DNA of 64,000 bases from Nonomuraea harbinensis (GTDB taxonomy: Bacteria > Actinomycetota > Actinomycetes > Streptosporangiales > Streptosporangiaceae), in contig NZ_JAHKRN010000001.1 of the NCBI RefSeq assembly GCF_019396385.1, positions 124,001 through 188,000 of the forward strand, written 5' to 3'. The notes beneath the pieces were generated by a model. It ran no database searches, was not told where the DNA came from, and worked only from the letters and a program-made list of their open reading frames with translations. Of this stretch, positions 1 to 64,000 are shown one piece after another. Made by a program: the position numbers and the translations under genes. Position 1 is the stretch's first letter; the number at the start of each line of letters is the position of its first letter.

Positions 1-951
1 GCGATGACGGTCTCGCGGGTGCTCAACGCACCGCACCGGGTGCGGGCGGAAACCCGCGAGCGCGTGCTCGCCGCCGTACGCGAGCTCGACTACTGGCCCA
101 ACCTGGCCGCCCGCCAGCTCGTCACCGGCCGCTCGGGCGTGCTCGGCGTGGTCAGCATCGACACGACCCTGTACGGTCCCGCGTCCACTCTCTACTGCAT
201 CGAGCAGACCGCCAGGCTCAGCGGCTACAGCGTCAGCATCGCCAGCCTGAGCCTGCTCAGCAGACGGTCCATCGAGGAGGCGGTGCGGCGGCTGCGCGCC
301 CAGGCGGTCGACGGCGTCGTCATCCTCGCCCCGCACGAATCCGCCGCCGACGGCCTGCGCCACCTGCCGCGCGACCTGCCCGTGGTGGCGGTCGACGCCG
401 GTGAGGACATCCCCGTCCCCGTCGTCACCGTCGACCAGCGCGCCGGGGCGGCCAGGGCCACCCGCCACCTGCTCGACCTGGGCCACCGGACCGTCCACCA
501 CCTGGGCGGGCCGGTCGACTGGCTGGACGCCAACTACCGGATCGACGGCTGGCGGCAGGTGCTGGAGTCCTCGGGCCGCCCGGTCCCCGAGCCGCTGCGG
601 GGCGACTGGAGCCCGCGCTCCGGCCACGAGCTCGGCCGGCGCCTGGCCGACGACCCCTCGGTGACGGCGATCTTCGTGGGCAACGACCAGATGGCGCTCG
701 GCCTCATGCGCGCCCTGCGCGAGGCGGGCCGCCGGGTGCCGGACGACGTGAGCGTGGTCGGGTTCGACGACATCCCGGAGGCGGCCTACTTCTGGCCGCC
801 GCTGACGACGGTCCGCCAGGAGTTCGGCGAGGTCGGCAGGCACGCCTTCCACCTGCTGCTCGACCGCATGGCCGGCCACACCGAGCCGGCCCGCCGCCTG
901 GTCGAGCCCCAGCTGGTCGTACGGGAGAGCACCGGCCCCGCTCCCGGCTGA
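1..951 (+). CDS. LacI-family transcriptional regulator (5' truncated by window edge)
   Basis: Sugar-responsive repressor. The visible reading frame begins inside the helix-turn-helix: AMTVSRVLNAPHRVRAETRERV is the classical second half of a LacI DNA-binding domain including the hinge helix region, so about 10-20 N-terminal residues lie left of the window. A periplasmic-binding-protein-like effector domain follows (GVLGVVS...; DGVVILAP; VVAVDA; TAIFVGNDQMALGLMRAL; VSVVGFDDIPEA; PPLTTVRQ), ending at the usual place. Four LacI-type palindromes lie 7.4 kb downstream at the arabinofuranosidase/ABC importer promoters. This protein could be their regulator, but genes in between belong to another system, so that link is inference. 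Confidence 0.9.
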   Translation, partial: AMTVSRVLNAPHRVRAETRERVLAAVRELDYWPNLAARQLVTGRSGVLGVVSIDTTLYGPASTLYCIEQTARLSGYSVSIASLSLLSRRSIEEAVRRLRAQAVDGVVILAPHESAADGLRHLPRDLPVVAVDAGEDIPVPVVTVDQRAGAARATRHLLDLGHRTVHHLGGPVDWLDANYRIDGWRQVLESSGRPVPEPLRGDWSPRSGHELGRRLADDPSVTAIFVGNDQMALGLMRALREAGRRVPDDVSVVGFDDIPEAAYFWPPLTTVRQEFGEVGRHAFHLLLDRMAGHTEPARRLVEPQLVVRESTGPAPG

Positions 952-984
952 CCCGTTTCCCGGGTGGCGGGCGGGCCGGTCAGC
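947..984. terminator. possible bidirectional terminator between convergent genes
   Basis: GCTGACC (947-953) and GGTCAGC (978-984) form a 7-bp stem containing both convergent stop codons, with a smaller CCCG/CGGG hairpin inside the loop. There is no U-tract. Weak evidence beyond the position between two converging genes. Confidence 0.25.
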
Positions 985-2239
985 TCACTTCCGCCGCTGG
1001 CCTGCGGCGGCGGAACCAGTGGGGGTGCGACTTGACGAAGGTGACCAGGAACAGCGTCTGGATGCCGCCCTCGACGAGCAGGAAGAGGCCGCCGTCGACG
1101 CCCTGCAGCAGGGAGCCGCCGTTCAGGCCACCCCAGACGGCGACCAGCGCGCGGATCAGCGAGCTGATGATGATCGGCAGGGTGTAGATCGCGAACATGC
1201 CCAGGGCGACCGCCGCACTGGGCACGAGCAGCACCGCGTAGATCCGCACCGCCCGCCGTTCGCGGGCGGACAGCTCGGCGCTCGGATCGGCGGGAGGCCG
1301 CGCCCGCTTCACGACGGCGATCACCCGGCGGAGCAGGTGGCGGGCGTAGCCGAGCCCGTCGCCGAACAGGTTGCGGCAGCGCAGGAGGTCGGCGAGCACG
1401 AAGTAGAAGTCGGTCCGCATGTAGACGTGCATCTGCAGCGGCACGCTCAGCATGATGACCAGCGCGAGGGCCCGCAGGAGCGCCGCGATTCCCTCCGGCG
1501 GGTTCGCGTGGGCGAGCACGAGCAGCAGGGTCGCGAAGAGGAAGAGGTCGCAGGCGGTCCCGGCGAGGTAGACGCGGTAACGCGAGCGCCTCGGCACCGA
1601 CCAGATCGCGGTGACGTCCGTCTGCACGACCAGGTTGTGCAGACGGGTGCCGAACCCGATGCGTGCCGGGGTGCCGAGCGACCGCGCGGCCATCAGGTGC
1701 ATCAGCTCGTGCAGGCTGATCACCACCGAGAACATCGCGGTGTTGACCAGCGTCGTCAGCCCGATGTAGTCGCTCCAGAAGAAGTCGTGGTACACGGGCA
1801 CCAGATCGGGCCGGCCGAACAGGGTGACCAGCGCCGCGCCGACCACGACCGCCCACAGCACCCGCATCGGGCGGCCGAAGAGCCACCGCACGTGCCTCTC
1901 GGCCAGCCAGGGCAGGTGGGGCGGCGGGGCCTGCTCGGCCGGGTCCGGCAGGTCCGCGTCGTTCAGCCGGGCGACGAAGCCGAGCTCGACGAGTGCTTCC
2001 ACGAGCTGCACGACGTCCAGCTCGACGTCGTGCTCCTCCTCGATCCGGCGCTGGACCACGCCGATCGGGAGGCCGCCGCCGAGCAGCTCGACCGCCTTGC
2101 CGTAGAGCGCGGGCAGGCTGACGAACTCGCCGAGCTCCGGCCGCCCCACGATGACGCTGTCCGGATCGTCGTCCGCCTGGATGCTGAGCGGGCGCAGCAG
2201 GAGAGTGGCGGCCGTGTCGACGGGGACGGGCGCCGTCAT
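980..2239 (-). CDS. M50-family (site-2-protease-like) membrane metallopeptidase with PqqD-like N-terminal domain
   Basis: 419 aa. The start at 2239 is chosen because its ATG overlaps the TGA of the upstream ThiF gene (ATGA), indicating coupling; a longer frame upstream lies inside that gene. Residues 1-95 look like a PqqD/RRE winged helix (LLLRPLSI..., VSLPALYGKAVELL, then two helices ending LVELGFVARL). Several membrane segments follow, and the zinc motif HELMH lies at 177-181 inside a hydrophobic stretch. A later AGTACD (about 226-231) could supply the third ligand, in the place of the NPxxD-type motif of M50 enzymes. Known M50 proteins cleave substrates in or near the membrane. Here the likely role is cleavage or export-linked maturation of the 31-aa peptide encoded upstream; that substrate is inference. 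Confidence 0.8.
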   Translation of the reverse strand: MTAPVPVDTAATLLLRPLSIQADDDPDSVIVGRPELGEFVSLPALYGKAVELLGGGLPIGVVQRRIEEEHDVELDVVQLVEALVELGFVARLNDADLPDPAEQAPPPHLPWLAERHVRWLFGRPMRVLWAVVVGAALVTLFGRPDLVPVYHDFFWSDYIGLTTLVNTAMFSVVISLHELMHLMAARSLGTPARIGFGTRLHNLVVQTDVTAIWSVPRRSRYRVYLAGTACDLFLFATLLLVLAHANPPEGIAALLRALALVIMLSVPLQMHVYMRTDFYFVLADLLRCRNLFGDGLGYARHLLRRVIAVVKRARPPADPSAELSARERRAVRIYAVLLVPSAAVALGMFAIYTLPIIISSLIRALVAVWGGLNGGSLLQGVDGGLFLLVEGGIQTLFLVTFVKSHPHWFRRRRPAAEVS

Positions 2240-3336
2240 CCGCCGGCCGAGCCGCAGGCCGGACAGTCGTCGTCGCGCACCACGTCCACGGTGTAGACGT
2301 GGTCCCAGACCGCGAAGTTCCAGTGGAACACCCGTCCGCGCGCCTGGGTGGGCAGGCCGCCGAGGTGATACGTCACTTCCAGCGCGCACAGGTGACCGCT
2401 GATGTTGGCGCCGGCGGCGACCACCGCGTTCGGCCGGACCTCGCCTGCGATGAGATAGTTCTCCCCGGAGGCGTCCCTCTTCCGGTCCTCGTCACGGCGC
2501 ATGCAGAGCCAGCAGCCCGTCTCGCCCGGATGGAAGGAGCCGACCACCGCCATCGGCCCGGCGTAGAAGCTGACGAACCACGGCGTCCCCGTACGCAGTG
2601 CCGCCTCGTTCGTCCAGAACATGATGTCCGGATTGGGTTCGTCAGCGCAGAGCACGAACACGTCGCAGTCGGCCATCAACGCGGCCACGTCTTCGGGCCC
2701 GGTCGCCTTGACCTCGCTGCCCGTCACCGAGACCAGGCCGTTCATCGCACGCAGCCGGGAGACCGCCCGCTCGACCTTGGACTCGCCGATGTCCTGCTCG
2801 GTGTAGAGGAGTTGCCGGGTCAGGTTCGATTCCTGGATGTCGTCGAAGTCAGCCAGGTGAAGCGCGCCGACGCCGCTCGCCACCAGGCCCGCCGCGACGG
2901 CGGATCCGGTGCCGCCCACGCCGAGCAGGCTCACCCTGGCCTGCTTGATCCGTGACTGGATGTCGTAGGGCGACTCCCTCGGAACGGTGTCGATCCAGGA
3001 GTAGAAGTGGCGGGCGGGCGTGTACCTCTCCAGTTCGCGGGCGGAGAGATTGGCGGGGGACTCCGCCTCGGCGTCTTCAACGAAACCCTCGGCGATGAGC
3101 GCGTTGACGATCTCGCGGACGTTCTCCTGGTCGATCTCCGGGCTGTTCGCCGCGAAGTCGGCGCAGAGCTGTTCGATGCCCCGGGTGCCATCCATGAGGG
3201 TGAGGATTCGCGCGATATTTCCGTCGGCGTCGTCCTGCAACTCGGCGGCCACCCCGTATTGACCGAGACCGATCCTTATCCGGCCGTCCGGAAAGACCGC
3301 CGGCAGATGAACGCGTTTGACACGAGGTTTCCGCAT
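2236..3336 (-). CDS. ThiF/MccB-like E1 adenylyltransferase with N-terminal recognition-like domain
   Basis: 366 aa. Residues about 15-90 form a small winged-helix-like domain resembling the RiPP recognition element or peptide clamp. The ATP-binding Rossmann core follows: GVGGTGS at 139-145, ADFDDIQESNLTRQ with the E1-type Arg174, Lys187, and Asp232 after VFVLC. Two CxxC pairs (CWLC 275-278, CPAC 358-361) form the zinc site seen in ThiF, MoeB and MccB. Clamp, E1 core and Zn tetrad is the arrangement known for MccB, which adenylates the C-terminus of the microcin C7 peptide. The neighbouring 31-aa peptide ends in GNG, so C-terminal acyl-adenylation of that peptide is my inference. It is the second gene of the peptide-ThiF-M50 unit and its stop overlaps the M50 start. 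Confidence 0.85.
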   Translation of the reverse strand: MRKPRVKRVHLPAVFPDGRIRIGLGQYGVAAELQDDADGNIARILTLMDGTRGIEQLCADFAANSPEIDQENVREIVNALIAEGFVEDAEAESPANLSARELERYTPARHFYSWIDTVPRESPYDIQSRIKQARVSLLGVGGTGSAVAAGLVASGVGALHLADFDDIQESNLTRQLLYTEQDIGESKVERAVSRLRAMNGLVSVTGSEVKATGPEDVAALMADCDVFVLCADEPNPDIMFWTNEAALRTGTPWFVSFYAGPMAVVGSFHPGETGCWLCMRRDEDRKRDASGENYLIAGEVRPNAVVAAGANISGHLCALEVTYHLGGLPTQARGRVFHWNFAVWDHVYTVDVVRDDDCPACGSAGG

Positions 3337-3361
3337 GCGCGCACTCTTTCATCACGTGGAA

Positions 3362-3396
3362 CGCCGGAGCCGATCGCGACTCGATCGGCTCCGGCG
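3362..3396 (-). promoter_or_regulatory. 15-bp perfect stem-loop between peptide gene and ThiF gene
   Basis: Arms 3362-3376 and 3382-3396 are perfectly complementary (core GGAGCCGATCG / CGATCGGCTCC) around a 5-nt loop. It starts 12 nt after the peptide stop and ends about 25 nt before the ThiF start. There is no following U-run, so it is more likely an attenuator, processing site or 3'-stabiliser than a full terminator. Such hairpins often make a precursor peptide far more abundant than its modifying enzyme. Confidence 0.7.
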
Positions 3397-3408
3397 CGTT
3401 GTCTGGAC

Positions 3409-3504
3409 TCAGCCGTTGCCTTCGCGAACAGCGGTGGTCTCGATCTTCTCCAGCTTGCGGACCTTGAGCTCAAGCTTCTTGGTCTCGTTCTTCTGCTTCT
3501 CCAT
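3409..3504 (-). CDS. 31-aa Lys/Glu-rich peptide, candidate RiPP precursor
   Basis: Small gene: ATG at 3504, stop at 3409-3411, with a near-perfect Shine-Dalgarno GGAGGTGA placed just before the ATG, better than most genes here. The product starts MEKQKNE, has an amphipathic charged middle with Leu11, Leu13, Val15, Leu18 and Ile21 spaced like a helix, and ends TTAVREGNG. It has no Cys, Ser, Trp, His, Phe or Tyr, which argues against lanthipeptide, sactipeptide or thiazole chemistry. The terminal Gly after Asn-Gly context recalls substrates of E1-type enzymes (ThiS/MoaD end in Gly; microcin C7 peptide ends RTGNAN). The helical part is probably the recognition segment and the last 8-10 residues the product; this division is inference. 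It is not similar to any precursor family I can name. Confidence 0.75.
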   Translation of the reverse strand: MEKQKNETKKLELKVRKLEKIETTAVREGNG

Positions 3505-3862
3505 GTTCACCTCCACGTGTTTCCGGCTCCGTCGAATGGAATCCGTAAGGATGTCCAGAATCTACGAACCGCCGCCATAGCCGCGCTACATCACCGACGG
3601 TGGTGGGTGCGTCACGGTGGCGGGGCGGCCACCCGGAAGCCCGAGCAGAGCGGACCTTCGGCGTCTCCGCGCGAATGGGCAGGCAGATCGCGACCTGCCG
3701 GACGCCGCGCCGGACGGCCCATAAAGTCCTTTGCGCCCCGCACGGCGACGACCTAAAATCGGCACGCCAACCCGTCGAGCCGCACCCCCCAGCGAGCATG
3801 ACCGAGCGGCAGATCACTGCCGGCGATCTCCTCTATGAATGTCCAGGGCGGAGCGACACTGG
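3505..3862. promoter_or_regulatory. divergent regulatory region between peptide operon and SARP gene
   Basis: About 358 bp without a convincing gene, visibly less GC-rich than its surroundings. For the SARP side there is a promoter-like pair (listed separately). For the peptide side a TAGATT -10-like hexamer (3564-3559, minus strand) has no recognisable -35, as is usual for activator-dependent promoters. Upstream of it lie two ACGGTGG copies (3597-3603 and 3614-3620) and a CACCG-A-CGGTG palindrome (3592-3602), which are possible activator contacts. Binding by the adjacent SARP is inference. Confidence 0.5.
3731..3759 (+). promoter_or_regulatory. candidate promoter of the SARP gene
   Basis: TTGCGC (3731-3736) and TAAAAT (3754-3759) are separated by exactly 17 bp; TAAAAT matches the vegetative -10 consensus at five of six positions. 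It lies about 100 bp upstream of the preferred SARP start. Confidence 0.45.
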
Positions 3863-6800
3863 ATGCGTTTCGAGATCCTAGGCCCACTCCAGGTGATCCA
3901 GGACGGCCGGCACCACTTTCTCGGCAACGCCCGGAAATTACGTATGCTGCTCGCCGGTCTCATCTCCAGGGCCGACCAGCCGGTCTCCAGCGATTTCCTG
4001 TCCACCGTTCTGTGGAATGACCGGCCGCCGGTCTCGGCGCGCAGCAATCTCCAGTCGTACGTGCATCAGCTCCGCGTCCAACTGGGCGCGGAGCGACTGC
4101 TGAGAAAGCCGGAAGGATATCTGCTCGTCACCCACGGCGAGGTGGACGCGGCGCAGTTCCGGAAACTCGCGGCGGAGGGGTCGGCGGCTTTCGACGGAGG
4201 AAACCACGAATCCGCCGGTCGCTGTTTCCGGCGCGCCCTGGATCTGTGGCGGGGGCCCGCGTTCGCGGAATTCCTCGATTCCGGGCCGATCGCGGAGGAG
4301 GCGCTGTCCCTCGAACAACTCCGGCTCACCGTCCACGAACGCTGGGCGGAGACCGAGCTGGCCCTCGGGCGGCACGCGGAGGCGGTGGCCGAGCTGCGCG
4401 AGGTGGCGAAGGCCCACCCCTACCAGGAGAGTCTGCACGCGCTCCTCATGCTCGCCCTCTACCGGTCCGGCTGTCAGACGGAGGCCCTGGAGACCTACGC
4501 CGTCGTCCGCGACCTGCTCGCGGACGAGCTGGGCCTCGAACCGAGCCCCGTGCTGCGCCGCGTGCACGAGGCGATACTCCGCGGCGACGAGCGGATCGAC
4601 CTGCCCGCGAGGCCGGGCGCGTGGCCGTCGACCGGAGGCGCTGTGGTCCCTCGCCAGCTCCCGCCCACGGTCGCCGACTTCACCGGCCGGGACGACGAGG
4701 TGGCGACGCTCAGGGACGCCCTGTCCCCCGGTAGGCGCCAGGCGCTGACGATCTGCGCGATCTCCGGCATGGGCGGGGTCGGCAAGACCACGCTCGCCCT
4801 GCACGTGGCGCATCAGCTCGCGGGCGCGTTCCCGGACGGCCAGCTCTACGTCGGCTTCTCCGGCGCCGACGACCGCACCGCCGTGGCCCGGGCGCTGGAG
4901 TCGATGCTGCGCGCTCTCGGCGTCGGGGGAGCCGCCGTCCCGGAGTCGGTCGGCGACCGCACGGCCCTCTACCGGTCGCTCCTGGCCGGCAAGCGGATGC
5001 TCGTGGTGATCGACAACGTGGCCGACGAATCGCAGGTCAGCCCGCTGCTGCCGGGGTCGGGCACCTGCGGCGTGCTGATCACCGGCCGTCCCCGGCTGGT
5101 GGGCCTGGCCGGCGTCCGGCACCTGCGCCTGAACGTCTTCCGGCCCGCCCAGGCGATCGAGCTGCTGGCCCGGATCACGGGGCCGGAGCAGGTGCGGGCC
5201 GCGCCCTCGGAGGCGAGCGAGATCGTCCGGCTCTGCGACCACCTGCCGCTCGCCGTCCGGGCCGCGGGGGCGCGCCTGGCCTCCCGGCCCGACTGGCCCC
5301 TGGCCCGCATCGCCGATCTCCTGCGCGACGAGCGACGCCGTCTCGACGAGCTGGCGGCCGGGGACCTCACCGTACGGGCCTCGCTCGGGTTGAGCTACAC
5401 GGCACTGTCGTCCCCGGCCCGGCGCCTCTACTACCTGCTCAGCGTGCTGCACACCCCCGACTTCGCGGGCTGGGTCGCCGCGGCCGTGCTCGACACGTCC
5501 CCGGAGGAGGCCGAGCGCAGCCTCGGCGAGCTGCTGAGCGCCAACCTCCTCACCGTCGCGGGCGTCGACACCGCCGGCCAGCCCCGTTACCGCTTCCACG
5601 ACCTGATCCGCCTGCACGCCCGCGACCGCGCCGACGCCGAGGCCGCCCCGCACGAGATCCACGCGGCCGTGACCCGCGCGCTCGCCGGCTGGCTGGTCCT
5701 CGCCCGGCGGGCCGACACCGGGCTGCCCGGCAGGGTCTTCCCGACGCTCCCGGCCGAAGGCGTGACGCACGAGCCGCACGTCCGGATCTCGGATGCCTGC
5801 GCCTGGTTCGAGGCGGAAAGAGGCGCGCTCCGGGCCGCGGTGGCGCAGGCCGCCGCGCTCGGCGCGCACGACCTGTGCTGGCAGCTCGCCGATGCGACCG
5901 TCAACTTCTTCGAGCTGCACGACTACTACGACGACTGGGAGTCGACCAGCCGGCTCGCGCTGGAGGTCTGCGAGCGCGCCGGGGACGCGCGTGGCCGCGC
6001 CTTCATGCTGCGCGACCTCACCGGGTGCCTGCGCATGGGGCCCCGGCACGCCGAGGACGAGGCACTGGAGCACGCCCTCTCCGCGGTCGCGCTCTTCGAG
6101 GGCCTGGGCGACGTCCACGGCGAGGTCGACGCCCGGATCCTCGCCGGCACCGCGTTCCTGGTCCGGGGAGAGCCCGGCAAGGCCGTGGCCTACCTCGACG
6201 CGACGCTGGCGAAGGCGAGGGACGCCGGCTACGTGCTCGGTCAGGTCGAGGCCGAGTGGCAGCTCGGGTACGGCCACCGGGTCCTGGGAGACTCCGAGCG
6301 GGCCGGCGTCCACCTGGAGGCCAGTCTGCGACTGGCCGAGGACGTGCCCCTCCCGTCGCAGCTGTGCCGGATCCACAGCCTGCTCGGGATCGTACGGCGG
6401 GAAGAGGGCAGCCTCGTCGAGGCCGAGGCGCACTTCACGCGCGGCGTGACGCTGGCCCGTTCGCTCCGCAGCCTGAGCGACGAGATCACCATCTTGCCGC
6501 ACCTCGGCATGACCTACGTCAAGCTGCGCGACCCGCGGGCCAGGGACGTGCTCGGCCGGAGCATCCGGCTGGCCCGCCGGTGGAGGGCGCGATTCCAGGA
6601 GGCCACGTCGCTGGGCGCGCTCGGCGAGCTCGAAGCGGCCGAGGGCCACCACGCCCTCGCCGTCGCCCACACCGTCGCCGCCCTCGAGATCTGGCGCGAG
6701 CTCGCCAGCCCCTTCCACGAGGCGCAGACCCTCAAGTCCCTCGGCGCCCTGCACGCGGCCGCCGATCCGGACCAGGCCCGTACGGCCTGGAGCGCGGCCC

Positions 6801-6883
6801 GGCGGCTCTTCGCGCAGCTCGACAACCACACGGAGGTGAAGGAGCTCACCACGCTGCTCGAAACCGTCAGGACAGGTGGATGA
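3863..6883 (+). CDS. AfsR/SARP-type transcriptional regulator (BTAD, NB-ARC, TPR)
   Basis: About 1006 aa. I start at 3863 (MRFEILGPLQV, the standard SARP N-terminus, with GGAG 9 nt upstream); an in-frame ATG at 3839 has no ribosome site. Order: OmpR-like winged helix (1-95), bacterial transcriptional activation domain (about 95-240, ending DELGLEPSPVLRRVHEAIL), NB-ARC ATPase (P-loop GMGGVGKTT near 300, VIDNVAD Walker B, CDHLPLAVRAAG), then TPR-like helices to the end. Such proteins activate secondary-metabolite genes in response to an NTP-linked signal. It is divergent from the peptide-ThiF-M50 unit and so the likely pathway activator. Its 3' end overlaps the convergent arabinofuranosidase gene by 17 bp. 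Confidence 0.9.
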   Translation: MRFEILGPLQVIQDGRHHFLGNARKLRMLLAGLISRADQPVSSDFLSTVLWNDRPPVSARSNLQSYVHQLRVQLGAERLLRKPEGYLLVTHGEVDAAQFRKLAAEGSAAFDGGNHESAGRCFRRALDLWRGPAFAEFLDSGPIAEEALSLEQLRLTVHERWAETELALGRHAEAVAELREVAKAHPYQESLHALLMLALYRSGCQTEALETYAVVRDLLADELGLEPSPVLRRVHEAILRGDERIDLPARPGAWPSTGGAVVPRQLPPTVADFTGRDDEVATLRDALSPGRRQALTICAISGMGGVGKTTLALHVAHQLAGAFPDGQLYVGFSGADDRTAVARALESMLRALGVGGAAVPESVGDRTALYRSLLAGKRMLVVIDNVADESQVSPLLPGSGTCGVLITGRPRLVGLAGVRHLRLNVFRPAQAIELLARITGPEQVRAAPSEASEIVRLCDHLPLAVRAAGARLASRPDWPLARIADLLRDERRRLDELAAGDLTVRASLGLSYTALSSPARRLYYLLSVLHTPDFAGWVAAAVLDTSPEEAERSLGELLSANLLTVAGVDTAGQPRYRFHDLIRLHARDRADAEAAPHEIHAAVTRALAGWLVLARRADTGLPGRVFPTLPAEGVTHEPHVRISDACAWFEAERGALRAAVAQAAALGAHDLCWQLADATVNFFELHDYYDDWESTSRLALEVCERAGDARGRAFMLRDLTGCLRMGPRHAEDEALEHALSAVALFEGLGDVHGEVDARILAGTAFLVRGEPGKAVAYLDATLAKARDAGYVLGQVEAEWQLGYGHRVLGDSERAGVHLEASLRLAEDVPLPSQLCRIHSLLGIVRREEGSLVEAEAHFTRGVTLARSLRSLSDEITILPHLGMTYVKLRDPRARDVLGRSIRLARRWRARFQEATSLGALGELEAAEGHHALAVAHTVAALEIWRELASPFHEAQTLKSLGALHAAADPDQARTAWSAARRLFAQLDNHTEVKELTTLLETVRTGG

Positions 6884-8357
6884 CGTTCCAGCTCACCGGG
6901 GGGAGGAGGACGCGCATCGGGTCCTGTTCCACGTTCTCGTTGGGGCGCGGGGCCACCCGGTCGGGGTCGTCGGCGGTGTTGCGGGCGTAGACGTCCGGGC
7001 CGGTGAGGGTGGTGGCGGAGGTGATGCGCGCGCCGCCGAGGGCGCGGGCGTCGATCTCCAGCGAGAGCGGCCCGTCCGTGGCCCGGTTGACGGCGAAGAT
7101 CGTGACGCCCTCGTCCGAGCGGGTGGCGACCGCGTGCAGCAGCGGCACCTCCCCGTACTGGGCGGTCTCGTACAGGGGAGAGACCGGCTCGACCCGCAGC
7201 ACGTCGCCGGCCGCGTGCCGGCTGGCCTGGGCGAACGGGTGGAAGGTGGTCTGCCGCCAGGCCCGCCCGCCCGGCTCGGTCATGATCGGCGCGATCACGT
7301 TGACGAGCTGGGCCAGCGAGGCGGCCGTCACCCGGTCGCTGTTGCGCAGCAGGGTGATGAGCAGCCCGCCGAAGGCCACCGCGTCCGCCAGGTGGTAGTG
7401 GTCCTCCAGCAGCGGCGGCGCCACCGGCCAGTCCCGCGGCGGCTCGGCCGCCTGGAAGCGCGACAGGTACCACACGTTCCACTCGTCGAACGAGATGTCG
7501 ATCCGCTTGCGTGACTTGAGCCGGGCCCCCACGGAGTCGGCGGTGGCGACGACCGAACGGATGAAGTACTCCATGTCGGTCGAGCAGGCCAGGAAGCTGC
7601 CGAGGTCGCCGTCCTTCTCCTCGTAGTAGGCGTGGCACGAGATGAAGTCGACGACGTCGTACGTCTCCTCCAGCACGGTCGACTCCCACGCGCCGAACGT
7701 CGGCATGGTCGAGCCGGAGCTGCCGCACGCGACCAGCTCCAGGCCGGGGTCGACCATGCGCATGGCCCTGGCGGTCTCGGCGGCCAGCCGGCCGTACTCG
7801 CGGGCGGTCTTGTGGCCGGTCTGCCAGGGGCCGTCCATCTCGTTGCCGAGGCACCACATCCGGATGTCGTGCGGCTCCTTGGCGCCGTTGGCGGCGCGCA
7901 GGTCGGACAGCGCGGTGCCGGACGGGTGGTTGCAGTATTCCAGCAGGTCGAGCGCCTCGGCGATGCCGCGGGTGCCGAGGTTGAGCGCCATCATCGGCTC
8001 GACCCCCGCCTTGCGGCACCAGCGCACGAACTCGTCGACCCCGACCTCGTTCGTCTCGGTGCTGTGCCAGGCCAGGTCGAGCCGGCGGGGGCGGCTCTCC
8101 TTGGGGCCGATGCCGTCCTCCCAGCGGTAGCCGGAGACGAAGTTGCCGCCGGGGTAGCGGACGGTGCTCACGCCCAGCTCGCGGGTGAGGTCGAGGACGT
8201 CGCGGCGGAAGCCGTCCTCGTCGGCGCCAGGGTGGTCCGGCTCGTAGACGCCGGTGTAGACGCACCGGCCCAGGTGTTCGACGAAGGTGCCGAAGGTCCG
8301 GCGCCGCACCGGCGCCACCCGGAACGCGGGATCGATCGTGAGGCGGGCGTCGTGCAC
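6867..8357 (-). CDS. alpha-L-arabinofuranosidase, glycoside hydrolase family 51
   Basis: 496 aa, normal length for intracellular GH51 enzymes, which release terminal L-arabinose from arabinoxylan or arabinan oligosaccharides. GTG start at 8357 with GAGGAG 8 nt upstream; a longer frame to 8477 would run through the promoter and operators. Features: TFGTFVEHLGRCVYTGVYEP at the N-terminus, VSTVRYPGGNFVSGYRWEDG, acid/base Glu in CLGNEMDGPW, nucleophile Glu in SFDEWNVWY, and the C-terminal jelly-roll domain ending PPVSWNVIHLS. No signal peptide, so cytoplasmic, acting on imported oligosaccharides. Divergent from the ABC importer and sharing its operator region. Confidence 0.93.
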   Translation of the reverse strand: MHDARLTIDPAFRVAPVRRRTFGTFVEHLGRCVYTGVYEPDHPGADEDGFRRDVLDLTRELGVSTVRYPGGNFVSGYRWEDGIGPKESRPRRLDLAWHSTETNEVGVDEFVRWCRKAGVEPMMALNLGTRGIAEALDLLEYCNHPSGTALSDLRAANGAKEPHDIRMWCLGNEMDGPWQTGHKTAREYGRLAAETARAMRMVDPGLELVACGSSGSTMPTFGAWESTVLEETYDVVDFISCHAYYEEKDGDLGSFLACSTDMEYFIRSVVATADSVGARLKSRKRIDISFDEWNVWYLSRFQAAEPPRDWPVAPPLLEDHYHLADAVAFGGLLITLLRNSDRVTAASLAQLVNVIAPIMTEPGGRAWRQTTFHPFAQASRHAAGDVLRVEPVSPLYETAQYGEVPLLHAVATRSDEGVTIFAVNRATDGPLSLEIDARALGGARITSATTLTGPDVYARNTADDPDRVAPRPNENVEQDPMRVLLPPVSWNVIHLS

Positions 8358-8391
8358 GGGGGGCTCCTCGCGGTTGGTGGTGCTCCAGAGA

Positions 8392-8420
8392 TTGTTAGCG
8401 TTATCAACCCGCGAGGTCAA
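8392..8420 (-). promoter_or_regulatory. promoter of the arabinofuranosidase gene
   Basis: On the minus strand TTGACC (8420-8415), a 17-bp spacer and TAACAA (8397-8392). The -10 overlaps the operator at 8393-8406, a repressible arrangement. Confidence 0.6.
8393..8406. promoter_or_regulatory. LacI-type operator 1
   Basis: TGTTAGCGTTATCA, an imperfect version of TGTTAGCGCTAACA, over the -10 region of the arabinofuranosidase promoter. Confidence 0.6.
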
Positions 8421-8426
8421 GGGCGT

Positions 8427-8440
8427 GGCAAGCGCTTGCC
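8427..8440. promoter_or_regulatory. perfect palindrome, LacI-type operator 2
   Basis: GGCAAGCGCTTGCC is a perfect 14-bp palindrome with the central CG step typical of LacI-family operators. It sits midway between the two divergent promoters and its sequence differs from the other three sites, so a second LacI-family protein may bind here. Confidence 0.6.
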
Positions 8441-8449
8441 GCACAAACC

Positions 8450-8478
8450 TTGACAGCGTGCTTGTTACCGCTAACACT
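8450..8478 (+). promoter_or_regulatory. promoter of the sugar ABC importer operon
   Basis: Perfect TTGACA -35 (8450-8455) with a TAACAC/AACACT -10 region 16-17 bp later (8472-8478), overlapped by operator 3. Confidence 0.6.
8463..8476. promoter_or_regulatory. LacI-type operator 3
   Basis: TGTTACCGCTAACA is a near-perfect palindrome (TGTTA/TAACA arms). It covers the spacer and -10 of the importer promoter, so occupancy would block transcription. Confidence 0.65.
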
Positions 8479-8527
8479 CGGGTAACCCCGCCGAAACATG
8501 ACCCATAGCCACCCCAGCGCCCCTTGG

Positions 8528-8541
8528 TGTTAGCGAGAACA
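8528..8541. promoter_or_regulatory. LacI-type operator 4
   Basis: TGTTAGCGAGAACA shares the TGTTAGCG half-site with operator 1; the right arm is weaker. It lies in the leader of the importer operon, 26 bp before the solute-binding-protein start. Confidence 0.5.
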
Positions 8542-8566
8542 TTCCTCGGCGAAGGAAGAGGCCACT

Positions 8567-9898
8567 GTGCAAGACCCCCCAGCCATCACCCGCCGGCACC
8601 TGCTCGGCGGAAGCCTTGCCCTCCTCGGCGCCGCCGCCTCCGGCTGCGCCATCCCCGTGGGACTCGGTTCGTCCCAGACCCGCGTGAAGTACTGGCACTT
8701 CCTCGGCGCGAGCGACGGCATCATCATGAACCAGATGGTCGGCGCGTTCGCCCGGGACAACCCCGGCGTCTTCGTCGAGGAGAACGTGCTCGCCTGGGGC
8801 GAGCCGTACTACACGAAGATCGCCATGGCGGGCGCCGGCGGCCGGTCGCCCGACGTCGCGACCTTCCACCTGGCCAGGCTTGCCGGCATCGGCGCGGGCG
8901 AGATCCTCGACCCCATCAACGTGGACCTGCTGGCCGAGGTCGGCCTCCGGGCGGCCGACTTCAGCCCGCCCATCTGGGAACGCGCCCACTACCAGGGCAC
9001 GCTGTACGCGGTGCCGTTCGACGCGCACCCGATGGTGCAGTACTACAACACCGACCTCTGCGGGCGGGCCGGCCTGCTCGGCGCCGACGGCAAGCTGCGA
9101 CCCACCACCGGCGCCGACCAGCTCCTGGAGCAGCTCCGCAAGGCCAAGGAAGTGCTCGGCGGCAAGCCTCCGCTGGTCTTCGACGCGCTCGGCCTCGGCA
9201 CCGTCGGCCCCTGGCGGGTGTGGTACTCGCTGTACCCGCAGAGCGGCGGCACCCTGCTCTCGGAGGACGGCGGCCAGGTCACCATCGACGACCAGAAGGC
9301 GCTGGAAGCGCTGCGGTTCATGCGCCGGCTCGGCGAGGAAGGGCTGTGCGACCCGACCACCGACTACGGCGCCTCGGTGGCCAAGTTCACCAACGGCGAG
9401 GCCGCGTTCCTGTGGAACGGCGACTGGGAGGTCACCGGCCTGAAGGAGCGCAAGACGCCGTTCAGCATGACGCGCTTCCCCAGCGTGTTCGGCAGCGGCG
9501 CCGCCCAGGCCGACTGCCACGTGTTCGTGCTGCCGCACCAGCGCGACCGCGACCCCGAGGTGGAACGGGCGACCTACCAGTTCATCGCCTACCTGGTGAA
9601 GAACAGCGCCGACTGGGCGGTGGCCGGCCACGTGCCCTCCTACCTGCCCGCACTCCAGGAGCCCGACTACCTGGCGCTCCAGCCGCAGTCGGAGTACCGC
9701 TCCGTCATCACCGACGTCGCCCTCGACCCCCAGGTCTGGTACACCGGCTCGGCCTCCCGGCTGTGGATCGAGTTCGGCGGCGCGTTCTCCCCGGTCATCA
9801 GCGGTGAACGCACGCCGGAAGAGGGGCTGGCCAACGCCAAGGCGGCGCTGAGCCGGCTGATGTCCGCCCCGAACCCCTTCCCCGCCGAGGAGCGATGA
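8567..9898 (+). CDS. sugar ABC transporter solute-binding lipoprotein (family 1)
   Basis: 443 aa. GTG start with a GAAGGAAGAG ribosome site. N-terminal signal with twin Arg (RRHLLGG), hydrophobic LALLGAA and lipobox ASGC, giving a lipid-anchored extracellular protein. The body is a type 1 binding fold: MAGAGGRSPDVATFH, YAVPFDAHPMVQYYNTDLC, TNGEAAFLWNGDWEVTGLKE, TPEEGLANAKAAL. It delivers an oligosaccharide to the two permeases that follow. The shared operators with the GH51 gene make arabino-oligosaccharides the probable ligand (inference). No ATPase gene is present, so a shared MsiK-type ATPase elsewhere is likely, as is common in actinomycetes. Stop overlaps the next start. Confidence 0.92.
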   Translation: MQDPPAITRRHLLGGSLALLGAAASGCAIPVGLGSSQTRVKYWHFLGASDGIIMNQMVGAFARDNPGVFVEENVLAWGEPYYTKIAMAGAGGRSPDVATFHLARLAGIGAGEILDPINVDLLAEVGLRAADFSPPIWERAHYQGTLYAVPFDAHPMVQYYNTDLCGRAGLLGADGKLRPTTGADQLLEQLRKAKEVLGGKPPLVFDALGLGTVGPWRVWYSLYPQSGGTLLSEDGGQVTIDDQKALEALRFMRRLGEEGLCDPTTDYGASVAKFTNGEAAFLWNGDWEVTGLKERKTPFSMTRFPSVFGSGAAQADCHVFVLPHQRDRDPEVERATYQFIAYLVKNSADWAVAGHVPSYLPALQEPDYLALQPQSEYRSVITDVALDPQVWYTGSASRLWIEFGGAFSPVISGERTPEEGLANAKAALSRLMSAPNPFPAEER

Positions 9899-10818
9899 TG
9901 ACGACCACCGTCGCCGCCCCCGCCACCACAGCCCCCGCCGCCAAGGCCCAGGTCAAGCGGAGCTGGACGCAGCACGGGCTGCTGTTCGTCGCGCCCTTCC
10001 TGCTGGTCTACGTCGCCTTCCTCGTCTGGCCGACGCTGCTCGGCCTGCGGATGAGCTTCACCGACGTCAACATCGCCGGCAGCAACGACCGCTTCGTCGG
10101 CTTCTCCAACTACGCCGAGGCGTTCGGCGACCCGCGCATGTGGCGCTCGCTGTGGAACACGCTCGTCTTCACCGTGCTCAGCACGGTTCCGCTGGTGCTC
10201 CTCGGCCTGGGCCTGGCCCTGCTGGTGCACAACCTGCGGTTCGTGCAGTGGCTGTGGCGGCTGTCGTTCTTCGGCCCCTTCCTGCTGCCGTCGGCCGTGG
10301 TGTCGATCCTGTGGCTGCAGATGATCTACCCGCCCGAGTACGGCCTGCTCAACGGCACGCTCGGCACCGACGTCCTGTGGCTCGGCGACCCCGGCACGGC
10401 CATGTGGTCGGTGGTGCTCACCACCGTCTGGTGGACGGTCGGCTTCAACTTCCTGCTCTACCTGGCCGCCCTGCAGTCGATCCCGCAGCACCTGTACGAG
10501 GCCGCCGCCATCGACGGGGCGTCCGCCTGGGACAAGCTCAGGTCCATCACGCTGCCGATGCTCGGCCGTACGACGGCGCTGATCGTCGTGCTGCAGCTGC
10601 TGGCCTCGCTCAAGGTGTTCGACCAGATCTACCTCATGACCGGCGGCGGGCCCGAGGACGCCACCCGGCCGATCATCGAGTACGCCTACGACGTCGGCTT
10701 CACCGGCTACCGCATCGGCTACGCGTCAGCCGTCTCCTACATCCTCTTCGTCCTGATCGTCATCGTCTCCCTGGCGCAGCTCCGGCTGTTCCGCAAGCGC
10801 GCGGAGGTCTCCTCATGA
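9895..10818 (+). CDS. sugar ABC transporter permease, MalF type
   Basis: 307 aa with six membrane segments after a Pro/Ala-rich N-terminus. The EAA loop is clear (LYEAAAIDGASAWDKLRSITLPML), as is the C-terminal MTGGGPEDATRPIIEYAYDVGF motif of carbohydrate importers of the CUT1 group. The ATG at 9895 overlaps the TGA of the binding protein. It forms the membrane channel with the following permease. Confidence 0.93.
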   Translation: MMTTTVAAPATTAPAAKAQVKRSWTQHGLLFVAPFLLVYVAFLVWPTLLGLRMSFTDVNIAGSNDRFVGFSNYAEAFGDPRMWRSLWNTLVFTVLSTVPLVLLGLGLALLVHNLRFVQWLWRLSFFGPFLLPSAVVSILWLQMIYPPEYGLLNGTLGTDVLWLGDPGTAMWSVVLTTVWWTVGFNFLLYLAALQSIPQHLYEAAAIDGASAWDKLRSITLPMLGRTTALIVVLQLLASLKVFDQIYLMTGGGPEDATRPIIEYAYDVGFTGYRIGYASAVSYILFVLIVIVSLAQLRLFRKRAEVSS

Positions 10819-11648
10819 CCAAGCGGTTCAGCGTGAGCCAGCTCGTCCTGCTGGTGGTCGCCTCGGTGCTGGCCGTCATCTGGATCGCCCCGATCGCCTG
10901 GGCGGTGGCCACCTCGCTCAAGCCCGAGGACGAGACCACCAAGCTGCCGCTGGAATGGTTCGGCAGCACCGTCACGCTCGACGCCTACGAGCTCGTGCTG
11001 GGCACCGGCGGCATCATCACGTGGGCCGTCAACTCCACGGTGACCGCGGTGATCGTCACGTTCCTGACCGTCCTCTTCTCGGCGATGGCCGCGTACGGGT
11101 TCGCGCGCACCCAGTTCAAGGGGCAGCGGGCGCTGCTGGGGCTGATCCTGGCCGGGATCATGGTGCCGCCGCAGGTGCTCATCGCGCCGTTGTTCGCCGA
11201 GATGGTGGCGCTCGGGCTGGTCGACACCTGGTGGGCGATCATCCTGCCGCAGGTGGCGGCGCCGCTGATCGTCTTCATCCTGTACAAGTTCTTCCAGGAC
11301 GTGCCGCCGGAGCTGGAGCAGGCCGCGTTCGTGGACGGGGCCGGCCGCTGGCGGGTGTTCTTCACGATCGTGCTGCCGCTGTCGCGGCCGGTGCTGGCGG
11401 CGGTGTCGATCTTCACGTTCATCACCACGTGGAACAACTTCCTCTGGCCGTTCCTGGTGTCCACCGACCCGAACACGATGACCCTGCCGGTCGGCCTGGC
11501 CAACGTGGTGCAGGGCACCTTCGGCCTCCGGTACGCGCAGATCATGGCCTCGGTGGTGCTCGCCGGGCTGCCGCTGATGGTGGTGTTCGTGCTGTTCCAG
11601 CGGCAGATCGTCCGCGGCGTCGCGCACACCGGGCTGGGGGGTCAGTAG
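10815..11648 (+). CDS. sugar ABC transporter permease, MalG type
   Basis: 277 aa. The start at 10815 (MTKRFSVSQ) overlaps the preceding stop (ATGA). Six membrane segments; EAA loop ELEQAAFVDGAGRWRVFFTIVLPLSRP; C-terminal FQRQIVRGVAHTGLGG is a typical MalG-type ending. Last gene of the three-gene importer unit. Confidence 0.93.
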   Translation: MTKRFSVSQLVLLVVASVLAVIWIAPIAWAVATSLKPEDETTKLPLEWFGSTVTLDAYELVLGTGGIITWAVNSTVTAVIVTFLTVLFSAMAAYGFARTQFKGQRALLGLILAGIMVPPQVLIAPLFAEMVALGLVDTWWAIILPQVAAPLIVFILYKFFQDVPPELEQAAFVDGAGRWRVFFTIVLPLSRPVLAAVSIFTFITTWNNFLWPFLVSTDPNTMTLPVGLANVVQGTFGLRYAQIMASVVLAGLPLMVVFVLFQRQIVRGVAHTGLGGQ

Positions 11649-11697
11649 CTCCTCTTTAGGGGGTGCCCGGCGCGGCCCCATGGGCCAGGGTGGAAGC

Positions 11698-12828
11698 ATG
11701 ACGCGACTGACCCGTACGGCGTCCGCCCTGGCCGCGGCCGTGCTGCTGGCCGCCTGCGGCGCGACGGCCACGACGAGCCCGTACGAGCCCGGCACGGGCC
11801 ACGCGGGGCACGGCGCGCACGACCCCGAGCCCTCGCCGCTGCGCGACGGCGAGCGGTTCATGACCCTGGGCATGCCCGAGCCGTACACCCCGGCGCCGCC
11901 GAACGGCGGCACCGACGACTACCGATGCTTCCTCATCGACCCGGGGCTGGAGGAGCAGGTGTTCCTCACCGGCGCCCAGTTCCTGCCGCAGAACACCGAG
12001 CTGGTCCACCACGCGATCTTCTTCAGGGTCGGCCCCGAGCACGTCGCGGAGGCCGAGCGGCTCGACGAGAGCGCGCCCGGCCAGGGCTACACCTGCTTCG
12101 GCGACGGCGGGGTCGCCGCCGCGTGGGTGGCCCACTGGGCGCCCGGCACCGACGAGGTGCTGCTCGACCCGTCGCACGGCTACGCGATGCCGCCCGGCAG
12201 CCGGCTCGTCATGCAGGTCCACTACAACACCCTCGGCGTGGAAGGGCGGCCTGGCACCGACCGGTCCGGGATCCGGCTGCGGGTGACCGACCGGACGCTC
12301 CAGCCGTTCGACACCGTCCTCTTCTCCGCCCCGATCGAGCTGCCCTGCACGCCCGAGGAGTCCGGGCCGCTCTGCGACCGCGCCGCCGCGGTGCGGGATC
12401 TCGGCCGCAGGTTCGGCGAGAAGTCGCTCGACCAGGTCGACGTCCTGGCGCAGCGGTGCGGCCGGCCGGAGCCGGGCCCGACCCAGCACTGCGACCTGCC
12501 GGTGGAACGGCCGGCCAGGATCCACGCCATGGCCGGGCACATGCACCTGCTGGGCCGCGCCATCAAGGTGGAGCTCAACCCCGGCACGCCGGAGGCGCGG
12601 ACCCTGCTCGACGTGCCCGCGTACGACTTCGACGACCAGGCGCTGCGGCCGCTCCCCGAGCCCGTCGCGGTCGGGCGGGGCGACGTGGTCCGGGTGACCT
12701 GCACCCACGACGCCGGGCTCCGCGCCAAGATCCCGCAGCTCCGGGAGCTCGACCCGCGCTACGTGGTGTGGGGCGACGGCACCGCCGACGAGATGTGCCT
12801 CGGGATCGCCGTCGCCTCGGCCACCTGA
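11698..12828 (+). CDS. lipoprotein resembling copper type II ascorbate-dependent monooxygenase
   Basis: 376 aa. ATG at 11698 has GGTGGAAG just before it; an ATG 18 nt earlier does not. Signal peptide and lipobox LLAACG show a surface lipoprotein. The mature part resembles the two copper domains of PHM/dopamine beta-hydroxylase: NTELVHHAIFF (paired His), MQVHYNTLG, then AMAGHMHLLGR and a late VWGDGTADEMCLG whose Met could be the CuM ligand. Several Cys probably form disulfides. Substrate unknown. Family assignment rests on spacing of His and Met motifs; confident about copper-protein character, less about hydroxylase activity. Confidence 0.7.
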   Translation: MTRLTRTASALAAAVLLAACGATATTSPYEPGTGHAGHGAHDPEPSPLRDGERFMTLGMPEPYTPAPPNGGTDDYRCFLIDPGLEEQVFLTGAQFLPQNTELVHHAIFFRVGPEHVAEAERLDESAPGQGYTCFGDGGVAAAWVAHWAPGTDEVLLDPSHGYAMPPGSRLVMQVHYNTLGVEGRPGTDRSGIRLRVTDRTLQPFDTVLFSAPIELPCTPEESGPLCDRAAAVRDLGRRFGEKSLDQVDVLAQRCGRPEPGPTQHCDLPVERPARIHAMAGHMHLLGRAIKVELNPGTPEARTLLDVPAYDFDDQALRPLPEPVAVGRGDVVRVTCTHDAGLRAKIPQLRELDPRYVVWGDGTADEMCLGIAVASAT

Positions 12829-12934
12829 CCCATGCGTGACGAAGATGTCACGCCCAGGCGACACCCCGGGACTCAACCCGCCGTGCTCCTGTCTTCGTAC
12901 AGTCTGAAAACGGCGTCCTCGGGAAAGGCCCGTC

Positions 12935-13375
12935 ATGACCACGCTGCGCCCAGCTCCGCACAGCCGCTCGCAGGACGCGTGGCCGCTGCCCGGCGACGCC
13001 CAGGCGGTGGCCACGGCCCGCGCCACCGCCAGGAAGGCGCTGGAAGGGCTCGGCGTGGACCCCGAGCTGGTCGACGACGCGGTGCTGATGATGAGCGAGA
13101 TCGTCACCAACGCGCTGCTGTACGGCGATCCGCCGTACGAGATGGCGGTGAGCGCCGATCGCAGGGAGATCGTCTGCGGGGTGGTCGACAGCGGCCCGCC
13201 GCTGCCCGAGCCGCGCACCCCCGGCAGCGGCGACGAGCGCGGCCGGGGGCTGCACATCGTGGCCATCCTGTCCGAGGGCTTCTACGGCTGCCACCCGCAG
13301 CGCTACCTCACCTGGCCCGACCGGCTCGGCAAGGCCACCTGGTTCGCCCTGCCCCGCACTCCGGGCGCCGCGTGA
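12935..13375 (+). CDS. RsbW/SpoIIAB-like ATP-binding anti-sigma-type protein
   Basis: 146 aa single HATPase_c domain. N box MSEIVTNALLYG, G1 box VVDSGPP and G2 box GRGLHIVAIL are all present. Family members phosphorylate anti-sigma antagonists or bind sigma factors of the SigB/SigF type; actinomycetes encode dozens. Ribosome site GGAAAGG precedes the ATG. It converges with the catalase gene 13 bp away; a role in the catalase stress response is only suggested by proximity. Confidence 0.85.
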   Translation: MTTLRPAPHSRSQDAWPLPGDAQAVATARATARKALEGLGVDPELVDDAVLMMSEIVTNALLYGDPPYEMAVSADRREIVCGVVDSGPPLPEPRTPGSGDERGRGLHIVAILSEGFYGCHPQRYLTWPDRLGKATWFALPRTPGAA

Positions 13376-13388
13376 CCTTCTCTCCCGA

Positions 13389-15641
<2,253 letters not shown>

Positions 15642-15761
15642 GGTCTCTCCTTGGCGTGAGGCTGCGTCGCCGGGTGCCGGGCGTACGCAGACTTCCCCAC
15701 GCCGGAGGTCGCCACGCGGAGTTTACGGTGCTTACAGGCGAATCCGGTCAGTTGTTGGGCC

Positions 15762-16367
15762 TCAACGTTCCAGGGTGATGCCCTCCCGTCGCAGGTCCTC
15801 GATGACGCCGTCCACCAGCCTGGTGCTGACCGTGTGCGTCAGCCTGCCGGTGTCGCGGAGCTCGCGGGCGGCGGGGACCGGGTCGGGGTCGGCGAACAGC
15901 CGCTCGTCGGTGTAGTCCACCGGCCTGCCGGTCGCGTCGAGCGCCCACCAGGAGGCCTCCAGGGCGATGCCGTTGGGGTCGCTGAAGTAGATCGAGCGCA
16001 GGAAGCCGTGGTCGATGACGTCGGTGACCTCGCAGCCGTGCTCCTTGAGCCGGTCGCGCATCCGTACCAGCGCGTCCTCGTCGGGCAGGTGCAGGGAGAG
16101 GTGGTCGAACTGGGCGGCCTTCGCGTACGGGACGCCGGCCGGCTTGGCGAAGCTGTCGAGCTCCTGGTCGGCGTACTCGAAGAAGGCGATGGTGCTGCCG
16201 ACGCCGACCTCGAAGAAGTAGTGCTTGAACGCGGGCACGGCCAGGGTGGCGACCAGTCGCGCGTCCAGGACGCCGTGCCAGAACCTGACGGTGGCGTCCA
16301 TGTCCGCGGTGATGAGGGCGAGGTGGTGGACGCCACGCCAGTGCACCGTTTCCGGGGTTGCAGCCAT
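15762..16367 (-). CDS. VOC-family (glyoxalase/extradiol dioxygenase fold) protein
   Basis: 201 aa. Two-repeat VOC fold: first metal His in VHHLALITADMD, second His in FDHLSLHL, Glu in ALEASWWALD, with YFSDPNG before it. Members include glyoxalases, fosfomycin-resistance enzymes and dioxygenases; substrate not predictable here. There is no Shine-Dalgarno; TACTGT sits 6 nt before the ATG on the minus strand, which fits a leaderless transcript. It lies 36 bp downstream of the methyltransferase gene, so partial cotranscription is possible. Confidence 0.8.
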   Translation of the reverse strand: MAATPETVHWRGVHHLALITADMDATVRFWHGVLDARLVATLAVPAFKHYFFEVGVGSTIAFFEYADQELDSFAKPAGVPYAKAAQFDHLSLHLPDEDALVRMRDRLKEHGCEVTDVIDHGFLRSIYFSDPNGIALEASWWALDATGRPVDYTDERLFADPDPVPAARELRDTGRLTHTVSTRLVDGVIEDLRREGITLER

Positions 16368-16403
16368 GGCCCAACAGTACGCCTTTCAACTACCTCCGGG
16401 TAG

Positions 16404-17528
16404 TCACGTCCCGGTGAGATCCAGCGGCGCGGGCTTGGCGGCCGCCGGTTCCGCGCGCAGGCGGCGGACCTCGCGGGGGCCGGACCAGCGGGTGATCGCC
16501 TCCTCGTCGGCGAAGGCCATCGCGCGCAGCATGTTGCCCCCGTCCGTGGCCTGCACTGTGCGGCGCAGCCGCGCCCGCAGCGACTCCGGCAGGTTGGTGG
16601 TGCGGGCCTCGATCGTGTCGCCGTAGAAGGGGGCGTAGCCCGCCCCCGCGAAGCCGGTACGGCGCAGCAGCACCGGGAGCGTGTCGGCCGAGTAGAACAT
16701 CAGGTGGTTCTTGGTGAAGCCGCTCCACGCCGACTCGTACGCCTTGAGCAGCAGCGAGTTGGCGTTGACCGTGAGGATCATCAGCACCCCGCCCGGCGCG
16801 AGCAGCTCGCGGAACCGGCGGAAGTCGTCCACCGGCCTGGGCAGGTGCGCCAGCACCGACCAGAGGGTGATCACGTCGAAGCCGCCGGCGGCGATCTCCG
16901 GCACGTCCTCCGGCGCGCCCAGGTACGCCCGTCCCCGGGTGAGCCGCTCGTTGGCCTGCGCGACCGAGTCGGGCGACAGGTCCACGCCGACCGCGTCGAA
17001 GCCGCGCTGCTCGGCCAGCTCCAGGAAGAGCCCGGCGCCGCAGCCGAAGTCGAGCAGTCGCCGCCCGGCGCCGTCGTCGAAGACCGGGGAGAACGCGTCC
17101 ATGGTCAGCTGGTAGCGGCGCTGCCGGTTGGCGGCGTACTTGCCGGTCAGGAACTTGCTGTAGCCCTTGGCGTACAGGTCGCCGAGCCGCTCGGGACGGA
17201 TGTTCGGGTTGCGGTAGAGGAACCCGCAGGAGGGGCAGCGCACCACGTGGTAGCGCCACTTGCCGTCCTCGCCCACCGGCTCGTACAGCGGCTGCATGCG
17301 CGGCTCGCCGCAGAGCGTGCAGTCGATGAACTCCTCGATCTCGCCCAGCGGCATGCGTGCCTGGTAGTCCTCGGGCTCCACGATCGGCGAGCGTCTCAGC
17401 AGCCTGCGCCACTGCGCCTCGCGGATCAGCCGCTCTCCGGGGCGGACGTAGACCCGCTGCCCCCAGGGCACCTTGTCGTAGCGCGAGCCGTAGACCAGCT
17501 TGCCGAGCAGCCGTCGAGCCGAGACCAT
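16404..17528 (-). CDS. class I SAM-dependent methyltransferase with N-terminal zinc-ribbon
   Basis: 374 aa. After about 65 residues, CTLC...CPSC (spaced about 30) forms a zinc ribbon of the kind seen in C-methyltransferases acting on sugars, and in related proteins. The SAM domain follows: RRLLDFGCGAGLFLELAEQRG (motif I), VGVDLSPDS (acidic loop), FDVITLWSVLAHLPRP (motif II), LLAPGGVLMI. Late C-terminal part unrecognised. Substrate unknown; possibly glycan or natural-product modification. Predicted cytosolic. Confidence 0.82.
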   Translation of the reverse strand: MVSARRLLGKLVYGSRYDKVPWGQRVYVRPGERLIREAQWRRLLRRSPIVEPEDYQARMPLGEIEEFIDCTLCGEPRMQPLYEPVGEDGKWRYHVVRCPSCGFLYRNPNIRPERLGDLYAKGYSKFLTGKYAANRQRRYQLTMDAFSPVFDDGAGRRLLDFGCGAGLFLELAEQRGFDAVGVDLSPDSVAQANERLTRGRAYLGAPEDVPEIAAGGFDVITLWSVLAHLPRPVDDFRRFRELLAPGGVLMILTVNANSLLLKAYESAWSGFTKNHLMFYSADTLPVLLRRTGFAGAGYAPFYGDTIEARTTNLPESLRARLRRTVQATDGGNMLRAMAFADEEAITRWSGPREVRRLRAEPAAAKPAPLDLTGT

Positions 17529-17617
17529 CGCACACCCCTAACGCAGACCGTTTGCGCGGGTATTGCCCTGACTATTCCATCGCTACCGCCAGCAAACCAT
17601 CCCCAAACGGCCAAGGC

Positions 17618-17644
17618 GGGCGGGCCGCCGGAGACGGCCCGCCC
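17618..17644 (-). terminator. hairpin terminator of the DUF1996 gene
   Basis: Arms GGGCGGGCCG (17618-17627) and CGGCCCGCCC (17635-17644) form a perfect 10-bp stem with a 7-nt loop, starting 7 bp past the DUF1996 stop on the minus strand. No U-tract, as usual in this GC range. Confidence 0.55.
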
Positions 17645-17651
17645 GGGGAGG

Positions 17652-18491
17652 TCACGACGGCCTGCCGTCGGCCCCGCACTTGATGATCGGCCGGATGCAG
17701 TCGCGTACCCGGCGCTCCAGCTCGGCGACCGGCCAGGCGTTGAAGAAGTCGCCGTGCATGGTGTAGCCGCCGCCCGAGGCCAGCCGGAACCCGGACGGGT
17801 CACCGCTGACCGGGTAGCGCAGCACCTGGCGCAGCTTGGGCACCGGGACCGGGTGACTGCTCGGGCAGTCGTCGCCGACCGGGTAGGCCATGTGGCTCTT
17901 GTGGTCGGGCGAGTCGAGGTCGCGGCCGTTCCAGCACTGCGGGAAGTCCAGGTACGACTCCAGCATCGTGCCGGGCGGGCAGGTGACGAAGTCCTTCGAG
18001 GCCGGCACGTGCCCGGCGTGCAGGCAGGACCAGCGGGCGATGGTGGAGTCGCCGGGCCCGGTGGCGCGCGCGTTGCCGGCCACGATCCGCAGCCCCAGGG
18101 GGAACGGCTGGATGCGCGCGGTCACGTCAGGCCGCACGCCCTCGCCGAGGTAGTAGAACGTGGTGATCGTCGGCTCGACCGGCGTGCCGTTCCGGTAGAG
18201 CGTCGGCACCCAGTACGAGGACTTGTCGACCGACGGGTTGCAGTTGGTGGCGCCGCGCTGCAGGTCGGCCAGCGTGGTGTGGGCGTTGGTGACCCGGCTG
18301 CCGAAGAAGCTGTGCATGTGGGAGGCGCCGGGCAGGCCGGGGAAGATGATCGGGTCGTCGGGCAGCCGGTGGCTGTAGGGGCAGTCGGCGAGGAACTCCG
18401 CCACCCGTACCGGTTCGGCCTGGGCGGGCTGGACCGACAGCGGCGCACCCATCAGCACCGCGAGCACGGCGAACAGGCGTAACAGTCTCAT
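17652..18491 (-). CDS. secreted DUF1996 protein
   Basis: 279 aa with a Sec signal peptide (MRLLRLFAVLAVLMGA...AQA). The mature part carries the DUF1996 hallmarks: DPIIFPGLPGASHMHSFFG, CNPSVDKSSYWVPTLYRNG, the late MHGDFFNAWP, and many Cys. Function of the family is unknown; it is found in fungi and actinomycetes as an extracellular protein. It is divergent from a secreted polysaccharide lyase and both face CebR-box-like palindromes, which suggests a role in extracellular polysaccharide degradation (inference). Confidence 0.85.
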   Translation of the reverse strand: MRLLRLFAVLAVLMGAPLSVQPAQAEPVRVAEFLADCPYSHRLPDDPIIFPGLPGASHMHSFFGSRVTNAHTTLADLQRGATNCNPSVDKSSYWVPTLYRNGTPVEPTITTFYYLGEGVRPDVTARIQPFPLGLRIVAGNARATGPGDSTIARWSCLHAGHVPASKDFVTCPPGTMLESYLDFPQCWNGRDLDSPDHKSHMAYPVGDDCPSSHPVPVPKLRQVLRYPVSGDPSGFRLASGGGYTMHGDFFNAWPVAELERRVRDCIRPIIKCGADGRPS

Positions 18492-18522
18492 GGCGGGGTC
18501 CTCACTGGTAGACGCACGGCTG

Positions 18523-18534
18523 GGGAGCGCTCCC
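18523..18534. promoter_or_regulatory. CebR-box-like palindrome
   Basis: GGGAGCGCTCCC, a perfect 12-bp palindrome. It equals the core of the CebR operator TGGGAGCGCTCCCA known from Streptomyces cellulose/cellobiose genes; the outer pair differs here (G and T). It lies 31 bp upstream of the DUF1996 start. Confidence 0.7.
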
Positions 18535-18619
18535 TAGATGGAGAGTGATGGTGTCAGGAAAGTCTGTCAAGCCGCCTGCCAGCAGGAAGGAAATATCAAG
18601 ACGCGGAGTGGATCATGTC

Positions 18620-18633
18620 GGAGAGCGCTCTCC
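18620..18633. promoter_or_regulatory. second LacI/CebR-type palindrome
   Basis: GGAGAGCGCTCTCC, a perfect 14-bp palindrome with the same AGCGCT centre, about 90 bp upstream of the polysaccharide lyase start. Confidence 0.65.
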
Positions 18634-18725
18634 TGTCCGGCTCGGTTCGGCACGGCATACCGGCTCCATACCGACCGCTGGCAAGCTGCCGCGGGATCTC
18701 AGGTCACGGAGAGGACTTCACGCAC

Positions 18726-19565
18726 ATGGGAAAGCCCCGACAGATCACGGCGGCGGCGCTCGCCGTCGCCGGTCTCACGACGGCGGGCGCTCCGGCCCCC
18801 GCGTCCGCGGAACTCGCGGCGGCGGCGCCGTTCCGCGTCGACTACGAGAACGGGGCGCACCCCAAGGTGGGCCTCAACGAGTGCTGCAGCCACTCGATCA
18901 CGGTCGACGACCTGCCGAGGACCGGCGAGTACGCGGTACGCAGCGTGCTGAAGTACGGCGACCCGAAGGTCGCGGGCAGCACCCGCGCCGAGAGCCACAC
19001 CCTCCACGCCAAGGAGACCCACTTCCGCTCCGGCGACACCGTCTACTACGGGTTCAGCGTCTACCTCCTGAGCACCTGGCAGCGCGACTCCAGGGAAGAC
19101 ATCGTGTTCCAGTGGAAGCCCTGGAGCGACGCGTGCGAGACCGGCAAGTTCCCCAGCGCCTTCCTCAGCGTGCAGCCCTCCGGGAAATGGCGGCTCCGGG
19201 TCAACTCCGACGGCAACGCCTGCTCCACCCCCGAATCCGTCCGCAAGACCAGCTTCGACCTGGTCGACGTGAAGCCAGGGCAGTGGCACGACTTCGTCTT
19301 CAGGTTCACCTGGAGCCATGGCAGCCAGGGGAAGATCGACGGCTGGCACCAGACCCACAAGAACCCCGGATGGCGCAAGGTCCTGACCGCCGGCGGTCCC
19401 AACACCTTCAACGACGACAAGACCACCAGCGGCTATCTGAAGTGGGGCATCTACAAGCCCGCGTGGGCCTCCGGGAAGACCGACGTCGACAGCCGCACGA
19501 TCTTCCACGACAACATCGCGGTGGGCACGACCTTCAGCGAGGTCAACCCGGCGTCCAGCCGCTAG
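18726..19565 (+). CDS. secreted heparin-lyase/glucuronan-lyase-like polysaccharide lyase
   Basis: 279 aa. Start at 18726 (MGKPRQITAAALAVAG) with GGAGAGG upstream gives a proper signal peptide ending APASA; the longer frame would place the signal internally. The mature domain is a concanavalin-like jelly roll: AESHTLHAKETHFRSGDTVYYGFSVYL, VFQWKPW, KPGQWHDFVFRFTWS, GYLKWGIYKP, YHD/FHDNIAVG. This pattern is shared by the polysaccharide lyase 7/13/20-type fold, including fungal glucuronan lyase. Exact substrate uncertain; a uronate-containing glycan is likely. Confidence 0.75.
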   Translation: MGKPRQITAAALAVAGLTTAGAPAPASAELAAAAPFRVDYENGAHPKVGLNECCSHSITVDDLPRTGEYAVRSVLKYGDPKVAGSTRAESHTLHAKETHFRSGDTVYYGFSVYLLSTWQRDSREDIVFQWKPWSDACETGKFPSAFLSVQPSGKWRLRVNSDGNACSTPESVRKTSFDLVDVKPGQWHDFVFRFTWSHGSQGKIDGWHQTHKNPGWRKVLTAGGPNTFNDDKTTSGYLKWGIYKPAWASGKTDVDSRTIFHDNIAVGTTFSEVNPASSR

Positions 19566-19568
19566 CCG

Positions 19569-22500
19569 TCAGCGGGCGGCGCGGGCCAGCACCTCCTCCG
19601 TCGTCAGCGGCGCCCTCGGGTGGTGGCTCAGGCACATCGGCGCCCGCGCCTTCACGAAGGCGCTCCCCTCCAGCGCCACGTAGAACTCGCCCGAGCTCAA
19701 CCGGGCGATGTCCGGCGTCGAGCCGCCCTTGGCCCGCGCCATCTCCTTGGCCGCCTCGATGTGCACCGGCGCGTTCAGCAGGCCGAAGAACTGGGTGGCG
19801 GCGTTGCCGGGGATCTGGTTGTGCAGACCCTTGGGCGCCTGGGTGGCGAACACCAGGCCCAGACCGTACTTGCGGGCCTGCGACGCCAGCGCCAGCGTGC
19901 TGTGCGTGCAGGCCGTCACCCGCCCTCCGCCGGGGGCGAACGTCTGCGCCTCGTCCATCACGAACAGCCCGCCCAGCGGACGGTCGCCCGCCGGGTTCCT
20001 CCTGATCCAGGCGAACAGCGCCATCTGGAGCTGGCTGACGAAACTCTGCCGCTGCTCGTCGTTCGGCAGCCCGACGAAGCTGATCACCGAGACGCGCGCC
20101 CGCCTGCCCGGCGACGGCGTCAGCAGCACGCCGGGGTCCACCGGCTCGCCGCCACCGCCGAACAGCGGGTCGTTGTCCATCGCCGCCTGCAGCGACTGCG
20201 CCAGGTCGGCCGCCAGCCGGGGGGCGTCGGCCAGCTCGCTCACCCCGTCGGGCAGGTCGGCCAGCAGGGCGACGAACCCCTTGAGGCTCGACCCGCCCCC
20301 ACGGCCGTAGTGCTCCAGCGCCTTGCGCAGCACCGCCCGGCCCAGATCCGCCTTCTTCGTCCGCGTGTCCACCTTCACCCGGGGCGCGATCGACGCCACC
20401 GCCGACTCCACCGCCTCGGCGAACTCGTCGGGGTCACCGGCCACCCCCGCGAAGTCCGGCAGCGGCTGGAAGCTGAGCGGCCTGCCCGCCGCGCGCCTCG
20501 GCGTCCAGACCACCACCTCGGTCCCGGCCAGATAGTCGGCGGCCTTCCCCTCGTCCCCGTCGAGCCAGCCCTGCGGCCGCTCCGGCCACCGGTCGCCCAG
20601 CCTGGCCAGGTCGTTGTTCGGGTCGAGCACGATGGCCGACACGCCGTGCATGGCGCACTCCTCGACCAGCCGCCTGATCAGCACCGTCTTGCCCGAGCCG
20701 GAACCGGCGAAGATCGCCGCATGCTTCCGCAACGCCTCCAGCTGCACCCGGACGGGCTGCCCGCTCCCGACGGTCCTCCCCAGGCGGACGTGGGGGGTGT
20801 CCTCACGGGATGGCGAGGGCGCCAGGGGACCGTGGGATGAAGGGGACGCGTCCTCTCTCCGTACGGCGGCGTCATCGGACGGAGCAGGCCCGGGGCCCGT
20901 CGGACCTGTCGGCCTCTCCTGCTCTTCGGCACGCCCGACGGCGGGATCGCCGGTCCTCAGGCCGTCGTCCCGGGTCGCGGGCGGGACGGTCCGGACATCC
21001 GCCAGGGCCTCGGCCAGGAAGGTGACCGCGCGGGTGGGACGGCGGGAGGCCAGCCACGACGCCAGCCCCGGCGGGTTCTCCGCGCGCAGATGCCTGAGCG
21101 CCGCCAGGACGCGCAGGTCGGTGTCGGTGAAGGACAGGGTCCTTCCGCCCGCGCGCTCGAAGGCGGCGACCACCTCCCGCGTCCGCGCCCCCTTCGACCA
21201 GTCCTGCTTACGCAGCAGGAACAGCCGCCGCTTGGGCACCTCGGCGTCCAGACCGGCCGCCACCGACGCCTTGCGTATCCGGTTGAGCGCCGAGACCGCG
21301 TGCTCGGCGGTGATCGCCCGGAAGGCCCAGTGAGCCTCGTCCTCCGTCGTCTCGTCCAGCGTGAACCGCAGCCGCGCGTGCAGGGGCGGCTTGGCGCTGG
21401 GCGGCGGGTCGACGCTGAACGCCTGGCCGTCCTCGCCCTGTTCGGTGATCCACGCGGCCAACCCGGCCGCCAGCAGCGCGGGCATCAGCACGTCCTCGGT
21501 GGCGCCGTTCACGTCAGGGGCTTCCCCGGCGTCGCGGAGCGTGGCGAAGCGGGCGTCCAGCCCGGCGAGCGCCGCCGCCTCCGTGACGGCCGCGGTACGT
21601 GCGGGCTCCTCGACCGGAGGCTGCGGTCGCGCGGTGAGGCTGGTCAGCTCCGACACCTCGCCGCTGAGCAGGCATGCCCGTACGTGCTTGTCGATCGTGA
21701 TGAGCAACTGCCGCGCGGTGAACCCGGGCGCCTCGTCGAACGCCTCCGGCCGCACGGGCCAGGTCGGGTACGGCGGCTCGACCCCGGCCGCCCCGTACTG
21801 CACGCCGAACCGCTTGGCGACCAGCTCGCGCGCGGTCTCGGGGTCAGGGATGGTCATGAGCTGCACGGCCGTACGGAACCGGTCGCGGACCGTGTCGACC
21901 GCCATCCGCTCGACGAGCGTCCAGGTCTGGGGGATGCACGAGACGACCGTCATGGTGCGCCTGGTCACCTCGCGCAGCGCCATCAGGCCGCCGGCGATCC
22001 GCTCCAGGAGCAGCTTGTCGCCGTGGCCGTCATCCGTCGCGGTGTCGGTCGAGATCCTGGACTGGGCGATCAGCGGGTCGATCTGGTCCACCGCGATGAT
22101 CGTCGGGCCGGTGAGCGCCAGCAGGTGGGAGACGTCCCTGACGATCTCCTGCGGCGACTTGTTGATCGGCCGGATGCCCCAGCGGGCCCGGTCGCCGGTC
22201 TCGCCCTCCGGCATCGCGTACAGGAAAGCCTCGCCGAGGTCCTGCAGGGCCGGGTCGGGGGAGGCGTAGAGCACCAGCGCCCGCGCGGTGTCCTGACACT
22301 CGCGCCCGACCTTCTCGTCCATCGCCCGCAGCGCGTGGACGAACGCGTCGAGCTCCTCCCTGGACAGGGTCTTCTTGCCGGTCACGGCCCTGCGGGCCAT
22401 CCGGGACAGGTCGGCGCGCGCGGCCAGTCGTGACAGGAACGCCCTGAGCTGCGTCTCACCGCCCTCGCCCGGCCGGGAGAAGCTGTCGAGGAGCGACACC

Positions 22501-22811
22501 ATGACGCTCTCCCAGAACTCCTTGGCGTCCAGCAGCCCGACCAGCACGAAGTAACCGCCCTGGCGCTGGGTCACCTCGCGCAGCCAGCCGAGCAGGTGGG
22601 TCTTGCCGGTGCCGCGCTGGCCCTGCAGGACCACGCCGATCGGGCTCGTCTCCCGCTGGCCGCCGGCCTCAGCCAGGCCGTCGAGCAGGATCTTCGCCGA
22701 GTGCCCGTGCAGCCCTTCGACGTGGAACGCCGAGGGCCGCCAGACGTCGTCGGCGCCCTCGGTGTAGTTGAAGCTGAGCGCGGTGAGCGCCTCGGTGCCG
22801 GGCCCTGTCAT
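19569..22811 (-). CDS. dual-ATPase protein: N-terminal AAA/STAND-like plus C-terminal HerA/FtsK-like domain
   Basis: 1080 aa. ATG at 22811 overlaps the stop of the winged-helix gene (ATGA). N-terminal ATPase: Walker A GQRGTGKT (64-71), Walker B TIIAVDQID, arginine-rich helix VRDRFRTAVQLM. A middle region of about 250 residues is unrecognised and contains an acidic, Pro-rich linker. C-terminal ATPase: Walker A AGSGSGKT (about 701-708), LDPNNDLARLGDRW, Walker B GLFVMDEAQTF (about 948-958), TQAPKGLHNQIPGNAATQFFG, typical of HerA/VirB4-like DNA pumps. Predicted cytosolic DNA translocase. Together with a DUF559 nuclease and a winged-helix protein it looks like a DNA-processing or anti-phage module; that role is inference. 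Confidence 0.85.
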   Translation of the reverse strand: MTGPGTEALTALSFNYTEGADDVWRPSAFHVEGLHGHSAKILLDGLAEAGGQRETSPIGVVLQGQRGTGKTHLLGWLREVTQRQGGYFVLVGLLDAKEFWESVMVSLLDSFSRPGEGGETQLRAFLSRLAARADLSRMARRAVTGKKTLSREELDAFVHALRAMDEKVGRECQDTARALVLYASPDPALQDLGEAFLYAMPEGETGDRARWGIRPINKSPQEIVRDVSHLLALTGPTIIAVDQIDPLIAQSRISTDTATDDGHGDKLLLERIAGGLMALREVTRRTMTVVSCIPQTWTLVERMAVDTVRDRFRTAVQLMTIPDPETARELVAKRFGVQYGAAGVEPPYPTWPVRPEAFDEAPGFTARQLLITIDKHVRACLLSGEVSELTSLTARPQPPVEEPARTAAVTEAAALAGLDARFATLRDAGEAPDVNGATEDVLMPALLAAGLAAWITEQGEDGQAFSVDPPPSAKPPLHARLRFTLDETTEDEAHWAFRAITAEHAVSALNRIRKASVAAGLDAEVPKRRLFLLRKQDWSKGARTREVVAAFERAGGRTLSFTDTDLRVLAALRHLRAENPPGLASWLASRRPTRAVTFLAEALADVRTVPPATRDDGLRTGDPAVGRAEEQERPTGPTGPGPAPSDDAAVRREDASPSSHGPLAPSPSREDTPHVRLGRTVGSGQPVRVQLEALRKHAAIFAGSGSGKTVLIRRLVEECAMHGVSAIVLDPNNDLARLGDRWPERPQGWLDGDEGKAADYLAGTEVVVWTPRRAAGRPLSFQPLPDFAGVAGDPDEFAEAVESAVASIAPRVKVDTRTKKADLGRAVLRKALEHYGRGGGSSLKGFVALLADLPDGVSELADAPRLAADLAQSLQAAMDNDPLFGGGGEPVDPGVLLTPSPGRRARVSVISFVGLPNDEQRQSFVSQLQMALFAWIRRNPAGDRPLGGLFVMDEAQTFAPGGGRVTACTHSTLALASQARKYGLGLVFATQAPKGLHNQIPGNAATQFFGLLNAPVHIEAAKEMARAKGGSTPDIARLSSGEFYVALEGSAFVKARAPMCLSHHPRAPLTTEEVLARAAR

Positions 22812-23479
22812 GCTTCCCCGATCCACAGCAGGTGCTTCTCCTGACCCCCGATGATCACCCCGGCTTCCCGGTCCGCGGGCGTGAGGATCTTCTGGTTGGA
22901 CTCGGGGACGATGTTCACGTCCGGCAGCCGTTCCAGCCGGACGAGCGCGGCGTCGACCTCGTCCCTGGGCGCGTCGCCGAGCAGGGGACGCAGCCGGGCC
23001 AGCCCCACCCAGGAGCCGGGCCGGGGAGCCAACCGCGCGTACGCGGCGCGGATCCGCGCGTCCAGGTCTCCCGGTAGCAGCCCGACCGGCTCGTCCACCG
23101 GGGCCTCCTCTCCAGACGGAGCGGTTTCCAGGGGCGTGGACACGTCGGCCAGTCGCAAGCCGGAACGGTCCATGTACTTCCGCAGCCAGCCCTGCAGGCC
23201 ACGGGCGATCACCTTCGGCGAGCCGGTCATCGCGGGAAGCGCTCCGGCGCGCAGATCCTCCTCAAGGCGAGCCCAGCCGCTGTCGGTGAGCATGTGCACG
23301 TACGTCCGGCCCTGCCGCCAACTGTCGACCAGCTTCAGCTCGTTGAGCTTGAGACGTCTCTTGCCGTCGATGGTCAGGCCGTGCCGCTCCTTGAGGTCGG
23401 GGTTGGAGATCTCGGCGTTCTCCTCGGCCAGCGCCATCAGCGCGGCGAATTCAGGGAGCGACAGCTTTCGCTCTGACAT
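22808..23479 (-). CDS. winged-helix DNA-binding-like protein of the ATPase/nuclease module
   Basis: 223 aa. N-terminal half reads as a winged helix (LSLPEFAALMALAEENAEISNPDLKERHGLTI, KRRLKLNELKLVDSW, YVHMLTDSGWARL), followed by a middle helix-rich part with Pro/Glu linker and a C-terminal domain ending ADREAGVIIGGQEKHLLWIGEA. No enzyme motif seen. Ribosome site AAGAAGGATG. It is 3 bp after the nuclease gene and overlaps the ATPase gene by 4 bp, so all three are translationally coupled, probably giving a complex. Confidence 0.7.
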   Translation of the reverse strand: MSERKLSLPEFAALMALAEENAEISNPDLKERHGLTIDGKRRLKLNELKLVDSWRQGRTYVHMLTDSGWARLEEDLRAGALPAMTGSPKVIARGLQGWLRKYMDRSGLRLADVSTPLETAPSGEEAPVDEPVGLLPGDLDARIRAAYARLAPRPGSWVGLARLRPLLGDAPRDEVDAALVRLERLPDVNIVPESNQKILTPADREAGVIIGGQEKHLLWIGEA

Positions 23480-23482
23480 GTT

Positions 23483-24532
23483 TCATCCTTCTTGAGAGAC
23501 TCGACGGTTCCGCAGGAAAAGCTCGATGTGACGGACCACGGCCTGGGGATCGGTCAGCACCTGGACATCGGTGAACCGGAGCACGGCGTAACCGGCGATC
23601 TGCAGGCGCACATCACGGGCGCGGTCGGTGGTGAACTTGTCCAGCTCACGGTGATCCGGCCCGTCCAGCTCGACGACGCACCACTCGTCCTGCCACACCA
23701 GGTCGGCCCGTACCGGAGAGGCCAGGGCGCCGGGGTGGATCGTCTGGTTCCAGGCCCGGCCGGCGGCCCACGCGCACCCGCTCAGCGCGGCCTCCAGCGC
23801 GTGCTCCGCGGCGCTCGCCGGGTGCGGGCGGCCGGCGACGGGCGGGTGGCCGGTCCTGCCCGGGGTGATCTGCTGTTCGGGACGGGAGGCGGCCTGGCTC
23901 GGCGCTTCCGCGACGAGGACGGTCTCCACCCGGTCCACGGCGGGGAGCGGTCCCGAGAGCCAGATGCCCAGCCCGGCGCGGTGCGCCAGCCACTCGCCCG
24001 CTGCGACCAGGGCTTCCTGACCGGCGGGCGACAGCCCTTCCGGCACGTCAACCAGGAGCGCCGCGCCGGGCCTGGAGAAGGCGGCGGCCAGCGCCCTGGC
24101 CAGCCCCGCGGCCCGCACCTCCGGCGGGAACCCGCTGGGCCGGATCTCGGGGGAGAGGCTGGCCCGCAGGTCCGGGAGCCGGCCGGGGCGGGCGCGCAGG
24201 GCGCGTGCCGCCAGCTCGGCGAGGAACGGTCCGAAGTGGGCGCTGGTGGCGGCGGTGCGGAGGGCGAGGGTGCGTACGGCGGCCAGGCCCGCCCCGCCGG
24301 GCCCGTCGATGCCCTCGGCGTCCGGCAGCCAGGCGGGGAAGAGGCCGAGCACCGTGGCGTCCAGCTCGTCCAATATCGCGGAGGCCAGCGCCTTCGGGGA
24401 GCGCGCCTCCCGGGCGGTGCAGGTGAGGATCGCGGGGGCCTCGCGGGGCAGCGAGTCGACGGCGAGCGGCAGCGGGCCGGCGCCCTCCAGGCGCACGACC
24501 TTGCCGGTCGGTAACGCAGCCCAGGACCGCAC
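23483..24532 (-). CDS. protein with C-terminal DUF559/Vsr-like endonuclease domain
   Basis: 349 aa, GTG start. Residues 1-250 are Ala/Leu-rich without a recognised domain and lack a P-loop, though they read like a degenerate ATPase-like fold. The last 80 residues are a DUF559 (PD-(D/E)xK, Vsr-like) nuclease: VRADLVWQDEWCVVELDGPDHRE with the D...ExD core, then RARDVRLQIAGYAVLRFTDVQVLTDPQAVVRHI. First gene of the minus-strand module with its own promoter. Probable role: DNA cleavage directed by the partner ATPase. Confidence 0.75.
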   Translation of the reverse strand: MRSWAALPTGKVVRLEGAGPLPLAVDSLPREAPAILTCTAREARSPKALASAILDELDATVLGLFPAWLPDAEGIDGPGGAGLAAVRTLALRTAATSAHFGPFLAELAARALRARPGRLPDLRASLSPEIRPSGFPPEVRAAGLARALAAAFSRPGAALLVDVPEGLSPAGQEALVAAGEWLAHRAGLGIWLSGPLPAVDRVETVLVAEAPSQAASRPEQQITPGRTGHPPVAGRPHPASAAEHALEAALSGCAWAAGRAWNQTIHPGALASPVRADLVWQDEWCVVELDGPDHRELDKFTTDRARDVRLQIAGYAVLRFTDVQVLTDPQAVVRHIELFLRNRRVSQEG

Positions 24533-24575
24533 CGCTCGCCCCCGTCGTCAGCCGGACTCGGACAGTGGTGGCGAC

Positions 24576-24603
24576 GTTATACGCCACCCCGCGCGGCTGT
24601 CAC
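24576..24603 (-). promoter_or_regulatory. promoter of the nuclease-wHTH-ATPase operon
   Basis: Minus strand GTGACA (24603-24598), 16-bp spacer, TATAAC (24581-24576). One of the best -10 hexamers in the window; it overlaps the end of the upstream dioxygenase gene. Confidence 0.55.
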
Positions 24604-25388
24604 CCGCTATCGCCGTCCGGGTCCGCGGCGAGCACGATCGCGCCCACATAGCCGTCGCCGTCGGGGGTGACCTTCATGAGCATCTCGTCCCGGAAGATGC
24701 CGTCGCCGTCGTTGCGGGTGTCCCGCTCGCCCCGGGCCGCGTACGGCCGCCCCGCCAGGACGCGGTCGTTGAGCGCCTCGTCGAACATCATCTGCGTGGT
24801 CAGCACCCGGGCGTCGCTGACGTGCACCATCGCGTGGATGTGCACGCAGCGGCCCCGGTACCAGCCGGGCCAGATGGTGGTGAACTCGACGACGCCGTCG
24901 GCGTTCGTGACCTGGGCGCCGCGCAGGTAGCGCTCGTCGTCCTGCGGGTCGAGGTCGGGCGACGAGGCCGAGAGCGCGCCGCCGCCTCGGGACATCGCCT
25001 CGGCGCCCGAGTAGAGGCCGCCCGCGTCGCAGTGCCAGATCTCCACCACCGCGTCCTTGATCGGCCGGCAGCTCCCGCTGTCCTGCACCTTGACGGCCAC
25101 CCGGAGCCGGACGCCCTCCCGGTCCTCACGGATGTCGGCGCGGACCTTGTCGGCGTCGAAGTAGTACGGCCCCGCGGTGGTCGCGGGGGTCAGCGTGCAG
25201 GTGTTCGCGCCGTCGAAGAGCGAGGTGAGGTCCTGGGCGGTGGTCGCCTGAGGGGTGACGGACTCGCCGGTGGAGGTGGTGACCGGCTGCCCCGTGCACG
25301 CGGCGATCAGCCCGCCGAGCCCGAGAGAGCCGATGCCCGCGATCATCCGCCGCCTGCTGACGCGCTGCCCTTCGTGATCGTGTCCCAT
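24600..25388 (-). CDS. Tat-exported lipoprotein intradiol ring-cleavage dioxygenase
   Basis: 262 aa. N-terminus SRRRMIAGIGSLGLGGLIAAC combines a twin-arginine signal with a lipobox. The catalytic domain shows the four Fe ligands in order: Tyr in TAGPYYFD, Tyr in PGWYRGRCVHIH and both His of HIH. Family cleaves catechol-type rings between the hydroxyls; extracellular lipoprotein members of actinomycetes are thought to act on lignin-derived or humic aromatics outside the cell. It sits between two conflict-like modules without sharing an operon with either. Confidence 0.88.
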   Translation of the reverse strand: MGHDHEGQRVSRRRMIAGIGSLGLGGLIAACTGQPVTTSTGESVTPQATTAQDLTSLFDGANTCTLTPATTAGPYYFDADKVRADIREDREGVRLRVAVKVQDSGSCRPIKDAVVEIWHCDAGGLYSGAEAMSRGGGALSASSPDLDPQDDERYLRGAQVTNADGVVEFTTIWPGWYRGRCVHIHAMVHVSDARVLTTQMMFDEALNDRVLAGRPYAARGERDTRNDGDGIFRDEMLMKVTPDGDGYVGAIVLAADPDGDSG

Positions 25389-25528
25389 ATCGCTCCCTTC
25401 GATGGGGTTTCGACGTTAGGTGAGTCACATGAAGGTCTGCTGAGAGAGATCCACCGGTCTTTGTCGGTGAGGTTCGCTACATTCCGGTTCCGTTGATCAT
25501 TGCCGAGCCCGGCTGGAGGTCGTTGACC

Positions 25529-26026
25529 GTGCCCGCTGACCCGACCGTGTGGGACCAGAGCAGCGTGACGTGCGTGGTGCCGCCCGTCCAGCCGCGCAAG
25601 CTGGCCAAGGTGCCGTTCGTCGAGCTGGCCGACGGCAGGCTGCAGGGGGTGGTGTCGAGCGGTTCCGACATCGCTCGCGTGTACGTCTCCTCGATCGCCG
25701 CCGGATCCCACGACTTCAACTGCAGCACCAACAACAACCGCCCGTGCGGCGGTCTCTACGGCTCGCTCTGCAAGCACCTGCGGTCGCTGGTGGACGAGGC
25801 GGTCGTGCAGTACGGAGCGGAGCGGGTCGCCCGATACCTCCGGGTCGAGGGGGCCGAGACCGTGGCGTCCGGGGCCGACCTGGCGGCCAGGCTGGGCGGG
25901 CAGCAGGAGTCGCAGCCGGCGGCCGTGGTGTTCAGCCGGTTCCTGCGCCACCTGGGCTACCTGGAGCTGCCGGTCACCACGGCGCCGCTCGCGGAGATGC
26001 ACTGGTTCCCCGGGACGGTGCGCTGA
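25529..26026 (+). CDS. SWIM-zinc-finger-like protein, first gene of the VWA/MoxR/DUF5682 module
   Basis: 165 aa from GTG 25529, which has GGAGGT at 25515-25520; a TTG at 25493 would add 12 residues without a ribosome site. Putative zinc ligands Cys65, Cys73, Cys81 and His83 lie in DFNCSTNNNRPCGGLYGSLCKHL: the CxH half of a SWIM finger is intact, but the CxC half is replaced by C-x7-C. In related clusters a SWIM protein heads the operon. Function unknown, probably nucleic acid or protein binding. TGATG overlap with the next gene. Confidence 0.65.
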   Translation: MPADPTVWDQSSVTCVVPPVQPRKLAKVPFVELADGRLQGVVSSGSDIARVYVSSIAAGSHDFNCSTNNNRPCGGLYGSLCKHLRSLVDEAVVQYGAERVARYLRVEGAETVASGADLAARLGGQQESQPAAVVFSRFLRHLGYLELPVTTAPLAEMHWFPGTVR

Positions 26027-27432
26027 TGCTCGGGATGCAGCTGAACGACCTGGTCGGCGGGCTGCCCGACGGCCTCGCCGAGGCGCTGGAGCTGGTCGAC
26101 GGCTTCGACGACGCGCTGTCCCACGGCTTCGGCCGGGTGGGCGAGCAGCGGGCCGCGGCGATCGCCGCGCTGGCCGGAGCGGTGGCGGCGACGCCGCTGG
26201 GCGACCGGGTGGCGGAGGCGGCCGCGAAGGTGCCGGCCGGATCGGTGAGCGGCGAGCACCTGACGGCCCTGGCCGCCGCGCGGTCCGCCCTCCTGGGCGC
26301 CGCCCACGACGCCCTCCTGACCCGGCTGGACGAGTCGCTGGGCAGGACGAGGTCTCCCTCCGGCCCGCCCGCCACCGGCGACTCGTCCGTACCGGGAAAT
26401 CTGCTCGTCGGGTGCCGGTCGTGGCTGTACGAGCTGGCCATCACCGGGTGGCGGGGAGTGGGGCACGATCTGGCCGCCGCCGGTGACCAGGCCATCGAGG
26501 CCGTGCTCGCGGAGCCGGGGGCGCGCCGGCTGGCGGTGCTGCTCGACGGGCTGGCCGCCGAGCTGCGTGACTCGTCGCCGGTGTCCACGATGGAACGGCT
26601 GCCCTTACGGCGCTGGGCCGACCTGTGGACGCGGGCCACGCTGCTGGCCGAGCCCGGCTGGCCGGGGTCGGGGGAGGGCGCCGAGACGGTGTCGGGGCGG
26701 TTGCTGCCGCTCGGGGCGGACGTGCACGAGCACGGCACCGCCGTCCAGGTGCAGGTGCACGCGGTGCTGGAGCCCGCCGGCGGCGGGACGTCCCGGCTGG
26801 TACGGGTGAGCGTCGCCGCGGGCAAGGTCGACACCATCACCGGGCCGGCCGTGTGGGGGTTGTTCCAGGCGTATCCGGTGCTGCTGGCGACGCTGGCCAA
26901 GCATCTGGCCGCGGAGATCGACGGCATGCCGTTGCTTCCCGGCGGCGACCTGGTCTGGCAGGAGGAGAAGGCCACCGCGGCCGAGCTCACCGACCCGTTC
27001 GCCACCGCCCGGGTGCTGCTCGCGGGCGCGGTGGCCGGGGAGACCCCGCCGCTGGACCGTCACCCGGCGCGCGTCGCGGAGCCGGTCCTGGTGGAGGGAT
27101 ACAAGGCGGCCAAGGCCGGCGGCGGGGTCACGCTCACGCTCGACGGCGCCACCTTGCCGTTCGCCACCGGGCGGCTGCCGGGGTGCGGGCCGCTCACTCC
27201 CGAGCTGCTCGCCGCCTCCACCGCTTGCGTCGGGCTGCTGCGCTGGGACGCCGGGGGGTGGCTGCTGCAGCCGCTCGCCGTCCAGGCCACGGTCAAGAAG
27301 AAGCCGGTCGCCGCGCACAACGGCGACTGGGCGCTGGGCACCACCGACCCCAAGGCGGCCAAGGCGCTGGCCAAGACGGGCGACCCGGTCGGCGTGCTCC
27401 GCGAACGAGCGGGACGGCTGCTGCGCAAATGA
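26026..27432 (+). CDS. unrecognised protein conserved in position within the VWA/MoxR module
   Basis: 468 aa; ATG at 26026 shares a base with the previous stop. Ala/Leu-rich helical N-terminus (ELVDGFDDALSHGFGRVGEQ), a middle WLYELAITGWRGVGHDL, a beta-rich stretch with WQEEKATAAELTDPFATARVLLAG, and a C-terminal Lys-rich tail KAAKALAKTGDPVGVLRERAGRLLRK. No transmembrane segment or known catalytic motif. I do not recognise the family; its tight coupling on both sides implies it works with the SWIM and VWA proteins. Confidence 0.7.
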   Translation: MLGMQLNDLVGGLPDGLAEALELVDGFDDALSHGFGRVGEQRAAAIAALAGAVAATPLGDRVAEAAAKVPAGSVSGEHLTALAAARSALLGAAHDALLTRLDESLGRTRSPSGPPATGDSSVPGNLLVGCRSWLYELAITGWRGVGHDLAAAGDQAIEAVLAEPGARRLAVLLDGLAAELRDSSPVSTMERLPLRRWADLWTRATLLAEPGWPGSGEGAETVSGRLLPLGADVHEHGTAVQVQVHAVLEPAGGGTSRLVRVSVAAGKVDTITGPAVWGLFQAYPVLLATLAKHLAAEIDGMPLLPGGDLVWQEEKATAAELTDPFATARVLLAGAVAGETPPLDRHPARVAEPVLVEGYKAAKAGGGVTLTLDGATLPFATGRLPGCGPLTPELLAASTACVGLLRWDAGGWLLQPLAVQATVKKKPVAAHNGDWALGTTDPKAAKALAKTGDPVGVLRERAGRLLRK

Positions 27433-28769
27433 CCACCGACCACAACCCCACCGGCGACGCGACCGCCCACGGCGACGCGACCGCCCACGACGCCGCCGAG
27501 GCGAATCGGCGGCAGGTGCTGCTCTGGCGGATGCTGGCCCGCGTGTTCGGCGCCGACGAGCAGCCCGCACTGGAGTCCGCGAGCGTCGCCATCGTCGAGG
27601 ACCTCGGGCTGCCGGCCCAGCTGCTCGACCCGTCCGTGTCCGTGGACAACCTGGTGCAGCGCTTCCCCGAGCTGGGCCCCGAGTTCCGCGGCCTCATGAC
27701 GGGCGACGACGACCGTGACCGCGCCCGTACCGCGGCGCTCGCCGCCAAGCTGCTGCTCAACTTGTTCGCGACCGGCACGGGCGACGTCACCGCCACCCGG
27801 CTGGCCGCCTGGCAGCAGGACGCGGGCTGGTTCGAGCAGGCGCTCGGCTGCGAGGCCGGCGAGCTGCGCGCCCAGCCGGGGCAGAGCGAGCTGGGCGGGA
27901 TGCTCGCCGGGCTGGAAGGCGACCTGGTGCGCCGGATGCGGCTGCGCGAGGTGCTCGCCGACCCCGCGCTGGCCAGGCAGCTCACGCCCAGCATGTCGCT
28001 GATCGAGCAGCTGCTGCGCGACAAGTCCAACCTGTCGGGGGTGGCGCTGGCCAACGCCAAGGCGCTGATCCGCCGGTTCGTGGACGAGGTCGCCCAGGTG
28101 CTCCGCACCCAGGTGCAGCAGACGAGCGTGGGCGCCGTCGACCGTTCGGTGCCGCCCAAGAGGGTCTTCCGCAACCTCGACCTGGACCGGACGATCTGGA
28201 AGAACCTCACCAACTGGAACGCCGAGGACGAGCGGCTGTACGTCGACAAGCTCTTCTACCGGCACACCGCCCGCCGCACCACCCCCGCCCGTCTGATCGT
28301 GGTCGTCGACCAGTCGGGCTCGATGGTGGACTCGATGGTCAACTGCACCATCCTGGCCTCGATCTTCGCCGGGCTGCCCAAGGTCGACGTCCACCTGATC
28401 GCCTACGACACCAGGGCACTCGACCTGACGCCGTGGGTGAGCGACCCGTTCGAGGTGCTGCTCCGTACCAAACTCGGCGGCGGCACGAACGGGACGGTCG
28501 CGATGACCCTGGCCCGCCCCAAGATCGTCGACCCGCGCAACACCGCGATGGTGTGGATCTCTGACTTCTACGACGTCCGCGACCTGCAGCGGGAGTTCGA
28601 GGCCGTGCACCGCTCCGGGACGAGGTTCATCCCCGTCGGGTCGGTGACCAGCTCGGGCCATCAGAGCGTGGACCCGTGGTTCCGCCAGAAACTGAAGGAC
28701 CTGGGCACGCCCGTCATCTCGGGAAACATCAACAAACTCGTGTTCGAGCTCAAGAGCTTCCTCACCTAG
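27429..28769 (+). CDS. VWA-domain protein (MoxR partner)
   Basis: 446 aa; ATG overlaps the preceding TGA. Start is followed by two copies of GDATAH from an 18-bp tandem repeat. Helical N-terminal two thirds (about 1-285) with no named domain, then a von Willebrand A domain: MIDAS DQSGSM at 294-299, GGGTN for the Thr ligand, and WISDFYD for the Asp. All metal-site residues are intact. VWA proteins encoded next to MoxR ATPases act as their adaptors, presenting substrates for remodelling. Confidence 0.85.
   Translation: MTTDHNPTGDATAHGDATAHDAAEANRRQVLLWRMLARVFGADEQPALESASVAIVEDLGLPAQLLDPSVSVDNLVQRFPELGPEFRGLMTGDDDRDRARTAALAAKLLLNLFATGTGDVTATRLAAWQQDAGWFEQALGCEAGELRAQPGQSELGGMLAGLEGDLVRRMRLREVLADPALARQLTPSMSLIEQLLRDKSNLSGVALANAKALIRRFVDEVAQVLRTQVQQTSVGAVDRSVPPKRVFRNLDLDRTIWKNLTNWNAEDERLYVDKLFYRHTARRTTPARLIVVVDQSGSMVDSMVNCTILASIFAGLPKVDVHLIAYDTRALDLTPWVSDPFEVLLRTKLGGGTNGTVAMTLARPKIVDPRNTAMVWISDFYDVRDLQREFEAVHRSGTRFIPVGSVTSSGHQSVDPWFRQKLKDLGTPVISGNINKLVFELKSFLT
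27453..27488 (+). repeat. 18-bp tandem repeat, two perfect copies
   Basis: GGCGACGCGACCGCCCAC at 27453-27470 and 27471-27488, in frame, encoding GDATAH twice at the N-terminus of the VWA protein. Confidence 0.9.
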
Positions 28770-28779
28770 GAGATACGCC

Positions 28780-29895
28780 ATGACCGATGAGATGCTGCGT
28801 GCCCCCGCCGAGGCCAAGTACGCCGAAGAGCTCGACTGGCTGGAGTCGGTCGACGACGGGCCCAAGCCGTTCTCCTGGCGGCTCAGCCCGCGCATGGTCC
28901 GGCTGTTCGTGCTCGGCTCCGAGCGCTCCGACGGCCTCGACCGGGAGATCAAGCAGAAGTGGTTCGGCGACCGGAGCTTCGTCGAGCGCGCCATCGTCAC
29001 GCTCGCGTCCGACCGCGGCCTGCTGCTGATCGGCGACCCCGGCACCGGCAAGAGCTGGCTGGCCGAGCTGCTGTCGGCGGCGATCTGCCGCAACTCGACG
29101 CTGGTCGTGCAGGGCACCGCCGGCACCACCGAGGACCACATCAAGTACTCGTGGAACGTCTCCATGGTGATCGCCAAGGGCCAGTCGCGCCAGTCGATGA
29201 TCCCGTCCCCGATCATGACCGCGATGGAGCAGGGCGTGATCGGCCGGTTCGAGGAGCTGACCCGCTCCACCAGCGACGTGCAGGACGCGCTGATCTCGAT
29301 CCTGTCGGAGAAGTACGTGTCCATCCCCGAGCTGGACGACGACAACATCGTCTTCGCCAAGCCCGGCTTCTCCATCATCGCCACCGCCAACAGCCGCGAC
29401 CGGGGCGTCAACGACCTGTCGTCGGCGCTCAAACGGCGCTTCAACTTCGTCCGCATCCCGGTCGTGACCAACAAGCGGAGCGAGGCGGAGATCGTCCGCT
29501 TCCGCACCACCGAGCTGCTGCGCAGGCACCGCATCGAGCTGGAGGTGCCGCCGTCGCTGCTCGACATCCTGCTGCAGAGCTTCGCCGACCTGCGCGCCGC
29601 CGCCCAGTCGGCGACCAGCGACGACGAGAAGCTGGAGTCGGCGCTGTCCACCGCCGAGCAGATCGGCGTGCTGGAGGACGCGATCCTGCACAGCAACTTC
29701 TTCGGCGACAGCACGCTGCGGGCTTCGACGCTGGCCGGGTCGCTGGTCGGCTCGCTGGCCCGGCGCAGCCCCGAGGACCTGGCCATACTCAACAAGTTCT
29801 GGCACGGCGTGGTCGAGCCGCGCAGCAAGAAGGACGGCGGCGAGTGGCAGGGCTTCCTCGAAGGCGGCCGCCAGGCGATCGCCACGCTCTCATGA
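28780..29895 (+). CDS. MoxR-type AAA+ ATPase
   Basis: 371 aa; AGGAGAT ribosome site. Walker A GDPGTGKS (85-92), sensor 1 SIIATANSRD, arginine finger region SSALKRRFNFVRIPVV, C-terminal lid SLARRSPEDLAILNKFWHGV. The Walker B region reads GVIGRFEELTRST with FEE rather than the usual DE, so the first acidic residue is Glu. MoxR proteins form hexameric chaperone-like motors working with VWA partners; the VWA gene lies 10 bp upstream. Confidence 0.9.
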   Translation: MTDEMLRAPAEAKYAEELDWLESVDDGPKPFSWRLSPRMVRLFVLGSERSDGLDREIKQKWFGDRSFVERAIVTLASDRGLLLIGDPGTGKSWLAELLSAAICRNSTLVVQGTAGTTEDHIKYSWNVSMVIAKGQSRQSMIPSPIMTAMEQGVIGRFEELTRSTSDVQDALISILSEKYVSIPELDDDNIVFAKPGFSIIATANSRDRGVNDLSSALKRRFNFVRIPVVTNKRSEAEIVRFRTTELLRRHRIELEVPPSLLDILLQSFADLRAAAQSATSDDEKLESALSTAEQIGVLEDAILHSNFFGDSTLRASTLAGSLVGSLARRSPEDLAILNKFWHGVVEPRSKKDGGEWQGFLEGGRQAIATLS

Positions 29896-32609
29896 GCCCG
29901 TTCGCCGCGCTGCGCGAGCAGCTGCACGCCGCCGCCGAGACCTTCGCCGACGGGCCCGGCGCGCTCTCCGGCATCCTGTCGGGCCTGGTCGACGACGTGG
30001 ACCGGGCGCTGGCCGAGCCGCTGGAGATCTTCCCGGTCTGCCACCACTCCCCGGCCTCGGCGCTGGCCATGGCCAGGAGGCTGCGCGAGAAGCAGCCCGA
30101 GGTCGTCTACCTGGAGCTCTGCGAGGACCTGCGGCCGGTGCTCGACGAGCTGCGCAACTGCCGGCTGCCGGTCGCGCTGCAGGCGTTCGCCACCGAGCTG
30201 GACGGCTTCCCCGAGGGCTGGGGCCCGCTCAACGTGGTCGCGCCCATCACCGAGGCGTCCGCCGAATACCAGGCCATCGCGTACGCGCTCGACACGCCCG
30301 GCGTGGAGCTGGTGCTGGTGGACCGCTCGGCCGACCACGTCTACCAGTGGCTGCCGCAGGAACGTCCGGACGAGTCCGTCGGCATCGAGATCGGCGACCT
30401 GCGGCCCCGCTTCGCCGAGCTGGAGCGGCACCTGCTGCACCACGCCAAGGTCCGCCACTGGTCCGAGTGGTGGGACCAGTACGTGGAGCAGCCGCTCTCC
30501 GGAGCCGACTACGCCACCTACCGGCAGGTCATGGTGCTGATCGGCAGCCTGTTCCGGCGGCTGACCCCGGAGGACTCGCCCCGGCTGGCCGGCGACGAGG
30601 AGCGCGAGCGCCACATGTGGACGCGCATGCGCGAGCACCTGGCCGCCTCCGGCGCCGACCCCGGGCGCTGCCTGTACGTGTGCGGCGCCTTCCACGCCGC
30701 CAGCCGGGTCGAGGAGTTCGGCCTGCACGCGGCGGAGCCCGCCTACGAGGTCACCCCGCGCACCGGCACGACCTGGCAGTACGGGATCGTCCCGGCCAGC
30801 CACTCGGCCGTCGAGGCCCAGTTCGGGCTGGCACCCGGCTCGGTGTCGATCGCCGCCGCCACCTATGCCAAGGCGGTCACCCGAGGCGGCGTCAAGACCT
30901 ACCAGCTCAAGGGCCGGCAGGCGACGACCAGGCCGCGCAAGGCGGCTCCGGCCGCGGAGGGGCCGGTGACCGACCGGCTGACCGGGTTCCTGTCGAGCCC
31001 GCCGGCGCTGGACGCGCTGGACGAGGCCGAACTGCTCGGCTGGTGCGTCGACATCGTCCGGCTGGCCCGACGCAACGGCTACCTGGCCAGCACCGCCGAC
31101 GCCATCGCAGTGTTCGAGACGTCGATCCTGCTGGCCGGGATGCGCAACCGCGCCAGGCCCACCCCGTACGACTTCCAGGACGCGGCCGTCACCTGCATCG
31201 AGAAGGACGCCGTGCCCGGCCGCAGGGACGTCGCGCAGCTCTGCGAGATCCTGCTCGGCGGCGACCGGATCGGCGAGGTCGGCTACGCCGCGCTGCCGCC
31301 GCTCGCCCAGGACGTCTACGACCGGCTGGAGCCGCTCGGCGTCGACGTGCGGAAGCGGGCCGTGCACCGGGTGCTGCTCGACTTCGGCACCGACCCCGAG
31401 CTGGAGCCCTGCTCCCACCTGCTGTGGATGCTGCGCCGCCTGATGCCGGACGGCGCGGTGCGGCCGATCATGGGCAACCGCGCGCTGGGCGAGCGGTCCA
31501 GGCAGGAGAGCTGGGACGTCGCCATCGGCCACCACCAGCGCGCGCTCATCGAGCTCGGCTACGAGGGCGTCACCGTCGAGCAGGTGCTGGAGCAGCGGCT
31601 GCGCAAGATGGTGACGGACCCCGAGGCCACCGCCGCCGTCGCGCTGGAGGCGGTGGAGGAGTCCATCGTGCTCCTCGGGAGCCGCCGGTTCACCGAGGAG
31701 CTCGGGGCGCGGGCGGTGGAGCTGCTGGCGGCCGAGCGCACCGTCGACGACGCGCCCGACGTGCTGCGCCGCATCCGCCGGCTGCTCACGCACTACCGGT
31801 CCGCCGAGCCGGCGCTGCCCGCCTGGGTCGAACGGTTCGTCACCACCGGATACGCGCACTACTGCACGCTGCTGCCGAGCGCCTTCGTGGCCGACGACAC
31901 CGGGGTGCGGCAGGTGGCGGCCATGCTGGGGTTCCTGTCCGGGATGGAGAGCCTGGCGATCTCGCTCGGCTGCGACCGCGCCCAGCTGGAGCTGGCGGTC
32001 AAGCAGTCGCACCCGGAGACGCCGGGCAAGGTCGCGCTGCTGTGGGCGGCCAGGTTCCAGCTCGGCCTGCTGTCGTCGGCGGAGCTGCGGGCGCGCTGCG
32101 CCGAGCTGCTGGCCAACCCGCTGGTGGTGCCGTCGTTCCCGCAGTACCTGAGCGGTTTCGTGCAGGCGCTCGAACCCGCGCCCGCGCTGACGCCGTTCGT
32201 GGTCGAGCTGATCTCCGACGCCTTCGCGACCCTGCCCGACAGCGTGCTGCTGCCGTGGCTGCCCAAGCTCATCACCACCCTGAAGGACGAGGCCGCCGAG
32301 CTGGTGCCGGTTCTCGTACGCGAAGCCGGACGGACGTTCCCCGGCACGCTCGCGGCGGTGGACGCGTGGACCCCGCCATGGACCGCCGCCCCCGCCCCCA
32401 CCCCCGTCCCCACCCCGGCAGGCGGCCCGGTCACGGACCTGCTCACCGCCCACCCGGCCACCACCGACGCGCTCGCGGCCCTGCTGGGCTGCGACGGCAC
32501 CTGGCAGGCCACCGGGGCGACCGGCCCCGGCCCCGGCCCGGCAGGTGACCTCCTGACCCGCCACCCGGCGGCGACCGACGCACTGGCGGCCCTGCTGGCA
32601 CCGCGTTGA
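29892..32609 (+). CDS. DUF5682-family protein, last gene of the VWA/MoxR module
   Basis: 905 aa; ATG overlaps the MoxR stop. N-terminal 300 residues: EIFPVCHHSPASALAMARRL, EVVYLELCEDLRPVLDEL, APITEASAEYQAIAYAL, VDRSADHVYQW, YVCGAFHAASRVEEF. Conserved His and Glu motifs in this order resemble the EreA/ChaN/TraB-type hydrolase superfamily, an inference from motif order. The long helical remainder looks like a solenoid. The C-terminus carries two copies of DLLTxHPAxTDALAALL separated by a Gly/Pro linker. Named DUF5682 because of its constant company of MoxR, VWA and SWIM genes; molecular function unknown. Confidence 0.75.
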   Translation: MSPFAALREQLHAAAETFADGPGALSGILSGLVDDVDRALAEPLEIFPVCHHSPASALAMARRLREKQPEVVYLELCEDLRPVLDELRNCRLPVALQAFATELDGFPEGWGPLNVVAPITEASAEYQAIAYALDTPGVELVLVDRSADHVYQWLPQERPDESVGIEIGDLRPRFAELERHLLHHAKVRHWSEWWDQYVEQPLSGADYATYRQVMVLIGSLFRRLTPEDSPRLAGDEERERHMWTRMREHLAASGADPGRCLYVCGAFHAASRVEEFGLHAAEPAYEVTPRTGTTWQYGIVPASHSAVEAQFGLAPGSVSIAAATYAKAVTRGGVKTYQLKGRQATTRPRKAAPAAEGPVTDRLTGFLSSPPALDALDEAELLGWCVDIVRLARRNGYLASTADAIAVFETSILLAGMRNRARPTPYDFQDAAVTCIEKDAVPGRRDVAQLCEILLGGDRIGEVGYAALPPLAQDVYDRLEPLGVDVRKRAVHRVLLDFGTDPELEPCSHLLWMLRRLMPDGAVRPIMGNRALGERSRQESWDVAIGHHQRALIELGYEGVTVEQVLEQRLRKMVTDPEATAAVALEAVEESIVLLGSRRFTEELGARAVELLAAERTVDDAPDVLRRIRRLLTHYRSAEPALPAWVERFVTTGYAHYCTLLPSAFVADDTGVRQVAAMLGFLSGMESLAISLGCDRAQLELAVKQSHPETPGKVALLWAARFQLGLLSSAELRARCAELLANPLVVPSFPQYLSGFVQALEPAPALTPFVVELISDAFATLPDSVLLPWLPKLITTLKDEAAELVPVLVREAGRTFPGTLAAVDAWTPPWTAAPAPTPVPTPAGGPVTDLLTAHPATTDALAALLGCDGTWQATGATGPGPGPAGDLLTRHPAATDALAALLAPR

Positions 32610-32640
32610 CGACAGCGGGGAGCGCGGTGGCGGCCGTGCC

Positions 32641-32679
32641 GTGCTGACAAGCCGTGCTGACAAGCCGTGCTGACAAGCC
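32641..32679. repeat. 13-bp tandem repeat, three perfect copies
   Basis: GTGCTGACAAGCC at 32641-32653, 32654-32666 and 32667-32679, followed by a decayed copy (GCGCTG). Intergenic, 31 bp after the DUF5682 stop. Confidence 0.9.
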
Positions 32680-32701
32680 GCGCTGTGGAGCGCTGACCGC
32701 C

Positions 32702-32729
32702 ACGGGGGTAGGGATAGCCCTACCCCCGT
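32702..32729. promoter_or_regulatory. 28-bp palindrome upstream of the sensor-domain gene
   Basis: Perfect 12-bp arms ACGGGGGTAGGG (32702-32713) and CCCTACCCCCGT (32718-32729) around ATAG. It is 53 bp before the next start. It could be an operator for a dimeric regulator (for example a NarL/LuxR response regulator, TAGGG-n4-CCCTA core) or a terminator of the preceding operon; there is no U-tract, so I favour an operator. Confidence 0.65.
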
Positions 32730-32782
32730 TCCGCCTGCTCGCGGGACTGATTCGGCCGCCGCCGATCCATAGCGTTGCCGGT

Positions 32783-33451
32783 ATGACGACCCTCCAGCAG
32801 CGCATCGCCGCCGACTCCCGCTACCTGCTCCTGTCCTTCCCCACCGCCCTCGTCTCGTTCCCGCTGGTCGTCGCCGGTGTCTCCGCCGGGCTGGGCGCCG
32901 CCGTCGCGTTCGTCGGGCTGCCCGTGCTGGCCGCCACCGCCGGGCTCGCCAGGAACGTCGCCGACGTCGAGCGGGCCTCCCTGCCCGGCGTGCTGGGTCA
33001 CCCCGTCGCCCGTCCCCGCTACCGCGAGGCGCCCGTCTGGGCCGGGTGGTTCCGCCGGATGATGAACCCGCTGGCCAGCGGTCAGGCGATCATGGACCTG
33101 CTGCACGTGATCATCGCCTTTCCGATCGCCGTCGCTGGGTTCGTGGTGGCCGCCGTCTGGTGGGTGGGCACGCTGGCCGGGCTGACCTTCCCGCTGTACG
33201 GGTGGATCATCGCGGGCATTCCCGGGGCCGTCGAGACCGGATTGCCCGACCTGCTCGGGTTCGGCGCCGGCCCGGCGCTGTTCGTGGTCTGGAACACGGT
33301 GATCGGCCTGCTGTTCGCCATCACCCTGGCCCCCGTGCTGCGCGGAACCGCTCTGGTGAAGGCGAGCCTGGCCGAGCTGATGCTCACCCGGCCCGCTCTC
33401 GCGCGCCCCGCCGCCGCGCCGCATATCGTGGACCAGAGGATCCCCGCCTGA
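32783..33451 (+). CDS. orphan membrane sensor-domain protein
   Basis: 222 aa, start at 32783 (MTTLQQRIAADSRYLLLSFPTALVSFPLVV). Four membrane segments; the pattern ARPRYREAPVWAGWFRRMMNPLASGQAIMDLLHVIIAFPIAVAGFVVAAVWW matches the putative sensor domain normally fused to actinobacterial histidine kinases. Here no kinase follows; the protein stops after the sensor. No Shine-Dalgarno, possibly leaderless. The strong palindrome upstream suggests control by a two-component regulator encoded elsewhere. Confidence 0.75.
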   Translation: MTTLQQRIAADSRYLLLSFPTALVSFPLVVAGVSAGLGAAVAFVGLPVLAATAGLARNVADVERASLPGVLGHPVARPRYREAPVWAGWFRRMMNPLASGQAIMDLLHVIIAFPIAVAGFVVAAVWWVGTLAGLTFPLYGWIIAGIPGAVETGLPDLLGFGAGPALFVVWNTVIGLLFAITLAPVLRGTALVKASLAELMLTRPALARPAAAPHIVDQRIPA

Positions 33452-33468
33452 TCTTGAAGGGTAAACCC

Positions 33469-34131
33469 GTGCGCAGCCCAATCTTCGGCAACCTCGACAC
33501 CCGGCAGCTCCCGCCCGGCTTCGCCCTGCAGAACGGCAAGATGCTCCGGGTCGAGCTCCCCGAAGTGCTCGCCAAGCAGGGGTCGATGGTCGCCTTCCAG
33601 GGCAACTGGGACTTCGACTACGAAGGCTCCGGCGGGCTGGGCAAACTGTTCAAGAAGGCCATGACCGGCGAGGGCGCCTCGCTCATGCGGGTGCGCGGGC
33701 AGGGCGCGCTCTACCTCGCCGACAACGCCGACGACATCCACCTGTTCTACCTCGAGAACGAGGGCCTGACCGTCAACGGCCGCAACCTGCTCGCCTTCCA
33801 GCCGCAGATCAGCTGGGACATCCAGCGGGTGCAGGGGGCCGGAGTCGCGGCGGGCGGGCTGTTCAACACCACGCTCACCGGCACCGGATGGGTCGCCGTC
33901 ACCACCCACGGCACCCCGGTCATGCTCGACGCGAGCCGCATGCCGACCTTCGCCGACGGGCAGTCGGCCGTGTGCTGGAGCGCCGCCCTGCACGTCGGCG
34001 TCAACCGCACCTTCAAGGCCGGCGCGCTGATCGGCCGGGGCAGCGGCGAGGCCATGCAACTGGCCTTCCAGGGCCAGGGTTTCGTCCTGGTCCAGGCCAG
34101 CGAGGGCCCGCTGGTGCCGAAGCCCGCCTGA
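33469..34131 (+). CDS. AIM24-family protein
   Basis: 220 aa. GTG at 33469 preceded by GAAGGG at 7 nt. AIM24-type beta-helix: LRVELPEVLAKQGSMVAFQGNWDF, GEGASLMRVRGQGALYLAD, LTVNGRNLLAFQPQISWDIQRV, GLFNTTLTGTGWVAVTTHGTPVML. Family is widespread and of unclear biochemical role (the yeast member is mitochondrial). It lies 17 bp after the sensor-domain gene and may be cotranscribed. Confidence 0.85.
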   Translation: MRSPIFGNLDTRQLPPGFALQNGKMLRVELPEVLAKQGSMVAFQGNWDFDYEGSGGLGKLFKKAMTGEGASLMRVRGQGALYLADNADDIHLFYLENEGLTVNGRNLLAFQPQISWDIQRVQGAGVAAGGLFNTTLTGTGWVAVTTHGTPVMLDASRMPTFADGQSAVCWSAALHVGVNRTFKAGALIGRGSGEAMQLAFQGQGFVLVQASEGPLVPKPA

Positions 34132-34199
34132 CGACACCGGCGCGCCCCAGGCAGCCGATGCCAAGTCACCCGCAAGCCGCGGTCGCCATTCTGTCCCGC

Positions 34200-34760
34200 A
34201 TGGGAAACTTCCCGCGGATCGTCCTGATCCTGCTCTGGCTGGCGGTCTGCCTGGCGCCGATCCCGGTGGCGGTGCCCGACTACCTGCTCACGCTCGGCCA
34301 CACCGGCACGCCCGGGACGCTCACGGTGGTGTCCTGCGAGTCGCTGGGCCGGGGCCGGTACGACTGCCGCGGCCGGTTCGTCCCCGACGACGGCGGCCGG
34401 CCCGTGATGGTGGCGACCTCCCCCGACTCGGACGCGGGCGACGTGACGCACGCCCGCCTCACCCCCGACGGCACCCGCGCGCTCCCCGACGGGCTCAAGG
34501 GCGCGCTCGCCGTCTCCGCCGTCCCGGCCGCCGGGCTCGCCGGTCTCGGTTTCCTCCCGTACGTGCTCGCGTACTGGTGGGGTGGACCGCGGGCGCGCAG
34601 ACGGGCGGTATCTTCGCCATGGTCACCGCTCTTCACGAGGGGCTCATCGGCATCACCACTCTCGATCCGGAAGAGACCGCGCGCACACTCCGCACGCTGT
34701 TCGGCTTCCGCATCCCCTCATCCACTTCTGAAGTCATCTCCAACGAGCTGTCGGAGATAA
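34200..34760 (+). CDS. two-span membrane protein with run-on C-terminus
   Basis: 186 aa. TM1 IVLILLWLAVCLAPIPVAV and TM2 AVSAVPAAGLAGLGFLPYVLAYWWG flank an extracytoplasmic domain with Cys pair (VVSCESLGRGRYDCRGRF). Family not recognised. After YWWGGPRARRRA the reading frame continues 50 residues of Ser/Arg-rich sequence that overlap the next gene in another frame by 142 bp. The natural stop was probably lost when the downstream gene inserted. Confidence 0.6.
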   Translation: MGNFPRIVLILLWLAVCLAPIPVAVPDYLLTLGHTGTPGTLTVVSCESLGRGRYDCRGRFVPDDGGRPVMVATSPDSDAGDVTHARLTPDGTRALPDGLKGALAVSAVPAAGLAGLGFLPYVLAYWWGGPRARRRAVSSPWSPLFTRGSSASPLSIRKRPRAHSARCSASASPHPLLKSSPTSCRR

Positions 34761-35494
34761 GCCCTTCTGTCTATCGGGCAGACGCCGCACTCCTCTTCAC
34801 CGAAGGAAAGGTCAAACTGGCGGTCATCACCGAGGTGCAACGTCAGCGCGACGACACCAAACACTGGACGTGGCTGGCCTACATCGCCAACATGCGTGCC
34901 CGCGACCGCTGTCAGGCGTTGCTGGTCGTCATCTGCCCCAACCGCGCCGTCGCCGCATGGGCGTCCCAGCACATCCAGACCGGCCATCCGGGCCTGGTCC
35001 TGCGTCCCTTCGTGATCGGCCCCGATAACACGCCCGTCATCACCGACGTAGCCGAGGCCGTCGGCAACATCGGCCTGGCGGCTATCGCTGCGATCACCCA
35101 TAGTGAGAACCCGCAGATCAAAGCCATTCTCGCCACCCTGACAGAAGCCCTGGACCACATCGACCCGGAGAAGGCAGGACGCTACGCTGAGTATGTCACC
35201 GTGGCACTGGCGGGGGACGCGCAGAAAGAAATGGAGCGGCTCATGGCCACACAGACCTACCTCTACCAGGGCGAATATGCACAAAGCCTCATGGCGAAGG
35301 GCGAGGCCCGGGGTGAGGCCCGGGGTGAGGCCCGGGGTGAGGCCAAAGGGCTGCTCGTCGTGCTGGAGGCGCGCGGGTTCCGGGTGACCGAGGACGACCG
35401 GGATCGGATCATGTCCTGCACCGACATCAAGACGTTGGAAAGATGGCTGCAGCGGGCCGCGCTGGTCGACTCCGTGGACAAGCTCTTCGAGTGA
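34619..35494 (+). CDS. Rpn/PD-(D/E)xK nuclease-like protein with GEAR repeats
   Basis: 291 aa from ATG 34619; a TATCTT hexamer ends 4 bp before it, suggesting a leaderless transcript. Body resembles Rpn/YhgA-like transposase-related nucleases: ALLFTEGKVKLAVITEVQRQRDDTKHWTWLAYIANMRARDRC, where E(V)Q after a strand fits the PD-(D/E)xK core. The C-terminal region carries four GEAR/GEAK units then RGFRVTEDDRDRIMSCTDIKTLERWLQRA, the usual Rpn tail. Lower GC and different codon use from neighbours, and it interrupts the preceding gene's end, so likely acquired horizontally. Confidence 0.75.
   Translation: MVTALHEGLIGITTLDPEETARTLRTLFGFRIPSSTSEVISNELSEISPSVYRADAALLFTEGKVKLAVITEVQRQRDDTKHWTWLAYIANMRARDRCQALLVVICPNRAVAAWASQHIQTGHPGLVLRPFVIGPDNTPVITDVAEAVGNIGLAAIAAITHSENPQIKAILATLTEALDHIDPEKAGRYAEYVTVALAGDAQKEMERLMATQTYLYQGEYAQSLMAKGEARGEARGEARGEAKGLLVVLEARGFRVTEDDRDRIMSCTDIKTLERWLQRAALVDSVDKLFE
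35300..35347 (+). repeat. 12-bp tandem repeat, four copies, in-frame
   Basis: Unit GGTGAGGCCCGG; first copy has GGC for GGT and last ends AAA. Encodes GEAR-GEAR-GEAR-GEAK. Copy number changes keep the frame, so linker length could vary between strains. Confidence 0.92.
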
Positions 35495-35605
35495 GACACT
35501 CGGCCAGGGTTCTCCCACCGCCCAGGAGACGCTCCGCGTACTTCGGGTCACGCTGGCTCTCAGCAGCGGGCGACCGCATGGTCGGAGCCGGTGACCTGGG
35601 GAATC

Positions 35606-36166
35606 TCAGGTGGTGAAGCCGTCCTGCCGGACGCCTTCGGAGAGGACGGCCGCCAGCGGGGGGTTTCCGATGACGCGCACCGGCACCGTCAGCCACGTCC
35701 AGCGGGCGGCGGCGAGATCCGCCGGGATCGGCGCTTCAGCGTGGGAGACCAGTCGCCGCAGCGCGGCCTCGATGCGGGTGTCGGCCGCGCGGCCCTCATC
35801 GTGGGAGTGATCCGGGCAGGTGGCGGGGACGAGGGGTCCCAGGCCGGCTATGGCGAGACAGGCGAGGGGCGGGAGGCGACGGGCGGCCTCCAGGGCGAGG
35901 ACCGCCCCCGGACCCCACCCGGCCAGCGCCACGGTGCCCCCGACGGCCGTCAGGACCGCCAGGAGGTCCTCCACTTCCCGCGCCACCGCGTAAGGGGCGG
36001 TCGTCCCGCTGCCGCCGGTGCCCCGCCGGTCGTAGCGGTATACGGTGAAACGCTCCGCCAGCAGGGCCGCCGCCCGATCGGGGAACCCGGCCAGGACCAC
36101 CGCAGGTCCCTCCCCGTCCGTGCGGTACGCGATGGACGTCCCGTCGCAGGACGTGACCCGGGGCAC
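35606..36166 (-). CDS. short alpha/beta-hydrolase-like protein lacking the nucleophile Ser
   Basis: 186 aa versus about 250-270 for the family. GTG start 4 bp after the upstream gene's stop. Fold signatures are clear (PAVVLAGFPDRA, YRYDRRGTGGSG, LALEAARRLPPLACLAI), but the nucleophile elbow GxSxG reads GWGPG (83-87), with Gly85 where Ser should be, and the lid plus acid region is shortened. Either a non-catalytic remnant or a decaying gene. Confidence 0.65.
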   Translation of the reverse strand: MPRVTSCDGTSIAYRTDGEGPAVVLAGFPDRAAALLAERFTVYRYDRRGTGGSGTTAPYAVAREVEDLLAVLTAVGGTVALAGWGPGAVLALEAARRLPPLACLAIAGLGPLVPATCPDHSHDEGRAADTRIEAALRRLVSHAEAPIPADLAAARWTWLTVPVRVIGNPPLAAVLSEGVRQDGFTT

Positions 36167-36170
36167 GACG

Positions 36171-37433
36171 TCACCGGGGCGCGATGTTGAGGTTGAGCCG
36201 GAACAGGTTGTCCGGGTCGTACGTACGCTTCACCTCGGCCAGCCGGGCGTGATCGGCTTCGGTGTACGCGTCCGCGACCCGCCCGGCGTCGGCCAGGAAG
36301 TTGAGGAACGTGCCGCCGGTCCCGTGCGGCGACAGCGCGTCGGCCATGCCGGCGAGCCGTTCGCTGACGATGACCGAGAACGCCGCGCCCCGGTGCCCGA
36401 CCGGCCCCGCGTCCGGGCCTGGACGGGACATCGCGCCGCCCCAGTGCCTGATCTCCACGGTGGCGTGCCGCCCGGCCTCCACCAGCGTGCCGATCACCGC
36501 GTCCGGCAGGTCGTGGAAGAAGTCGAGGTAGCGGGCCGGGGTGCCGCCCATGGCCGCGTCCGCGTACCGGACCGGCCGCACCTCGTCCCTGATCGCCGGC
36601 CCGGCCGCCTCCCACAGCGGCCGGAGCACCCGGTCGCCCCGCTCGGGCGCTCCCGCGTACATGGCCTTGATCCCGAGCACCCGCTCGGTCCCGCCCGGCA
36701 GCGTGGTGAGCATGACCGCCGTGCTCACCTCGTCGGGGGCCTGCGCCGCCCACGCGCGGTAGTGGGCCAGGGTCTCGGCCGCTCGCTCGTACGGGAAGAA
36801 GGCGATCCCGGCATGGACCAGGTCGACCGGGTAGAGCCGGAACTCCAGCGAGGTGACGATCCCGAAGTTGCCGCCTCCGCCGCGCAGCGCCCAGAACAGG
36901 CCGGCGTGCCGGTCGGCGTCCGCCGTGACGGTCCGGCCGTCGGCGGTGACCACCTCGGCGCTCACCACGCTGTCGGCCGCGAGCCCGTACCTGCGCGCCA
37001 GCCACCCGACCCCGCCGCCGAGCGTGTAGCCCGTCACCCCGACGTCGGGCGACGACCCCGACAGCGGCGCCAGCCCGTACGCCGCGGCCTCCCGCAGCAC
37101 CCGCCCCCACCGCACGCCGGGCCCGACCCGGGCCACCCGCCTCACCGGGTCGATCTCCACCCGGTCCAGCGCCCCCGTGCGCAGCAGGATCCCGCCGTCG
37201 GCCGGCACGTGCGTCCCGTGCCCGGTGGCCTGCACGGCCAGCGGCAGCCCGCACGTCCTGGCGGACACCAAGGCGGCCCGCACGTCCTCCGTCCGCGCCG
37301 CCTCCGCGACCATGACGGGCCGCGCGTCGACCGCCGGGTTCAGCGACTGCCGGCCCAGCTCGTAGCCCTCGTCACCCGGCAGGTGCACGGCACCGGTGAA
37401 GCCGTCGATCCGGTCGGCGATGTTCGTCAGCAT
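36171..37433 (-). CDS. FAD-linked oxidase, berberine-bridge-enzyme type
   Basis: 420 aa. Start 37433 (MLTNIADRIDGFTG) with GAAGGGA upstream. PCMH FAD-binding domain (PVMVAEAARTEDVRAAL, QATGHGTHVPADGGILLRT, VGPGVRWGRVL, GVTGYTLGGGVGWLARRYGLAAD, LFWALRGGGGNFGIVTSLEF) and BBE C-terminus YDPDNLFRLNLNIAPR. His in TGHGTH may anchor FAD; the second, Cys anchor of bicovalent members is absent (SSPDVG). Oxidises an unknown alcohol or amine substrate. Divergent from the LuxR-type regulator. Confidence 0.88.
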   Translation of the reverse strand: MLTNIADRIDGFTGAVHLPGDEGYELGRQSLNPAVDARPVMVAEAARTEDVRAALVSARTCGLPLAVQATGHGTHVPADGGILLRTGALDRVEIDPVRRVARVGPGVRWGRVLREAAAYGLAPLSGSSPDVGVTGYTLGGGVGWLARRYGLAADSVVSAEVVTADGRTVTADADRHAGLFWALRGGGGNFGIVTSLEFRLYPVDLVHAGIAFFPYERAAETLAHYRAWAAQAPDEVSTAVMLTTLPGGTERVLGIKAMYAGAPERGDRVLRPLWEAAGPAIRDEVRPVRYADAAMGGTPARYLDFFHDLPDAVIGTLVEAGRHATVEIRHWGGAMSRPGPDAGPVGHRGAAFSVIVSERLAGMADALSPHGTGGTFLNFLADAGRVADAYTEADHARLAEVKRTYDPDNLFRLNLNIAPR

Positions 37434-37501
37434 GATGCGTCCCTTCGGTGGTTGACCTGATCTCAGACTCCTGCGGCACGCCCGCGGGGGCATCCGTATA
37501 G

Positions 37502-37523
37502 ACCACGGATCCACCACGGATTC
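37502..37523. promoter_or_regulatory. 11-bp direct repeats in divergent promoter region
   Basis: ACCACGGATCC (37502-37512) and ACCACGGATTC (37513-37523), abutting and in helical phase, next to a TATAGA/TATACG hexamer at about 37495-37500. Probable regulator binding site between the oxidase and LuxR-type gene. Confidence 0.5.
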
Positions 37524-37540
37524 ACCGCCCACCCGCACCC

Positions 37541-40321
37541 GTGGGCGATGATGGGGCCGTGGCGGGTGAAGGGATGTCGGAGCGCGAGGCCGAGGTGCTC
37601 GCGGCCCTCGGGCACCGCCTCACCAACGCGCAGATCGCCGCCCGCCTGCACATCTCCGTCCGCACCGTCGAGAGCCACGTCTCGTCGCTGCTGCGCAAGC
37701 ACGGTGCCGCCGACCGCAAGGAGCTGGCCGCGCTCGCCCGGCAGAGCCGGACGGGGGAGCTGGCGGGGCTGCCGGCGGCGCGCACGAGCTTCGTGGGGAG
37801 GTCGGCGGAGCGCGCGGAGATCATCGCGGCCTTCGAGTCCTCCCGCCTGGTGACGCTGGCCGGGCCCGGCGGGGTGGGCAAGACCCGGCTGGCGGTGGCG
37901 GTCGCCGGGGCGGCGGCGCCGTCGTTCCCGCACGGCGGCGCGTTCGTGGACCTGGTGCCGGTGCGCGACGGGTTCGTGGCGGAGGCGGTGGCCGCGGCGC
38001 TCGGCGTGGCGGAGCGGCCGGGGCAGCCGCTGGAGGACGCGATCGCCGACCGGCTCGGGCGCGGGCGCGCGCTGCTGGTGCTGGACAACTGCGAGCACCT
38101 GCTCGATCCGGTGGCCGCGCTCGTGGACCGGCTGCTGGCGGTCTGTCCTGCCACCCGGGCGCTGGTGACCAGCCGCGAGCGGCTCGGCGTCCCCGGGGAG
38201 CGGGTCGTCTCCGTCGAGCCGCTGCCGCCGGGGTCCGACGCGGTCGAGCTGTTCCTCGACCGGGCCGGGGCCGCCGGGTTCGCCGCCGGGCGGGACGTCG
38301 CCTCGCGCATCTGCGCCCGGCTCGACGGGCTCCCGCTGGCGATCGAGCTGGCCGCCGCCCGGGGGGCCGCGCTGGGAGCCGACGGTCTGCTGGCGGCGCT
38401 CGACGACAACCTGCGGTTGCTGGCGGGCGGGCGTGGCGGCGACCGCCGGCACCGGTCGCTCCGGACCGTGCTGGGCTGGAGCCACGATCTGTTGGAGACG
38501 GACGAGCGCGCCCTGTTCCGGCGGCTGGCGGTGTTCGCCGGAGGGTTCGGCCTGGATGCCGTGGTGGCCGTGACGGGCGGCAGCCGGAGCGCCGCCGCCG
38601 ACGTGCTGGGCAGGCTGGTCGACAAGAGCCTGGTCGTCCACCGTCGCGACGCCGGCGGCTGGCGCCTGCTGGAAACGGTCCGCGCCTTCGCCGCCGAACG
38701 CCTGGAGGAGAGCGGCGAGCTCCCGGACGCCCGGCGGCGTCACCTCGCCTGGGCGGTCGAAACGGCCGACGCGCTCACCACCGCCCGTGCGGACGACCCC
38801 GACACCGCCTGGTGGGGCCGCTTCGACGCGGTGGCCGACGACCTGCGAGCCGCCCTCGCCACCGCGACGACCGCTGACGCCGCCGCCCTCCCGTCCCCCG
38901 AGGTGACGTTCGCGGCGGGGACTGCGGATGGGGCAACCGGCGCGGGCGCTGACGGGTCGGGTGTGGTGGGCGTTGGTGGGGAGGCGCATCGGCTGGCTAG
39001 GAGGTTGGCGGGGCTGACGTATGGGCGGAGGTTTTTGCGGGAGGCTGTCGCGCGTTATGAGCAGGCGGCGGTGCTGGCTCCTGGGGATGGGGAGGCGGCG
39101 CGGGATCTGGCCGACGCCGCCGAGTGCGCGCTGGCGTTCGCGCGTGCGGGGCAGGCGTATCGGCTGCAGCTCGGCGCCGCGGAGAGGGCGCGGGCGGCCG
39201 GAGATGGGAACGCCCAGGCGGTGGCGCTGGCGCGGGCGGCGGTGATCGCCGAGAGGCATCCGGGGTTCGGGTTCGACGACGAGCCGGAGGAGGAGCGGGT
39301 GCGGGCGCTGCCGGCGGAGGCGGCCGCGGCGGGAGACCTGGACGATCCGTACGTGGCCGCGCACGTGGCGGCGGCGCGCGCCTGGAGCACCGGGCGGCCG
39401 GACGTGGCCGGGCGGGCGCTGGAGGCCGCACGGGCCACCGGGGACCCGGTGCTGACCAGCTCCGCGCTGGACGCCGTCATCTGCGCCGCCGACCGCGGGG
39501 GACGGGCCAGGGAGGCGTACCGGCTGGCAGGGGAGCGGCTCAAGCTGCTGCCCGCCATGGACGGCGACGACCCGCGGACCGGTATCGAGATCGTCGACGC
39601 GCTGCACACCGCGTCCTTCTTCGCCGTCGCCGTCGGCGACCTGCACGGGGCACTGGAAGCGGCCCGGATGGCGGCGGACGACGACGTCACGGGCAGCCAT
39701 CCCGCGCTGGCCGGCAGCAGGCTGGTGCCCCCGCTGGTGCTCGCGGGCGACTTCGACCAGGCGCTGGCGCGGGCGGCCGAGATGGTGGACGGCCAGGCGC
39801 GCGTGGACGCCCCGCCCGGACGGTGGATGGCTCCCGCCCTCGGCATGGTGGCACTGGCCCACGGCCTGCGCGGGGACGACACGGCATGCCAGGCGTGGCG
39901 GGCCCGCGCGATCGCCGTCGGCCACATCGGCCCGGCCTCCCGCTACGCCCCTCTGATCACCTTCATCGACGCCCGCCTCGCCATCCACCAAGCCGACCTC
40001 GCCCTCGCGCACACCTCGCCGCCGGCGGACGGCCCAGGGCGAGAGGGTGGCGGTGGGATGTTCGGGAGGTACGCTATCGCGGCGGTGGCGGAGTTGGCCG
40101 TGGTCCGCGGGGAGCCGGATGCCGCTGAGCGGGTGGCCGCGGCGAAGGCGGCGGGTGAGGAGAACGCGTGGGCCGCCGCCTGCCTGAAGCGGGCCCAAGG
40201 GCGGTTGTGGGGGGACCGGGAGGCGTTGGGCGAGTCGGCGGAGATGTGGGGGCGGATCGGGGCGGCCCATGAGCGGGAGGCCACACTCCGGTTGCTCAAC
40301 TTGACCGATCGTTCTGGATAG
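37541..40321 (+). CDS. LuxR-type regulator with N-terminal HTH and NB-ARC ATPase
   Basis: 926 aa. Unlike MalT/LAL proteins, the LuxR helix-turn-helix is at the N-terminus (MSEREAEVLAALGHRLTNAQIAARLHISVRTVESHVSSLLRKH), followed by NB-ARC (TSFVGRSAERAEI, GPGGVGKTRLAVAV, LLVLDNCEHLLDP, TSRERLGVPGE, LDGLPLAIELAAARG) and about 450 residues of TPR-like helices. Start uncertain among GTG 37541, GTG 37559 and ATG 37574; none has a good ribosome site. Codon use shifts around 38900-39070 and 40020-40300, where GGG, AGG and TTG appear unusually often. Likely regulates the divergent oxidase/hydrolase pair. Confidence 0.85.
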   Translation: MGDDGAVAGEGMSEREAEVLAALGHRLTNAQIAARLHISVRTVESHVSSLLRKHGAADRKELAALARQSRTGELAGLPAARTSFVGRSAERAEIIAAFESSRLVTLAGPGGVGKTRLAVAVAGAAAPSFPHGGAFVDLVPVRDGFVAEAVAAALGVAERPGQPLEDAIADRLGRGRALLVLDNCEHLLDPVAALVDRLLAVCPATRALVTSRERLGVPGERVVSVEPLPPGSDAVELFLDRAGAAGFAAGRDVASRICARLDGLPLAIELAAARGAALGADGLLAALDDNLRLLAGGRGGDRRHRSLRTVLGWSHDLLETDERALFRRLAVFAGGFGLDAVVAVTGGSRSAAADVLGRLVDKSLVVHRRDAGGWRLLETVRAFAAERLEESGELPDARRRHLAWAVETADALTTARADDPDTAWWGRFDAVADDLRAALATATTADAAALPSPEVTFAAGTADGATGAGADGSGVVGVGGEAHRLARRLAGLTYGRRFLREAVARYEQAAVLAPGDGEAARDLADAAECALAFARAGQAYRLQLGAAERARAAGDGNAQAVALARAAVIAERHPGFGFDDEPEEERVRALPAEAAAAGDLDDPYVAAHVAAARAWSTGRPDVAGRALEAARATGDPVLTSSALDAVICAADRGGRAREAYRLAGERLKLLPAMDGDDPRTGIEIVDALHTASFFAVAVGDLHGALEAARMAADDDVTGSHPALAGSRLVPPLVLAGDFDQALARAAEMVDGQARVDAPPGRWMAPALGMVALAHGLRGDDTACQAWRARAIAVGHIGPASRYAPLITFIDARLAIHQADLALAHTSPPADGPGREGGGGMFGRYAIAAVAELAVVRGEPDAAERVAAAKAAGEENAWAAACLKRAQGRLWGDREALGESAEMWGRIGAAHEREATLRLLNLTDRSG
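40303..40320. promoter_or_regulatory. TetR operator copy 1
   Basis: GACCGATCGTTCTGGATA, 18 bp upstream of the tetR start and overlapping the end of the LuxR-type gene. It matches copy 2 at 16 of 18 positions; the core AGAnnGATCnnTCT form is a common TetR operator. Confidence 0.7.
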
Positions 40322-40337
40322 AGCTAGGTTCTCCGGT

Positions 40338-40916
40338 ATGGCGAGGAGCAAGGAGTTCGACCCCGACGCGGCGCTGCAGCGTGCGCTGGAGCTGTTCTGG
40401 GAGCGCGGTTACGAGGCGACCTCCATGGCCGACCTCGTGGCCCACCTGGGCATAGCGCGGGCGAGCATCTACGCCACGTTCGGCGGCAAGCGCGAGCTCT
40501 ACCTCAAGGCCCTGGAGCGCTATCTGCACAACATGGACCCGGCCGTCCTGGACGCGCTGTCCCAGCCCGGCCCGGTGCTGCCGGCCGTGCGCGCGCTGAT
40601 CAGGACGTACGCGGAAGAGTCCGGCGGCGACGACCGGCGGGGCTGCATGGTCGTGAACGCCGCGGTCGAGCTGGCGCCGCGCGACCCGGCCGCGGCCGCG
40701 TTCGTGGAGGCCAGCTGGAGCCACCTGGAGACGGTGCTGACCTCGGCCCTGACCAGGGCGCGCGCCCAGGGCGAGCTGGCTCCGGGCAAGGACCCGCGGG
40801 CCGTCGCCCGCATGCTGCTGGTGCTCATGCAGGGGATGCGGGTGCTCGGCCGGACTCCCGGCGGCGCCGCCCGGCTGGACGACGCCGCCGACCAGGCGCT
40901 GGCCGTGCTGGGCTGA
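40338..40916 (+). CDS. TetR-family transcriptional repressor
   Basis: 192 aa. N-terminal HTH: DPDAALQRALELFWERGYEATSMADLVAHLGIARASIYATFGGKRELYLKALERY, then a ligand domain with RGCMVVNAAVELAPRDPAAAAFVEASWSHLE, matching the TetR subgroup that regulates oxidoreductases. Its operator copies precede both itself and the SDR gene, so it most likely represses both. Confidence 0.92.
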   Translation: MARSKEFDPDAALQRALELFWERGYEATSMADLVAHLGIARASIYATFGGKRELYLKALERYLHNMDPAVLDALSQPGPVLPAVRALIRTYAEESGGDDRRGCMVVNAAVELAPRDPAAAAFVEASWSHLETVLTSALTRARAQGELAPGKDPRAVARMLLVLMQGMRVLGRTPGGAARLDDAADQALAVLG

Positions 40917-40929
40917 CGCGGCCTTTTTT
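40901..40929 (+). terminator. intrinsic terminator overlapping the tetR stop
   Basis: GGCCGTG (40901-40907) pairs with CGCGGCC (40917-40923, one G-U pair), loop contains the stop codon, followed by six T (40924-40929). Rare clear U-tract in this sequence; separates tetR from the SDR gene. Confidence 0.65.
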
Positions 40930-40944
40930 CATGCTCAAATTATA

Positions 40945-40962
40945 GACCGATCATTCTCGATA
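40945..40962. promoter_or_regulatory. TetR operator copy 2
   Basis: GACCGATCATTCTCGATA, 12 bp before the SDR start, within an AT-rich promoter stretch (AAATTATAG just upstream). Confidence 0.7.
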
Positions 40963-40974
40963 AAGGGGTTTGCC

Positions 40975-41709
40975 ATGCAGGGCAAGGTCGTTCTCATCAC
41001 CGGCGGTTCCTCCGGCATCGGCTACGCGATCGCCCGGGCGTTCGCGGCCGAAGGCGCCACCGTCGTGATCACGGGGCGGGACGAGGGGCGGCTCGCCGAC
41101 GCGGCCAAGCGGCTCGCCGCCGACTGGATCGCCGCCGACGTCTCCAGCGCCGCCGACTGCGCCCGCATGGTCGCCACCGCCGCCGACCGGCACGGCGGCC
41201 TGCACGTGGCCGTCAACAACGCGGGCGTGCTGGGCCGCCCCGGCCCGCTCGCCGACCTGGACCCCGCCGGCTGGGCGGCCCTGCTCGGCGCCAACCTGAC
41301 GGGCGTGTTCCACTCCATGAAGTACGAGATCGCGTACATGAAGGAGCACGGCGGCGGATCGATCGTGAACGTGGCCTCCAACATCGGCGCGCACCGCCGA
41401 ATCCCGGGCCTGGCCGCCTACGCCGCCTCGAAGGCCGGCGTCAGCGTGCTCTCCAAGGCCGCCGCGCTCGAGTACGCCGCCGACGGCATCCGCATCAACT
41501 CCGTCAGCCCCGGCGCCACCGACACGACCATGAGCTTCCTGCCCGGCGAGACCCCCGCCGAGCGGGACGCCAGGCTCGCGCCGTCGATGCCGCTCGGCCG
41601 CGTCGCCGACCCCGACGAGGTGGCCGCCGCCGTGCTCTGGCTGGCCGAAGCCCGGTCGAGTTTCGTCGCCGGCCACGACCTGGTGGTGGACGGCGCGGCC
41701 AGCGCCTGA
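40975..41709 (+). CDS. short-chain dehydrogenase/reductase
   Basis: 244 aa classical SDR. Cofactor motif TGGSSGIG near residue 10, ITGRDEGR following strand 2 (NADPH-type Arg), NNAGV, catalytic Ser in NVASNIG region, YAASK catalytic Tyr-Lys, PGATDT. Note that the usual SS before the active site is ASN here, with Ser144-equivalent as NVASN. AAAGGGG ribosome site. Substrate unknown; derepressed by loss of TetR binding. Confidence 0.92.
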   Translation: MQGKVVLITGGSSGIGYAIARAFAAEGATVVITGRDEGRLADAAKRLAADWIAADVSSAADCARMVATAADRHGGLHVAVNNAGVLGRPGPLADLDPAGWAALLGANLTGVFHSMKYEIAYMKEHGGGSIVNVASNIGAHRRIPGLAAYAASKAGVSVLSKAAALEYAADGIRINSVSPGATDTTMSFLPGETPAERDARLAPSMPLGRVADPDEVAAAVLWLAEARSSFVAGHDLVVDGAASA

Positions 41710-41711
41710 TC

Positions 41712-42386
41712 TCACCCTCCGGAGAAGAACAGGAAGGCCGCGGCGTCGCGGGCCAGCAGGAAGCCGGCGATGCCCAGCGTCCAGCCCACCGCCGACGCCG
41801 CGTGCCTGGCCAGCCAGGCGCGGAGCCGTACCAGCTTCGGCTCCACCCAGGCCGCGGCCGTCGCGCGCAGCCCGAGCAGCGCCAGCACCGGCACGAACAT
41901 GAGGGCCACGTACGCGGCGAGCAGCGGCAACCACTGACCGGCGGGGAGCGCCGCGGTCGTCATGATCCCGATGGCCGCGAGGTAGGGCACCATGGTGGCC
42001 ACCTCCAGCGTTCCCGCCGTCAGCCCGAGCAGCACCATCGCCCGCGGCCCGCCCATCCGCGGCTCCAGCCGCGGGCCCTTGCCGCGCTTGCCGTCGAAGC
42101 GGAAGCTCAGCGCGAACAGGCCCACGCCGAGCACGAGCTGCACCCAGTACGCGGCCTCGCTGTGGAGTGCGTCGCCGAAGTTCTCCATGGCTGTGGACAA
42201 CCCGAGCATGAGGCCCACGCCGACGAGGTAGTAGAACACCGCCACCGTCGCCAGGTAGAGGAGCAGCCGCGGCACCTGCCCGCGCTCCGACGCCACCATC
42301 AGGTAGACGGGGATGCCCAGGGTGCCGAAGCTGGTGCTGTCGACGATCGCGAGGGCGGCCAGGGTGAGCAGCAGGCCGGTGATCAT
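41712..42386 (-). CDS. GAP-family membrane protein
   Basis: 224 aa with six membrane spans: MITGLLLTLAALAIVDSTSFGTLGIPVYLMV start, FDGKRGKGPRL cytoplasmic loop, LAGTLEVATMVPYLAAIG. This is the GAP/Sap family, known in mycobacteria for export of glycopeptidolipids; substrate here unknown. Stop faces the SDR gene stop, 2 bp apart. Confidence 0.8.
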   Translation of the reverse strand: MITGLLLTLAALAIVDSTSFGTLGIPVYLMVASERGQVPRLLLYLATVAVFYYLVGVGLMLGLSTAMENFGDALHSEAAYWVQLVLGVGLFALSFRFDGKRGKGPRLEPRMGGPRAMVLLGLTAGTLEVATMVPYLAAIGIMTTAALPAGQWLPLLAAYVALMFVPVLALLGLRATAAAWVEPKLVRLRAWLARHAASAVGWTLGIAGFLLARDAAAFLFFSGG

Positions 42387-42554
42387 GTCACCGATCCTGG
42401 CCGAGCGGCCTCCGTCGTCGCATCCTGCTCATGGCCGAAGAGGCGCGTACATCTTTCTGCCTACGGGGCCCGCGTTCCCGTACTCGCGGGCGCGTACGGG
42501 GGAGACAACCGCGGGGCGACGCCGCGCGCCGAGCCGTGCTCCTACCGTCGGACG

Positions 42555-43019
42555 ATGAGGAAGACGAACTCTCTCGGAATGTCACCGCTCGCCGTCGCGG
42601 GGCTGGCCGCGCTCGGCGTGCCGCGGGTGATCGCGCACGATCTGGGGCTGGTCGGCCCCGTCGTCAACGCCGTGCTGGTGTTCCTGCCGGTCGCGATCTG
42701 GCTGGGCGTCGTGCTGTGGAGGCGGGTGCCGAACCCGTTCCTGACGCTGCTGGCGATCGGCGGCGCCTACGGGGTGCTGCTGGCGATCACCCACCAGCTG
42801 CTCTGGTCGTCGGCGTTCGGTGAGGACGCGCCGCGGCTGGGCGGCAACCTGGCGGGCGGGCTGTCGCCCGGCGCGGAGGAGGCGCTGATGCGGACGTTCG
42901 CGTTCGGCAGCAGCGTGTTCACCGGGGTCATGGTCGGGCTGGTCGTGGGCGCGGTCGGCTGGGCGCTGTCGCGCGCGGTGCCCGCGTTCCGGCCCCGGGG
43001 CCGCGAGACCGGGTCCTGA
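42555..43019 (+). CDS. four-span membrane protein of unknown function
   Basis: 154 aa from ATG 42555 (MRKTNSLGMSPLAVAGLAALGVPRVIAHDLGLVGPVVN). Hydrophobic segments at about 8-30, 34-52, 62-80 and 115-140. No Shine-Dalgarno; TACCGT about 8 bp before the start may be a leaderless -10. Family not recognised. Confidence 0.65.
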   Translation: MRKTNSLGMSPLAVAGLAALGVPRVIAHDLGLVGPVVNAVLVFLPVAIWLGVVLWRRVPNPFLTLLAIGGAYGVLLAITHQLLWSSAFGEDAPRLGGNLAGGLSPGAEEALMRTFAFGSSVFTGVMVGLVVGAVGWALSRAVPAFRPRGRETGS

Positions 43020-43037
43020 GGCCGGAACGGCGGGTGG

Positions 43038-43484
43038 TCAGCGGACGGCGTGCGGGCGGCGTCGCGCCAGGAGCAGCCCCAGGGCGATCATGCCCACGCC
43101 CAGGACCAGGTGGAGCCAGTTGTCCGCGTTGTTGACCGGCACGAAGTTCGCCGCGCTGTCGTGGTCGACCAGCATGCCGTAGATCCACAGCAGCAGGTAG
43201 ACGACGCCGCCGCCGACGAGGAAGTTGCGGGCGCCCGACACCGTACGGGCGAGCAGGATGCCGGCGACCCCGAACAGCAGGTGCACGATGTTGTGCAGGA
43301 TCGACACCTGGAACACGCCCAGGAGCATCGCTTCCGAGTCGTGCGAGGCGAACTGGAGCTGGTCGTAGTCCGTGGTGATGCCGGGAACGAACCCCAGCAC
43401 ACCGACCAGCAGGAACACGGCTCCCGTGACGAGTGCCGCTAACTGCACGGGGGTCCGGGTGCCGGTTGTACGGGGGGTGTTCAT
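43038..43484 (-). CDS. DUF4383 membrane protein
   Basis: 148 aa, four membrane spans. DUF4383 signature: QLAALVTGAVFLLVGVLGFVPGITT, SILHNIVHLLFGVAGILLART, NFLVGGGVVYLLLWIYG, NNADNWLHLVLGVGMIALGLLL. Common in actinobacteria, function unknown. Divergent from narG across 158 bp. Confidence 0.88.
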   Translation of the reverse strand: MNTPRTTGTRTPVQLAALVTGAVFLLVGVLGFVPGITTDYDQLQFASHDSEAMLLGVFQVSILHNIVHLLFGVAGILLARTVSGARNFLVGGGVVYLLLWIYGMLVDHDSAANFVPVNNADNWLHLVLGVGMIALGLLLARRRPHAVR

Positions 43485-43642
43485 AGGAGCTCCCTCGGGA
43501 CGGGTCTCTTGTGGATCCGCCGTCTGCCCTCCGCGGGGCGGCGCTAACGCGACCGCCTGAGCGGACTCTCCGGAATCGAGTCATTACTCTGCGCATAAGG
43601 TTTCGATCGGTTGCTCACGGTCACCGTTGGTAGATACACGAC

Positions 43643-46600
43643 ATGGTCAACGAGCGAACGGCGGAGGAACCCAAGGAGGGAGCCACAGGGGCCCTCCTGC
43701 GGATCGGAGACTTCTTCAGCCGGGGCGTCTATTCAGACGACCTGAGGGACGTGTCCTACCGGGGCGGACGGGCGGGCGAGGTCTTCTACCGCGACCGCTG
43801 GTCGCACGACAAGATCGTGCGGTCCACCCACGGGGTGAACTGCACGGGCTCCTGCTCCTGGAAGGTGTACGTCAAGGACGGGATCATCACCTGGGAGACC
43901 CAGGAGATCGACTATCCGACGGCCGGCCCCGACCGTCCCGAGTACGAGCCCCGGGGCTGCCCGCGTGGGGCGGCGTTCTCCTGGTACACCTACCACCCGA
44001 CCCGGGTGCGCTACCCGTACGCGCGCGGCGTCCTCGTGGAGATGTACCGCGAGGCCCGCAGGCGGCTCGGCGACCCGGTCCTGGCCTGGGCGGACGTCGT
44101 GGGCGACCCCGAGCGGCGGCGCCGCTACCAGGAGGCGCGCGGCAAGGGCGGGCTGGTGCGCACCACCTGGGACGAGGCGCTGGAGATGATCGCCGCCGCC
44201 CATGTGCACACCATCAAGGAGCACGGCCCCGACCGGATCGCCGGGTTCACCCCCATCCCCGGCCAGTCGATGCTGTCCCACGCGATCGGCACCCGGTTCC
44301 TGTCGCTGATCGGCGGCCAGGCGCTGTCGTTCTACGACTGGTACGCCGACCTGCCGGTGGCCTCCCCGCAGGTGTTCGGCGACCAGACCGACGTGCCGGT
44401 GTCCGGCGACTGGTGGGACGCGGCCTACCTGATCATGTGGGGCTCCAACGTCCCCGTCACCCGCACGCCCGACGCGCACTGGATGGTCGAGGCCCGCTAC
44501 AACGGCCAGAAGGTGGTCGTGGTCTCCCCCGACTACGCCGACAACAGCAAGTTCGCCGACGACTGGCTGCACCCCCATCCCGGCACCGACGGCGCGCTGG
44601 CCCACGCGATGGGCCAGGTGATCCTGCGCGAGTGCTTCGTCGAGCGGCAGGTGCCGTACTTCCTCGACTACGTGCGCCGCTTCACCGACATGCCGTTCCT
44701 GGTCCGGCTGGAGGAGAAGGACGGCGCGTACGTCCCGGGCCGGTTCCTGCGCGCCGCCGACCTCGGCGGGGAGCACGCCGCGGCCGAGAACGCCGAATGG
44801 CGCACCGTGCTGCTGGACGAGGCCACCGGCGACGTGGTCGTCCCCTCCGGCACCGTCGCCGACCGCTGGTCGCACGAGGACGGACGCTGGAACCTCGACC
44901 TCGGCGACGTCCTGCCCCGGCTCACCCTGCAGGGCCTGCCCGACGCCGTGGGCGCCGAGGTGCTGCTTCCCCGGTTCGACACCGCCGACGGCTCGGGGGC
45001 GGTGCTCAAGCGTGGCGTCCCGGCCAGACGGCTGACGCCCGGCGGGCCGCTGGTCACGACCGTGTACGACCTGATGCTGGCGCGCTACGGCGTCGGCCGG
45101 GACGGCATGCCCGGCGACTGGCCGACCGGCTACGACGACGCGGCCTCGCCCGGCACCCCGGCCTGGCAGGAGACGATCACCTCGGTGCCGGCCGCCGCGG
45201 CCATCCGGATCGCCCGCGAGTTCGCCATGACCGCCGAGAGCACCGACGGCCGCTGCATGATCCTCATGGGCGCCGGCACCAACCACTGGTTCCATTCGGA
45301 GACCACGTACCGCAACTTCATCACGCTGCTGCTGATCACCGGCTGCATAGGACGCAACGGCGGCGGCTGGGCCCACTACGTCGGTCAGGAGAAGTGCCGC
45401 CCGCTCACCGGCTGGACCACGCTGGCCACCGCGAACGACTGGAAACGGCCGAGCCGGCAGATGATCGGCACCGGCTTCTTCTTCCTCAACACCGACCAGT
45501 GGCGCTACGACCACTTCCGCGCCGACGCCCTGGCCTCGCCGCTCGGCGAGGGACGCTTCGAAGGGATGACGGCGGTCGACATCCTGGCCCAGTCGGCCCG
45601 GCTCGGCTGGATGCCGTCCTATCCCACCTTCGACCGCAACCCGCTGGACCTGGCCGACGAGGCCCGCGCCTCGGGCCGGGACCCGGGCGAGCACGTCGCC
45701 GGGGAGCTGGCGGCGGGCCGGCTCAAGTTCTGCGCCGAGGACCCGGACCACCCGGGCAACTGGCCGCGCATCCTCATCGCGTGGCGGGCCAACCTGCTGG
45801 GCTCGTCCGCCAAAGGCGCCGAGTACTTCCAGCGCCACCTGCTGGGCACGCTCAGCAACCTGCGGGCCACCGAGGCGCCGGAGGACGTCCGGCCGCGCGA
45901 CGTGCGCTGGCGCGACCCCGCGCCCGAGGGCAAACTCGACCTGCTGCTCTCGCTGGACTTCCGGATGACGTCCACGACCCTGCTGTCCGACATCGTGCTC
46001 CCGGCCGCGACCTGGTACGAGAAGCACGATCTCAACTCGACCGACATGCACCCGTACGTGCACTCGTTCAACCCGGCGGTGGAGCCGCCCTGGCAGGCCC
46101 GCACCGACTTCGAGATCTTCAACGACATCGCCGACGGCGTGTCCGAGCTGGCCGGCGAGCATCTGGGCACCCGGTACGACCTGGTGGCCACGCCCTTCCA
46201 GCACGACACACCAGGCGAACTGGGCAACCCCACGGGCGCGGCGCGGGACTGGCGGGCCGACGGATCGACCCCGGTCCCGGGCCGGACCATGCCGAGCGTG
46301 ACCGTCGTCGAGCGGGACTACACGGCGATCGCCGCCCAGCTGCGCGCCCTCGGCCCGCTCGCCGCGTCCGAGGGCGTGCCCTGCAAGGGCGTCACCTACC
46401 AGGTGGATCACGAGATCAGGCTGCTGGGCCAGGTGAACGGCGTCGCGCGCGGCGGTCCCGCCGACGGCCTGCCGCTGATCGACACCGGCAAGAAGGCGTG
46501 CGAGGCGATCCTGACGTTGTCCGGCTCGACCAACGGCCGCCTCGCCGACCAGGGCTTCCGCACCCTGGCCCGGAAGGTGGGCGCCGGCGAAGGGCTGGCC

Positions 46601-47353
46601 GGCCTGGCCCGCGCCGACGCCGACCGCCGCATCACCTACGCCGCCACCCAGGCGCACCCGCAGACCACCATCACCAGCCCCGAATGGGCGGGCATCGAGA
46701 CCACCGAACGCCAGTACAGCGCCTTCACCATCAACACCGAGCACGGCAAGCCCTGGCACACCCTGACCGGGCGCATGCACTTCTTCCTGGACCACGACTG
46801 GATCGCCGAGCTCGGCGAGAACCTGCCGACGTACCGGCCGCCGCTGAACATGCACCGGCTGTTCGGCGAGCCCGTCCTCGGCCCGGACGGCGCGCGCGAG
46901 GTGACCGTGCGCTACCTCACCCCGCACAACAAGTGGTCCATCCACTCGGAGTACCAGGACAACCTGATCATGCTGTCGCTGTCGCGGGGCGGTCAGGTCA
47001 TCTGGATCAGCCCGCAGGACGCCGAGGCCATCGGCGTCGCCGACAACGACTGGATCGAGGCGGTCAACCGCAACGGCGTGGTGGTCGCCCGGGCCATCGT
47101 GTCCTACCGGATGCCGGCCGGGACGGTCTACATGCACCACGCCCAGGACCGCGTCATCGCCGTCCCCAAGAGCGAGACCACCGGACGGCGGGGCGGCATC
47201 CACAACTCGCTGACCCGCGTGCTCGTCAAACCCACCCATTTCATCGGGGGGTACGCCCAGCTCTCCTTCTTCCCCAACTACATGGGCCCGGTCGGCACCC
47301 AGCGTGACGAGATCACGGTGATCCGGCGGCGGGCGCAGAAGGTGGAGTACTGA
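43643..47353 (+). CDS. narG: respiratory nitrate reductase alpha subunit
   Basis: 1236 aa Mo-bisMGD subunit reducing nitrate to nitrite. FS0 cluster ligands His63, Cys67, Cys71, Cys106; FYDWYADLP near 229-237 carries the Mo-ligand Asp; GTNHWFHSETTYRNFI and HNKWSIHSEYQDNLIML are typical. No twin-arginine signal at the N-terminus, so cytoplasm-facing. No Shine-Dalgarno before the ATG; TAGATA ends 6 bp before it, suggesting a leaderless message. First gene of narGHJI-HPP. Confidence 0.97.
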   Translation: MVNERTAEEPKEGATGALLRIGDFFSRGVYSDDLRDVSYRGGRAGEVFYRDRWSHDKIVRSTHGVNCTGSCSWKVYVKDGIITWETQEIDYPTAGPDRPEYEPRGCPRGAAFSWYTYHPTRVRYPYARGVLVEMYREARRRLGDPVLAWADVVGDPERRRRYQEARGKGGLVRTTWDEALEMIAAAHVHTIKEHGPDRIAGFTPIPGQSMLSHAIGTRFLSLIGGQALSFYDWYADLPVASPQVFGDQTDVPVSGDWWDAAYLIMWGSNVPVTRTPDAHWMVEARYNGQKVVVVSPDYADNSKFADDWLHPHPGTDGALAHAMGQVILRECFVERQVPYFLDYVRRFTDMPFLVRLEEKDGAYVPGRFLRAADLGGEHAAAENAEWRTVLLDEATGDVVVPSGTVADRWSHEDGRWNLDLGDVLPRLTLQGLPDAVGAEVLLPRFDTADGSGAVLKRGVPARRLTPGGPLVTTVYDLMLARYGVGRDGMPGDWPTGYDDAASPGTPAWQETITSVPAAAAIRIAREFAMTAESTDGRCMILMGAGTNHWFHSETTYRNFITLLLITGCIGRNGGGWAHYVGQEKCRPLTGWTTLATANDWKRPSRQMIGTGFFFLNTDQWRYDHFRADALASPLGEGRFEGMTAVDILAQSARLGWMPSYPTFDRNPLDLADEARASGRDPGEHVAGELAAGRLKFCAEDPDHPGNWPRILIAWRANLLGSSAKGAEYFQRHLLGTLSNLRATEAPEDVRPRDVRWRDPAPEGKLDLLLSLDFRMTSTTLLSDIVLPAATWYEKHDLNSTDMHPYVHSFNPAVEPPWQARTDFEIFNDIADGVSELAGEHLGTRYDLVATPFQHDTPGELGNPTGAARDWRADGSTPVPGRTMPSVTVVERDYTAIAAQLRALGPLAASEGVPCKGVTYQVDHEIRLLGQVNGVARGGPADGLPLIDTGKKACEAILTLSGSTNGRLADQGFRTLARKVGAGEGLAGLARADADRRITYAATQAHPQTTITSPEWAGIETTERQYSAFTINTEHGKPWHTLTGRMHFFLDHDWIAELGENLPTYRPPLNMHRLFGEPVLGPDGAREVTVRYLTPHNKWSIHSEYQDNLIMLSLSRGGQVIWISPQDAEAIGVADNDWIEAVNRNGVVVARAIVSYRMPAGTVYMHHAQDRVIAVPKSETTGRRGGIHNSLTRVLVKPTHFIGGYAQLSFFPNYMGPVGTQRDEITVIRRRAQKVEY

Positions 47354-49110
47354 TGCGCGTCATGGCCCAGATCTGCATGGTGATGAACCTGGACAAGTGC
47401 ATCGGGTGTCACACCTGCTCGGTCACCTGCAAACAGACGTGGACGAGCCGGCCCGGCGTCGAGTACGTGTGGTTCAACAACGTGGAGACGCGCCCGGGGC
47501 AGGGCTATCCGCGCCGCTACGAGGACCAGGAACGCTGGCGGGGCGGCTGGAAGCTGACCGCGCGCGGCCGGCTGGTGCCCAAGGCGGGCGGCCGGATGCG
47601 CCGGCTGGCGAGCATCTTCGCCAACCCGCTGCTGCCCAACATCCGCGACTACTACGAGCCGTGGACCTACGACTACAACGCCCTGTTCGACACCCCCGCC
47701 GGTGACGACTTCCCGGTGGCGGCGCCCCGCTCGCTCATCAGCGGCGAGCGGATGGACAACATCACCTGGTCGGCCAACTGGGACGACAACCTGGGCGGCA
47801 TGCCGCAGCACGAGGGCGACGACGTCGTCCTGCAGCGGATCCAGGACAAGGTGCGGATGGAGCTCGAACAGACCTTCATGTTCTACCTGCCGCGCATCTG
47901 CGAGCACTGCATCAACCCGTCGTGCGTGGCGTCCTGCCCGTCGGGCGCGCTCTACAAGCGCGTGGAGGACGGGATCGTGCTGGTCGACCAGGACCGCTGC
48001 CGCGGCTGGCGGATGTGCGTCACGGGCTGCCCGTACAAGAAGATGTACTTCAACCACCGCACCGGCAAGGCCGAGAAGTGCACCTTCTGCTTCCCGCGCA
48101 TCGAGGTCGGCCAGCCCACCGTCTGCTCCGAGACCTGCGTCGGCCGGTTGCGCTACATCGGCGTGCTGCTGTACGACGCCGACCGGGCCCCGGCGGCCGC
48201 CGCGACCCCGCGCGAGCAGGACCTCTACCCCGCGCAGCTCGACCTGTTCCTGAACCCGCACGACCCGGACGTCCGGCGGGCCGCCGAGGCGGCGGGCATC
48301 CCGCACGACTGGATCCAGGCGGCCCGCCGCTCGCCCGTCTACGACCTGATCGCCACCTACGGCGTGGCGCTGCCGCTGCATCCGGAGTACCGCACGCTGC
48401 CGATGGTCTGGTACGTGCCGCCGCTGTCGCCCGTGGTGGAGGCGATCACCGCCTCGGGCCACGACGGCGAGGACTACCGGAACCTGTTCGGCGCCATCGA
48501 CACGCTCCGCATCCCGGTCTCCTACCTGGCCGAGCTCTTCACCGCGGGCGACCCGGCCCCCGTCGAGCTGGCGCTGCGGCGGCTTGCCGCGATGCGCTCC
48601 CACCGGCGGCGGATCAACCTCGGCGAGCCGGTCGACCCGGAGATCGCCGCCTCGGTCGGCTTCGACGTCGAGAAACTGGACGCCATGTTCCGGCTGCTCT
48701 CCCTGGCGAAGTACGAGGAACGCTACGTCATCCCGACGGCCGCCGCCGGAGACGTACGGAGCCTGGAGGAGACCGCGCTGAGCGGATGCAGCCTCGACTA
48801 CGAGGGCGGCCCGGGGATGGGCGGCACCGAGTCGTCGGGGCCGTTCGGCGAGGCGTCCGGACGGCCGGCGCCGCAGGCCGTGGAGACCTTCCACGTCCTG
48901 CGGCAGCGCCAGACCTCGGAGTCGGCCGCCGACACCTCCGGCCACGAGGGCCGGATCAACCTGCTCAACTGGGACGGCCGCGGCCTCCCCGAAGGGCTGT
49001 TCCCGTACCGGGCGAAAGGCGGCGCCCGGGGCGGTCAGGTGGACAGGGGCGAGGACCTGGGCGCCGAACCCGGCGAGATCAGCGAACGAGGCGAGCGCGG
49101 AGAGTCGTGA
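47353..49110 (+). CDS. narH: respiratory nitrate reductase beta subunit
   Basis: 585 aa, four Fe-S clusters. CIGCHTCSVTCKQTW, CEHCINPSCVASCPSGALYK, and DRCRGWRMCVTGCPYKK where Trp replaces Cys and gives the 3Fe-4S centre; then CTFCFPR and CSETCVGR. Last 80 residues are variable. ATG shares one base with the narG stop. Passes electrons from NarI to NarG. Confidence 0.97.
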   Translation: MRVMAQICMVMNLDKCIGCHTCSVTCKQTWTSRPGVEYVWFNNVETRPGQGYPRRYEDQERWRGGWKLTARGRLVPKAGGRMRRLASIFANPLLPNIRDYYEPWTYDYNALFDTPAGDDFPVAAPRSLISGERMDNITWSANWDDNLGGMPQHEGDDVVLQRIQDKVRMELEQTFMFYLPRICEHCINPSCVASCPSGALYKRVEDGIVLVDQDRCRGWRMCVTGCPYKKMYFNHRTGKAEKCTFCFPRIEVGQPTVCSETCVGRLRYIGVLLYDADRAPAAAATPREQDLYPAQLDLFLNPHDPDVRRAAEAAGIPHDWIQAARRSPVYDLIATYGVALPLHPEYRTLPMVWYVPPLSPVVEAITASGHDGEDYRNLFGAIDTLRIPVSYLAELFTAGDPAPVELALRRLAAMRSHRRRINLGEPVDPEIAASVGFDVEKLDAMFRLLSLAKYEERYVIPTAAAGDVRSLEETALSGCSLDYEGGPGMGGTESSGPFGEASGRPAPQAVETFHVLRQRQTSESAADTSGHEGRINLLNWDGRGLPEGLFPYRAKGGARGGQVDRGEDLGAEPGEISERGERGES

Positions 49111-49790
49111 TGAAGCCAGCATGGACCTCGCGGCGGCCCCGGCTGTCCGCCGACGGCGTGGCCGTGGTGCGGCGGGCGGCCGGGATGTGCCTGCGCTACC
49201 CCGACCGGGCCCTGTTCGACCGGCTGCCGCTGATCAGGGCCGCGCTCGCCGAGACCGGCGCGCATCCGCCGGTGTCCGCCGTCGCCGAGTTCGCCGAGCA
49301 CCTGGCGGGCCTGGAGCCGCTGCGGGCCGAGGAGCACTACGTGGCGGTCTTCGACGTCCGCAACCGCCGCTCGCTGCACCTGACCTGGTGGACCGACGGC
49401 GACACCCGCCGCCGGGGGTTCTCCCTCGCCGCGATCAAGGCGCGCTACCGGGCGCACGGCCTGACGCCTCCGGGCAGGGACGAACTGCCCGACTACCTGC
49501 CCGTCGTCCTGGAGTACGCGACCCTGGAGCGCGAGGACGGCACGGAACTGCTCCAGGAGCACCGGGCCGGGCTCGAACTGCTGAGGTTCGCCCTGGTCAA
49601 AGCCGCCACGCCGTACGCGCGACTGCTGGAGGCGGTGTGCGGCACGCTGCCCGGGGCCTCTCCCGGCACCCCCGAGGAGGCCGCCCGGATGGCCCGCCGC
49701 CCGATCGGCGGCGGACCCGAACTGGTCGGGCTGGACACCATCGGACTCCCCTCGTCGCTTCCCTTCGCCATCACCGGGGGTCTCAAGTGA
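49110..49790 (+). CDS. narJ: nitrate reductase assembly chaperone
   Basis: 226 aa; ATG overlaps the narH stop. NarJ/TorD-like helical protein: MCLRYPDRALFDRLPLIRAAL, HYVAVFDVRNRRSLHLTWWTDGDTRRRG, DELPDYLPVVLEYA. Needed for insertion of the Mo cofactor and membrane attachment; not part of the final enzyme. Confidence 0.93.
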   Translation: MKPAWTSRRPRLSADGVAVVRRAAGMCLRYPDRALFDRLPLIRAALAETGAHPPVSAVAEFAEHLAGLEPLRAEEHYVAVFDVRNRRSLHLTWWTDGDTRRRGFSLAAIKARYRAHGLTPPGRDELPDYLPVVLEYATLEREDGTELLQEHRAGLELLRFALVKAATPYARLLEAVCGTLPGASPGTPEEAARMARRPIGGGPELVGLDTIGLPSSLPFAITGGLK

Positions 49791-50521
49791 TCTCACCCGT
49801 CGACGTCTTCCTGTGGGGCGCGTTGCCCTACATCGCCGTGGCGATCCTCGTCACCGGCCTCATCTGGCGATACCGCTACGACAAGTTCGGCTGGACGACC
49901 CGCTCGTCCGAGCTGTACGAGTCGCGGCTGCTGCGGTGGGGGAGCCCGATGTTCCACATCGGGCTGCTCGTCGTGCTGATGGGCCACCTGCTCGGCCTGT
50001 TCATCCCGGACAGCTGGACGGCCGCGATCGGGGTCAGCGAGACCGTCTACAGCTTCCTGGCGATCTCGCTCGGCGTCGCCGCCGGCGTGCTCACCTACGC
50101 CGGCATCGCCCTGCTCGTCTGGCGGCGGCGCACCACCGGGCCGGTCTTCCTGGCCACGACCGTCAACGACAAGTTCATGTACGTCTTCCTGGTCGCGGCG
50201 CTGACGCTCGGGCTGGCCACCACGCTGATCAACGCCTCGACGCTGCACTACAACTACCGCGTCGACGTCTCGCCCTGGGTGCGCAGCCTCTTCGTGTTCC
50301 AGCCCGAGGTGGCGCTCATGGCGCGCACGCCGATCGAGTACCGCATCCACGCGATCTCCGGGCTGGTGCTGTTCGCGATCGTGCCCTTCACCCGGCTGGT
50401 CCACGCGTTCACCGCGCCCGTGCACTACCTGTTCAGGCCGTACATCGTCTACCGGGCCCGCGACCCGCGCAACATCGGCACCGCGGCGCTCCGGCCGGGG
50501 TGGAAGCGGAGCGACGTATGA
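49787..50521 (+). CDS. narI: nitrate reductase gamma subunit, heme b membrane anchor
   Basis: 244 aa, GTG start overlapping the narJ stop. Five membrane spans; heme-ligand His in MFHIGLLVVLMGHLLG and near the C-terminus YRIHAISGLVLFAIVPFTRLVHAFTAP. Oxidises menaquinol and feeds NarH. Confidence 0.95.
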   Translation: MISPVDVFLWGALPYIAVAILVTGLIWRYRYDKFGWTTRSSELYESRLLRWGSPMFHIGLLVVLMGHLLGLFIPDSWTAAIGVSETVYSFLAISLGVAAGVLTYAGIALLVWRRRTTGPVFLATTVNDKFMYVFLVAALTLGLATTLINASTLHYNYRVDVSPWVRSLFVFQPEVALMARTPIEYRIHAISGLVLFAIVPFTRLVHAFTAPVHYLFRPYIVYRARDPRNIGTAALRPGWKRSDV

Positions 50522-51093
50522 CCCGCGAGGCGAAGCCCTACTATCTGGAGTCGCTGGAGGACCGGTATCCCAGGTGGGCGGTGCGTTCGGTCTACACGGG
50601 CGTCAACAGCTTCATCTCGATCTTCCTCATGGCGATCATCGCCTACAACACCCACGCCCCGTTCGTCTTCCCGTCACTCGGGCCCACGGCCTTCCTGCTG
50701 TTCTACACGCCGCTGGCCGCCGCGTCCGCCCCGCACAACACCCTGGTCGGGCACCTGATAGGCCTGCTGGCCGGATGGTTCTCGCTGGCGGTGACCGGGC
50801 TGCTCGCAGTGCCGCCCGACCTGGAGAAGATCGACTGGCAGCGGATCCTGGCCTGCGCCATCGCGCTCGGGCTGACCTGTGGGCTGATGCCGATCTTCCA
50901 GGCGGCGCATCCGCCGGCCGGCGCCACCACCCTGATCGTCTCGCTGGGCCTGATACGGACCCCCGAACACCTGCTGATCATGATGGTCGCGGTGTTCGTC
51001 ATCGTCCTGCAGGGCTTCGTCATCAACCGGGCGGCCGGCCTGCCCTATCCGATGTGGCGCAAGCACGCGGAGAACGCGCCGCCGGACGACTGA
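50518..51093 (+). CDS. HPP-family membrane protein in the nar operon
   Basis: 191 aa; ATG overlaps the narI stop. Four spans with the HPP signature AAHPPAGATTLIVSL and FVFPSLGPTAFLLFYTPLA. HPP proteins include nitrite transporters of cyanobacteria and plant plastids. Since no narK is present in the window, this gene may move nitrite or nitrate for the reductase (inference from operon position). Confidence 0.88.
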   Translation: MTREAKPYYLESLEDRYPRWAVRSVYTGVNSFISIFLMAIIAYNTHAPFVFPSLGPTAFLLFYTPLAAASAPHNTLVGHLIGLLAGWFSLAVTGLLAVPPDLEKIDWQRILACAIALGLTCGLMPIFQAAHPPAGATTLIVSLGLIRTPEHLLIMMVAVFVIVLQGFVINRAAGLPYPMWRKHAENAPPDD

Positions 51094-51115
51094 CAGGCCG
51101 GCCGGGACAGCCCAG

Positions 51116-51694
51116 TCAGTGCTTCTTGTCCCTGGCCTTCCTGATGACGTCCCTGGCACGGTCCATCATCGCCATCGGGGTGCCCACGAGCAGGTTCTTG
51201 GTCGCCGACTCGGTGCCGGGATGCGGGTGGGTCGGTGCCATGGCCTCGGCGGCCTTGACGCCGACGCCCAGCGCGCGCCGCTCGGCCTGGGAGGTGTGCT
51301 GGACGACCTTCGCGAACTCGTACCGCTCCTCGGCGCGGGCGTGCGCCTCGACGGCGGCGCGCAGCGCCAGGAGGTTGCGCATGAAGTTCGGCGCGTCCGG
51401 GCCGGCCTGGTCCATCTCCTGGAGGAGCTTCTTGGCCTCGTGCTCCTCTTCGAGGCGGTCCTGGACGACGCCCGCGCCGCCGTCGAGCTTGGTGCGGGCG
51501 TAGGGGTGGAGGATCTCCTCCTCGGCCGTCTCGTGCACGGCCAGCAGCCGCACGAGGCGGGTGAAGGACTCGCCGCGCCGCTCGGGCGGTGCCTGCTCGA
51601 CCTCGTCGAACAGATTCCTGATCATGCCGTGCTGGGCGATCAGAAGTTCGATGACGTCCGTTTCTTCCATCTTCTCGGGAACTGTCTTCGTCAC
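51116..51694 (-). CDS. hemerythrin-domain diiron protein
   Basis: 192 aa. DVIELLIAQHGMIRNLFDEVE, LAVHETAEEEILHPY, LEEEHEAKKLLQEMD, VEAHARAEERYEF give the His/Glu ligands of a hemerythrin-like four-helix bundle. Such proteins bind O2 or NO or protect iron-sulfur proteins. Convergent with the nar operon. Confidence 0.88.
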   Translation of the reverse strand: MTKTVPEKMEETDVIELLIAQHGMIRNLFDEVEQAPPERRGESFTRLVRLLAVHETAEEEILHPYARTKLDGGAGVVQDRLEEEHEAKKLLQEMDQAGPDAPNFMRNLLALRAAVEAHARAEERYEFAKVVQHTSQAERRALGVGVKAAEAMAPTHPHPGTESATKNLLVGTPMAMMDRARDVIRKARDKKH

Positions 51695-51883
51695 GGTCCA
51701 TCTCCTCTCGGATTACGGCGGGTTGCTACCCGTGGTCCGGCTGGTCACGCATGGTCTTGCCGTTTCTGGAGGGACCGGCGGTGAGCTGAGGAGATTGCTC
51801 CCGAAAGCCTCGGGTAGGCCCGATTCGGACGTCGCCCACCCCCCGGCGCACGCGAGTCGAGCAGCCGAAGGAGCGCGAAACAC

Positions 51884-53083
51884 ATGACCTTCAATCCTTT
51901 GCGGGAGCGGGGCATCCCGCTGGACAAGCAGATACGTAACTGGCGTGAGCTGAACGTCATGCCCATCGATCCCGATCACGCGGACCCGTACACGCGCTGC
52001 CGCGTCATCGCGATGAACGGCATCGAGACCGAGGCGATCTTCTTCAGCCACCACCTGGCCCGGCACTGCCCGAGCATCGACATCAAGCAGCAGCTCGCCC
52101 GGGTCCGTTACATCGAGGCCCAGCAGCAGAAGGTGGTCAACTGGCTGCTGCCGGGCGTCGCCTCGGTGCTGGAGACGACCATCGCCTACGAGCAGGTCGC
52201 CGTCGACCTGACCGCCTGGGTCGCCCGGATGGAGCCGGACCCGTACCTCAAGCAGGCCTACCAGTTCGGTGTCCTGGAGGACTTCGACCACCTCTACAGG
52301 TACTCCAACCTGTACGAGATGATCGAGCACCGCAAGGCCGAGAAGATCGTCGACAACCTGACCGAGATCATGCCGGGCAGGCCGACCCCCCTGCACCACC
52401 GCGACCCGATGGACAACGTCCGCGACCCGTACGACAGGTCGACGGCGGCGCCCATCTCCAAGCTGCACGCGCTCACCATCATGGCCGCCGAGCAGCAGAC
52501 GATGAACTTCTACATGAACGTCGGCCCGACCTACATGGAGCCGATCGCCCGCCAGCTCTACCAGGAGATCGGGCTGATCGAGGAGGAGCACGTCACCCAC
52601 TACGAGTCGCTGGTCGACCCGGGCGAGAGCTGGTGGGAGATGCTGCTCAACCACGAGTACAACGAGTGCTACCTCTACCACTCGTTCATGGAGACCGAGT
52701 CCGACCCGAAGGTGAAGAACATCTGGGAGCTCCACCTCAACATGGAGCTGGAGCACCTGCGCCTGGCCGCCGAGCTGTTCAAGACGCACGACGGCCGCGA
52801 CCCGGAGCAGGTGCTGGCGCCGGAGCTGCCGGCCCCGGTCACGTTCGAGCCGAACAAGGACTACATCCGCGAGCTGCTCGCCACCCAGATCGACTACACC
52901 ACGCTGGGCACCGGCTACGTCCAGGAGGCCCACGAGCGGTTCGAGAGGATGCAGGAGCAGATCATGGGCGGCGAGCCCGCGCCGTCGCAGGTGGCGATGC
53001 AGGAGAACGTGCACAAGTCCGGCGAGGAGTACCGGCTGGAGACCGAAGGTCTCCACCCGGTGCCGAGTCTCAGGCGCCGATGA
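51884..53083 (+). CDS. ferritin-like diiron protein of unknown function
   Basis: 399 aa; GAAGGAGCG ribosome site. Helical bundle rich in Glu/His: IETEAIFFSHHLARH, TTIAYEQVAVDL, VLEDFDHLYRYSNLYEMIEHRK, AAEQQTMNFYMNVGPTYMEPIARQLYQEIGLIEEEHVTHYESL, LELEH-type HLNMELEHLRLAAELF. Repeated ExxH pairs fit a carboxylate-bridged diiron site. Conserved in actinobacteria without known substrate. Next gene overlaps by 4 bp. Confidence 0.75.
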   Translation: MTFNPLRERGIPLDKQIRNWRELNVMPIDPDHADPYTRCRVIAMNGIETEAIFFSHHLARHCPSIDIKQQLARVRYIEAQQQKVVNWLLPGVASVLETTIAYEQVAVDLTAWVARMEPDPYLKQAYQFGVLEDFDHLYRYSNLYEMIEHRKAEKIVDNLTEIMPGRPTPLHHRDPMDNVRDPYDRSTAAPISKLHALTIMAAEQQTMNFYMNVGPTYMEPIARQLYQEIGLIEEEHVTHYESLVDPGESWWEMLLNHEYNECYLYHSFMETESDPKVKNIWELHLNMELEHLRLAAELFKTHDGRDPEQVLAPELPAPVTFEPNKDYIRELLATQIDYTTLGTGYVQEAHERFERMQEQIMGGEPAPSQVAMQENVHKSGEEYRLETEGLHPVPSLRRR

Positions 53084-53712
53084 GGAGACTAGCCACGCTC
53101 GGGGCCCGGCTGCGTCGCGGCCGGGTCCTGCACCCGAGGGGCCGCCTGCTGGCCGGCACGCTGGAGGTGACCGGCGCGGGCGAGCTCGGCGTGCCGGTCC
53201 TGGACGAGCGCGGACAGTACGAGGTGATCGCCCGCCTGTCGAAGGGCGGCTCGCTGCCCGGCCGCCTGCCCGACGTGCTCGGCCTGGCGGTGCGCCTGCC
53301 CGGCCCGGTCGACCTGTTGCTGTCCACCTGCGGGGCGGCGCCGTGGCTGCTGCGGCCCAGGGCCGGGTTCACCGCGGGCCCGTACTCCAGCGTGGTGCCG
53401 TACGGCAGCGACGCCGGGCCTGTCTGGCTGGTCGCCGTGCCCGAGGGCGAGGACGTGCCGGCCGATCCCGCCCTGCTGCCCGCGGCGCTCATGCGCGGCC
53501 CGCTGCTGTTCCACCTGCTGGCCGCGCGCCGGGACACGCCCGCCCGGCCGCTGGCGACCCTCAGGGTACGGGCGACGCTGTCGGAGCGTGCGGACCTGTC
53601 CTTCGACCCGGTGCGGCACGGGCACCCGTCGCTGCGGATCGAGGGGTCGCTCGCCCGTCTGCGGCGCGGCGCCTACCAGGGCTCCCGGGAGGGACGCCAC
53701 GCCGAGCTCTGA
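53080..53712 (+). CDS. protein resembling the catalase beta-barrel core, function unknown
   Basis: 210 aa; ATG overlaps the diiron gene stop. The segment YEVIARLSKGGSLPGRLPDVLGLAVRLPGPVDLLLSTCG lines up with the catalase region VRFSTV...DTRGFATKFYTxEGxxDLxGNN, but catalytic His and Asn and the heme Tyr are missing. Similar proteins are sometimes labelled phosphodiesterase without clear basis. Coupled to the diiron protein, so probably a partner. Confidence 0.5.
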   Translation: MRRLATLGARLRRGRVLHPRGRLLAGTLEVTGAGELGVPVLDERGQYEVIARLSKGGSLPGRLPDVLGLAVRLPGPVDLLLSTCGAAPWLLRPRAGFTAGPYSSVVPYGSDAGPVWLVAVPEGEDVPADPALLPAALMRGPLLFHLLAARRDTPARPLATLRVRATLSERADLSFDPVRHGHPSLRIEGSLARLRRGAYQGSREGRHAEL

Positions 53713-53717
53713 GCCCG

Positions 53718-54533
53718 TCAGCCCGGCTTGCGGCCGACTCCGGCGGCGATCCAGGTCTTGACGGCCTCGGCGTCGGACACCGGGGTGTGCGGCCGCCACT
53801 GCCTCACGTAGACGAAGCCGGGCTCGATCAGCTCCAGGCCGTCGAAGAAGCGCTTCGCCTCCGCCATGGTGCGGGGGCCGCCCGAGGGGCGCTTGAGCGC
53901 GTCGCGGTAGATGTCGGCGACCGCCTCCGCGATGTCGGGCCGCGTGTCGAACACCGCGTGGGTGATCGCGACGTAGCTGCCGGGCGGGAGCCGGTCGCAC
54001 AGGGCGGCCACGCTCTCGTAAGCGCCGAAGTCGTCGGGGATGTACTGCAGCATGCCGAAGAGCAGCACCATCACCGGCTGGGAGAGGTCGATGAGCCGCC
54101 GCGTCACCGGATGGTCGAGGATCGCGTCAGGCTCCAGGATGACGCCCTCCGCCACCCCGGTGCGCTCGTTGGTGGCCAGCAGGGCGCGGGCGTGGTTGAG
54201 CGCGACCGGGTCGTCGGCGACGTAGACGGCCCTGGACTCGGGCGCCAGCTCCTGGGCGATCTGGTGGACGTTGCGCTCGACCGGCAGCCAGGCGCCGATC
54301 TGCAGGAACTGCCGCACGCCCGCCTCGACCAGGTGGGTGACCACCCGCTGGCGGAACTCCTGGACGTGCTCGCCCATGGCTTTGGCCTCGGGGGCCAGCG
54401 CGAGCACCTTCTCCGCCAGCTCGCGGTCGATGGCGAAGTTGTCCTTGCCGCCGGCGAAGTAGTTGTTGATCCGAGCGACACTGGGCGTGCTGGCCGACAC
54501 GCCGGGGCTCGGCGGCTGAGTGGCATCGCTCAT
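53718..54533 (-). CDS. DUF574-type SAM-dependent methyltransferase
   Basis: 271 aa. Signature PSVARINNYFAGGKDNFAIDRELAEKV at the N-terminus and QFLQIGAWLPVERNVHQIAQE, VLLFGMLQYIPDD, LPPGSYVAITH. In this family motif I normally reads QFLDIGxGLPT; here it is IGAWLPV, with Asp and two Gly replaced, so SAM binding may be weakened. A large actinobacterial family, mostly of unknown substrate. Confidence 0.88.
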   Translation of the reverse strand: MSDATQPPSPGVSASTPSVARINNYFAGGKDNFAIDRELAEKVLALAPEAKAMGEHVQEFRQRVVTHLVEAGVRQFLQIGAWLPVERNVHQIAQELAPESRAVYVADDPVALNHARALLATNERTGVAEGVILEPDAILDHPVTRRLIDLSQPVMVLLFGMLQYIPDDFGAYESVAALCDRLPPGSYVAITHAVFDTRPDIAEAVADIYRDALKRPSGGPRTMAEAKRFFDGLELIEPGFVYVRQWRPHTPVSDAEAVKTWIAAGVGRKPG

Positions 54534-54580
54534 GAGTGATCTCCTGTTCGCGGAGCGCTACGGACAACGGTAGCGGCTTC

Positions 54581-55537
54581 TCAACGGACGGAAAGGACGA
54601 TCCGCCCCGAAGGAGCGCCCGCCGCCTGACGTTGCCACGCTTTTTCCGCGTAGTCGAGCGGCATGATCTCATGAACGACCGACAACGCGCCGCGCGCCGC
54701 GTGTCCGGCGATCTCGGTGATGGCGGCGGCGCGCTGGGCCGGAGTCAGCTCGTTGTTGGTGTAGCCCAGCAGCCGCAGCGACTTGCCGCGCAGCGTCGAG
54801 GAGTCGATCGGGCTGGTCTCGGAGGCGGAGCCGCCGAGGTTGACCAGGCGCCCGCCGGGGCGCAACACCCGGGTCGCCGCCGCGGCCGGCACTCCGAAGA
54901 GCGGGTCGAGCACCAGGTCGGCGGGGCCGTCGAGGGCGGCGGACAGCCGGTCGGCCAGCTCGCCGGCGTCGTCGCCGTCGAGCGGGACCACCGCGTCGGC
55001 CCCGGCCCGCTCGGCGCGCTCCCGCGCGGCGGCGGAACGCGCGGCGGCGACCACCCGCCGGGCGCCGGCCAGCCGGGCGAGCTGCACGGCCGCCTGCCCG
55101 ACGGTCCCGCCCGCGCCCAGCACGATCACCTGCTCGCCCGGCCTGAGCTCGCCGCGCCAGCCGAGCGCCATGTAGGCGGCCACGGCCGACAGGCCCAGCG
55201 CCGCCACGGCCACCGGGTCGGCGCCGGGCGGCAGCTCCACCAGGTCGCTCTCGGACACCGCGGCCAGCTCGGCCATGCTGCCGTCGCCCGGCGCCATCCC
55301 CGCCGTGGTGGGGAACCAGACGGTCCGGCCGCCGGCGGTGCCCACCCCCTGGACGCCCGGCACGTACGGGGTCGGCGGCGTGCCGAAGTAGGACGTCCCG
55401 GTCGCGCAGAGCAGGTCGAGCGGTGTGACCGGGGCGGCGGACACCTCGACGAGCACCTCGCCGGGCCCGGGCGCGGGCGCGGGGCGCTCGGCCACCGCCG
55501 GCGGCTCTCCGCAGGTGTGGATCTGGGCGGCGCGCAT
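54581..55537 (-). CDS. MDR-family quinone-oxidoreductase-like protein
   Basis: 318 aa. GroES-like N-terminus (PGPGEVLVEVSAAPVTPLDLL, YVPGVQGVG) and Rossmann domain VIVLGAGGTVGQAAVQLARLAGA. No catalytic zinc Cys/His set, so NADPH quinone reductase-like. ATG lies 2 bp after the stop of the LigA-like gene, so it is the last gene of the ring-cleavage operon. Confidence 0.88.
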   Translation of the reverse strand: MRAAQIHTCGEPPAVAERPAPAPGPGEVLVEVSAAPVTPLDLLCATGTSYFGTPPTPYVPGVQGVGTAGGRTVWFPTTAGMAPGDGSMAELAAVSESDLVELPPGADPVAVAALGLSAVAAYMALGWRGELRPGEQVIVLGAGGTVGQAAVQLARLAGARRVVAAARSAAARERAERAGADAVVPLDGDDAGELADRLSAALDGPADLVLDPLFGVPAAAATRVLRPGGRLVNLGGSASETSPIDSSTLRGKSLRLLGYTNNELTPAQRAAAITEIAGHAARGALSVVHEIMPLDYAEKAWQRQAAGAPSGRIVLSVR

Positions 55538-55539
55538 GG

Positions 55540-55899
55540 TCAGGTCGCGATGTCCGGGTAGGGCAGGCTCATGTGGGCCAGCTTACGGGCGTACTCCTTC
55601 TGGAACCCGAGAGGCTCGTAGTCGCGCTCGAACATGGCGATGAAGAGCGTGAGCGTGAGGAACGGGTGCGCGCCCATCTCGAACAGCCGCACGTAGTCGT
55701 GCGCGGCCAGCGCCTCCCGCTCGGCGTCGTCGAAGCGCAGCCAGGTCGACGCCTCGCCGCCGTGGCAGTTGAGCACGAGGTTGGCCCGCGTGGACTCCCA
55801 CCACTCGACCGTGCCGCGCGGGTCCTCGCGGTAGCGCTCGACCAGCTCGGGGTCGCGGTCGACGGTGAACAGGAACTTGTTCAGCAGATACTTGCTCAC
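55540..55899 (-). CDS. LigA-like small subunit of class III extradiol dioxygenase
   Basis: 119 aa, GTG start overlapping the stop of the large subunit gene (GTGA). Helical: YLLNKFLFTVDRDPELVERYREDP, LAAHDYVRLFEMGAHPFLTLTLFIAMFE. This is the protocatechuate 4,5-dioxygenase alpha-type cap that closes the active site of the LigB subunit. Confidence 0.82.
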   Translation of the reverse strand: MSKYLLNKFLFTVDRDPELVERYREDPRGTVEWWESTRANLVLNCHGGEASTWLRFDDAEREALAAHDYVRLFEMGAHPFLTLTLFIAMFERDYEPLGFQKEYARKLAHMSLPYPDIAT

Positions 55900-56759
55900 G
55901 ACCGGCCTCCGCGCGGGTACCAGGTGAAGTACGCCTCCATGGTGTGGAACAGATCGTAGGTGTCGACGTAGTCGGCCTTCTGGCCCTCGCCCGCGACACC
56001 CATCATCAGCATGAAGTCCATGAACCCGTGGGTGGCGTTGCCCGGCGCGTGCAGGCTGTCGAGCGTGACCTCCGCCAGGCAGCCCTCGATGTCTCCGCCC
56101 GCGATCCACTCGACGGCCTTGGCGTCGAACTCAGGGTCCGGCCCGTGCGGCCCGAACTGACGCGGCCCGCCCAGCTCCAGCGACAGGTGGCCGGTGCCGA
56201 TGACGGCGACCCGCTGGTCCGACGGCCACGACTCGACCAGCTGCCGGATCGTGCGGCCCAGCTCCACGAACCGTTTCGGCCGAGGCAGCGGCGGCGCGAA
56301 GATGTTGGTGTAGACGGGCACGATCGGCAGGTCGTTCTGCGGGCGCAGGGTGATGATCGGGCACGTGATCGAGTGGTCGATTCGCAGCTCGTTGGAGAAG
56401 GCCAGGTCGAAGCCCGCGTCGAGGCCCTCGCGCAGCACGTGGGAAGAGAGGTCCTCCTGGCCGGTGAAGAGCATCCGGGGCAGGCCGAACTCACGCTCCT
56501 CGTTGTACCAGTTCGCGTCGTAGTAGGGCGCCTTGCCGACCAGGAACTGCGGCATGTTGTCGAGCCAGAGCTGATGGAAGTGGTCGGACCCGACCATCAC
56601 CAGCACGTCGGGCCTGGCCCTGGTGAGGGTCTCGCGGAACGCCTCCACCTTGCGCACCCACTCGTCGGCGAACGGCGGCCGGTCCTCACCGGTGGCCGTG
56701 CTGGCGCGGTAGTAGAACGGATGGTGGGTGGATGCGATCACGGCGACGAGTTCAGCCAT
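55896..56759 (-). CDS. LigB-like catalytic subunit of class III extradiol dioxygenase
   Basis: 287 aa. Non-heme Fe(II) ligands: His in ASTHHPFYY near 12-13, His in VGSDHFHQLW, with later GTGHLSLELGG and HAPGNATHGFMDFMLMMG. Cleaves a dihydroxylated ring next to the hydroxyls. Exact substrate (protocatechuate, gallate or similar) not decidable. Start overlaps the end of the lyase-like gene by 8 bp. Confidence 0.87.
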   Translation of the reverse strand: MAELVAVIASTHHPFYYRASTATGEDRPPFADEWVRKVEAFRETLTRARPDVLVMVGSDHFHQLWLDNMPQFLVGKAPYYDANWYNEEREFGLPRMLFTGQEDLSSHVLREGLDAGFDLAFSNELRIDHSITCPIITLRPQNDLPIVPVYTNIFAPPLPRPKRFVELGRTIRQLVESWPSDQRVAVIGTGHLSLELGGPRQFGPHGPDPEFDAKAVEWIAGGDIEGCLAEVTLDSLHAPGNATHGFMDFMLMMGVAGEGQKADYVDTYDLFHTMEAYFTWYPRGGRS

Positions 56760-57564
56760 GCGTGCCTCCAGGGGGGTACGGGTCGGGGGCGACGGACCGG
56801 TTGTTGAGATCGACCGACAGGAAGATGTCGTTGGCCACCGGGTGGCGCAGCTCCTCGGCGAGCTGGCCGATCAGTCCGGCGGTCCTGGCGAGCAGGGCGA
56901 AGCCGCGCAGCAGCTCCAGCGGCAGCCCGAGGTCGGCCAGCGCGGCCCCGCAGACGCCGGCCCCGTTCAGCGGGAGCGTCTTGCCGAGCACCTCGGGGTG
57001 GACGCGGCCGATGGCGGCGAACAGCGACAGGTGGGGCCCGTAGAGCCCTTCCTCGGCGGCGATCCGCAGCAGCCGGGGGGTGCGCGGGTCGCCGTTCTTG
57101 TGCACGTGGTGGCCGAGCCCGGGGACGAACCTGCCCTCGGCACGCCGGGCGCGCACGGTCTCCAGGGCGAGCGCGTCCCATCCGGCGTCGTCCTCCGGCG
57201 GCTCGCCGGCGGACTCCAGCACGGCGTGCAGGAACCGGCCGCAGTCCTCGGTCACGCCGAGGAACCGGGACCCGCCGCCGAGCAGCCCCGCCGCCAGCGC
57301 GCCCTGGATCGAGTCGGGCGCCGACAGGTAGGTGAGCCGGGTGACGATCGCGGTGGGCGTGAACCCGTGGTCGGCCAGTGCGGCGAGCACGGCCTCGAAC
57401 ACGCGCGTCTCGCCGGGTGACGGCCTGCGCTGGGCGGCCAGCCAGAACGCCAGCTCGCCGAAGCCCACCTCGCCCATCACGTCCTCGGCGAGGTCGTGGC
57501 CCAGCAGGGTGATCTTCTCGACCGAGGACGCGCCGAGCGCGGTCGGATACTCCCGGTCAGCCAC
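56752..57564 (-). CDS. citryl-CoA-lyase/citrate-synthase-like protein
   Basis: 270 aa, only the smaller part of a citrate synthase. Active-site His in PGLGHHVHKNGDPRTPRLL and late NGAGVCGAALADLGLPLELLRGFALLARTAGLIGQLAEE, the pattern of citryl-CoA lyases. Probably cleaves or forms a citrate-like acyl-CoA. Overlaps the CoA-transferase gene by 8 bp, so the acyl-CoA substrate is probably made by that enzyme. Confidence 0.78.
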   Translation of the reverse strand: MADREYPTALGASSVEKITLLGHDLAEDVMGEVGFGELAFWLAAQRRPSPGETRVFEAVLAALADHGFTPTAIVTRLTYLSAPDSIQGALAAGLLGGGSRFLGVTEDCGRFLHAVLESAGEPPEDDAGWDALALETVRARRAEGRFVPGLGHHVHKNGDPRTPRLLRIAAEEGLYGPHLSLFAAIGRVHPEVLGKTLPLNGAGVCGAALADLGLPLELLRGFALLARTAGLIGQLAEELRHPVANDIFLSVDLNNRSVAPDPYPPGGTHG

Positions 57565-58723
57565 GACCGCCGCCTTCCCCGCCCGGCTCGGACAGCCAGG
57601 CGCGCAGTTCCGCGCCGTGCTCGTCCAGCTCGGGCGGCGGCAGCTCGTACGTGAGCGCGCTCTCGGAGAACCGGATCGGGTGCCGCGTCGTCGGCACCGC
57701 CCGCTCGCCCTCGCCGACCGCCACGACCGGGTCCAGCCCGAACCGCTCGGCCATCGCGAACCCGCCGTCGACGGTGTTGATCGGCCCGCTCGGCACCCCC
57801 GCCTCGACCAGCAGGTCGAACCACTCCACGGCGGTCTTGGCGCGAAGCCGGCCCACGAGGATCGGCCGCAGCTCCTCCCGGTTCGCGGTCCGCCCCGCGT
57901 TGCGGGCGAAGCGCGGGTCGTCGGCCACCTCGGGGATGCCGAGCACCTCGCACAGCTTGCGGAACTGGCCGTCGTTCCCGGTCGCCACGATCAGGTCGGT
58001 GTCGGCGGCCGGCAGCGGCTCGTACGGGAACACGCTCGGATGCGCGTTGCCCATCCGGAACGGCACCACGCCACCCGCCACGTACGCGGAGCTCTGGTTG
58101 ACCATCGCCGTCAGCGCCGACGACAGCAGGTTGATCTCGACATGCTGCCCCCGGCCGGTGGCGTCCCGATGGCGCAGCGCGGCCAGGATGCCGATGACCG
58201 CGTGGTTGCCCGCCATCACGTCGAACACCGAGATGCCGGCCCGGTACGGCGGGCCCTCCGGGTCGCCGGTGAGGCTCATCAGACCGGACATGGCCTGCAC
58301 CATCAGGTCGTAACCGGGCACCTTGGCCCCAGGGCCGGAGCCGAACCCGCTGATGGACGCGTACACGATGCCCGGGTTCGCCTCCAGCACCGCGTCGAAG
58401 CCGAGGCCGTACTTGTCCAGCCCGCCCGGCTTGAAGTTCTCGATCAGCACGTCGGCCCGCCGCGCCAGCTCCCTGGCCAGCCCGGCGTCCTCCTCGTCGC
58501 GCAGGTCCAGCGCGATCGACCGCTTCCCCCGGTTGACGCCCAGGTAGTAGGTGGCCGCCTCGCCACGGGCCGGCGGTGTCCACGACCGGGTGTCGTCCCC
58601 CTTGGGCCCCTCGACCTTGACCACCTCGGCCCCGAGGTCGGCGAGGAGCATCGTGGCGTACGGGCCCGCCAGCACGCGGGAGAAGTCGGCCACCAGCACA
58701 CCGGACAGTGGTCCTGCTGTCAT
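57557..58723 (-). CDS. CaiB/BaiF-type (family III) CoA transferase
   Basis: 388 aa. Start 58723 (MTAGPLSGVLVADFSRVLAGPYATMLLADLGAEVVKVE) with GGAGG upstream. Catalytic Asp in VPGYDLMVQAMSGLMSLTGDPEGPP; C-terminal GVPSGPINTVDGGF. Transfers CoA between carboxylic acids. First gene of the five-gene operon CoA transferase, lyase, LigB, LigA, MDR. Confidence 0.9.
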   Translation of the reverse strand: MTAGPLSGVLVADFSRVLAGPYATMLLADLGAEVVKVEGPKGDDTRSWTPPARGEAATYYLGVNRGKRSIALDLRDEEDAGLARELARRADVLIENFKPGGLDKYGLGFDAVLEANPGIVYASISGFGSGPGAKVPGYDLMVQAMSGLMSLTGDPEGPPYRAGISVFDVMAGNHAVIGILAALRHRDATGRGQHVEINLLSSALTAMVNQSSAYVAGGVVPFRMGNAHPSVFPYEPLPAADTDLIVATGNDGQFRKLCEVLGIPEVADDPRFARNAGRTANREELRPILVGRLRAKTAVEWFDLLVEAGVPSGPINTVDGGFAMAERFGLDPVVAVGEGERAVPTTRHPIRFSESALTYELPPPELDEHGAELRAWLSEPGGEGGGRG

Positions 58724-58748
58724 CCGGCTCCGCCCTCCATATCCGTTA

Positions 58749-58766
58749 CACGGACAGATGTCCGTG
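58749..58766. promoter_or_regulatory. palindromic operator, probable IclR site
   Basis: CACGGACA-GA-TGTCCGTG, perfect 8-bp arms. It lies just downstream of the CoA-transferase promoter -10; a half-copy ACGGACA recurs at 58861-58867 before the amidohydrolase. Binding by the IclR protein at 60374-61174 is inference. Confidence 0.6.
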
Positions 58767-58772
58767 ACGCAC

Positions 58773-58802
58773 ATTCTCACCATCCAACAGGAGAAGCGTC
58801 AA
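58773..58802 (-). promoter_or_regulatory. promoter of the CoA-transferase operon
   Basis: Minus strand TTGACG (58802-58797), 18-bp spacer, GAGAAT (58778-58773). The palindrome lies at about +6 to +24. Confidence 0.45.
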
Positions 58803-58805
58803 CCA

Positions 58806-58834
58806 TTGACAGGCCGCCCGAGCGTCATCAGAGT
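58806..58834 (+). promoter_or_regulatory. candidate amidohydrolase promoter
   Basis: Perfect TTGACA (58806-58811), 17-bp spacer, CAGAGT (58829-58834), a weak -10. Confidence 0.35.
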
Positions 58835-58901
58835 GTCCCTTAACCAGCGGTGACCGTATGACGGACAGTCGTACGCAGAATTCGGGGTGAGGGAGTCCAC
58901 C

Positions 58902-60338
58902 ATGACAGAATTCGAGGCCGGACGCCCCGTGGTGCTGCGGGGCGGCACGGTGCTGCCGATGACCGACGGCCACGAGGTGCTCTCCGGCGCCGACGTGCTC
59001 GTCGAGGGAGACCGGATCGCCGCCGTGGGGCCGGAGCTCGCGGTGCCCGACGGCACGATCGAGATCGACGCCACCGACGGCATCGTCATGCCCGGCATGA
59101 TCGACACCCATCGGCACATGTGGCAGACCGCCATGCGCGGCTACGGCGCCGACTGGACGCTGACCCAGTACTTCGTCTGGTACTACCTGGAACACGGCAG
59201 GCTGTTCCGCCCCGAGGACGTGCACGCGGGCAACACGCTCGCCGCCATCGAGGCGATCGACGCCGGCGTCACCACGGTCGTCGACTGGTCGCACGGCCTG
59301 CAGACCGTCGACCACGCCGACGCCGCCGTGGACGCGCTCCAGTCGGTGCCCGGCCGGTTCGTGCTCGCGTACGGCAACATCCAGGCGCCGCCCGCCGAGT
59401 GGACCGCCGCGCCGGAGTTCCGCGACTTCGTGAGCCGCCGCATCACCGGCGACGACATGCTCGGCTTCCAGCTCGCCTTCGACGTGGTGGGCGACCCCGC
59501 CTTCCCGGAGAGGCCCGCCTTCGAGGTGGCCCGCGACCTGGGCGTCTCCGTCACCACCCACGCGGGCGTCTGGGGCGCCACCAGTGACGAGGGCATCAGG
59601 CAGATGTACGAGCACGGGTTCATGACCCCGGGCACCGTCTACGTGCACGCCGCCACGCTGGAGCCCGACTCCTACCACCGCATCGCCGCCACCGGCGGTT
59701 CCATCTCGGTGTCCACCGAGAGCGAGCAGAGCGCCGGCCAGGGCTACCCGCCCACCTGGGCGATCCGCCTGCACGGCATCCCGGTCTCGCTGTCCATGGA
59801 CACCAGCGTCTGGTGGAGCGGCGACCTGTTCTCCGCCATGCGCACCACGCTCGGCGCCGACCGCTCCCGCGCCCACCTGGAGGCGCACGCCAAGGGCGAC
59901 ACCGTCACGCACTGCGCGCTCCGCGCCGACCAGGTCGTCGAGTGGGCGACCAGGGGCGGCGCGCGGGCGCTCGGCCGCGACGACCTCGGCAGCCTGGAGC
60001 CCGGCAAGAAGGCCGACCTGGTGCTCATCAAGAACGACCGGTCGCCGGTGTCGTTCCCGCTGCTCAACCCGTACGGGCACGTCGCCTTCCAGGCGCAGCG
60101 CGGCGACGTGCACACGGTGGTCGTCAACGGCCGGGTGGTCAAGCACGAGCACGAGCTGGTCGGCGTCGACCTGGCCGCGGCCCGCCGCCAGGTGGAGTCG
60201 ACGATCGAGTACCTGCGCTCCACCATGGGGGAGGAAACCTGGCTGAAGGGCATGAACCCCGACATCCCGGAAACGAAGATCCTCGACAACCCGTACACGT
60301 ACACCGACTATCGAAGCTCCGCCACGCGCGACCGTTAA
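58902..60338 (+). CDS. amidohydrolase of the TRZ/ATZ type
   Basis: 478 aa; start 58902 (MTEFEAGRPVVLRGGTVLPM). Metal motif HxH in MIDTHRHMWQ, later HAGVWGA and HAAT, Asp in LSMDTSVWWSGDLF, and C-terminal LGSLEPGKKADLVLIKND, VVVNGRVVK of the urease-like superfamily. Hydrolyses a ring or side-chain amide/amine; may generate the aromatic substrate of the dioxygenase operon opposite. Cytosolic. Confidence 0.87.
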   Translation: MTEFEAGRPVVLRGGTVLPMTDGHEVLSGADVLVEGDRIAAVGPELAVPDGTIEIDATDGIVMPGMIDTHRHMWQTAMRGYGADWTLTQYFVWYYLEHGRLFRPEDVHAGNTLAAIEAIDAGVTTVVDWSHGLQTVDHADAAVDALQSVPGRFVLAYGNIQAPPAEWTAAPEFRDFVSRRITGDDMLGFQLAFDVVGDPAFPERPAFEVARDLGVSVTTHAGVWGATSDEGIRQMYEHGFMTPGTVYVHAATLEPDSYHRIAATGGSISVSTESEQSAGQGYPPTWAIRLHGIPVSLSMDTSVWWSGDLFSAMRTTLGADRSRAHLEAHAKGDTVTHCALRADQVVEWATRGGARALGRDDLGSLEPGKKADLVLIKNDRSPVSFPLLNPYGHVAFQAQRGDVHTVVVNGRVVKHEHELVGVDLAAARRQVESTIEYLRSTMGEETWLKGMNPDIPETKILDNPYTYTDYRSSATRDR

Positions 60339-60373
60339 AGTCCTACCCGTGAGACCTGCTGAGCGAGGCGTCG

Positions 60374-61174
60374 ATGGCACGCGCTGACACCGGACCCGAT
60401 TTCATCGAGGCGCTGGCCCGCGGCCTCGACGTGATCAAGGCGTTCCAGCCCGGCCGGCCCGTCATGACGCTGACCGAGGTGGCGACCGCGACCGGGCTGG
60501 CCCGGCCGACGGCCCGCCGCATCCTGCTGACGCTGAGCGAGCTCGGCTACGCGCGGGCCGAGCAGGGCGGGTTCGCGCTCACGCCGCGGGTGCTGGAGCT
60601 GGGCGTGTCGTACGTGCGCTCGATGGGGCTCTGGGAGGTCGCCAGACCCCACCTGGAGTGGCTGGTCGCGCGGACGCACGAGTCGTCGTCGATCGCCCAG
60701 CTCGACGGGTCCGACATCGTGTACGTGGCGAGGGTGGCGGTCCCCAAGATCGTCACCCTGTCGGTGCAGATCGGCACCCGGTTCCCGGCGCTGCAGACCT
60801 CGCTGGGCAAGGTGCTGCTGGCCGCGCTGCCGCCCGCCGAGGTGGAGCGGGTGCTGGCCGAGCCGAGCCGGTCGGGCATCACGCCGCGCTGGCGGCCCGG
60901 CCGCGAGGAGCGCGAGAGCGCGCTGCGTGCGGTGCGGGCCAAGGGCTGGGCGCTCACCGACGAGGAGCTGGCGCTCGGCATCAGGTCGGTGGCCGCCCCG
61001 CTGCGCGACGGCATGGGCAACGTGATCGCCGCCGTCAACGTCAACGCGCACGCCGCCGAGACCTCGGTGGAGAAGCTCACCGAGGAGCATCTCCCGCTGC
61101 TGCTCAAGACCGCCGGCGCGATCAGCGCCGACTGGTCGCAGTATGCGGCGGTGCCGCAGGTCACCGCGTCTTGA
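60374..61174 (+). CDS. IclR-family regulator (PcaR/PcaU-like)
   Basis: 266 aa. HTH MTLTEVATATGLARPTARRILLTLSELGY, then effector domain HESSSIAQLDGSDIVYVARV, TRFPALQTSLGKVLLAAL, GWALTDEELALGIRSVAAPLRDGMGNVIAAVNV. Such proteins control aromatic catabolism. Its 3' end overlaps the convergent epimerase gene by 14 bp. Confidence 0.93.
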   Translation: MARADTGPDFIEALARGLDVIKAFQPGRPVMTLTEVATATGLARPTARRILLTLSELGYARAEQGGFALTPRVLELGVSYVRSMGLWEVARPHLEWLVARTHESSSIAQLDGSDIVYVARVAVPKIVTLSVQIGTRFPALQTSLGKVLLAALPPAEVERVLAEPSRSGITPRWRPGREERESALRAVRAKGWALTDEELALGIRSVAAPLRDGMGNVIAAVNVNAHAAETSVEKLTEEHLPLLLKTAGAISADWSQYAAVPQVTAS

Positions 61175-62117
61175 CGACACCCTCCCCGACCAGCCGGTCG
61201 ACCGACTCCCGGATCGCCTCGAAGGGCGAGTAGCGCGGCCGGAACCCGAGCAGCCGCGCCGCCTTCTCCATGCCGCAGTGGGGGCTGTGCGCGATGTGGT
61301 CCCAGGTGGCGTCGGCGTCCTCGGCCGAAACGGTCTCCTTCCACCGCTCCCACGGCAGGAACGACAGCCGCGCCTCCCGCCCGAACCAGCCGGCCGCCGT
61401 CTCGGCGTAGCCGCGCAGCGTGACCGCGGAGTCGGCGACGCAGTGGAACGCCTCGCCGAGCGTGACCGAGCGGCCCGCGAGCGCGGCCATGAACAGCCGG
61501 GCCACGTCGTCGGCGTGGACGTGCTGGAGGGTCTCCAGGCCCAGGTTGGGCAGCGCCAGCTCGCCGCCGTCGGCGAGGATCTGGAAGGTGACCGGGTTGA
61601 CGTTGCCCGCCGGCGTGACCGGCACCCAGCCGGCCCCGACGATGTGGCCGGGGTGGATCACCGTGGCGGGGAAGCCGTCGCGCTGCGCCCGGTCGAGCAG
61701 GTAGGCCTCGATCGCGGCCTTCTTGACGCCGTAGTCGCCGAAGGGCCGGCGCGGGGCGTCCTCGGTGGTGGGCACGTGGACGCTGGGGCCGTGGACCCAG
61801 ACCGTGCCGCAGTGGAGGAAGTGGCGGATCCGGCCCGCCAGCGCGTCGGCCAGGTGGCGGGCGCTGGACTCCTCGAAGCAGATGAGGTCGATGACCGCGT
61901 CGGGCTCCAGCCCGGCGACGCGGTCGCCGAACGTGCCTGCCGCCTCCTCGGCCGCCCGGTCGGCGGTCACCGTGGTGACCCGCTGCCAGGCGCCGTGGGG
62001 GGTGTAGGGCCGCCGCGCGCCGCGGCTCACGGCGACCACGTCGTGACCCGCCTCGACGAGCCGGGGAACCAGGTAGGTGCCGATGTGGCCGCTGGCACCG
62101 ATCACCACTACGCGCAT
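61161..62117 (-). CDS. NAD-dependent epimerase/dehydratase
   Basis: 318 aa extended SDR. GASGHIGTYLVPRLVEAGH Rossmann motif; HCGTVWVHG, GDYGVKKAAIE (YxxxK equivalent), HPGHIVGAGWVPV. C-terminal PRYSPFEAIRESVDRL. Substrate unknown; role in sugar or aromatic metabolism unclear. Confidence 0.88.
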   Translation of the reverse strand: MRVVVIGASGHIGTYLVPRLVEAGHDVVAVSRGARRPYTPHGAWQRVTTVTADRAAEEAAGTFGDRVAGLEPDAVIDLICFEESSARHLADALAGRIRHFLHCGTVWVHGPSVHVPTTEDAPRRPFGDYGVKKAAIEAYLLDRAQRDGFPATVIHPGHIVGAGWVPVTPAGNVNPVTFQILADGGELALPNLGLETLQHVHADDVARLFMAALAGRSVTLGEAFHCVADSAVTLRGYAETAAGWFGREARLSFLPWERWKETVSAEDADATWDHIAHSPHCGMEKAARLLGFRPRYSPFEAIRESVDRLVGEGVVKTR

Positions 62118-62176
62118 GGCGCAAGCTTAGAACGCCGCCCGGTTTGCCGACATCCCGCGAGGGCAGCCGCGGGAAC

Positions 62177-62719
62177 ATGGCCGAAAGGAGCAGCCGCCGG
62201 GCCGACGCCGTCCGGCTGGCGCGTGCGCAAGGACTGTTCAACATGGCGTGCGGGCTCTGGCCCTCACTGTCCATGTCCAGCTACGAGAAGGTGTACGGGG
62301 CCAAGACCGACCGGTTCCTGGTCCGTACCGTCGGGAGTCTGCTCGTCGGAGTCGGGCTCAACCAGTTGCGGGCCGCCGCCCGCCCGGAAGGGTTGCCGTA
62401 CGCCAAGCGCCTCGGCACCTCGGCGGCCCTGACCCAGCTGCGCCTGGACCTGATCAACGTGTTCACCGGCCGGGTCCCGCCCACGTACCTGATCGACGCC
62501 GCCGCCCAGGCGGGCTGGCTCTACGCGTGGCGGCGGACCGCCGAGCCGCCGCCGGCCCGTACCGGGACGAAGATCGCCACTCAGCTCGGCGTGGCGCTCG
62601 CGGGCGCCGCGATCGGCGGCGGCGCGGCGTGGGCCGGCGACGCGCTGGGACGGCGTGCCAGTCGGCCCGCCGGCGAGGGGGCGGTCACCGTGCCGAGTCC
62701 GGAGGTGCAGCCCGTCTGA
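62177..62719 (+). CDS. membrane-associated protein of unknown function
   Basis: 180 aa from ATG 62177; TTG 62144 would add 11 residues. RAQGLFNMACGLWPSLSMSSYEKVYGAKTDRFLVRTVGSLLVGVGLNQL, DLINVFTGRVPPTYLIDAAAQAGWLYAW, then TKIATQLGVALAGAAIGGGAAW. Three weak hydrophobic segments. I do not know the family; the pattern recalls uncharacterised actinobacterial membrane proteins. Confidence 0.65.
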   Translation: MAERSSRRADAVRLARAQGLFNMACGLWPSLSMSSYEKVYGAKTDRFLVRTVGSLLVGVGLNQLRAAARPEGLPYAKRLGTSAALTQLRLDLINVFTGRVPPTYLIDAAAQAGWLYAWRRTAEPPPARTGTKIATQLGVALAGAAIGGGAAWAGDALGRRASRPAGEGAVTVPSPEVQPV

Positions 62720-62763
62720 GGTGACCCGCCCGGGGTCAGGGGACGGGGGACAAGGGGGAGAAC

Positions 62764-62919
62764 ATGAGCGAGCAACCAGGTCATGAGGTCGAGCGCGACA
62801 TCAGGGAGGCGGAGGAGACCTCGCCCCGCCCGGTGGGCGCCACTCCCGGGATCGAGGACAGCATCGACGAGCACGAGCTGCGCCGGCTCACCGAGCTCAA
62901 CCCGGACGACTTCGAGTGA
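62764..62919 (+). CDS. 51-aa acidic protein of unknown function
   Basis: ATG with GGGGGAG ribosome site; starts MSEQPGHEVERDI and ends LTELNPDDFE. About a third Asp/Glu, no hydrophobic segment. Codon usage GC-rich at third positions and the strong ribosome site argue for a real gene. Region 62920-63117 to its right holds no gene I can support. Confidence 0.65.
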   Translation: MSEQPGHEVERDIREAEETSPRPVGATPGIEDSIDEHELRRLTELNPDDFE

Positions 62920-63117
62920 CGGCCGGCGGGCCGCCTTCACCGGCCGCCCGAGAACCGCGCTGAACCGCCGCCCCGGCGTTCGCCTCGGGAACCGCCCGAC
63001 CGGTTCTTGCCACGCTGCCTGCGAGGACGGACGATCACGCGTGCCGCCAGGTGTGAAAGCCGCGTAAAACGGCATGTTCCTGGCAGATCGTAGGCGGAGA
63101 CGCACGCGGGAGGGTCC

Positions 63118-64000
63118 ATGACGACGGGAAAGAAGGCGGAGCCCGCGCCGGCGGCGACCGTCCGGGTGCTGTTCTCGCCGGGGAACGTCTGGCGGGCCGC
63201 GCTCGTCGTCGTCGGCGTCCTGGCCCTGGCGATGTTCCTGCGGTTCGTGCTGACCGACGCGGGCTCGTTCCTCTTCCTCGTCGTGATCGCCTGGTTCCTG
63301 TCGCTGGCGATGGAGCCGGCGGTGGGCAGGCTCGCGCGGCACATGCGGCGCGGCGCCGCGGCCGCGGTGGTGATGGCCGGGCTCGGCCTGTTCGCCGCGA
63401 TCTTCCTGGTGCTGTTCGGGCAGCTCTTCGTGGAGCAGGTGGCGCTGCTGGTCAAGGGCCTGCCGGACGTGCTGGCCGCCGCGACGGAGTGGGTCAACCG
63501 GCAGTTCGGGACGAACTACAACGTCTCCGACATCCTGGAATCGGTCAAGCTGACGCCCCAGGAGGCCGCCGGATACGCGCAGGGGGTCCTGGCGGGCGTG
63601 CTCGGCGTGCTGGGCACCGTGGCCGGGATGGTGTTCAACATCTTCGCGCTGATGCTGCTGACCTTCTACCTGTCGGCCGACGGGCCGCGCGCCCGCCAGT
63701 GGCTGGCGCGGCGACTGCCCGGCCGCTTCCAGCAGGTCTTCACCAGCGTGTGGGACATCTCGCTGGCCAAGACCGGCGGCTACGTGGCCGCCCGGGTGAT
63801 CCTGTCGCTGATCAACAGCACCGCCTCGACCATCGTGTTCCTGGCGCTCGGCATGCCGTCGTGGCTCGCGCTGGGCGTGTGGACCGGGGTGGTGGCCCAG
63901 TTCGTGCCCACCATCGGCACGTACATCGCGATCGCGCTGCCCGTCGTGGTCGGGCTGGTCTCGGACCGGCCGTGGATCGGGCTCGCGGCGCTCGCCTGGG
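63118..64000 (+). CDS. AI-2E-family transporter (3' truncated by window edge)
   Basis: At least 294 residues, open to the right edge. GGGAGG ribosome site. Hydrophobic spans at about 28-45, 50-66, 78-105, 165-200 and 220-294; GMVFNIFALMLLTFYLSADGPRARQWLARRLP and FVPTIGTYIAIALPVVVGLV match the PF01594-type permease family of predicted AI-2 exporters or Na+/H+ antiporters. Only the left part is visible. Confidence 0.88.
   Translation, partial: MTTGKKAEPAPAATVRVLFSPGNVWRAALVVVGVLALAMFLRFVLTDAGSFLFLVVIAWFLSLAMEPAVGRLARHMRRGAAAAVVMAGLGLFAAIFLVLFGQLFVEQVALLVKGLPDVLAAATEWVNRQFGTNYNVSDILESVKLTPQEAAGYAQGVLAGVLGVLGTVAGMVFNIFALMLLTFYLSADGPRARQWLARRLPGRFQQVFTSVWDISLAKTGGYVAARVILSLINSTASTIVFLALGMPSWLALGVWTGVVAQFVPTIGTYIAIALPVVVGLVSDRPWIGLAALAW

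What the first reader, a model, noticed from the sequence alone, without database searches (positions are those of the whole stretch)
980..6883. Compact 31-aa peptide / MccB-like ThiF / M50 protease / SARP locus: candidate new peptide-natural-product class
Seen: a 31-codon gene with a strong GGAGGTGA site, then a ThiF enzyme with clamp-like N-domain, E1 core (GVGGTGS 139-145, Arg174) and two CxxC, then an M50 protease (HELMH) whose first 95 residues look like a second PqqD-type peptide-binding domain. A SARP/NB-ARC/TPR activator diverges. Known: MccB-type enzymes adenylate a peptide C-terminus. Inference: the peptide's C-terminal GNG is activated, modified and released by M50 cleavage. The peptide lacks Cys, Ser and aromatic residues, so thiazole, lanthionine or sactionine chemistry is excluded. 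I know no described cluster with exactly these parts and no dedicated YcaO, LanB, rSAM or transporter.
Basis: partly seen in the sequence, partly recalled or inferred. Interest (0 to 1): 0.88.

Follow-up and report, generated by a model that had tools for sequence, protein, structure and literature searches.

The report
Minimal ThiF–M50 peptide-making gene cassette
A compact four-gene cassette in a Nonomuraea-like actinobacterium encodes a 31-residue peptide, an E1-like enzyme predicted to activate that peptide's C-terminal glycine, a membrane protease predicted to cut the leader off, and a regulator; peptide, enzyme and protease genes recur together in many actinobacteria and two cyanobacteria, so this is likely an undescribed family of small modified peptides whose final product is unknown.

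Summary
A 31-aa ORF, an RRE–ThiF enzyme and an M50 protease form one minus-strand operon facing an AfsR-type SARP. In 25 named relative loci M50 follows ThiF in 25, and a peptide with the leader motif lies upstream of ThiF in 24; the same pattern occurs in 0 of 708 other stretches of these loci and upstream of 0 of 53 unrelated ThiF-type matches. Among 29 distinct peptides from close relatives five leader residues, including the final Thr-Thr, never vary. The 6–9-residue tail varies but ends in Gly in 28 and has Arg at +3 in 28. The ThiF model matches MccB over its whole length; the M50 model is site-2-protease-like with a lasso-RRE-like N-domain. In two relatives the four genes occur without the window's flanking genes. 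The genome holds three more ThiF–M50 modules, two also facing a SARP. Most likely a minimal RiPP cassette: predicted C-terminal-Gly adenylation and ring closure, then RRE-guided M50 cleavage. Modification, product and any signalling role are untested. My paper searches found no description of the combination. New variant of a known kind (ThiF-type RiPPs).

The parts
3409..3504 (-). precursor peptide gene, 31 aa: MEKQKNETKKLELKVRKLEKIETTAVREGNG
   Evidence: peptide of this kind upstream of ThiF in 24 of 25 named loci; synonymous codons at invariant residues
3433..3504 (-). predicted leader (residues 1-24, ends in invariant E-T-T)
   Evidence: column counts over 29 distinct peptides; the leader/core border itself is inferred
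3412..3432 (-). predicted core AVREGNG (variable tail; Arg at +3 and C-terminal Gly conserved in close relatives)
3507..3514 (-). Shine-Dalgarno GGAGGTGA of the peptide gene
   Evidence: sequence
3361..3397 (-). GC-rich stem-loop (16 bp) between peptide and ThiF, possible attenuator
   Evidence: z -4.6 in the window; 34 of 43 spacers folded reach z <= -2
2236..3336 (-). RRE-ThiF (MccB-like) adenylyltransferase, 366 aa; residues 1-90 RRE-like, 121-366 E1/ThiF core
980..2239 (-). M50 site-2-type membrane metalloprotease, 419 aa, with N-terminal RRE-like domain (residues 11-94, nt 2209-1958)
3839..6883 (+). AfsR-type SARP regulator (BTAD, NB-ARC, TPR), divergent
   Evidence: 79-86% identical orthologues lie with the module in four relative loci from three genomes

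Best explanation
The locus is likely a minimal RiPP-type cassette in which the 31-residue peptide is predicted to be bound by its leader to the RRE of the MccB-like ThiF enzyme, to have its C-terminal glycine adenylated with ATP and probably closed into a ring, and then to be cut after the Thr-Thr pair and possibly exported by the RRE-bearing M50 membrane protease, under likely control of the divergent SARP. Shown: gene layout, co-conservation, the conserved leader with a variable tail, predicted folds, and conserved positions (R174, Q175, K187, D232 in ThiF; HExxH and D277 in M50). Inferred: adenylation of the C-terminal Gly (from its near-invariance and from MccB, EnfB and IndF precedent), ring closure (nucleophile unknown; the invariant Thr pair, the +3 Arg or the backbone are candidates), the cleavage site, export by M50, and SARP control. 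An invariant Thr close to the leader end has a precedent in lasso peptides, whose RREs are also the closest matches to the M50 N-domain. The hairpin after the peptide gene would let precursor mRNA exceed enzyme mRNA.
For: Peptide, ThiF and M50 together in 24 of 25 named loci, ThiF and M50 in 25 of 25, controls 0 of 53 and 0 of 708. Conserved leader, variable tail, C-terminal Gly 28 of 29 and Arg+3 28 of 29. ThiF model matches MccB full length, then PaaA (by sequence). R174-K187-D232 have the spacing quoted for EnfB R167-K180-D225, and Q175-K187 that of IndF Q167-K179. M50 model matches RseP/SpoIVFB plus lasso RREs and PqqD; 3 of 36 M50 members hit the daptide intramembrane metalloprotease model. 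Hairpin in the spacer. SARP kept with the module in relatives whose flanking genes differ. The only YcaO gene of the genome lies on another contig (C51).
Confidence: 0.72

Rival explanations
1. A peptide-signalling cassette: the processed tail is a pheromone read by the TPR/NB-ARC part of the SARP, which switches on its own cassette and perhaps other genes.
For: The SARP is divergent and kept with the module; 3 of 4 ThiF-M50 modules in the window's genome face a SARP although only 41 BTAD matches occur in 9.39 Mb; short, variable tails.
Against: BTAD regulator in the fetched flank of only 13 of 25 named loci; none seen beside the two cyanobacterial modules, one on a 5-kb contig; SARPs are common local activators of antibiotic clusters (general knowledge); no ligand data.
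Confidence: 0.2
2. A sulfur-carrier or ubiquitin-like use: the C-terminal Gly of the peptide is activated to be joined to sulfur or to another molecule, as E1 enzymes do with ThiS, MoaD or ubiquitin.
For: C-terminal Gly in 28 of 29, some tails LREGG; two CxxC pairs as in ThiF/MoeB (recalled); MoeB and ThiF are the next structural matches after MccB and PaaA.
Against: Full-length match to MccB and PaaA with an RRE; conserved leader with a variable tail; M50 with an RRE-like domain; no further recurrent gene family in the flanks (crude; carrier or sulfurtransferase genes were not searched for by name).
Confidence: 0.08
3. A scaffold-peptide (pearlin-like) pathway in which a tail end is built up and clipped off by M50, as TglG and TmoG do.
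For: M50 proteases release C-terminal residues in pearlin pathways (passages of PMC10885120).
Against: No further recurrent gene family was seen in the flanks (crude); pearlin ligases were not searched for by name.
Confidence: 0.05
4. A housekeeping or orphan ThiF/M50 pair with a chance ORF between it and the SARP.
For: Short ORFs are frequent; the ORF has no family hit above cut-off in NCBIfam or Pfam.
Against: Peptide pattern in 24 of 25 loci against 0 of 708 and 0 of 53 in controls; conserved leader.
Confidence: 0.02

Closest known systems
Microcin C7 enzyme MccB (PDB 3h5n, 3h9j, 6om4)
   Different: MccB builds its N-P bond on a C-terminal Asn (PMC12150305); here the C-terminus is Gly. An M50 protease accompanies ThiF.
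ThiF-type RiPP clusters ind (IndF) and enterofaecin (EnfB)
   Same: Precursor plus RRE-ThiF as modifying enzyme; (V/I)RK leader motif in EnfA; TT close to the ring in IndA (EDTTNWYFI); ATP-site residue spacing shared
   Different: Their cores end in Ile and are reported to use Trp or backbone nucleophiles; the ind protease is M16; both clusters carry transporters
Pantocin A PaaA and GrcB
   Same: RRE-ThiF enzymes acting on 30- and 39-residue precursors
   Different: Their products are formed through Glu residues; the window tail has no Glu pair and no Cys, and no radical-SAM or oxygenase gene was among the nine Pfam-scanned neighbours
Daptide peptidase MpaP and epipeptide protease EpeP
   Same: Intramembrane proteases that remove a leader (EpeP called M50 in PMC10885120); MpaP is described as RRE-dependent; 3 of 36 M50 members hit the daptide_HExxH model
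   Different: Other modifying enzymes: decarboxylation, transamination and methylation in daptides; radical SAM in epipeptides (recalled)

Membership tests
RiPP pathway (general) | encoded precursor beside modifying enzyme, conserved leader, variable core | tested here: met
RiPP pathway (general) | leader-binding RRE on an enzyme | tested here: met
   by predicted fold only; binding itself not tested
RiPP pathway (general) | modified, leader-free product | not testable with these tools
   needs mass spectrometry
ThiF-like adenylyltransferase (TLAT) RiPPs | RRE-ThiF fusion with conserved ATP-site residues | tested here: met
ThiF-like adenylyltransferase (TLAT) RiPPs | adenylates a carboxylate of the precursor | not testable with these tools
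   needs an enzyme assay
Microcin C class | C-terminal Asn that becomes the nucleotide-bearing residue | tested here: not met
   C-terminal Gly in the window; Gly in 28 and Ala in 1 of 29 distinct peptides, the window's included
Pantocin A class | adjacent Glu-Glu core | tested here: not met
   no EE in the peptide; the EEN form of the core is recalled
GRC thiolactone class | C-terminal Cys joined to internal Glu | tested here: not met
   no Cys in the window peptide nor in the 22 tails of close relatives
TOMM / YcaO cyclodehydratase clusters | YcaO enzyme beside the E1-like partner | tested here: not met
   one YcaO in the whole genome, on contig C51, not near any of the four ThiF-M50 modules; although ThiF scores 40.8 bits against the 36.9-bit cut-off of the partner model TIGR03882
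Daptides | member of the daptide M50 peptidase model NF041824 | tested here: inconclusive
   window M50 has no hit at E<=0.1; 3 of 36 members do, best 4e-07
M50 site-2 proteases | HExxH zinc motif in a membrane helix and distal Asp ligand | tested here: met

The most novel reading that the evidence does not exclude
A self-contained actinobacterial pheromone system: ThiF closes a ring at the C-terminal glycine of the 7-residue tail, the RRE-M50 protease cuts and exports it, and the co-travelling SARP with NB-ARC/TPR domains is its receptor, the several ThiF-M50-SARP cassettes of one genome being parallel, tail-specific channels.
Probability: 0.15. Interest if true: 0.88.

Novelty: new variant of a known kind. 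Interest (0 to 1): 0.64.

Why it matters
It defines a family of very small peptide pathways (predicted precursors down to 18-20 residues) with, as far as seen, one modifying enzyme and one membrane protease, found in Nonomuraea, Microbispora, Actinomadura, Micromonospora, Kribbella, Glycomyces, Saccharothrix, Catenulispora and two cyanobacteria. The window tail ends in Gly and has no Cys, Lys or Trp, so its chemistry cannot copy the MccB (Asn), GrcB (Cys) or IndF (Trp) reactions, though an EnfB-type backbone closure stays possible; one in vitro assay could reveal a new ThiF reaction. The repeated pairing with SARPs makes peptide control of these activators directly testable.

Tried and rejected
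Rejected: chance ORF; housekeeping ThiF/MoeB (full-length MccB match; leader conservation); microcin C, pantocin A, GRC and TOMM membership (a defining feature absent). Tried without result: profile comparison of the ThiF and M50 N-domains (probability 0.7%, E 0.041; two mismatched controls gave 0.10% and 0.23%); Foldseek of the M50 model found nothing at E<=0.001, so its RRE and S2P matches come from the VIA second look and each rests on part of the model; clustering of flank genes found, besides ThiF, M50 and the SARP-type family, no family in more than 4 of 25 loci (crude gene calling that missed ThiF or M50 in several loci). Papers: searches found nothing; one search listed 6 papers with the words ThiF, M50 and RiPP, judged from title and abstract start and not opened; some searches listed 6, 20, 15 and 10 papers, of which the relevant ones were opened and none described ThiF with M50 in the parts seen (PMC12250964 has no 'M50'). 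AclA (PDB 9egb, a structural match) was not found in the library. PMC12710340, PMC7470986 and PMC7136475 were seen in passages only. The supplement of PMC12150305, where other RRE-ThiF clusters are shown, was not seen, so this family may be visible there as an unnamed cluster.

Rows dropped before counting: of the 80 genome-contig loci (L027-L080 without L068; 30-36% identical, mostly Pseudomonas) were left out as not of this family, judged by identity and coverage; they later served only as a control. L026 and L068 (29-30%, no M50, no peptide) were examined but not counted in the 25. L025 is 31% identical to the window's ThiF and 41% to the best of my two ThiF queries; without it the counts are 24 of 24 (M50) and 23 of 24 (peptide). 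The 25 loci come from 24 genomes (N. indica twice). Flanks differ in length (L009, L010, L016, L018, L020 and L023 are near contig ends). L021's regulator was found because I looked at that neighbour by Pfam; neighbours of only three loci without a tblastn SARP match were scanned for regulators in this way (L010, L017, L021).

Full report
Observation. The minus-strand operon is peptide (3504-3409), ThiF (3336-2236), M50 (2239-980), with ATGA overlap between ThiF and M50; the SARP (3839-6883) faces away on the plus strand. Among the 25 NCBIfam rows shown for the ThiF protein, generic E1 models are below cut-off and the TOMM leader-binding domain TIGR03882 is just above it (40.8 against 36.9 bits). 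Pfam names ThiF (2.9e-37) and sees PqqD weakly at residues 42-82; the SARP has BTAD, NB-ARC and TPR.

Relatives. The protein search gave 202 ThiF relatives at E<=1e-10 (120 listed) and 188 M50 relatives (120 listed). A genome-contig scan gave 80 loci, of which 25 were used: L001-L024, ThiF 40-85% identical to the window's, and L025, 31%. In these, M50 follows ThiF on the same strand in 25 of 25, with at most 132 bp between the matched parts, and a short ORF with the leader pattern ends 60-170 bp upstream of ThiF in 24 of 25. L003 (N. jiangxiensis) lacks it. A strict form of the pattern holds in 19 of 25; the loose form was found in 0 of 708 other 960-bp stretches of the same loci and upstream of 0 of 53 dropped loci. 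The pattern was written after seeing the first peptides. Hosts include Nonomuraea, Microbispora, Actinomadura, Micromonospora, Saccharothrix, Kribbella, Catelliglobosispora, Glycomyces, Catenulispora, a Calothrix and a cyanobacterial MAG. In sampled genomes, the window's included, 16 of 394 of the class have a ThiF match at E<=1e-40 and 23 of 297 of the family at E<=1e-110.

Precursor. I collected 46 distinct peptides lying upstream of ThiF; 29 come from loci whose ThiF is at least 60% identical to the window's. In these 29, counted back from the end of ETT: K-15, L-7, E-3, T-2 and T-1 are invariant, E-6 and K-5 are 28 of 29. The tail has 6-9 residues in 22 different versions, Arg at +3 in 28 of 29 (the other at +4) and C-terminal Gly in 28 of 29 (the other ends in Ala). 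Further out the tails differ: Kribbella and a Micromonospora have ...PGCR[ND]..CG, Calothrix ends GGCC, Glycomyces TGD. L-7, T-2 and T-1 use two or three synonymous codons each, while K-15 is AAG throughout; over all pairs, differing codons in the leader are 962 silent and 1881 changing, in the first five tail codons 321 and 1288. An SD-like site precedes 28 of 29, but the start codons were chosen partly by that. In the window and its three nearest relatives the tail changes AV to KI/KL and N to S while the last 16 leader residues stay the same.

Hairpin. Between the peptide stop and ThiF lies a GC-rich stem-loop (16 bp in the window) without a T-run. Of 45 loci with distinct peptides two spacers were too long to fold; of the 43 folded, 34 have z<=-2 against 100 shuffles each; the nine others include the near relative L176 (z -1.2) and L155 (z +1.7). 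I read it as a possible attenuator that keeps precursor above enzyme; this is inference.

SARP. In the three nearest relative genomes (G561; Microbispora sp. H11081, held twice as L001 and L178; N. cavernae) the SARP is 79-86% identical over about 1000 residues. G561 shares the window's flanking LacI and arabinofuranosidase genes. The Microbispora and N. cavernae loci have neither within their 8-kb flanks, yet keep all four cassette genes. So the SARP belongs to the cassette in this clade. In the window's genome, two more ThiF-M50 modules (C83, C85) face a SARP and a third (C44) does not, against 41 BTAD matches in 9.39 Mb. Across the 25 named loci a BTAD regulator lies in the fetched flank in 13 (12 by tblastn; L021 by Pfam). 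The BTAD density of the window's genome and of ten relatives with the module (25-60 matches each) would give about 0.07 per 17 kb. The loci are related and SARPs cluster in biosynthetic regions, so this is not a formal probability. L010 has a LuxR-type NB-ARC/TPR regulator instead. The SARP is a frequent, not an obligatory, partner.

Wider family. The paralogous modules carry even smaller precursors: MKIEVRKVEAVKATAAPPV (C83), MKIEVRKVEAVKATQFMT (G323, GTG start), MTIEIRKVEEVETTGNSNSC (C44); a Catenulispora locus has MKIEVKKVEKVQATIYMPPPKL. None was found for C85. Their tails do not end in Gly, so different chemistry or tail use is likely there. Among 74 loci tabulated (several genomes twice), 13 have no M50 match, all with divergent ThiF.

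Judgement. RiPP-type cassette: well supported. C-terminal-Gly adenylation: likely. Ring closure, cut site, export and signalling: open. Novelty is judged only against the held open-access library: searches gave no description of a ThiF-M50 RiPP in what I saw. PMC12150305 mined 27,400 RRE-ThiF fusions and mentions several uncharacterised clusters in a supplement I did not see.

Noticed in passing
window 4-951 and 6867-11648: The cassette sits inside a sugar-use locus: LacI-type regulator before it, alpha-L-arabinofuranosidase and an ABC sugar transporter (binding protein, two permeases) after it; the Microbispora and N. cavernae cassettes lack these neighbours within 8 kb, so the cassette or the sugar locus has moved.
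   Followed up: partly
L134 (own genome C85): ThiF-M50 module facing a SARP with no recognisable small ORF in the gap; the precursor may be diverged or elsewhere.
   Followed up: partly
L088, L089, L092-L094, L101-L103; L141, L142, L145-L147, L152: A second ThiF group (37-45% identical to the best query, several copies per genome) places the peptide (IR[RL]LD[KR]IETT with tails such as SSNSVGN) after ThiF, with M50 about 0.7-1.2 kb further on.
   Followed up: partly
L015, L016, L019-L021: Kribbella and Micromonospora peptides share a conserved 14-15-residue tail with two Cys (PGCR[ND]xxCG), which would allow a thiolactone like that of GrcB.
   Followed up: no
L155 (G441 C79): Two consecutive small precursor-like ORFs before one ThiF-M50 pair, with Cys- and Glu-containing tails.
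   Followed up: no
window 3432-3412 (core AVREGNG): Loose resemblance to the microcin C heptapeptide as recalled (an Arg-x-Gly-Asn stretch); relatives' tails differ, so probably coincidence.
   Followed up: no
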